From positions 1 through 27,493 of the forward strand of contig JABLUY010000360.1 in assembly GCA_013306675.1 (NCBI GenBank): 27,493 bases of DNA, in the 5' to 3' direction. The DNA comes from Thraustochytrium sp. TN22 (taxonomy: Eukaryota > Sar > Bigyra > Thraustochytrida > Thraustochytriidae). Position numbers and translations under genes: made by a program. Of the stretch, positions 1-27,493 are shown one piece after another; within the stretch, counting starts at the first letter, position 1, and the number at the start of each line of letters is the position of its first letter. Under the pieces are notes generated by a model. It was given only the letters and a program-made list of their open reading frames with translations. It made no database searches and was not told the origin of the DNA.

Positions 1-3000
1 CAGGCGCGCGTGGCCAAGGTCAGCAACCGCGGCGACTGCGTCGGCGCCTATGCGCACGGCTCGCTCTGCGTCGCTGTATTGATCTTCACCGTCGTCGACC
101 TCCGCTTCTCCTTGAGTCGGCACACGGCGTCCTCCGCGCGTTGCGGTCTGCGGACGCTGGCGACTCGGCGCACGCGGCTTGCGGTCCTGCTGAAGCGCGG
201 CGATCTGCTGCTCGAGCACCTTGGCACCGCTGCTGTCGGAGCTGTCCTCCTGAAAAATAGCAAGGTCCTGGCTCATCGTGGAGTCACTGCTCATGAGATC
301 CGGGTCGCCAGGTTGGAAAGCCTCGTCGTCCTCGACGGCCTCGTCGACCTCGCAGTCCTCCTCGTGGCCCTTTTGCTCCTCCTCATTGTCGAGAAGCCGG
401 TGCACGCTGGCAAGCGAGAGCTGGCGCGCGTCCACCGTGAAGTGGCCGGGCGCTGTGTTGAGGCGCTGCTGCGGCTGGCGAAAGGAGTCCGCCATGGGGT
501 TCCTGGAGGCGGCGAGCTGCGGTTCGGCCAGGACGGACCGCGCCTTGAGGTCAGCCGAGGACCTCCGCGCCGTGGGCCCTAGCGGCTGCCATTGGATGCG
601 GATCAGGCGGTGCGCCGCGCGGTCCGAGAAGTCGAAGGTGCTGGCCGCGTTGGAGGCGTCCACCTTGCGCTGAGCCGCGTCTTGGCGCGCCAGGCGCACT
701 TCGGTCTGTGCGAGCGCCGTGCGCAGGCGATCCAGGCGAAGGTTACGGTCCTCCTCCCACACGCTGGCGTCCTCGGCAACCGAGACGCCCGAGCGCCGCA
801 GCAGCGTGGCAAAGGGCCCACTCGAGGCGCGCTCCACCGCGGCTCCGGCACGCAGGGCAACGTGGAACCAGGGCGAGCGCAGCTCCTCGTACGCGATGCG
901 GGCAGCCGCCTCGGACACCGTGGGCGCGCCCGCGACACGGTCCGCAAAGTCCTTGAGCGCCGCCCGCGCCTGCCTCCGCTTCTCGGCGAGCCGCGCCTGC
1001 AGCTGGCGCACAAGCTCGGCCTCAGGCGCGTCCGCCAGGGTCTCTGGGCCAACTCGTGCGCAAGCTGTCTGGACTTTGCGTGCCAGCGCATCGGCCCGCT
1101 GTATGGCCGCCAGCACGGGCGCAGGCACACTGTGCCGAAAGAGCTGCGCCTCGTGCAGGCTCGTCTCGTGGCGGCGCAGCATGTGCTCGATGCGGCTCAC
1201 GTGGAAGTCGATGGCTCGCAGGCGCATTACGCCCGGGCGCTGCGCGCGCAGGACCTGCAAGTCCCGCAGACGCTCCAGGTAAATGGCGGCCAGCATGTTG
1301 CCAAAGTCGAGCCAGGAATCCAGCTTGCGCACGAAGCCCGTGTCCACGGCGCTCAGCAGCTTGTACAGGTCCTGCTTGCTCAGGCCGGTGTCCAGGCCGG
1401 ACAGGTAGCGCACGAACTCGGCCGCCGAGGCCCCGCGCGGGAAGACCGCCGCCGGGTGCGCGCCTTCGCTCTCCAGCGCGTCCACGATGACACCCAAGGT
1501 CTCGCGCAGCCACTGGCGGTCGTTGCGGGAGGGCGCCACGAGCTCGGCAGGGCCTGTGGGTGCGCCTGCGGCCGCGCCCGTGCCCTTGGCGCCCTCGGCG
1601 CCCTCGGCGCTTGCACTGCCCTCCTCCATGACGCCGTCTGTGAGCCGTATGATGCGGCGCCGAAAGGCCTGGACGAAGCGGTCCTTGGAGATCTCGGTGC
1701 GGCCGCCGCCCAGGAGGCTAAAGACCGCATCGAACTGGGCCCAGGCCAGCTTGATGCCCAGCGTGCGCCGCAGGCCCGTGGCCAGCGCCTTGCGGTTAAG
1801 AGCCAGCGGCGCATCCTCGCGCAGCTGGCCCGTGAAGCAGACCTCGGCGAGCGCATCGAAGAACTGGCCCAGCGAGGCCGGCATGCGCGTCGCCTGCAGC
1901 GTGTCGGCGATGGTGCGCGCGATGATCACCATGCACTCCTCGGTCGTGGCGCCATCCGGCACGCGGTACAGCTTGGGCGCCTTGGCCGCCTTGGCCGCCA
2001 CGGCCGGGGAGGCTGCTGTTGCCTTGGCACCGACCCGGCCGCCCTCCGCGCCGCCACGCACGCAGTCCACCATCGCGGACGGGCTCACAGGGTCCGCGTA
2101 CTCGCGCGTGGGCGAGCGCAGCTTTAGGTGGTGCGAGCGCATGCCGAGTTGCGTGCGCACGGAGAGGCGGTGGCGCGAGCTCTGGCCCGGGCGCACGTCG
2201 CCGCTGATGATCGACCAGCCGTCCTGGCCGGCCACAAAGGCGGTCAGGAGCTCCTGTTCGTTGGTCATGAAGCAAAGCAGCGGCTTCGAGAAGACGTAGC
2301 GATCCTCGTCCAGCAGGCCCTGCGCGAACTCGCGCTCTTCGGGCGGTTTGCTGTGCTTGACCACGGCCGGGCTTGCGGGCCGCGAGCCAGGGTGCGGGCG
2401 CGCCACGGCCCAAGCCGCGCCGCAGTACGACTGCAGCTCGCAGCCGGCAAAGTCGAGCTTGAAGAATGTGCTCTGCCGCGCGCCCGGTAGTCCCGGCACG
2501 CAGGCGAAGCCCGAGTGCACAGCCAACTGCGGCAGCGTGAGCTCCACGCGCCCAGACGTTGTGCGGTGCGCGCCCTGCTCCCGGCACGCGTGCCAGAGCG
2601 CGCGGCTCGCGCGAAGCACGTCGTCTTGCCCAAGCCAGCTCGGTGGCACTTCCGTCACCCAGAGCGACTGCAGGCCGTCCGGCGAGCGGATGCGCGCCAC
2701 GACCTGGCGCGCCTCAATGATGCGGTTTGCCACCGCGTTCGACGTGCGCGGTGTCTGCTCGTGCAGCTGGTACATGGACAGCACCGAGGCGGTGGGGCCC
2801 ACGCGACTGGACCGGATGCAGACGCCGCGGAAGCGACGCACCGGGAGGTTTCGGATCGCCGAGCTTGCCAGCTCCAGCTCCTGTGGCTCGGTCTCCGGGC
2901 CGACACGCACGACGCTCCGGGCGGCATCCAGCTCGTGCTGGAACGGCACGAAGGACGGCAGCTCCAGCGTCACAGCGGTGGCCGCCTCGGACGGCAGACC

Positions 3001-6000
3001 GAAGCCGCCCTGCAGCGAGCCAACGCTGTAGCACTGCAGCGGGCCCCAGTACCGACTCAGCGGCATGTGGGCGCCGGGAGGAATGTAGCGCTCACCGTCG
3101 CTCGTGCCCACGCTGTCCTCTGGGACCAGCAGGTGCATGCCGCGCAGCGCGTGACACGCCGTCGAAACGTCGACCACGTCGCGGCCGTCGAGCTCGAGGC
3201 CCAGACGCAGCAGGTCGTGGTCTTCGCCGGGCGGTCGTCGCGGCGGCGTCACCGCAGCGGAAGTGGCGGAGGCCACGGCGGACGCCACCGCAGCGCGGGC
3301 GGGACCCGCGGCAGGCGCCAATGTGCGCACCTTGGTGATGCGCCGCGTGAGCCCGCGGTTTGCGCCACTGGCGTTCACCACGTGCATGCCGACCACCTCG
3401 CTCGCGCGGACCAGCTGCCGCACGTGCGCGCTGTAGAGGCTAGCGTGCAAGCGCTCGCGGTCCGCCGGGCGAAGCGCCTTGAGCTTTTGCGTCAACTGCG
3501 TGGACCCGCTCAGGTGGCTCTTCGGGTGCAGGAGCGGCGGCGCGAGCGAGAGCTCAGCGGTCCCGCTGATGTTGGCGTCCTCGCGCTGCAACCACGCGTT
3601 CATGTCGAGGGCGTGGAAGGTGGCAAAGGAGTCGAGCGCGTCGCTAAAGGGCGCCTGGTCGCGCAGGTTGCGCATCCAGCGCACCGAGCCGGTCACCTCC
3701 GGCGACAGCTCCAAGTCGTCGGGCAGAACAGCGGCGCCAAAGGCCGCCGTGCGCGCATGCAGGAGGCCCGGCGTGTCGGAGACGCCAGCGCGGACGCGCT
3801 CCCGCGCCGCGTTAATGGCGAGGGTCACGCAAATGCTGTCGGTGAACACGCTGGCCTGGTTCACGATGCTCCACTGCAGGCCGACCAGGGCGTTGCGCGT
3901 GGCATGGTTAGGCGGCGGGAATCGCTCCATGGCGCGCAGGATCCGGGCCTCCAGGCACGGCAGCTCCCACACGATGGGCACTGGCGGGCGGGCGACGACC
4001 GGATCCAGCGTCAAGGCCGGCGCCCCGGAGATCGTCGGCGCCGCGAGGGAGAGCATGGCCGAGGGCGCAGCGCTCGAGCTCTCGCTGGTTTCCGTGGCAG
4101 ATGGCAGCCAGTCCATGTTGTCGTCGTCATCTTCGTAGGTGTCGTCGTCCTCGTCGTTGTTATCGTAAGCGCCCCCCTCCTCGTGCTCGTCCTGCGCGTT
4201 GGCGCCATTCTCCGCGTCGTCAAAATCGTCCGCGTAGTCATCATCTTCGTCCCCCCCATCCTCTGCCTGTCGGCCCCGCGTGCCGTCCTCGTCGTCGAGA
4301 TCGTCTTGCTCGGGTTTGGCGTCCCTGCGAGTCGGCGGCCTGCCGTGGTGGGCGGGCGCCGTGAAGGGCCTCGTCGCCAGGGTCTCGGCGGGGCTCGCGG
4401 AGAGCGCTGCGCGGATGCTGTCCATCTCGGCGTCGACCTGCGCCTGCAGAGCGCCGTCCGCCAGGACCGGATCAACATCCATGCTCAGGTGTTCCGCGGC
4501 GATGCGAACCACCGCCACGAAGCGCGCCTTCGTGATGCTGCCCACGTCAGCCGTGTCGAAGACGCGCCACAGCCGGAAGCGTTCCTTGGCGGCGAGCTTG
4601 CCGCGACTCACGCCCTCCTCCTGGAGGATGGCGCTTACAACGCGGCCGAAGTCGCCCACGGACACAGAGCCGTCAAGGTTGGCGTCGAAGGCCGCGTACG
4701 CCTGGTCCAGCGGGAGACTGGTCCTGAGAATGGCGCGAATGACGCGCCGAAGCACGTGCCCAATCGCGTCCGCCTCCGGAGACCGCTCGCGCGTCCACCA
4801 GAAGCCCTGCCGCAGACCGGTCTGCGCGGTGCCGGGACGCGTGTCGGTGCCCGCTAGATGGCGCGGCGACTTTGTGATGCGGCACATGTCCTGGGCGTCG
4901 TCGTTGATCCAACGCACCACGCCACCGCCAGCGCGCGCGATGCGGGCCAGGGCGCCGTGCGAGTTGTCCACCTCGGGCCCGAGGACGGTGACATTGACGA
5001 CCACGGTGCAGCCGCCGACCTTGGGAATCACGCAGGACCGCACGCGGGTGCTGGGGCTCGCCGGGTAGCGAGCTCCGGAGGAGGAGGCACCAGGGTTGGC
5101 AGCAGCGACACCGGGAGCACCAGCGGCCTGATTGGGGCCGCGAATAAGTTTAGCGAGCGTGTGGCCTTTGAGCGCCTGCAGGGCGCACCGGTGCCGCTGG
5201 CGGCCGGACGCGGAGGAGGACTCCATATCCTCCATTGCGCAAATGAGGCAGACCTCGCTGACGGCGTCACGGTCCAAGATGTCCAGGACGATTGCGCGCA
5301 AGACGCGCGGCGCCTGAGTCGCGAATGACTTCGCCTCGGACCTCTCCGGAGGCGTGCGCTCGCGCTGCTGTAGCTGGCGTTGCAGAAAGCCTTCGATCTG
5401 AGTCACCGTCTCGGACGTGAGCCGCGTGCACCGCTCTTGCCACTTGACAACCCGGACGCCGTCTCCGAAAAGCACAAGGTTGACCTTGTTGGTGCAGCCG
5501 GCATCCGCGCGCCTGCGTAGCGAGACCAGCACCTCCTCGATGGCAAAGCGGGCACGTGACTGGCCCGACGTCATGAGGGCGCGTACCATGCCTGGCGAGA
5601 GGTCGATCACGACAACGAAGGTACTCATGTCTTCGATGCGACCCAGCAGTGCGCTAGGCGGCGCGACCGGCAAGGCGCCGGCAATAGGGTGATGCGATGT
5701 CTCGGCGGGCGTCCGCTGGCGGTGTCTTGCGACGCCACCGTTCGATCGCGCGGGCCGCGCACTCTGCGGCCGCGTCGGCTTTCCGGGCGTTGTGGCCTTC
5801 TGGTGCTGCGGTCCGGCTTGCGACGCGCGGGCCTCAAAGTAGGCGCAAAAGGCGTCTCCGTGGAGCATGAGGTCGTCCGCGCGTGCGTCGAGCCCCATGC
5901 CGTGAAGGATCGGGTAGAGATCCTGGTGCGCGAGGTGCGGGGCGACGCCCTGCAACCTGCGCAGCGCCTCGGCGACCGAGAGCGCCGGCTTGCCCTCCCA

Positions 6001-6519
6001 GAGCGACTGCGGGGTGCGGTTCTGGGCGCGGAAGCCTTCGCTCAGGCTGCGGATGGCGGCCGCCTCGCGGTCCAGGTCGGAGTCCGCGGCCACAGGCGCT
6101 GCGCTTCGGCGCAAGGCGGTGAAGTCGTGCGCAAAGTCGAACTGGCCATCGCCGTTGCGGTCGAGCCGCGCGAAGATGACGGCACGGAGTGCCCGCGGTA
6201 CCTCGACGCCTAGGTTTCGCGCGAGGCTCTCAAAGAGCTCCTTCTTGCGCAGCGGCCTCGCCAGCGCGCGATGATTCGGATACTGCAGCCTCAGAAACGC
6301 CGCCTCCGTGTGCGGCACCTTCTCCACGGCCGCCGCGATCCTCCTCTCCCACCGCAGCACCTCATCTTCCGCGCCCCGCTCCTCCGTGTCCTTCTTCCCC
6401 TTCCACTTCTTGCCGTCCTCCTCCACCTCCTCGTCCTCCTCCTCCTCCCACGTCTCGTCCGCGCGCGAGAGGCCGTCCAGCACCGCCAGGTCCGCCTCGA
6501 CCTGGCCGCGGCTCGCCAT
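1..6519 (-). CDS. Giant vWA-like / EF-hand protein, 3' end missing at left window edge
   Basis: The minus frame read from the ATG at 6519 has no stop down to base 1, giving 2173 codons with the C-terminus outside the window. An in-frame TGA at 6610-6612 bounds it upstream and 6519 is the only ATG after that stop. Visible order: acidic N-terminus (about residues 20-40); an EF-hand-like loop DRNGDGQFDFAH at 120-131, whose last position is not acidic; a vWA-like Rossmann region from about 300 to 540, beginning VVVIDLSPGM (D306, S308), so the metal site is only partly kept, and ending ARAGGGVVRWINDD; a second EF-hand loop DANLDGSVSVGD at 612-623 with a degenerate partner near 655; a highly acidic linker at about 735-805; a long unrecognised middle; a possible degenerate EF-hand near 1594-1615; and another acidic stretch near 2040-2076. 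No signal peptide or membrane segment was seen. A calcium-responsive scaffold is a guess; the function is unknown. It is divergent from the glycosyltransferase gene. Confidence 0.85.
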   Translation of the reverse strand, partial: MASRGQVEADLAVLDGLSRADETWEEEEDEEVEEDGKKWKGKKDTEERGAEDEVLRWERRIAAAVEKVPHTEAAFLRLQYPNHRALARPLRKKELFESLARNLGVEVPRALRAVIFARLDRNGDGQFDFAHDFTALRRSAAPVAADSDLDREAAAIRSLSEGFRAQNRTPQSLWEGKPALSVAEALRRLQGVAPHLAHQDLYPILHGMGLDARADDLMLHGDAFCAYFEARASQAGPQHQKATTPGKPTRPQSARPARSNGGVARHRQRTPAETSHHPIAGALPVAPPSALLGRIEDMSTFVVVIDLSPGMVRALMTSGQSRARFAIEEVLVSLRRRADAGCTNKVNLVLFGDGVRVVKWQERCTRLTSETVTQIEGFLQRQLQQRERTPPERSEAKSFATQAPRVLRAIVLDILDRDAVSEVCLICAMEDMESSSASGRQRHRCALQALKGHTLAKLIRGPNQAAGAPGVAAANPGASSSGARYPASPSTRVRSCVIPKVGGCTVVVNVTVLGPEVDNSHGALARIARAGGGVVRWINDDAQDMCRITKSPRHLAGTDTRPGTAQTGLRQGFWWTRERSPEADAIGHVLRRVIRAILRTSLPLDQAYAAFDANLDGSVSVGDFGRVVSAILQEEGVSRGKLAAKERFRLWRVFDTADVGSITKARFVAVVRIAAEHLSMDVDPVLADGALQAQVDAEMDSIRAALSASPAETLATRPFTAPAHHGRPPTRRDAKPEQDDLDDEDGTRGRQAEDGGDEDDDYADDFDDAENGANAQDEHEEGGAYDNNDEDDDTYEDDDDNMDWLPSATETSESSSAAPSAMLSLAAPTISGAPALTLDPVVARPPVPIVWELPCLEARILRAMERFPPPNHATRNALVGLQWSIVNQASVFTDSICVTLAINAARERVRAGVSDTPGLLHARTAAFGAAVLPDDLELSPEVTGSVRWMRNLRDQAPFSDALDSFATFHALDMNAWLQREDANISGTAELSLAPPLLHPKSHLSGSTQLTQKLKALRPADRERLHASLYSAHVRQLVRASEVVGMHVVNASGANRGLTRRITKVRTLAPAAGPARAAVASAVASATSAAVTPPRRPPGEDHDLLRLGLELDGRDVVDVSTACHALRGMHLLVPEDSVGTSDGERYIPPGAHMPLSRYWGPLQCYSVGSLQGGFGLPSEAATAVTLELPSFVPFQHELDAARSVVRVGPETEPQELELASSAIRNLPVRRFRGVCIRSSRVGPTASVLSMYQLHEQTPRTSNAVANRIIEARQVVARIRSPDGLQSLWVTEVPPSWLGQDDVLRASRALWHACREQGAHRTTSGRVELTLPQLAVHSGFACVPGLPGARQSTFFKLDFAGCELQSYCGAAWAVARPHPGSRPASPAVVKHSKPPEEREFAQGLLDEDRYVFSKPLLCFMTNEQELLTAFVAGQDGWSIISGDVRPGQSSRHRLSVRTQLGMRSHHLKLRSPTREYADPVSPSAMVDCVRGGAEGGRVGAKATAASPAVAAKAAKAPKLYRVPDGATTEECMVIIARTIADTLQATRMPASLGQFFDALAEVCFTGQLREDAPLALNRKALATGLRRTLGIKLAWAQFDAVFSLLGGGRTEISKDRFVQAFRRRIIRLTDGVMEEGSASAEGAEGAKGTGAAAGAPTGPAELVAPSRNDRQWLRETLGVIVDALESEGAHPAAVFPRGASAAEFVRYLSGLDTGLSKQDLYKLLSAVDTGFVRKLDSWLDFGNMLAAIYLERLRDLQVLRAQRPGVMRLRAIDFHVSRIEHMLRRHETSLHEAQLFRHSVPAPVLAAIQRADALARKVQTACARVGPETLADAPEAELVRQLQARLAEKRRQARAALKDFADRVAGAPTVSEAAARIAYEELRSPWFHVALRAGAAVERASSGPFATLLRRSGVSVAEDASVWEEDRNLRLDRLRTALAQTEVRLARQDAAQRKVDASNAASTFDFSDRAAHRLIRIQWQPLGPTARRSSADLKARSVLAEPQLAASRNPMADSFRQPQQRLNTAPGHFTVDARQLSLASVHRLLDNEEEQKGHEEDCEVDEAVEDDEAFQPGDPDLMSSDSTMSQDLAIFQEDSSDSSGAKVLEQQIAALQQDRKPRAPSRQRPQTATRGGRRVPTQGEAEVDDGEDQYSDAERAVRIGADAVAAVADLGHARL

Positions 6520-6882
6520 CTCGGGACGGGGCGTCCACGGCGTCCTCCGCCGCCGCCGCTGCGCGTCTCGATCTGCCGTCTCGACCGCGACCGGCCTCTG
6601 CGAAGTGCTTCAACTTGAAGCCTTCGGCGCCGCCGTCGAGCGCGTGCAGCAGCGTCACCGCAGGCAGTCACTGCGCGAACCGAGATGTCCGTTGGAGGAT
6701 ACCGTGCACGCTATCGGCGGATCCGAAGATCTGATGGAATCCGAAGGCGAGGAACCCCGCCGGGCCGACGAAGAGCAAGCCGAGCCAAGCCACCGAGCGC
6801 CTGACTGCAAGGCTGGGATGCAGTGCAGAGCCCCAACCGAGCAAAGCGCCCCCTGCGCCAGCGGCCCCGCGGACGCCCAGCC
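6520..6882. other. Divergent intergenic region (likely bidirectional promoter)
   Basis: These 363 bases separate the start codons of the giant minus-strand gene and the plus-strand glycosyltransferase gene. I see GC-rich sequence with CCG/CGG-rich stretches next to the minus-strand start, no clear TATA box and no additional gene. Promoter activity for both genes is inferred from position only. Confidence 0.5.
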
Positions 6883-8310
6883 ATGGCGGCCGCACGGGCG
6901 GCAGCGCTGGCGGTGGTGGTGCAGCTGCTGGCGCTGGCGCTGGCGCTGGCGCTGAGCGCGGGGCTGGCGCACGCCGACGAGGCCGAGGCGGCGCGCGTGA
7001 GGGCGTACGCGGCGCAGCACGGCGCGCTGCCGGTGGTGCTGCTGTGCCACCGGCGCGTGCACGAGCTCCGCGACGCGCTGCGGTCGCTGCTGGCGGTGCG
7101 CGGCGTGGACCCGCGCGGCGTGCTGGCGGCGCAGGACGGCCAGGACCCGGCCGTGGCGGCCGTCGTGCGGGATGGCTTTGGCGTGGCGCTCGTGCAGCGC
7201 CGCGAGCAGGACACGGAAACGGAACCGAGGCACGCCGCGAGGGACGTGGCGAGCGCGAGCCCGGCCGCGCGCATCGCCGCGCAATACAGGTTTGCCGTGG
7301 ACGCGGGCTTTGCGAGGTTTGCGGACGCGCCGGCGATCATCCTCGTGGAGGATGACCTGGAGTTCTCGCCGGACTTTGCAGAGTTTCTGACGCGCGCCAC
7401 GGAGGTCGTCGCTCTGGACGACTCGCTCTGGATCGCGAGCGCATGGAACGACAACGGGTACCGTGGCGTGGCGCGCGATGCCAAGCGCGTCCTGCGCACG
7501 GACTACTTCCCGGGCCTGGGCTGGACCATGCTGCGCTCGCTGTGGCGTGGGGAGCTGCGCGCCCGCTGGCCTGTGGACCACTTTGACTGGTTCCTACGCA
7601 AGGACGAGGTCTCGCGGGGCAGGGAGTGCCTTCAGCCGGAGGTGCCCCGCGTTTACCATCGCGGGTGGACGGGGAGCTTCATGAACTTCGATCAGCACGT
7701 GCGGCGGTTCGCGGGCATTCGGCGCAACCGCGACCCTGGCCTGGAGTGGTCATTCCAAGATGTCCGCCGCGGCTTGCTCTCCGTCTACGAGGCGAGCTTC
7801 GCGCTGACGCTGTCGCTGCGCGCCTGGCACGTGCGCCACGGGGCGGACCTTGTCGGGCCGCTGACGTGGCTGCCGGGCGCGGTCTTGGTTGTGTGGCACC
7901 GGTCGAGTCCCGACCCGCACCAAGCGAGTCGCTTCCGGCCGCTCGCGCGCCGGCTCGGCATCTGGGACCAGATGCGGCGCGGCGCCCGGCACGGCGTGCA
8001 CGAGCTGTGGTACCGCAACGCGCGCGTGATCCTGGTGAATGTCTTCAACCCGGAAGAGCACGCTGAGCGGGTGCAGGCACGGCGTACTTCGCTGCCCCGA
8101 TTAGGGGCGGAGGACCTCGCTCGGCCGACTTTTGCTGGCTCGCTCTGGGCGGAGCGCATGCCGTTCGGCGTGCGCATCTTCGCGTCCGGACGGGAGGTCG
8201 CGAACGAAATGGACGAGGCTGGTGGTGTTCCAGACGATGCGGGTGGGCCCGTGTGCGAGCTGCGAGCACCCCCACCGCCGCCGCGGCGTCGAACTAGCCG
8301 TGAGTCGTAG
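6883..8310 (+). CDS. GT13-family glycosyltransferase (GnT-I / POMGnT1-like)
   Basis: This 475-residue protein resembles alpha-1,3-mannosyl-glycoprotein 2-beta-N-acetylglucosaminyltransferase, the Golgi enzyme that adds GlcNAc from UDP-GlcNAc to N-glycan cores. It has a hydrophobic N-terminal segment (about residues 5-30, anchor or signal). Visible landmarks are VVLLCHRR (51-58), the metal/nucleotide motif EDD in IILVEDDLEFSPDF (156-158), ASAWNDNGY (185-193), YFPGLGWTML (208-217), HFDWFLR (233-239), GRECLQPEVPR (246-256) and NFDQH. The family usually has two adjacent aspartates before the tryptophan in the WDDW motif; here only the first is kept. The start at 6883 is preferred over 6803-6882 in-frame alternatives such as 6823 because it has a good ATG context (GCCATGG) and places the hydrophobic segment at the N-terminus. 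It converges on the transporter gene with a gap of only 105 bases. A POMGnT1-like role is the main alternative. Confidence 0.88.
   Translation: MAAARAAALAVVVQLLALALALALSAGLAHADEAEAARVRAYAAQHGALPVVLLCHRRVHELRDALRSLLAVRGVDPRGVLAAQDGQDPAVAAVVRDGFGVALVQRREQDTETEPRHAARDVASASPAARIAAQYRFAVDAGFARFADAPAIILVEDDLEFSPDFAEFLTRATEVVALDDSLWIASAWNDNGYRGVARDAKRVLRTDYFPGLGWTMLRSLWRGELRARWPVDHFDWFLRKDEVSRGRECLQPEVPRVYHRGWTGSFMNFDQHVRRFAGIRRNRDPGLEWSFQDVRRGLLSVYEASFALTLSLRAWHVRHGADLVGPLTWLPGAVLVVWHRSSPDPHQASRFRPLARRLGIWDQMRRGARHGVHELWYRNARVILVNVFNPEEHAERVQARRTSLPRLGAEDLARPTFAGSLWAERMPFGVRIFASGREVANEMDEAGGVPDDAGGPVCELRAPPPPPRRRTSRES
6928..6951 (+). repeat. In-frame hexamer repeat (CTGGCG)4 in the signal-anchor
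   Basis: Four exact CTGGCG units followed by CTG encode alternating Leu-Ala in the hydrophobic N-terminal segment of the glycosyltransferase. Because the unit is six bases, length changes would keep frame and alter only the length of the hydrophobic stretch. Confidence 0.9.
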
Positions 8311-8415
8311 TCAGCTTCGAAAGATGTGATTGCACGTGTAGGATATAGTTCTGGCGGCGGTTGGTTGGGGCCATCTTCATCGCGGCAGCTTCGTCGCGGC
8401 ACGCTCGCGAGAGCA

Positions 8416-9792
8416 TCACGGCACGAGCTTGCCGCTGTAGCGGCAGTAGCGGTGAAAAACCAAGGCGGCGGCGAAGAAGTTGAGGGCCATGGCGAAGAAG
8501 ACGTGGTGCCAAGAGCCGGAGGCCTCCTTGATGAAGGCGACCATGGGCACACCGATGATGCCGGCGAAGGCGGCAATGGTGTTGGAGATGGACTGCAAGC
8601 GCCCAACGTACTCGGGCGCGGCGATGTCTAGCTTGGCTGCGTCGTAACCAGCGACAGGTCCCGACCCGTTGCAGGCGAGAGCGAGGCACATACAGACCAT
8701 GGAGGTGGAGGCCCATGTGGAGCCCGCGAGCATCAACATAAAGACACCTGCGCTGATGAAGCCCGTGACGGAGGCGGTGCGGCGCACGGCGTCGAGCGGG
8801 AGGGTTCCCCGCGCGACAAACCCGTCCACGTGTGCCGAGGTGAACGCGATGGCGATGCCCATGGTCACATACGGTAAGCAAGAGACTGCGAGAGAGGACC
8901 CGCTGAGGCCGTAGACCTCCTCAAAGTAGGTGGGCATCCAGCTCATGAGGACGTAGACGCCGACGTTGTTGCAAAAGTGCGCAAAGTAGATCGCGGCGCA
9001 TACCTTGTTGCAAAGCATTTTGCGTGTCTGCTTCCAGAAGCCGACGTCGGACCCCTTGGGGGGCGCTGTCTTGGGCGATGCGGGCACCGGCCGGGCCGGT
9101 GGGCAGCACGGGAAGAGGTGCGTGTCTCCGTCGGGCGCATCGATGTAGACTGAAAAGTACACCCAAAAGACGACCCAGACGAGGCCCAGGCCGCCGAAAA
9201 AGTAAAAGACCGCGGACCAGTGGTAGCGCTGCATGAGCACGGGCGACACGGCGAAGGAGAAGACGGCGCCGAAGAAGACCCCGACGTTGATGGCACCGAG
9301 TGCGCGTGAGCGCTCCTCAGCCGGCACGCGCGCAGCAAAGAGATGGTAAATGACCGGGAACGCGCTTCCTTCGCAGACGCCGAGCGCCATGCGGCCCATG
9401 ACCACGTACAGATGTGAGTGGTGCGCGAGCAGCGGCACGATCAGCGTGGACAGGCTCCAGGTGAGGCTAGCAAAGGCCAGCACGACGTGACCTCCGTAGC
9501 GCTGCGCCACGAAGGCACTCGGTATCTGCGACCAGATGTAGCCCCAGAAGAAGGCGGCTAGCACCGAGGCGCGCTGATGCAAATCCCAATCGAGCTCCTT
9601 GGCCATGTCCGTGATGGCCACGCTCAGATTGACGCGGTCGCAGTAGCTCAGTGCTGTACACAGGCTGCACAGCACGATGAGCAGCCGTCGTCGCTTTGTC
9701 GCCACTGTCGCCGAGCCGCCATGGTGCAGCTCGCGCAGGCCCTCGACGACCTCCGGCGCCGCATCTGCATCGCGCACGTGGCGCTTGTTCAT
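8416..9792 (-). CDS. SLC17/PHT4-like major facilitator anion transporter, copy 1
   Basis: This is a complete 458-residue MFS protein of the anion:cation symporter (SLC17) group, whose members move phosphate, ascorbate, organic anions or sialic acid across plasma, vacuolar or plastid membranes. Family marks are SYCDRVNLSVAITDMAKEL in the first membrane helix and following loop, AAFFWGYIWSQIP, LGVCEGSAFPVIYHLFA, ERSRALGAINVGVFFGA, and ALACNGSGPVAGYDAAKLD in the C-terminal half. About 12 hydrophobic segments are spread over the length, with a Pro-rich cytoplasmic loop near the middle (about residues 230-255). A short Arg/Lys-rich hydrophilic tail precedes helix 1, with no clear targeting peptide. 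The ATG at 9792 agrees with the start chosen for the paralogue. Substrate cannot be read from the sequence. It is the downstream member of a same-strand tandem pair. Confidence 0.95.
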   Translation of the reverse strand: MNKRHVRDADAAPEVVEGLRELHHGGSATVATKRRRLLIVLCSLCTALSYCDRVNLSVAITDMAKELDWDLHQRASVLAAFFWGYIWSQIPSAFVAQRYGGHVVLAFASLTWSLSTLIVPLLAHHSHLYVVMGRMALGVCEGSAFPVIYHLFAARVPAEERSRALGAINVGVFFGAVFSFAVSPVLMQRYHWSAVFYFFGGLGLVWVVFWVYFSVYIDAPDGDTHLFPCCPPARPVPASPKTAPPKGSDVGFWKQTRKMLCNKVCAAIYFAHFCNNVGVYVLMSWMPTYFEEVYGLSGSSLAVSCLPYVTMGIAIAFTSAHVDGFVARGTLPLDAVRRTASVTGFISAGVFMLMLAGSTWASTSMVCMCLALACNGSGPVAGYDAAKLDIAAPEYVGRLQSISNTIAAFAGIIGVPMVAFIKEASGSWHHVFFAMALNFFAAALVFHRYCRYSGKLVP

Positions 9793-10455
9793 GGTGCAGC
9801 GGCGCTGCGGGCCAGGCTCGGGCTTGCTTGCAGCGGCGGCCGCGGCGCGGGCGTCCTGTCCTCCTCCTCTCCTTTTGCTCGCACGTGGTGGTCCGCGCGA
9901 GTGGGCTGGGGCGTCCTGCTCTGCATGGATGGATCACGATGATGAGCGTGCGGGATTCGTGGTCTTGTGACCGTTCGCTGTGGGCATGATCACGGGAAGA
10001 TTAGGCCTAAGCTCACGTATGTTCCGAGTCCTGGCTCGCACCCCGGCGAATGATGTCCAGCGCCTCCGACTCTCGGCTAGGCCTTAGGGCCTACCATGCT
10101 CATCACTGCAAGGAAAATAAGACGTTGTCAAGGTGCGCCCAGTCCGTCTTCTCCTTGGCATGTGCCTTGACGAAGCAAATGGAAAGCACCTTGCGGGTGG
10201 TGTCGCGCACGATGCCGTCGCACGATGTCGTCCACAATGCAGTACTTGCTAGGGTGCCGGCCTAGCTAGAGGCCGAGCCAAGGCCCAGAGCAAGCGATCT
10301 TGGGGGAGCAGCAGCACTTGGTCACAGTCACATTATCACATCAATGTCATGAGCAGCAGCTCTTGGTCACAGTCACATTATCACATCAATGTCATGATCA
10401 ACATCCAAGTGGCTTCTCTTCTGCTGCTCAATGGCATTCCGCTCACACAGCCATC
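9793..10455. other. Intergenic region between the paralogous transporters
   Basis: These 663 bases hold the probable promoter of transporter copy 1 (next to 9792) and the 3' region of copy 2 (next to 10456). I see a perfect 10-bp palindrome TTAGGCCTAA at 10001-10010, a related GGCCTTAGGGCC stretch near 10079-10092, and the 45-bp tandem duplication listed separately. No coding frame here has protein-like content. Confidence 0.6.
10306..10395. repeat. Tandem duplication, two 45-bp units
   Basis: Unit 1 is 10306-10350 and unit 2 is 10351-10395. Both start GAGCAGCAGC and end CATCAATGTCAT, and differ at a single position (base 11, A in the first and T in the second). The repeat lies about 60 bases beyond the stop codon of transporter copy 2, so it is probably in or near its 3' UTR. 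The near identity implies a recent duplication. Confidence 0.95.
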
Positions 10456-11865
10456 TCAACCTGGCACGACCTTGCCGGTGTAGCGGCCAAAGAGGTGAAA
10501 GACGAGTCCTGCAGAGAAGAAGACGGCGGACATAGCGAGGAAGACGGCCTCCCACGAGCCGGTCTTGTCCTTGATAAAGGCGACCATGGGCACACCAATG
10601 ATGCCGGCAAAGGCGGCGATCGTGTTGGAGATAGACTGCAGGCGGCCGACGTACTCGGGCGCGGCAATGTCGAGCTTGGCGGCCTCGTAGCCTGCGACAG
10701 GCCCGGACCCGTTGCAGGCGAGCGCAAGGCACATAAAGGCAATAGCGACGATCGGATTGGAGGCCGTGGCGATGCCGAGCATGAAGGTGCCGGCCCCAAC
10801 GAAACCGGAGACCGTGGAGAGACGGCGCACGGCGTCGGGCGCCAGGTCGCCGCGCGCGATGAAGTCGTCGGCGCGCGCCGAGGTGAAGGACACGGCGACG
10901 CCCATGGTGATGTAGGGCAGGCAGGAGAGCGCGAGGGAGGAGCCACCAAGGCCGTAGGCCTCTTCGAAATACGTGGGCAGCCAACTCATGAGCACGAAGG
11001 CCGCAATGTTGTGGCAAAAATGCGCGTAAAAGATGGCGCCGACAACCTTGTGGCAGACGATGAGGCGCGTCTGCTGCCAAAAGGAGAGCGCGTCGGGCGG
11101 TGCGGCCTTGCGTGCGGCTGCGTGGGGCTGCGGCTCGCGTGGCGGGAAGCAGGGTAGCGAGGTGGTGCCGTCGGGCGAGTCAATGTAGAAGGCGAAGAGG
11201 CCCCAGAAGAAGACCCACACGAGGCCGAGGCCGCCGAAGAAGTAAAAGACCGCGGACCAACCGAAGTGGTGCATAAGCACGGGCGAGGCGGCAAAGGAGA
11301 AGACGGCGCCGCTAAAGACGCCAAAGTTGATGGAGCCGAGCGCGCGCGAGCGCTCGTCGGCCGGCACGCGGGAGGCGAAGAGGTGGTAGATGACCGGGAA
11401 GGTGCTGCCTTCGCAGACGCCCAGCAGCATGCGGCCGTAGACCACATGCTGGTACGAGATGCGCGCTAGCACAGGCACCGCCAGCGTTGACAGACTCCAC
11501 GCGAAGCAGGCCACCCCGAGGACGATGTGGCCGCCATAGCGCTGCGCCACGTAGGCGCCCGGGATCTGCGACCAGATGTAGCCCCAGAAGAAGGCCGCCA
11601 GCACCGAGGCGCGGTGGTGCAGGTCCCAGTCGAGCTCCTTGGCCATGTCGGTGACGGCCACGCTCATGTTGACCCTGTCGCAGTAGCTGAGCGCAGTGCA
11701 GAAGCTGCACAAGACCACCAGCAGCCGTCGCCGCCACACGTCCACGGGGTCCTCCTCTGCTCCGCCCTTGTGCCGCGGTCCGCCCTCTAGCGCCACGCGT
11801 CGCCGCTCCGCATCGTCCTCGTCCAGGTGCTTGCGCTTGACGCGCGCCGCGTGGACGCCGCTCAT
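10456..11865 (-). CDS. SLC17/PHT4-like major facilitator anion transporter, copy 2
   Basis: This 469-residue protein is the close paralogue of the neighbouring transporter. It keeps the same marks: SYCDRVNMSVAVTDMAKEL, AAFFWGYIWSQIP, LGVCEGSTFPVIYHLF, DERSRALGSINFGVF, YFFGGLGLVW, and SGPVAGYEAAKLDIAAPEYV followed by a long block that is nearly unchanged between the two copies. They differ mainly at the N-terminus, in the central loop and in scattered helix positions. The frame extends upstream to an ATG at 12021, but that stretch is Arg/Ala/Ser-rich, contains GAGC tandem repeats and has no counterpart in copy 1, so I place the start at 11865. The alternative, that 11866-12021 encodes a basic targeting leader, is not excluded. 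Same orientation as copy 1. Confidence 0.94.
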   Translation of the reverse strand: MSGVHAARVKRKHLDEDDAERRRVALEGGPRHKGGAEEDPVDVWRRRLLVVLCSFCTALSYCDRVNMSVAVTDMAKELDWDLHHRASVLAAFFWGYIWSQIPGAYVAQRYGGHIVLGVACFAWSLSTLAVPVLARISYQHVVYGRMLLGVCEGSTFPVIYHLFASRVPADERSRALGSINFGVFSGAVFSFAASPVLMHHFGWSAVFYFFGGLGLVWVFFWGLFAFYIDSPDGTTSLPCFPPREPQPHAAARKAAPPDALSFWQQTRLIVCHKVVGAIFYAHFCHNIAAFVLMSWLPTYFEEAYGLGGSSLALSCLPYITMGVAVSFTSARADDFIARGDLAPDAVRRLSTVSGFVGAGTFMLGIATASNPIVAIAFMCLALACNGSGPVAGYEAAKLDIAAPEYVGRLQSISNTIAAFAGIIGVPMVAFIKDKTGSWEAVFLAMSAVFFSAGLVFHLFGRYTGKVVPG

Positions 11866-11943
11866 GGCGTTGCGAGCGCGGTCTCGCAAGCTAGCTAGCT
11901 TGCTAGCGAGCGCACGGGCGAGCGGGCGGGTGGGCTGGCGACT

Positions 11944-11963
11944 GAGCGAGCGAGCGAGCGAGC
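11944..11963. repeat. (GAGC)5 tetranucleotide repeat in leader of transporter copy 2
   Basis: Five exact GAGC units lie about 80 bases upstream of the chosen transporter start codon. Imperfect CTAG and GAGC runs continue toward the start codon. Confidence 0.9.
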
Positions 11964-12245
11964 GCACGGGCCTGCCCCGCGCCCTCGACCGCGCCGCCGC
12001 CGCGCAGGCTCTGCCTGCCAAAAGGCAGCCTGAGCGGCTCCGTCGGGCTGCAGTGCGGTTATGCTGACCGGCCGAACGCGCCGTGACCTCGGGTCGAGCT
12101 CGACGTCGATGTCCTTCAAGTTCAAGTTCAAGTGCAAGTTGCCCTTCAAGTTGTCCTCAGGCTGGCGTCGGCCTTTAATTAAGTTGTTGCGCTTGGCAGC
12201 TTTGGCCGACTCCGCAAGCTGGCCTTGGGTCGACTCCAGCCGTTG

Positions 12246-12325
12246 CGTGGCTCAGCGTGGCTCAGCGTGGCTCAGGGTGGCTCACGTCGCTGAGCAGCAG
12301 CCTGAGCAGCAGCCTAAGCAGCACC
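12246..12325. repeat. Two adjacent minisatellites (10-bp x4, 12-bp x3)
   Basis: Three exact CGTGGCTCAG units at 12246-12275 are followed by one variant (GGTGGCTCAC) to 12285. After four bases come CTGAGCAGCAGC at 12290-12301 and 12302-12313, and the variant CTAAGCAGCACC at 12314-12325. They sit 70-150 bases beyond the ankyrin gene stop codon. Confidence 0.92.
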
Positions 12326-12392
12326 ATCAACACGGCGTCAACTGATACTTTTACAGGTTGTTTGATACATTGGTTTTCAGGAGGGGGCTTTT

Positions 12393-13433
12393 TCACCTGG
12401 AGCGGGGCGCCGGTGGGCGCAACAGTTTGCGCAGCTCGAGGGCGTCGCTGTCACGAGCGCCTTTCACGGGCCGGGGGGCGACCTCGTGCGGAATATCGCC
12501 CCACTGGTCGAGGACGCGGCGGCTTGCGCCGTGCGAGAGTAGGAGCTCCGCGACGGTGATGGCCTCCGAGTCGGACGAGATAGCGGCGAGGTGCAACGGG
12601 GTCCAGCCGTTGGTAGACTCGCGCGCGTGCACGTGCGCCCCGCGCTGTAGTACAAACTCGCAGAACTTGGCGTGGCAGCGCGCAGCAGCCCAATGCAGCG
12701 CGGTCCAGCCGTGCTGGTCCGCGCCATTGACGCTGACCTCGTCCACGCCCAGGTCGCTCGCCTGTTCCTGCAGGAGCACGTCTGCGCGCCGGGTGTCGCC
12801 GTGAAAGGCGCAGCGCAAGAAGGTCTTGTTGGCCTCGTCGCTCAGCGGCTGCCGCGTGTCCTCCGGGTCCTCTGGGTTGCGCGGCTCTGCGTCCGCGGCG
12901 TCCGAGTCCTCGTCGGCATCCTCCTCTGCCTTGCGGAGGTCGCCGCCCGCCTCCTCCCCGTCCTCGTCCACTTGAGGCCCCTTTTCGCGGCGTAGGTCCT
13001 GCGACACCTGCTGCAGCGTCGAGGCAACGCCTTGCGGCGCCGAGGCTGTGCCCTGCGGCGACGAGGCTGCGTCTTGCGGTGAGGAGGCCGCGCCTTGCGT
13101 CTCCCCGCCAAACTCTGCGTCCTCCTCGTAGTCTTCGTCGTCCTCCCTCGCCACCTCGGCTGCTGCCTGCTGCAGCTTGGCCGAGGTGGCTGCCCGTTCG
13201 GCGCTCGAGGCGGCCGCCTCGACGTCCTGCAGGTGCGATGCCTCGGCCGCGGCCTCGGCCTCGGCCTCTACGTCCTCGGCCGCCGCGCGCAACGCCTCCT
13301 GCACGGCGCCATGGCCGTCCTGGCCTTGGTCCTGGTCCTCGGTCGCGGCCCCGGCCTCGGCCTCGGCCGCCGCGCGCGCGGGCCTCGGCCGCCCGCGTGG
13401 GCCGCCCTGCGGCCGCTGCGGCTGCGTCGCCAT
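12393..13433 (-). CDS. Ankyrin-repeat protein with acidic, low-complexity N-terminus
   Basis: This 346-residue protein has two parts. Residues 1-200 are low complexity: Arg/Pro-rich at the start, then Ala/Glu-rich segments likely to form helix or coiled coil (about 40-95), acidic runs (97-108 and 155-192), and a 7-residue tandem repeat around 115-138 of the form A-S-S/A-P-Q-x-x. Residues 200-322 form about three ankyrin repeats, with the signatures HGWTALHWAA (241-250), NGWTPLHLAA (275-284) and a weaker last unit DQWGDIPHEVA. Ankyrin repeats mediate protein binding, so the partner and role are unknown. The ATG at 13433 has a good context (ATCATGG). No signal peptide or membrane segment was seen. 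The protein could belong to any of many ankyrin adaptor families. Confidence 0.86.
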   Translation of the reverse strand: MATQPQRPQGGPRGRPRPARAAAEAEAGAATEDQDQGQDGHGAVQEALRAAAEDVEAEAEAAAEASHLQDVEAAASSAERAATSAKLQQAAAEVAREDDEDYEEDAEFGGETQGAASSPQDAASSPQGTASAPQGVASTLQQVSQDLRREKGPQVDEDGEEAGGDLRKAEEDADEDSDAADAEPRNPEDPEDTRQPLSDEANKTFLRCAFHGDTRRADVLLQEQASDLGVDEVSVNGADQHGWTALHWAAARCHAKFCEFVLQRGAHVHARESTNGWTPLHLAAISSDSEAITVAELLLSHGASRRVLDQWGDIPHEVAPRPVKGARDSDALELRKLLRPPAPRSR

Positions 13434-13776
13434 GATGGGCGCTTGACGATTTGGATGCTTGCTTGCTTGCTTGCTCGACGCTTTGAGCCTTGATGTGAGT
13501 CAGCGTTGAAAGCTAACGGTCTCGCATGTCAATCAAGACTGCAGTAACTTAGTGCAAGACGGTCTTGTTGAGAGACGTCTCTCTCTCACTCTGACAGCGT
13601 CTGACTCACTGACTCACTGATCTCAGTTCTCAGTTCCAACGTGAGCTCTCGCTACTAGCTAGCTAGCTCTAGAGCTGCACTGACAGTGAACCGTGATCCC
13701 AGAAGTTTGTCGCGCACAGAAAGAATTCACAGACGCGACACGGATGCTATAACTAACTGCTAACTCATTCTTACAG
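13434..13776. other. Intergenic region: ankyrin gene leader and MAPEG gene 3' region
   Basis: This 343-base gap has a (GCTT)4 repeat at 13457-13472 close to the ankyrin start codon, CTGACTCA-type repeats around 13595-13635, and CTAG repeats near 13654-13672. Base composition is less GC-rich than the flanking genes. No coding frame is credible. Confidence 0.6.
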
Positions 13777-14262
13777 TTAAGCCAGGTCGCGCTGGAAGGC
13801 GAGGTAGGCGAGGTACAAGTTGGCGCCAACCTCGCCGAGCATACCGAGGTACTTGAGGACGGCCAGGCCGTCGTTGCGGGCCTTCGCGCCGACAAAGCCA
13901 TACTGACGCGCGTACTGGAGGCAGCCAAAGGTGTAGAGGATGAGGCTGACCGAGGCGGTGATGGGCGCGGCGAGGCCGCCGACGGCGGTGAGCACGAGAA
14001 GGCTGTAGTGCGTCTCGAGCGTGTTCTGGTGGCCACGCTGCGTCTGGTTGAAGGTCCTGGCGGAGACCTCATCCTTGGCGTTGGTGTGGACCTTGCCATC
14101 GATCTTGACCTCGGACGCGTACAGGTTCGGGTAATCCACACCGCAATCCTTGCGCGCCTTCATCACCGCGCCGCCCATGCTCATGACGCCGATCACCGAC
14201 GACACGATCGCCAGCGGCACGAAGCCGTAGTACTGCGGCAGCAGGTCCATGACAGTCACCAT
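13777..14262 (-). CDS. MGST3: MAPEG-family protein, microsomal glutathione S-transferase 3-like
   Basis: This 161-residue membrane protein matches the length and pattern of MGST3-type MAPEG enzymes, which act at the ER or outer mitochondrial membrane in glutathione-dependent peroxide reduction or leukotriene C4-type conjugation. Landmarks are YYGFVPLAIV (11-20) opening helix 1, KARKDCGVDYPNLYA (35-49), the family hallmark FNQTQRGHQNTLE (71-83), VGGLAAPITAS (94-104), and four hydrophobic segments in total. A slightly long, charged loop (50-70) precedes the hallmark. The frame continues upstream to 14355, but that extension is Arg- and poly-Ser-rich and is encoded by a GCT trinucleotide repeat; homology begins at the MVTVMDLL start, so 14262 is chosen (14250 is the next ATG). 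It is divergent from the SHMT gene. Confidence 0.9.
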   Translation of the reverse strand: MVTVMDLLPQYYGFVPLAIVSSVIGVMSMGGAVMKARKDCGVDYPNLYASEVKIDGKVHTNAKDEVSARTFNQTQRGHQNTLETHYSLLVLTAVGGLAAPITASVSLILYTFGCLQYARQYGFVGAKARNDGLAVLKYLGMLGEVGANLYLAYLAFQRDLA

Positions 14263-14280
14263 CGTCCTCGTTCGTCGAGT

Positions 14281-14304
14281 GCTGCTGCTGCTGCTGCTGC
14301 TGCT
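14281..14304. repeat. (GCT)8 trinucleotide repeat in MAPEG gene leader
   Basis: Eight GCT units lie 19 bases upstream of the MAPEG start codon. On the transcribed minus strand they read AGC. If the upstream ATG at 14355 were used they would encode a serine run. Confidence 0.92.
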
Positions 14305-15288
14305 TGCTGCTGCGCGCGTGCCTGGCCTCGTTTCTGGTCTGCCTGGGCCTCGCACCTGTTGCAGGCCTCAGGCTCAGGCTGCCTGTCTGTCTGCTCTTGA
14401 ACGATCACTCTCTGTTCGTCGTTCTTCGTTGTCCAACTCGGCAACTCGGCGCCAGGCCGGGTCCGCCCGACCCGGGCCTTCGCGACGCTCCCGCGCAGCG
14501 TCTCGCGCCGGCTTGCCTGCGCGCTGCGCAGGCTTCGTGCAGGCTCGCCCTCGGTTTTCCGCCCCGCCGCGCGCCGCGCCGCGCCTCCAGCGGTGGCGGC
14601 GCGCGCAGGCCTGCCTGCGCTGCTGCGCAGCCACCCCCGCGGCGTCCGGCAGCGCGCCGCCCTCGCGGCCGCCCGGCTCCGGCGTCCCCGCGGCGGGAAC
14701 ACCCCGTCCCCGGCGTCGCCCACCCCCGCCCGCCGAGCGGCGCTCGCAGCGGCCTCCCGTGCGGCCGCCGGGGTGGGCGTCCTGAAGTTGCGGCTGCCGG
14801 GGGCGTGCAGCGCCGTGCATCGCGGTAGCGCGGCGCTACACGCCGTGGCGCAGGTCGAGTCGCCGCTCCGTGATCTGATCATCTGGCAGGCGTGAAGTCG
14901 CGCTCGTGGAAGCAGGTCTCAAGTTCGCGCCCGCGTCGGGCTCACGGCGTGCAGCGCGGCGCTGCAGTCTGTCTGTCTGTCTGCCTGCAGCAAGCAAGCA
15001 AGCACCTTGTCAACTTGCTGCAGCTCGCTGCAGCAGGCTTCCATTCGCCTGGTCGCTGCTGCAACTTGGAGGCCGGCCAGCTGAGCTGCTCGTTGAAGGC
15101 GAGCTCCCGCTCGTGGTTGGTCGCTCGCTCAGACGCCCCGCGCGCGCCGTCGTCTGCGGCAGCTTCCGGGCCTGAAGAAGGCGGGCGTCTCGTCTGGCGC
15201 CGCGCGAGGAGGACCCCGCGCTCGCCGCCGCCGCCAAACCCGTATCGCGCTCCACTGGTCTTCTCTTCTCTCGCGCGCTCGGCAGCAG

Positions 15289-15618
15289 GTACGTGCGGCG
15301 GCGCGGGGCGGCGGCGGCGGCGGCGGCGCGGCGGCGCGCGGCGCGGCTCTCGCGCCCGCGTTCCCGCCCGTTCGATGGCAGGAGGACGCCGCCGCGGCAG
15401 GCGAGGCCGCGGCTAGCAGGGGGGAGAGATAGAGAGATAGAGAGATAGAGAGATAGGGGAGATTCGCGGGATCCAGCCGGCGTCGGCGGCGCAGCAGCAG
15501 CGCAGGGCCGCGCTCGCGCGCGCGGCGTGCGGAGGCGGGGCGAGGCAGACGCGAATTGAATCGAATTGAGCGGAAGTGCTGACGGCGAATCGAGCGCGCA
15601 GCAGGAGCAGGAGCGCAG
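15289..15618 (+). other. Probable 5'-UTR intron of the SHMT gene
   Basis: A strong donor (CAG then GTACGT) starts at 15289. A branch-like CTGACGG motif begins at 15579, and GCGCAG ends at 15618, 36 bases after the putative branch adenosine at 15582. The same donor hexamer, the same CTGACGG string and the same GCGCAG acceptor occur in the well-supported intron of the LRR-XKR gene. The start codon at 15632 lies 13 bases after the acceptor. No transcript evidence is available. Confidence 0.5.
15424..15455. repeat. (GAGAGATA)4 octanucleotide repeat
   Basis: Four exact 8-bp units lie upstream of the SHMT start codon and inside its predicted 5'-UTR intron. Confidence 0.93.
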
Positions 15619-15631
15619 GTTTTAGGAGAAG

Positions 15632-17146
15632 ATGATGATGATGCAGACGGCGCGGTCGTCGCTGACCCGCGCGTCGGCGCGCGTGGCGCGCGCCGGTGCC
15701 GTGGCCGGCCAGCCCAAGGCGCTGAGCACGGACCTCAAGGCGGAGGCGTCCAAGCTGAACGCGCCGCTGACGGAGACCGACCCGGAGCTCTTCGACATCA
15801 TGGAGAAGGAGAAGCAGCGCCAGCGCAACTCGCTGGTGCTCATCGCCAGCGAGAACTTCACCTCGCGCTCCGTGTACGACGCCCTCGGCTCGCACATGTC
15901 CAACAAGTACAGCGAGGGCTACCCGGGCGCCCGCTACTACGGCGGCAACGACTACATCGACCAGGTCGAGCGCCTGTGCCAGGAGCGCGCGCTCGCGACC
16001 TTTGGCCTCGACCCGGAGGAGTGGGGTGTCAATGTGCAGTCTCTGAGTGGCTCCCCGGCCAACTTCCAGGTGTACTCCGCCCTGCTTGCCCCGCACGAGC
16101 GCATCATGGCCCTCGACCTGCCGCACGGCGGCCACCTCAGCCACGGCTACGCCACCCCGAACAAGAAGATCTCGGCCACGAGCATCTTCTTCGAGAGCCT
16201 GCCGTACCGCCTGGACGAGGAGACCGGCCTCGTGGACTACGACAACATGGAGAAGCTGGCCGACGCCTTCCGCCCCAAGCTCATCGTCGCCGGCACCTCG
16301 GCCTACTCGCGCCTGCTCGACTACAAGCGCTTCCGCGAGGTGTGCGACCAGCACAAGGCCGTCATGCTCGCCGATATGGCCCACATCTCGGGCCTGGTCG
16401 CCGCCAAGGTCATCCCGTCGCCGTTCGAGTACGCCGATGTCGTCACCACCACCACGCACAAGTCCCTGCGTGGCCCGCGCGGTGCCATGATCTTCTACCG
16501 CCACTCCACCAAGAGCTACCCGGACATGGGCGAGCGCATCAACTTCAGCGTCTTCCCCGGCCTCCAGGGCGGCCCGCACAACCACACCATCACCGCGCTG
16601 GCCACCGCGCTCAAGCAGACCCAGTCCCCCGAGTACAAGGAGTACCAGGAGCAGGTCCTGCGCAACGCCAAGGCGCTCGCCGACACGCTCACCGAGCGCG
16701 GCTTCGCCCTCGTCTCGGGCGGCACCGACAACCACCTCGTCAACGTCAACCTCAAGAAGAGCCACGGCATTGACGGCGCCCGCGTCGAGCGCGTGCTCGA
16801 GCTCGCCTCCATCGCCACCAACAAGAACACCGTCCCGGGCGACAAGTCCGCCCTCGTCCCGGGCGGCATCCGCCTCGGCACGCCCGCGCTCACCTCGCGC
16901 GGCTTCGGCGAGGCCGACTTCCGCCAGGTCGCCGACTTCATCGACCGCGGTGTCCAGATCTCCCGCGACATCAAGAACAAGGTCTCCGGCAAGAAGGTCA
17001 AGGACTTCAAGGACTACCTTGATGCCCAGGCCGGCGGCGAGGAGGCTGTCAACGCCCTCCGCCGCGACGTCGAGGCCTTCGCCAGCAGCTTCCCCACTGT
17101 CGGCTTCACGGAGTCCTCCATGCGCTACCCGGAGACCTACAAGTAA
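15632..17146 (+). CDS. SHMT: Serine hydroxymethyltransferase, mitochondrial type
   Basis: This 504-residue PLP enzyme interconverts serine plus tetrahydrofolate with glycine plus 5,10-methylene-tetrahydrofolate. It is full length and all active-site blocks are present: LIASENFTS (70-78), [15 protein letters not shown] (91-105), [12 protein letters not shown] (137-148), [11 protein letters not shown] (163-173), [11 protein letters not shown] (221-231), [10 protein letters not shown] (248-257), and [14 protein letters not shown] with the PLP lysine at K277. The first 35 or so residues are rich in Arg, Ser and Ala and poor in acids, as in a mitochondrial presequence. The start is a run of four ATG codons, so the exact initiator is ambiguous by up to three residues. 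Codon use is extremely C/G-ending, more than in neighbouring genes, suggesting high expression. It converges on the PIG-T gene. Confidence 0.99.
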
Positions 17147-17581
17147 ATTCGTGGGTCGGCGAATCGGTGCAAACTCGTGAGATGACGGAACGCATGCCGG
17201 AACGCATGTGGTTGTACAAGCCCGGACCGTGGACTCTCTCCCTCTCTTTCTCTCTTTTCTCTCTACAAAAGAGAGTAGAGTGACAGCGAGCTCAATGTCT
17301 GCGTCTGGGCTCGTGGTGCCCCCCCCCCACACACAAAAATAAAAACCAGAACAAAAATAATTCACTTGAACCTGTTTTGCTTGCTCTTGCTCTCGATTAT
17401 CGCAGATGATAGCTTGGGTCAAGAAAGGTCTCACGGACTTGGGAACTCGAACGACCAAAGAGGCGAAAGAGACTCCGACTTTGGGAACTTGAATGGCGAA
17501 AGTTCGTGATGTAACAATACGTCACGAAGTCTGAGCCGGCCGTTTTAGAAACACCTGAACCTTTGGTTTTGCTTTCGATTC
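17147..17581. other. Convergent 3' region between SHMT and PIG-T genes
   Basis: This 435-base gap is AT-richer than its flanks. From the SHMT side it has a CT-rich tract (about 17233-17264), a hairpin at 17250-17275, ten C residues at 17319-17328, and AATAAA at 17338-17343, which could serve as a poly(A) signal. Toward PIG-T it has an imperfect direct repeat: 17436-17469 and 17477-17502 share the pattern GGGAACTYGAA and GGCGAAAG. No gene is seen. Confidence 0.6.
17250..17275 (+). other. Hairpin in SHMT 3' region
   Basis: CTCTCTTTT at 17250-17258 pairs exactly with AAAAGAGAG at 17267-17275 across an 8-base loop. It lies about 100 bases after the SHMT stop codon and 60 bases before an AATAAA. 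A role in 3'-end formation or mRNA stability is a guess; the pyrimidine-rich context could produce the pairing by chance. Confidence 0.55.
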
Positions 17582-19387
17582 TCACACAACACGCATATCG
17601 CCTGCGGCAGCAGACATGAGTTTGGCCAGATACTCGTCGAAGAGGTCGCGGTCATTCTCAAAGAGCCAGGCAGCGGCAACGATAAGGAGGAGAACGCTGT
17701 TCTTGGCCATCTTGCGCCGCTTCGACCAGCGCTTCGAGGCCTCGGTCTCCTCGGCCGGCCGGACGGGCGCCGGTTTGAGCAGCACGTGGATCGTGGACCC
17801 GAAAAGGAAGGCAAACACGGTCGACGACAGCGTGATGACGTTGTACGGCATGCTAAAGTCCGGCAGCGGCATGCTCACGATGAGCGGCTCCGCGTACGCG
17901 CGCAGGCGCCGCCCGGCAAGCGGTCCGTGCGCCCGATGGCCTTGCAGCGCGGACTGCACCGGCAGCAGGACGCAGCCGTCCGGTTGCGGCACCACGTAGC
18001 TCACCACTGCGGAAGGAATGTCAAAGCCGCGGTTCGGGTCCGGCGGGAAGTCCCACACGGGCAAGAAGGCTTGGCGGAACTCGTATGAGATGACCACCTC
18101 GGCGCCCGCAGGCACGTCGAGCTCCAGCTCCAGCTGTGTGGCCGCGCCATTAAAGTCGGACAGCGAGATTCGCGACGCGTTGCCACCTGGGCTCCACAAC
18201 TGCGCTGCAGGCAACGTACGACCGGCCACCTGCACGCGCAGCGAGCTCGGCGTCAGCCGCAGGTACGCCGGCACGAGCTCCAGGTAGCGGACGCGCAGCG
18301 GCGTCCCGGCAGATGCAAAGGAGGACGATGCGGCGAGCACTGTCACGACGCCGCCGCTCACGCGGCCGGTGCCTGACGCGAAGCGCTCGCGCACTTGCAA
18401 AAGGGCTCGAGGAGGCACCACGGGGCGCGCCACGGCCGCCGTCGGCGTGAATTCCCCGTGCGGCACGGCGTGCAGCGTCGTGCGCGCCGAGCCCCACGTG
18501 CACGAGGATTCCCTAGCAAGGCCGCTGTCGCCCTTTTCGGCCGACGCCTCAACAAAAATCGAGGACACGGCGGCGAGCGGGCACGCCGAGACCTCTTCGA
18601 GGCCAGGCGCCAACGTGGCGAGCTCCGCAGCACCCGCCTCGACGCGGCCCACCGCGACGGTGACGGAGAACGTGAGCTCGACGCCGGGCGAGGCACACTC
18701 GCGCCAGCCGCGGCGCCCCCCGCACGTGCGGCGAAAGTGCAGGCGCATCGCGTGGTGGTCGGCGCGGAAGATGACAGTAGGCGTCAGCAGGCGCGCCAGC
18801 CCCGCGTGGCTGCGGCACGGCAGCAGCTTGAGCAGCGGCGTCAGGTTCTCCGTGCACGACGCTTCCGACGGCAGTTGGCCGTAGCGCAGGTGCACGGGCG
18901 AATCCTCCGCGAGCCCAAAGCTGGCGCGCGGCTGCGCCACGGCAGCCTCGCCGTGCAGTGCGCTCAGCGACGCGCACGAGAGCCCGGCCAGGGCGCCCGT
19001 GAGCGACTCCCACGCCTCGGGTGCCTCCTCGTGCAGCAGCGCCCACATCTCCACACCAGGGGCCACCGGAGTGGGCGGCGCGCCCCAGGCGTCCTGCCAC
19101 CTGCCCTTGCCAAAGCTAAGCTCCACCTCCTCCACGCCGTACCGCCCCATGGCCTGCCCAAACTGCTTCGGGAACAGGTTGAAGTGCTGCCACGCAAACT
19201 CCTGCTCCTGCTCCCAGCGCAGCGTGAACTGCACGTGCGACACTAGGGTTTCCCAGCCCTGCTCTTCGCCCCGCGGGCTCTCGTCTTTGACGCGCCGCAA
19301 CAGCGCCTCCTCCCAGAACGTCTCCGCGCCGCGCGCCACACTGCACGCCGCCGCCAGCGCGCACAGCACCGTGCCCAGCATCTTCAT
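17582..19387 (-). CDS. PIGT: GPI transamidase component PIG-T (Gpi16-like)
   Basis: This 601-residue protein is the PIG-T subunit of the ER GPI-transamidase complex, which cleaves the C-terminal signal of precursor proteins and attaches the GPI anchor. It begins with a signal peptide (about residues 1-21, cleavage near RGA/ETF), then the luminal domain with family marks LSFGKGRW, GVEMWALL, LRYGQLPSEASCTENLTPL (first cysteine of the conserved set), KLLPCR, and LHFRRTC. Near the C-terminus PDFSMPYNVITLSSTV (509-524) opens the conserved membrane helix. After it the protein continues with a basic stretch (SKRWSKRRK) and a second hydrophobic segment (about 563-576) ending in an acidic tail. The open frame reaches 19804, but the extra 139 residues hide the signal peptide, so the start is 19387. 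It converges on SHMT and diverges from the mL46-like gene. Confidence 0.96.
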   Translation of the reverse strand: MKMLGTVLCALAAACSVARGAETFWEEALLRRVKDESPRGEEQGWETLVSHVQFTLRWEQEQEFAWQHFNLFPKQFGQAMGRYGVEEVELSFGKGRWQDAWGAPPTPVAPGVEMWALLHEEAPEAWESLTGALAGLSCASLSALHGEAAVAQPRASFGLAEDSPVHLRYGQLPSEASCTENLTPLLKLLPCRSHAGLARLLTPTVIFRADHHAMRLHFRRTCGGRRGWRECASPGVELTFSVTVAVGRVEAGAAELATLAPGLEEVSACPLAAVSSIFVEASAEKGDSGLARESSCTWGSARTTLHAVPHGEFTPTAAVARPVVPPRALLQVRERFASGTGRVSGGVVTVLAASSSFASAGTPLRVRYLELVPAYLRLTPSSLRVQVAGRTLPAAQLWSPGGNASRISLSDFNGAATQLELELDVPAGAEVVISYEFRQAFLPVWDFPPDPNRGFDIPSAVVSYVVPQPDGCVLLPVQSALQGHRAHGPLAGRRLRAYAEPLIVSMPLPDFSMPYNVITLSSTVFAFLFGSTIHVLLKPAPVRPAEETEASKRWSKRRKMAKNSVLLLIVAAAWLFENDRDLFDEYLAKLMSAAAGDMRVV

Positions 19388-19440
19388 CTTGCCGCCGCCC
19401 GAGCGCCTCTGCGTCGCGGCGCCGCGCCCCGGTCGCGCAG

Positions 19441-19464
19441 GCTGCGCGGCTGCGCGGCTGCGCG
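19441..19464. repeat. (GCTGCGCG)3 octanucleotide repeat in PIG-T leader
   Basis: Three exact 8-bp units lie about 55-80 bases upstream of the PIG-T start codon. Confidence 0.88.
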
Positions 19465-20346
19465 GACACCAGGCCGCGCTGGCGCCAGCACGCCGCACCG
19501 GCGCACGTCCGCCGCCGCGCAGGCGCCGTTTGCAGCTTTGGAGGAGGAGTCCTTGGCCGAGGTCGGGCGCAACCCGGCCGAGCTGCACGAGAAGATCCGG
19601 AGAAGAGACGCGAGCATTCGTTGTTATTACCGTACCCGTCACGCATACCACCCGAAGATCGAGCTTGCTTCTGTCGACTAGAGCTAGCAGCCAGGTGACG
19701 AGACCAAAGAACGGCCCAGCGGAAGGCATGCGCAAAGGAAGAGTGCATCTATCGTAGACGTAGAGAAGGAGCACACGCAACTGACACAGCTCGCGACATT
19801 CCACTCACTATCAAGATCCATCTCATGCACGACCCGATCGCTTCCTTCAGCTTGAGCGAACGAGCAATAGCAAGACGTAAGCGCTGACAAGATCGCAAGT
19901 GCTCACAATGTTTCGCACCCACTGGCTAGCCAAGGCCTAGAGCAAGGGCTCGGAAGACTTGCTGCAGACTCTGCAAGATCTTGCAAGCCTGACCGCGACT
20001 CGCAAGAGCTCGCACGGCCCGTCGCAAACTCACTGTCAGCAATGTTCGCCGCGCAGCCGACACGACCTCGCCAGAACTCGCCAGAATTCGCAAGACGCTT
20101 CCAGCCTCTCCGTGCAGTGGCTCTTGCCAGCTTGGTAAGTTGCGACCAACCAGCGAGCACAACCGTGACAGCAAGCCCACGACGCGCACAGCGCCGCGCC
20201 GCGCCCGAGCGTGGCTGCTGACACTGATCAGTGACAGTGGCTGGCCGGTGGGTCGGTTTCGCAACTGCCCTGCGCCGGTTACGGCGGAGCGGGCGCGCTG
20301 CCGCCCATACATTCATTCGCACATGCAGCAGCGAGCAAGCAGGCTC

Positions 20347-20370
20347 AATCAATCAATCAATCGATCGATC
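20347..20370. repeat. (AATC)4(GATC)2 compound tetranucleotide repeat
   Basis: Four AATC units pass directly into two GATC units, about 60 bases upstream of the mL46-like start codon. Confidence 0.92.
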
Positions 20371-20432
20371 GACCAAGAAGCGAAGCGACCAGCCTCGCGG
20401 CAGGAGCGGCAGCGGCTGCGCGGCGCGGAGCG

Positions 20433-21764
20433 ATGCAGCGCGGCGGCGTGCGCGGCGCGGGCGCGCTGGCGCCGCAGGGGCGGCGGTGGTGGTCGGCGCG
20501 GGTGGCGGCGGCGCGCAGCGCGAGCTCGTACCCGCGCGCGGACGCGCCGGGCGAGGCGGTGGACGAGGCGCACTGGCGCGAGCAGTACGTGCTGTCGAAG
20601 CTCGAGGCGCAGGTGCCGGTGGAGCGCAAGAAGGCGCTGCGTGCGGCGGAGCTGAAGCGGTGGCGCGACTTCGAGGCCTTCAAGGCCGAGGCGAGCGCCG
20701 CGGGCCTGGCGCTGGACACGGCCGCCTCGGCCGTGGTGGAGCGGCTGCCGGTGATCATGCCAGACCTGGAGGACTGGCAGGTGGACATGATGGAGATCCA
20801 GGAGGAGAAGGCGCTCTACACGTGCAAGGAGTACCCGGACAGCTTTTGGACCTATCGGCCCAAGCCCATCCAGAAGCAGGACCTCTGGGCGTACGACCTG
20901 CTCTCGTACGGCACCAACGGCCGCCTGGGCCGCGCCGAGATGAACGACGAGCTGCGCAAGGAGCTGGAGCCCATGCTGAAGGAGTACCGCAAGGAGGAGG
21001 CCGAGCGCATCGAGGCGCTTGAGCGGGAGCAGCTTGCGCTCAGGACAGACATCCTCGGCCGCGATGAGGCTTCGCAGGCGAAGGCCGCGGCCGCCGCCGC
21101 CGCCGCTGCTGAGGAGAGCAAGGCCGGCGACGACCTCAGCCTCGACCTGGACCCCAACCTGGACCTGGCCGATCAGCTCGACGTTGACCTGAGTGAGATG
21201 GAGATTGAGATCGACGAGGACACCACGCAGGAGGTCGAGTACGACCTGAACACGGATATCGGCGAGGACTCCGGCGCGGGCAAGGCGCAGGACTTCCGCC
21301 CGGAGCCGCGCACCACGCTCGAGGACAAGATCCACGACACGCGTTCGCTGCGCCGCCGTCTGCAGCGCCGTCTGCACCTCCTCGTCAAGGTGCCCAACCC
21401 GGAGGACCCGGACGGCGAGCCTGTCTGGCGCTTCCCCTTTGGCGCGCGCCGCGAGGGCGAGGAGCTCTACGCCGCCGCGCAGCGCCACACCCTCGAGCAG
21501 TGCGGCGACCTGACTCTGTACATGCTCGGCCGCCTCCCGGCTGGCTACGTCTGGTACAAGTACCCGGAGGCCGAGCAGAAGGCGCGCAACGCCTACGGCG
21601 CTGTCGTGTACCTGTACCGCGGCCAGCGCATGGAGGGCCACGTTGACCTTGGCGCCTCTGTTCTCGACTTCGTTTGGATCTCCAATGATGAGCTGCCTCA
21701 GATCGTCCCGGACGCTGCTTCGGACCCGTACTGGAGCTACGCTCGCAACTTTATGGACGACTAA
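20433..21764 (+). CDS. MRPL46: Mitochondrial large-subunit ribosomal protein mL46-like
   Basis: This 443-residue protein ends in a Nudix-like fold as in mL46 (yeast MRPL17 family), a non-catalytic component of the mitochondrial large ribosomal subunit. The N-terminal 33 residues are Arg/Ala/Gly-rich without acids, as in a mitochondrial presequence. The N-terminal family region contains VVERLPVIMPDLEDWQ (101-116), and the Nudix-like part covers about 312-425: LHLLVKVPNPED, VWRFPFGARREGEEL (331-345) where the Nudix helix lacks the catalytic glutamates, GRLPAGYVWYKYP (366-378), GAVVYLYRGQ, and DFVWISNDELPQIV (412-425). Between them is an unusual linker: a charged helical stretch (170-210), poly-Ala (218-226) and an acidic segment (230-280). 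The chosen ATG is the first in frame after GC-rich leader. Another Nudix-fold protein is the alternative. Confidence 0.76.
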   Translation: MQRGGVRGAGALAPQGRRWWSARVAAARSASSYPRADAPGEAVDEAHWREQYVLSKLEAQVPVERKKALRAAELKRWRDFEAFKAEASAAGLALDTAASAVVERLPVIMPDLEDWQVDMMEIQEEKALYTCKEYPDSFWTYRPKPIQKQDLWAYDLLSYGTNGRLGRAEMNDELRKELEPMLKEYRKEEAERIEALEREQLALRTDILGRDEASQAKAAAAAAAAAEESKAGDDLSLDLDPNLDLADQLDVDLSEMEIEIDEDTTQEVEYDLNTDIGEDSGAGKAQDFRPEPRTTLEDKIHDTRSLRRRLQRRLHLLVKVPNPEDPDGEPVWRFPFGARREGEELYAAAQRHTLEQCGDLTLYMLGRLPAGYVWYKYPEAEQKARNAYGAVVYLYRGQRMEGHVDLGASVLDFVWISNDELPQIVPDAASDPYWSYARNFMDD

Positions 21765-22003
21765 GCAGTAAAAGCTTGGCTTGGAGAGAGAATCAACGAA
21801 CGACAACAACGTCAACAAGACGAGAGAGAATAGCAAAAGGAGCGCGCAAAATGGCGGCGTGTGGGCACACGGCGCTGGCAGCGGCAGCAGCGACTATCCT
21901 TTGACCCGGACCAACAATTGCCGCGAACAACAACGCCAACGACAAAATTAAAAAGGGAGTTATAAAAAGCAAGGAAAGCAAAAGACACATTGCGAGCGAG
22001 CGA

Positions 22004-22114
22004 GCGAGCGTTTGCTTGCCCGCGCTTGCCGGTCTCAAGCATTTCGCAAGCGTCTTGGAATCCTGAGCGAGCATCCATCAGCCTGGACACCTTGGGGACG
22101 CTGCAGGGCTTTGC
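22004..22114. repeat. Diverged direct repeat, copy A
   Basis: This copy begins GCGAGCGTTTGCTTGC and aligns along its length with 22214-22327. Shared blocks include GTTTGCTTGC, ATTCGC/ATTTCGC, CGTCTTGGA, TGAGCGAGCAT and GGGGACGCTGCAG versus GGAGACGCTGCAG. Small indels separate the blocks. Confidence 0.8.
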
Positions 22115-22213
22115 TACGTACGGCACAAGAGGGCGCCATGAATTCAGAGAAAATATCTGAAAATGGACTCGGAGACTTTTTGAGGTCGGCTGTGGAGTCT
22201 CGCTCGCTCGGCG

Positions 22214-22327
22214 GCGAGTGTTTGCTTGCAGCACTCGCCAATCTCGGACAATTCGCGAACGTCTTGGATTTGTATTTGTGAGCGAGCATCAGTCTGTACA
22301 TTAGGGAGACGCTGCAGAGCATCTTCG
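22214..22327. repeat. Diverged direct repeat, copy B
   Basis: This copy begins GCGAGTGTTTGCTTGC and matches copy A (22004-22114) in the same block order, offset by about 210 bases. The divergence suggests an old duplication. Confidence 0.8.
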
Positions 22328-22486
22328 CGTGTCAGTGCCACGACGCACGCAAGAAGTGCCTTGAATTTATATTGGAAATTCTTCGAGCAAAGGCCGGCCG
22401 CATCGTAGAGACTTGGCTACATGCCACGGCCGCCGGTAATAGTGTTCTTCAAAGCTCAGCTGCAAAGTTAGTGACGTTCAAGGGCT

Positions 22487-25436
22487 TCACGTCTGCACCT
22501 TGCGCAGGCCACTGGGACCAACGTCCTCGAGATCCTGCATGACCTCGTTGAAGAGTCGCGCGGTCTTGACGGCCTCGACATTGCGCTTGTCGCCGGCGGA
22601 GTCGATACGGTCGTAGGTGTGAAGGCGGTAAATGTAGGTCCAAAAGACGAGGTTGTAGGTGACAAAGAGGGTGGCCATGATGGCAGTGACGGAAGTCGGG
22701 TCGATGACGGCAAAGTCGACGTCAGTAGCCCACGGGAGGTGACCCCAGTCGCCCTGGCGGTGGAGCGCGTGGTCGGGTGCCAGCCAGAGCGCGGTGACGA
22801 TGGCGACGGCTTCAAGCGTGGACACGATAATGCCGGAAATGACGGCGACGCGCTTGTCCCAGGCGGAGTTTGCGAGGAAGGTGACGATGACGGCAAAGAA
22901 GCGGTTGCGCTCGGAGTTCGTGGCCCACCAAATGAGGACGCGCAGGAGAATCATGCCGAGCAAGATGGCGCCGGCGATGAGCGGGTCGAAGATGGAGGTG
23001 GCGAGGCCAATGGTCATGGCCCGGAAGGAGAACTGAGAGATGTGAAAGATCCAGCAGGGAGTGAGGCGATAAAAGAGCGCGGCGCCCTCGAGGTTGACGG
23101 AGGCATGGCGCATGATGAACTCCTTTTCAAAGAGGTCCGCGAAGGTGTTGCCGAGCACGATGAGCGAGAGCCCGACCGAGAGGAGCACGGTGGCGTCGGC
23201 GACCGCGCTAAAGCCCTGGCCCTCGCGGCCGAGCGCGTGCACGAGGAAGTTAATCTGCAGAAAGGCCTGCGGACCGGACTCGCCAGCCACCTCGACGACG
23301 CGCAGGCTACCGAAACGCGCCGTGGTCTCGTTGTTCTCATAAGAGATCCAGGCCTCGCGCGCCACGCGCAGCTGCAGCAGCGTAAGCACGGCGTTGCTGA
23401 CGCGCGAAAAGAAGCTCTTGTCCTCGACCTCGAAGGGGCTGGACATGAAGATCATCATGTACAGGGTTGGCAGGACGAGGAAGGCGAGCGAGCAGCCGAA
23501 CCAGGCGTAAGACAGGTTGCCCTCATCGGCCGCCGACGTGTAGAGCTCGATGATCACGAGGACGTCGGTAGCGAGGTCGAACCAGTTCATGACCACCGCG
23601 AAGACCAGCATGGAGATGGAGAACTGCGTGATGGTCTCAGACTTGGCGATCTTGACGCCAAAGGTTTCGAGCGAGCCCTTGGCGATCTGCGTGCCGTCCG
23701 TGGAGATGACGAGCTGCACGTGGGACTCGCCCGTGGCGCCACGGCGGTTGGCGCGCTTGAGCCAGCCGTCCTGTGCGGAGCGATCGCCGATCGGGTTCTC
23801 GTCCAGCTCCAGCGTCTTGAGCGTGGTGTTCTTCTCGGATGCCAGCACGTAGCCGAGGATCTCGGCGCCTTGGTTGCCGATGGCGTTGCGCGAGAGGTTG
23901 AGCCGCCGCAGCGTGGTGTTGGACTTGAGCCCCTCCGAGATGGCCGTGGCCGACTCGTCGCCCAGGTCGTTGCCATCCAGGTTGAGCGTCTCGATGGAGG
24001 CGTTACGCGCCACGAGCTGCGCGAGCGCGCCGCCGCAGGCGTCCGAAAGCTTGTTGCGCGAGAGGTCCAGCTCGAACAGCGTGGAGGACGACTCGATGGC
24101 CGCCGCAAACGGGATGAGCCCGCGCGAGTCGAAGACGTTGTCCTGTAGGTGCAGCTTTTGCAGCGGGACGCCGGTGCCTTCGATACACCTGCCCAGCGCC
24201 ACGAGGCCCTCGTTGCCCAGGCTCGTCATGTTCAGGCGCAGCTGCCGCAGCGCCGTCTCTGCGTGCAGACCGCCAGCCAGCGCAGCCACGCCCTGATCGC
24301 TCAGGTTGTTGCGCTGCAACCAGAGCGACCTGAGCGTGTGGTTCTGCTGCAGCGCACCCGCCAGAAGGGCGCCGCCCGCGTTCGTGATGAAGTTGTCGCC
24401 CACCATGAGCTCTTCTAGCACGATGTTCTGCCGCAGCGCCATCGCAAGGTGGGCGAGGCCCTCCACCCCGATGCGGTTGTTGTGCAGGTCCAGATGCCGC
24501 AGGTTGAAGTTCTCCGCCAGCGCCGGCCCGAGGTGCGCGCACGCCGCCGCGGACAGTCGATTGCCCGAAATGTCGATCTTCTCCAGCGTGCGGTTGCCCT
24601 CCACCATGTGTCGCGCCATGTAACCGGCCGCGTCGTCGATGCCGCAGTCTTGCGCCACAAAGGTCGTCACCGTGCCGCAGCGTCCCAGCCCCACGCTGAG
24701 CGCCGCCATGCCCAGGCTGCGCAGCTTGCGATTCTGGTCCAGGTTCAGCGACTGCAGCGCCGTGCACCGGCCCACCGCGTACCCGAGCGCCACCGCGTGC
24801 GCGTCCGTCAGCTGGCAGTCCTGCAGCAGGATGGCCCGCACGTCCGGCTCGTGCGTCACGATGTACCACACCAGCACGTGCATTGTCGACATCTTTAGCC
24901 GCTGGTTGTACAGGCGCACCTGGCCTAGCGCCGCCTTCTCGTCCGGCATCCCGTCCGCCTCCACGTCATCGAAAAAGTCCACGGACACCGCGTCGTCCTG
25001 GCGGTTGTCCCCATCGTCGCCCTCCTCGGGGGGCTCATCGTCCTCCAGCACCTCGTCCTCCCACCCCACGTCGTCCATCTCCGCCTCGCTCGCCCCCGCA
25101 CGGTGCTCCTCGCCGTGCTTGTGCAGCGTCATAAGCACCGGCAGCAGCGCGCGCCGCAACTGATGTTCCAGCTTGAGCTTCTTCAGCCTCGAGATGGCCC
25201 CGTGCAGCGTCAGGCCTTCAATCAGGCTCTCGTCGAAGTTCACATCCTCCTCCGAGAACGCCTGGTCCTGCTCGTCGCCGTCCCCTGCGAGCCTCTTGAT
25301 CTGCGCGAGCGCCAGCACGCGCGTGCTCCCGTCAGCTCAGCCTTGTCTGCCGCGCCCAGCGCAGCGCCTCACGTACCAGGGGCGTCGCCACGATCTCCGT
25401 GGCGTTCACCGCCGCCTCCACCAGGTCCGACGCCAT
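22487..25436 (-). CDS. Leucine-rich-repeat / XK-related (XKR) membrane fusion protein, two exons
   Basis: The coding sequence joins exon 1 (25436-25377, 20 codons from an ATG in context AAGATGG) to exon 2 (25300-22487) across a 76-base phase-0 intron, giving 957 residues. Without splicing, the large frame has no ATG until well inside it. Residues 1-150 are hydrophilic with an acidic stretch (about 90-140). Residues about 175-525 are RNI/NLRC3-type leucine-rich repeats, around 12 units of the form LxxLxLxxNxLxxxGxxxLAxAL. Residues about 580-905 are a polytopic membrane domain with XK-related marks: NWFDLATDVLVIIELY (D595, D599) in the first helix and VVEVAGESGPQAFLQINFL (E694, P697, Q698). Animal XKR8-type proteins scramble phospholipids, so lipid scrambling controlled by an LRR sensor is a hypothesis. 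It converges on the mL46-like gene. Confidence 0.85.
25301..25376 (-). other. 76-bp spliceosomal intron in the LRR-XKR gene
   Basis: On the minus strand the donor is CCCCTG then GTACGTGAGG at 25376, a branch-like GCTGACGGG has its adenosine at 25332, and the acceptor GCTCGCGCAG ends at 25301. Splicing joins codon 20 (CTG) to ATC in phase 0. Read through, translation would stop after 34 residues, at a TGA inside the intron. Confidence 0.85.
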
Positions 25437-26525
25437 CTTGCCGCGCGCGTCACCGTCGGCTGCTGCTCCGCTCGCTCGGCCTGCCTGCCTGCCAGCGGCG
25501 ATGCAGGTCTGCTGCCGCTCGAGCCAGACTCCTGTCCTCTCCCCCGCTCTCCCCCGCCTCGTGCAGTGTGCATGCACCGCACTGCAGCCGTGGCCGCAGC
25601 GGCTGATGGTGGAGCGCGCGCGCACGTGCAGTTTCCCCTGCTTTCGCCTGCTTTCCAGTTTCCAGTTTCTGCAGGGACAAAGGCCACTTCAGAGTTCACA
25701 CCCCGTCGCGCTTCATTGGCAAGTTGTCCGAGTCAAGTTGCCAAGTTTGCGCCTCTTGCGGATGAGGCTGCTCCACTGGCAGGTCAATCGCCGTTCAAGT
25801 TGCGAGAGAGCGACGTGGCCGACCCGCCGGCGCCGCGCCGCGAGACGATTTAGGCGAAGCGATCGCACTGGTCGCCTGGCGCGGCCGAAGATTGTTTTCA
25901 GGGACTACCAGGCCGGTGGGGATCCGTCCGACAGAGTCTTGATGGCAGAGAGGTACTCTGACAGTGAGAGGAACGCAACTGAGATGAGACGAAAGGTGGA
26001 CGCTGCTGGTGCAGCCAGCGCGCGCTGCCGAGATGAAGCACGACAGCCTGCCAGTGCTGATCGCAGGGCACAAGACACGTGGGGCCGGAGGCGGGGCGTC
26101 GCCACACCGGAGTTACGAAGCCACGCGCGAGCGCCGCGGCTACGCTTCTGACGTGGGGCTGGCTCACTGCGGGCGTTGATCAAGCTGGTCCGGTCCCACG
26201 TGGACCGGGCGGCAACGCGGCGCGCGGCCGTCGCGCGGCCGCAACGCGGCGCGAATGTGGCGGTCGCTGGGCTCGTCAACTCTGCGACGTGTGCAGTACA
26301 GCATCACGGTCCGGAGGCACATGACGAGACGAGATGAAGTGGGGGCGCAGCCTCAGGCCAGCGCGACGGGAACCTGCGCCCTGGCGTAAGCCGGGTGGAG
26401 TCCGAGTCTCGCCACTTTGCATGATCGTCGCACGATCGAACGTGTTTGTTCATTGCTTTTGGTTTGGTGCGGGCTGCAGTGATGCGAGGAGACGCATTGC
26501 AAGGCTCGACACGACTAGCGTTACT

Positions 26526-26773
26526 CCAGGCAAGTCTCAGCACCTGTGGCGTCGAACCTCTCGTGTTCTTCGTGCTCGCCCTACGCCACCTCTTTTCGCC
26601 TTCTCTGCGTACCACTCTACATCCAGCGCCCGCGCTGGATACTCTCAACGCTCTGCAGGGCAGGCATTCCAGGCTCAACCCCAGGCAAGTCTCAGCACCT
26701 GTGGCGTCGAACCTCTCGTGTTCTTCGTGCTCGCCCTACGCCAGCGCCCGCGCTCGATCCTCTCAACGCTCTG
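26526..26773. repeat. Direct repeat pair with identical 63-bp core
   Basis: Bases 26526-26588 and 26681-26743 are identical over 63 positions, beginning CCAGGCAAGTCTCAGCACC. Both copies continue into a GCGCCCGCGCT...CTCTCAACGCTCTGC tail (ending 26656 and 26773), but the first copy has about 35 extra bases before the tail. So one copy suffered an indel after duplication. Confidence 0.93.
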
Positions 26774-27104
26774 CCTCTCTCCCCGTCGCTCAAGCGCGCG
26801 CCCGTCCATCGTCCCCGCTCGCTCCCGCCATCAGCCCCCTCTTCTCCTCCTCCTCGCCTGCCCCTTCTCTCCCTCTCCCTCTCCTTGTCCTCCTCCTTCT
26901 TCCTCTCCGTCCTCCCCGTCCTCCTCGCTCTCCGTCCTGCTCGTTATGCCGCGCGAGCCCGTGCTCAGGCTGCGGCTGCTCCTGCGCAGCGCAGCGCAGC
27001 GCTTCGTCCGTTCAGCCTCCAGGTCGCGTCGCGTTGCGTCCTGCGTTGCCCTGGCGTCGCGAGCCTCGGGTCCTCCGCCGCGTGCTCGTCCTCCCGCTCG
27101 CGCC

Positions 27105-27493
27105 GCGCGCTCGCCTCCTCCTGGCCGGGGCTCTCCAAGTTCTCCTCCAAGTTCGCCTCCTGGTCCCTCTCTCTCTTCCCTTTCTTTCTCGCCTTGGCTT
27201 GTCTTCAAGTTGTCTTGTCTCGTCTTGTCTTCTCCTGCTTGGCTCGGCGTTGCTGCTCTGCTCAGGCTCGCACGGAGGGCCAGAGCCGCGCGCGCTCGCC
27301 TCCTCCGCGCCGCCCTGGCCGGGGCTCTCCGAGTTCTTCTCCAAGTCCTCCTCCTGGTCCCTCTCTCTCTTCCCTTTCTTTGTCGCCTTGTCTTCTCTTC
27401 AGTTGTCTTGTCTCGTCTTGTCTTGCCCTGCTTGGCTTGGCGTTGCTGCTCTGCTCAGGCTCGCACGGAGGGCCAGAACCGCGCGCGCTCGCC
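27105..27493. repeat. Tandem array of 185-193 bp units running off the right edge
   Basis: The word GCGCGCTCGCC recurs ending at 27115, 27300 and 27493, giving spacings of 185 and 193 bases. Between them the two units share long blocks: CTGGCCGGGGCTCTCC, CTCCTGGTCCCTCTCTCTC, TTGTCTTGTCTCGTCTTGTC and GTTGCTGCTCTGCTCAGGCT. They differ by scattered substitutions and small indels. A third unit starts at the window end. The periods are not multiples of three and differ, so a protein-coding repeat is unlikely. Confidence 0.93.

Follow-up and report, generated by a model that had tools for sequence, protein, structure and literature searches.

The XK-related (XKR) scramblases of animals are cell-death and blood-group proteins, which are switched by proteolysis or by kinases. 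Arms of leucine-rich repeats (LRRs), for their part, commonly bind proteins, and in the LRRC8 volume-regulated anion channels such an arm sits on a membrane domain. The LRRs of LRRC8 are C-terminal and its membrane part has a channel fold. To our knowledge, no RNI-type LRR protein carries a lipid-path membrane domain.

Described features of the XK family include a kink of TM3 at a PQL motif, together with an acidic cluster on TM1 and TM3 (available portion of PMC8298096). In XKR8, scrambling needs six charged residues: D26, D30, R134, E137, E141, and R183 (available portion of PMC8500837). The titles and opening lines of abstracts retrieved in a literature search describe no LRR-XKR fusion, though proteins of this architecture may sit unnoticed in databases.

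Gene organization

The window, that is the whole stretch of DNA analyzed here, is a complete contig of 27,493 nt (C289 in the genome searches, which covered 37.9 Mb on 453 contigs). The coding strand of the LRR-XK gene, left unstated in the original prediction, is the minus strand, from 25436 to 22487. A stop-free frame of 943 codons, opening at 25318 and closed by the stop codon at 22487, has no in-frame ATG near its start. Beginning instead at the ATG at 25436, which is followed by 20 codons, and removing 76 nt as an intron keeps the frame and gives a model of 957 residues, in agreement with the residue numbering of the original prediction; the intron, with its GTACGT donor and GCGCAG acceptor, is purely a sequence prediction. 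The features of the gene are:

22487..25436, minus strand: whole gene, 957-residue model (MASDLVEA...RKVQT), from the frame and the gene model
25377..25436, minus strand: exon 1 (predicted), 20 codons from the ATG; signal peptide not apparent by eye
25301..25376, minus strand: predicted intron of 76 nt (GTACGT donor, GCGCAG acceptor), phase 0, joining the ATG to the long frame
22487..25300, minus strand: exon 2, an uninterrupted open frame for LRRs and membrane domain, stop codon included
24941..25084, minus strand: acidic stretch, residues about 93-140, from the sequence
23738..24841, minus strand: RNI-type leucine-rich repeats, residues about 174-541, from Pfam LRR_6, PDB sequence matches, and a listing of the units
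23102..23620, minus strand: first XK repeat, residues 581-753 (TM1, TM2, IH1-like segment, hydrophilic TM3, TM4), from PF09815
23564..23578, minus strand: D595-x3-D599, counterpart of XKR8 D26 and D30, from the motif and alignment with XKRs
23267..23302, minus strand: R687-x2-E690-x3-E694-x2-P697-Q698, counterpart of XKR8 R134, E137, E141, and the PQL kink, from the motif and alignment
22637..23101, minus strand: putative second XK repeat, residues about 754-908, with hydrophobic segments ordered as in XKR8 and unmatched alone by Pfam

The LRRs and the multi-pass domain had been predicted to share a single frame, and this is borne out, since both lie within exon 2 (22487..25300, minus strand); separate mRNAs for the two parts would consequently require unusual splicing. 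The acidic stretch at residues about 93-140 is probably disordered.

Leucine-rich repeats

The arm is built of tandem LxxLxLxxNxL units of 28-30 residues, the hallmark of RNI-type LRRs. Pfam LRR_6 matches the protein with 107.8 bits (cut-off 23.4), eight stretches passing individually. A regular expression reveals ten RNI-type units of 28-30 residues each from residue 259 to about 541, preceded by less regular LRR units from residue about 174, so that the count of about 12 repeats given in the original prediction is a fair one. In sequence searches of the PDB the arm best matches axonemal MOP84A (E 5.4e-31), with ribonuclease inhibitor at 9.5e-29 and the LRRs of NLR proteins further down; all of these share the 28-residue unit with the window arm. 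A low-confidence AF2 model of the 943-residue frame (P0001) alternates strand and helix from residue 247. The protein does not qualify as an NLR, there being no Pfam match to NACHT or NB-ARC at E up to 10.

At least 49 RNI-LRR matches, the window gene included, are found in the genome at E up to 1e-6. Repeats of this type are thus common here, and the LRR arm by itself is ordinary. A second fusion of LRRs to a membrane domain was sought in 11 of the 48 other matches, and in the two longest frames of each there is at most one strong hydrophobic peak per frame. One of the 11 (L065) contains E..PQ without any hydrophobic peak.

Membrane domain

The Pfam family XK-related (PF09815) has a curated cut-off of 24.8 bits. 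Residues 581-753 match it with 29.0 bits (E 7e-7, profile positions 2-167), this slice of 173 residues having been picked after a first scan. Longer sequences fall under the cut-off: 24.5 bits (E 1.6e-5) for residues 581-908, 22.8 bits (E 5.4e-5, profile positions 2-242 of 337) for the C-terminal 420 residues, and 19.1 bits (E 7.1e-4) for the whole frame. For scale, human XKR8 (356 residues) scores 344.1 bits. For the C-terminal 420 residues XK-related is nevertheless the sole Pfam family at E up to 10, and a better match to another membrane family, the outcome that the original prediction had named against itself, did not appear in that search. The other Pfam matches of the slices are at chance level and all under their cut-offs (DUF1414, 12.6 bits; 7TM_GPCR_Srx, 15.2 bits; Syndecan, 7.4 and 6.8 bits). 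When the second repeat is searched alone, neither residues 778-957 (best match 7TM_GPCR_Srx, 15.2 bits) nor residues 754-957 (best match Syndecan, 6.8 bits) give an XK match, and both best matches are under cut-off. Five of the ten decoys made, one reversed and four locally shuffled, were searched, and none has a Pfam match at E up to 10. In a PF09815 search of the whole genome (37.9 Mb, 453 contigs) the window gene was missed, which marks that search as insensitive; it listed two other loci (L001 and L002, described below), both under cut-off.

Both marks of the XK family that had been named from the sequence can be located: D595-x3-D599 lies in the first hydrophobic helix, and R687-x2-E690-x3-E694-x2-PQ follows further on. 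Between them they account for five of the six charged positions on which scrambling by XKR8 depends (D595, D599, R687, E690, and E694), R183 having no clear counterpart. With P697 and Q698, the four acidic residues D595, D599, E690, and E694 also provide the acidic cluster on TM1 and TM3 and the PQ kink. Spacing within each motif, D-x3-D and R-x2-E-x3-E-x2-PQ, is identical to that in XKR8, while the distance from the first Asp to the Arg is 92 residues in the window domain versus 108 in XKR8. A MAFFT alignment with XKR4, XKR8, and XKR9 places the charged residues and PQ in register; all 395 letters of the XKR8 sequence used were confirmed against 7dce_X by PDB search. When the window domain was shuffled 100,000 times, the joint pattern never arose; 512 of the shuffles have it without PQ. 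In a pool of 476 frames, which overlap and come from loci mostly chosen for XK similarity, 11 rows match the joint pattern and all are XK paralogs (five distinct genes).

Overall identity to the animal proteins carries no signal. At 56 columns invariant in XKR4, XKR8, and XKR9 the window domain agrees in 15, which is the chance level: 150 local shuffles aligned in the same way have a mean of 14.5 (s.d. 2.9), and 75 of the 150 reach 15. Two profile searches gave results that are both weak. With a profile of the three XKR sequences, one shuffle outranks the window domain, which comes second by full score in a set of 6,003 and has the best single-domain score among the matches listed. With a profile of the three animal sequences and seven paralogs, in which one row (C119_55) was mis-trimmed and retained LRR sequence, it ranks first with E 0.019, the best shuffle having 0.066. 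Sequence searches of solved structures with the membrane part, one paralog piece, and a three-row profile return no XKR match. NCBIfam has no match, PHROGs has one match only (E 0.21), and pattern-based scans of viral and prokaryote contigs find no relative. The structure prediction proposed as a check was run with single-sequence input, and its outcome is too poor for use, the mean pLDDT of AF2 being 42.9 for the 943-residue frame and 38.7 for the 420-residue membrane part. A candidate XKR8-like gene elsewhere in the genome (L058, the sole XKR8 tblastn match, E 0.0127) was rejected as a chance match; E..PQ is missing from its longest frame, in which two hydrophobic peaks are seen.

The chance-level column identity, the unmatched second repeat, the lack of a sequence match to solved XKR chains, and the longer slices under the Pfam cut-off would all be expected of an unrelated multi-pass domain in which two short motifs have arisen by chance. 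We consider this quite improbable in view of the calibrated Pfam E of 7e-7 on the first repeat, the absence of matches in all five decoys and of the joint motif in 100,000 shuffles, and the lack of any competing Pfam family. The XK-related assignment finds support in the first repeat, through its 29.0 bits and the active residues of XKR8 in register; the second repeat is unrecognized alone. The window protein very probably belongs to the XK family, as a divergent LRR fusion.

Hydropathy and topology

Hydrophobic segments are found at residues 586, 621, 649 (weak), 719, 769 (weak), 794, 838, and 883, in an order and with a spacing close to those of XKR8. The IH1-like segment is weakly hydrophobic in both proteins (0.94 in the window protein versus 0.93 in XKR8). 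Near residue 687 the motif helix is hydrophilic, a property shared by TM3 of XKR9 (available portion of PMC8298096). The hydropathy fits two four-helix repeats, each with a half-inserted helix, of which the second is unmatched by the profile. The loop after the first helix contains no K/R and that after the second contains five, with the loop borders set by hand. No signal peptide is apparent by eye at the N-terminus, which, together with this K/R pattern, fits an N-terminus on the inside. The LRRs of the window protein are therefore probably cytosolic.

By comparison with XKR8, XKR9, and XKR4, the window domain shares the paired Asp in helix 1, a similar order of hydrophobic segments, and a hydrophilic TM3. 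The R-x2-E-x3-E-x2-PQ helix is shared with XKR8 and XKR9, whereas XKR4 reads H..A...E..PQ at this position. It differs from all three in its chance-level identity, in a second repeat that the profile does not recognize, and in bearing, at its N-terminus, an LRR arm over 500 residues long. Animal XKRs had been said to lack LRRs; this holds for the solved chains of XKR8 (405 aa) and XKR9 (374 aa), which are filled by the XK match and leave no room for such an array, and XKR4 was compared in part only.

Half-XKR genes in the same genome

Eleven further loci (L001, L002, and L005-L013), here called half-XKR, are receptor-like and encode an extra helix and the first XK repeat only. They were found with one paralog query, and two other paralog queries return the same 11. 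The regions from these searches are:

C409:185768-202800 (L016, L017): six half-XKR loci within 17 kb, at 185.8-202.8 kb
C119:55487-59356 (L019): two loci
C333 (L021): one locus
C71 (L022): one locus
C88 (L020): one locus

An extra weak piece with a stop at C409:201026 (E 3.3e-4) and a chance-level piece on C77 (E 1.45) lie outside the 11. As proteins, L001 and L002 match PF09815 over the cut-off (28.1 and 26.1 bits); in the six-frame search they score 23.5 and 22.1 bits, under it. The membership of the other nine rests on tblastn; XK matches are absent from five of them and lie below threshold, at 11.5 to 14.9 bits, in four.

The order of parts in the half-XKR frames is plant/SHOC2-type LRRs where these are seen, a Pro/Thr/Ser-rich linker in many, an extra hydrophobic helix, the first XK repeat, and a stop, the frames ending after the fourth XK helix. 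An LRR family exceeds its Pfam cut-off in the same frame at 7/11 loci; L002 and L007 have weak LRR matches, and L001 is cut off by the contig end. In L005 (1252-3453, minus strand) a start that resembles a signal peptide by eye leads into a non-LRR ectodomain, followed by a Pro/Thr-rich linker and the XK repeat. This ectodomain has no significant Pfam or PDB sequence match, and a vWA-like reading of it, made by eye, was unsupported and dropped. Given the extra helix before TM1, the LRRs of the half-XKR proteins are probably outside, if the orientation of the XK TM1 is kept.

Among four half-XKR genes, the identity of the LRR segments over 77 residues is 86-94%. Their membrane parts have diverged further: of the six pairs, two are 79-82% identical there and four 41-48%; in one pair the LRRs are 94% and the membrane parts 42% identical. 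The simplest reading is that LRR segments have been exchanged or converted among these genes, and the combination of near-identical LRRs with diverged membrane parts is suggestive of a repertoire of receptors swapping their recognition part. LRR repertoires, with exon shuffling, are also described for the LRR-ROCO candidate immune receptors of brown algae (available portion of PMC11378527), which differ from the present set in possessing a GTPase and not a membrane domain.

What the half-XKR genes share with the window protein is the first XK repeat, and 7/11 have both D-x3-D and R-x2-E-x3-E-x2-PQ there. They depart from it in that their LRRs are of plant/SHOC2 type, TM1 is preceded by an extra helix, and the XK part stops after one repeat. 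Direct comparison of the two is negative. In tblastn of the window membrane part against the genome only the gene itself matched, and hhalign of the window against the half-XKR set gives a probability of 0.1. A profile of the 11 paralogs, with LRR sequence left in four of its 11 rows, does not distinguish the window from 5,000 shuffles; the profile restricted to membrane columns is again negative, its sub-significant alignments placing both motifs in register. It is PF09815, together with the shared residues, that connects the window protein with the half-XKR set.

All five charged residues (D-x3-D, R-x2-E-x3-E) are kept in 7/11 half-XKR loci, and R-x2-E-x3-E is lost in the other four (C409_190, C409_187, C409_195, and C88), from which the fold seems to persist without these residues. 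This bears on the view that the window protein has a true XK fold and does not scramble lipids, its LRR arm and XK domain forming an adhesion, scaffold, or trafficking protein. Rat XKR9, too, displayed no scrambling in vitro (available portion of PMC8298096), so that family membership is no proof of activity. In the window gene, however, five of the six essential residues of XKR8 are retained, which would not be required of a non-scrambler, and we hold this view to be somewhat unlikely.

More broadly, XK-type lipid-path domains might be the output stage of the LRR receptors of this genome, comprising a full-length XK domain with a cytosolic LRR sensor (the window gene) and clustered, LRR-swapping receptors with a single XK repeat and LRRs probably outside; the duplicated XKR fold could then be put together from the half-unit that the single-repeat proteins would represent. 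We offer this as a speculative proposal, rather less likely to be right than wrong. With their single XK repeat, the half-size relatives would make it possible to test directly for a one-repeat lipid path and to trace the origin of the two-repeat fold.

Predicted function

What the sequence shows directly is one frame that joins LRRs to a membrane domain, the match of its first repeat to XK, and the conservation of charged residues, and these residues speak for a lipid path having been kept. On these grounds we propose as the likeliest reading, with a probability of roughly 0.48, that the window protein is an LRR-gated scramblase of the XK family opened by ligand binding. A divergent XKR membrane domain at the C-terminus would be combined with an N-terminal, cytosolic arm of RNI-type LRRs. 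The XK domain would be a phospholipid scramblase, closed at rest; binding of a ligand, protein or other, to the LRR arm would open the lipid path, in place of the cleavage by caspase that opens XKR8 and XKR9, and phosphatidylserine would be exposed. Topology, scrambling, and LRR gating are what we infer, as would be any stress or immune role.

Eight matches to the P4-ATPase C-terminal domain in the genome make lipid asymmetry plausible. Five anoctamin matches, four of them strong, and five gene pieces of the caspase/metacaspase family on two contigs are also present, so that flippases, other scramblases, and such proteases coexist in this genome. At C88:125544-136217, a stretch of about 11 kb has three TMEM16 (anoctamin) matches, which score 389 to 416 bits.

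The LRR arm need not be a sensor. It is conceivable that the window protein is a scramblase whose partner at membrane contacts is a bridge lipid-transfer protein and that the arm is its docking site, protein binding being common for LRR arms. A model for such an arrangement is the partnership of XK and VPS13A at the plasma membrane (available portion of PMC9436381). No sequence feature points to a lipid-transfer partner, and we regard this arrangement as improbable. Should the LRR-gated scramblase prove correct, lipid exposure would be gated directly by a built-in sensor, in an apparent single-celled eukaryote, and XKR machinery would be placed outside animals.

Other genes of the window

The remaining frames of the window (MFS, ankyrin, GPI transamidase) do not suggest a function for the LRR-XK gene. 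An open frame of 2173 residues at 1-6519 (minus strand) reaches the window edge and has EF-hand matches that are sub-threshold only. Two MFS transporters are encoded at 8416-9792 and 10456-12021 (both minus strand; 163.8 and 142.4 bits), followed by an ankyrin-repeat protein at 12393-13433 (minus strand) and the GPI transamidase subunit Gpi16 at 17582-19804 (minus strand; 299.6 bits). Just downstream of the LRR-XK gene, inspection by eye shows a pair of similar stretches at 22000-22330, spaced by about 210 nt, which have GTTTGCTTGC, CGTCTTGGA, and GAGCGAGCAT in common.
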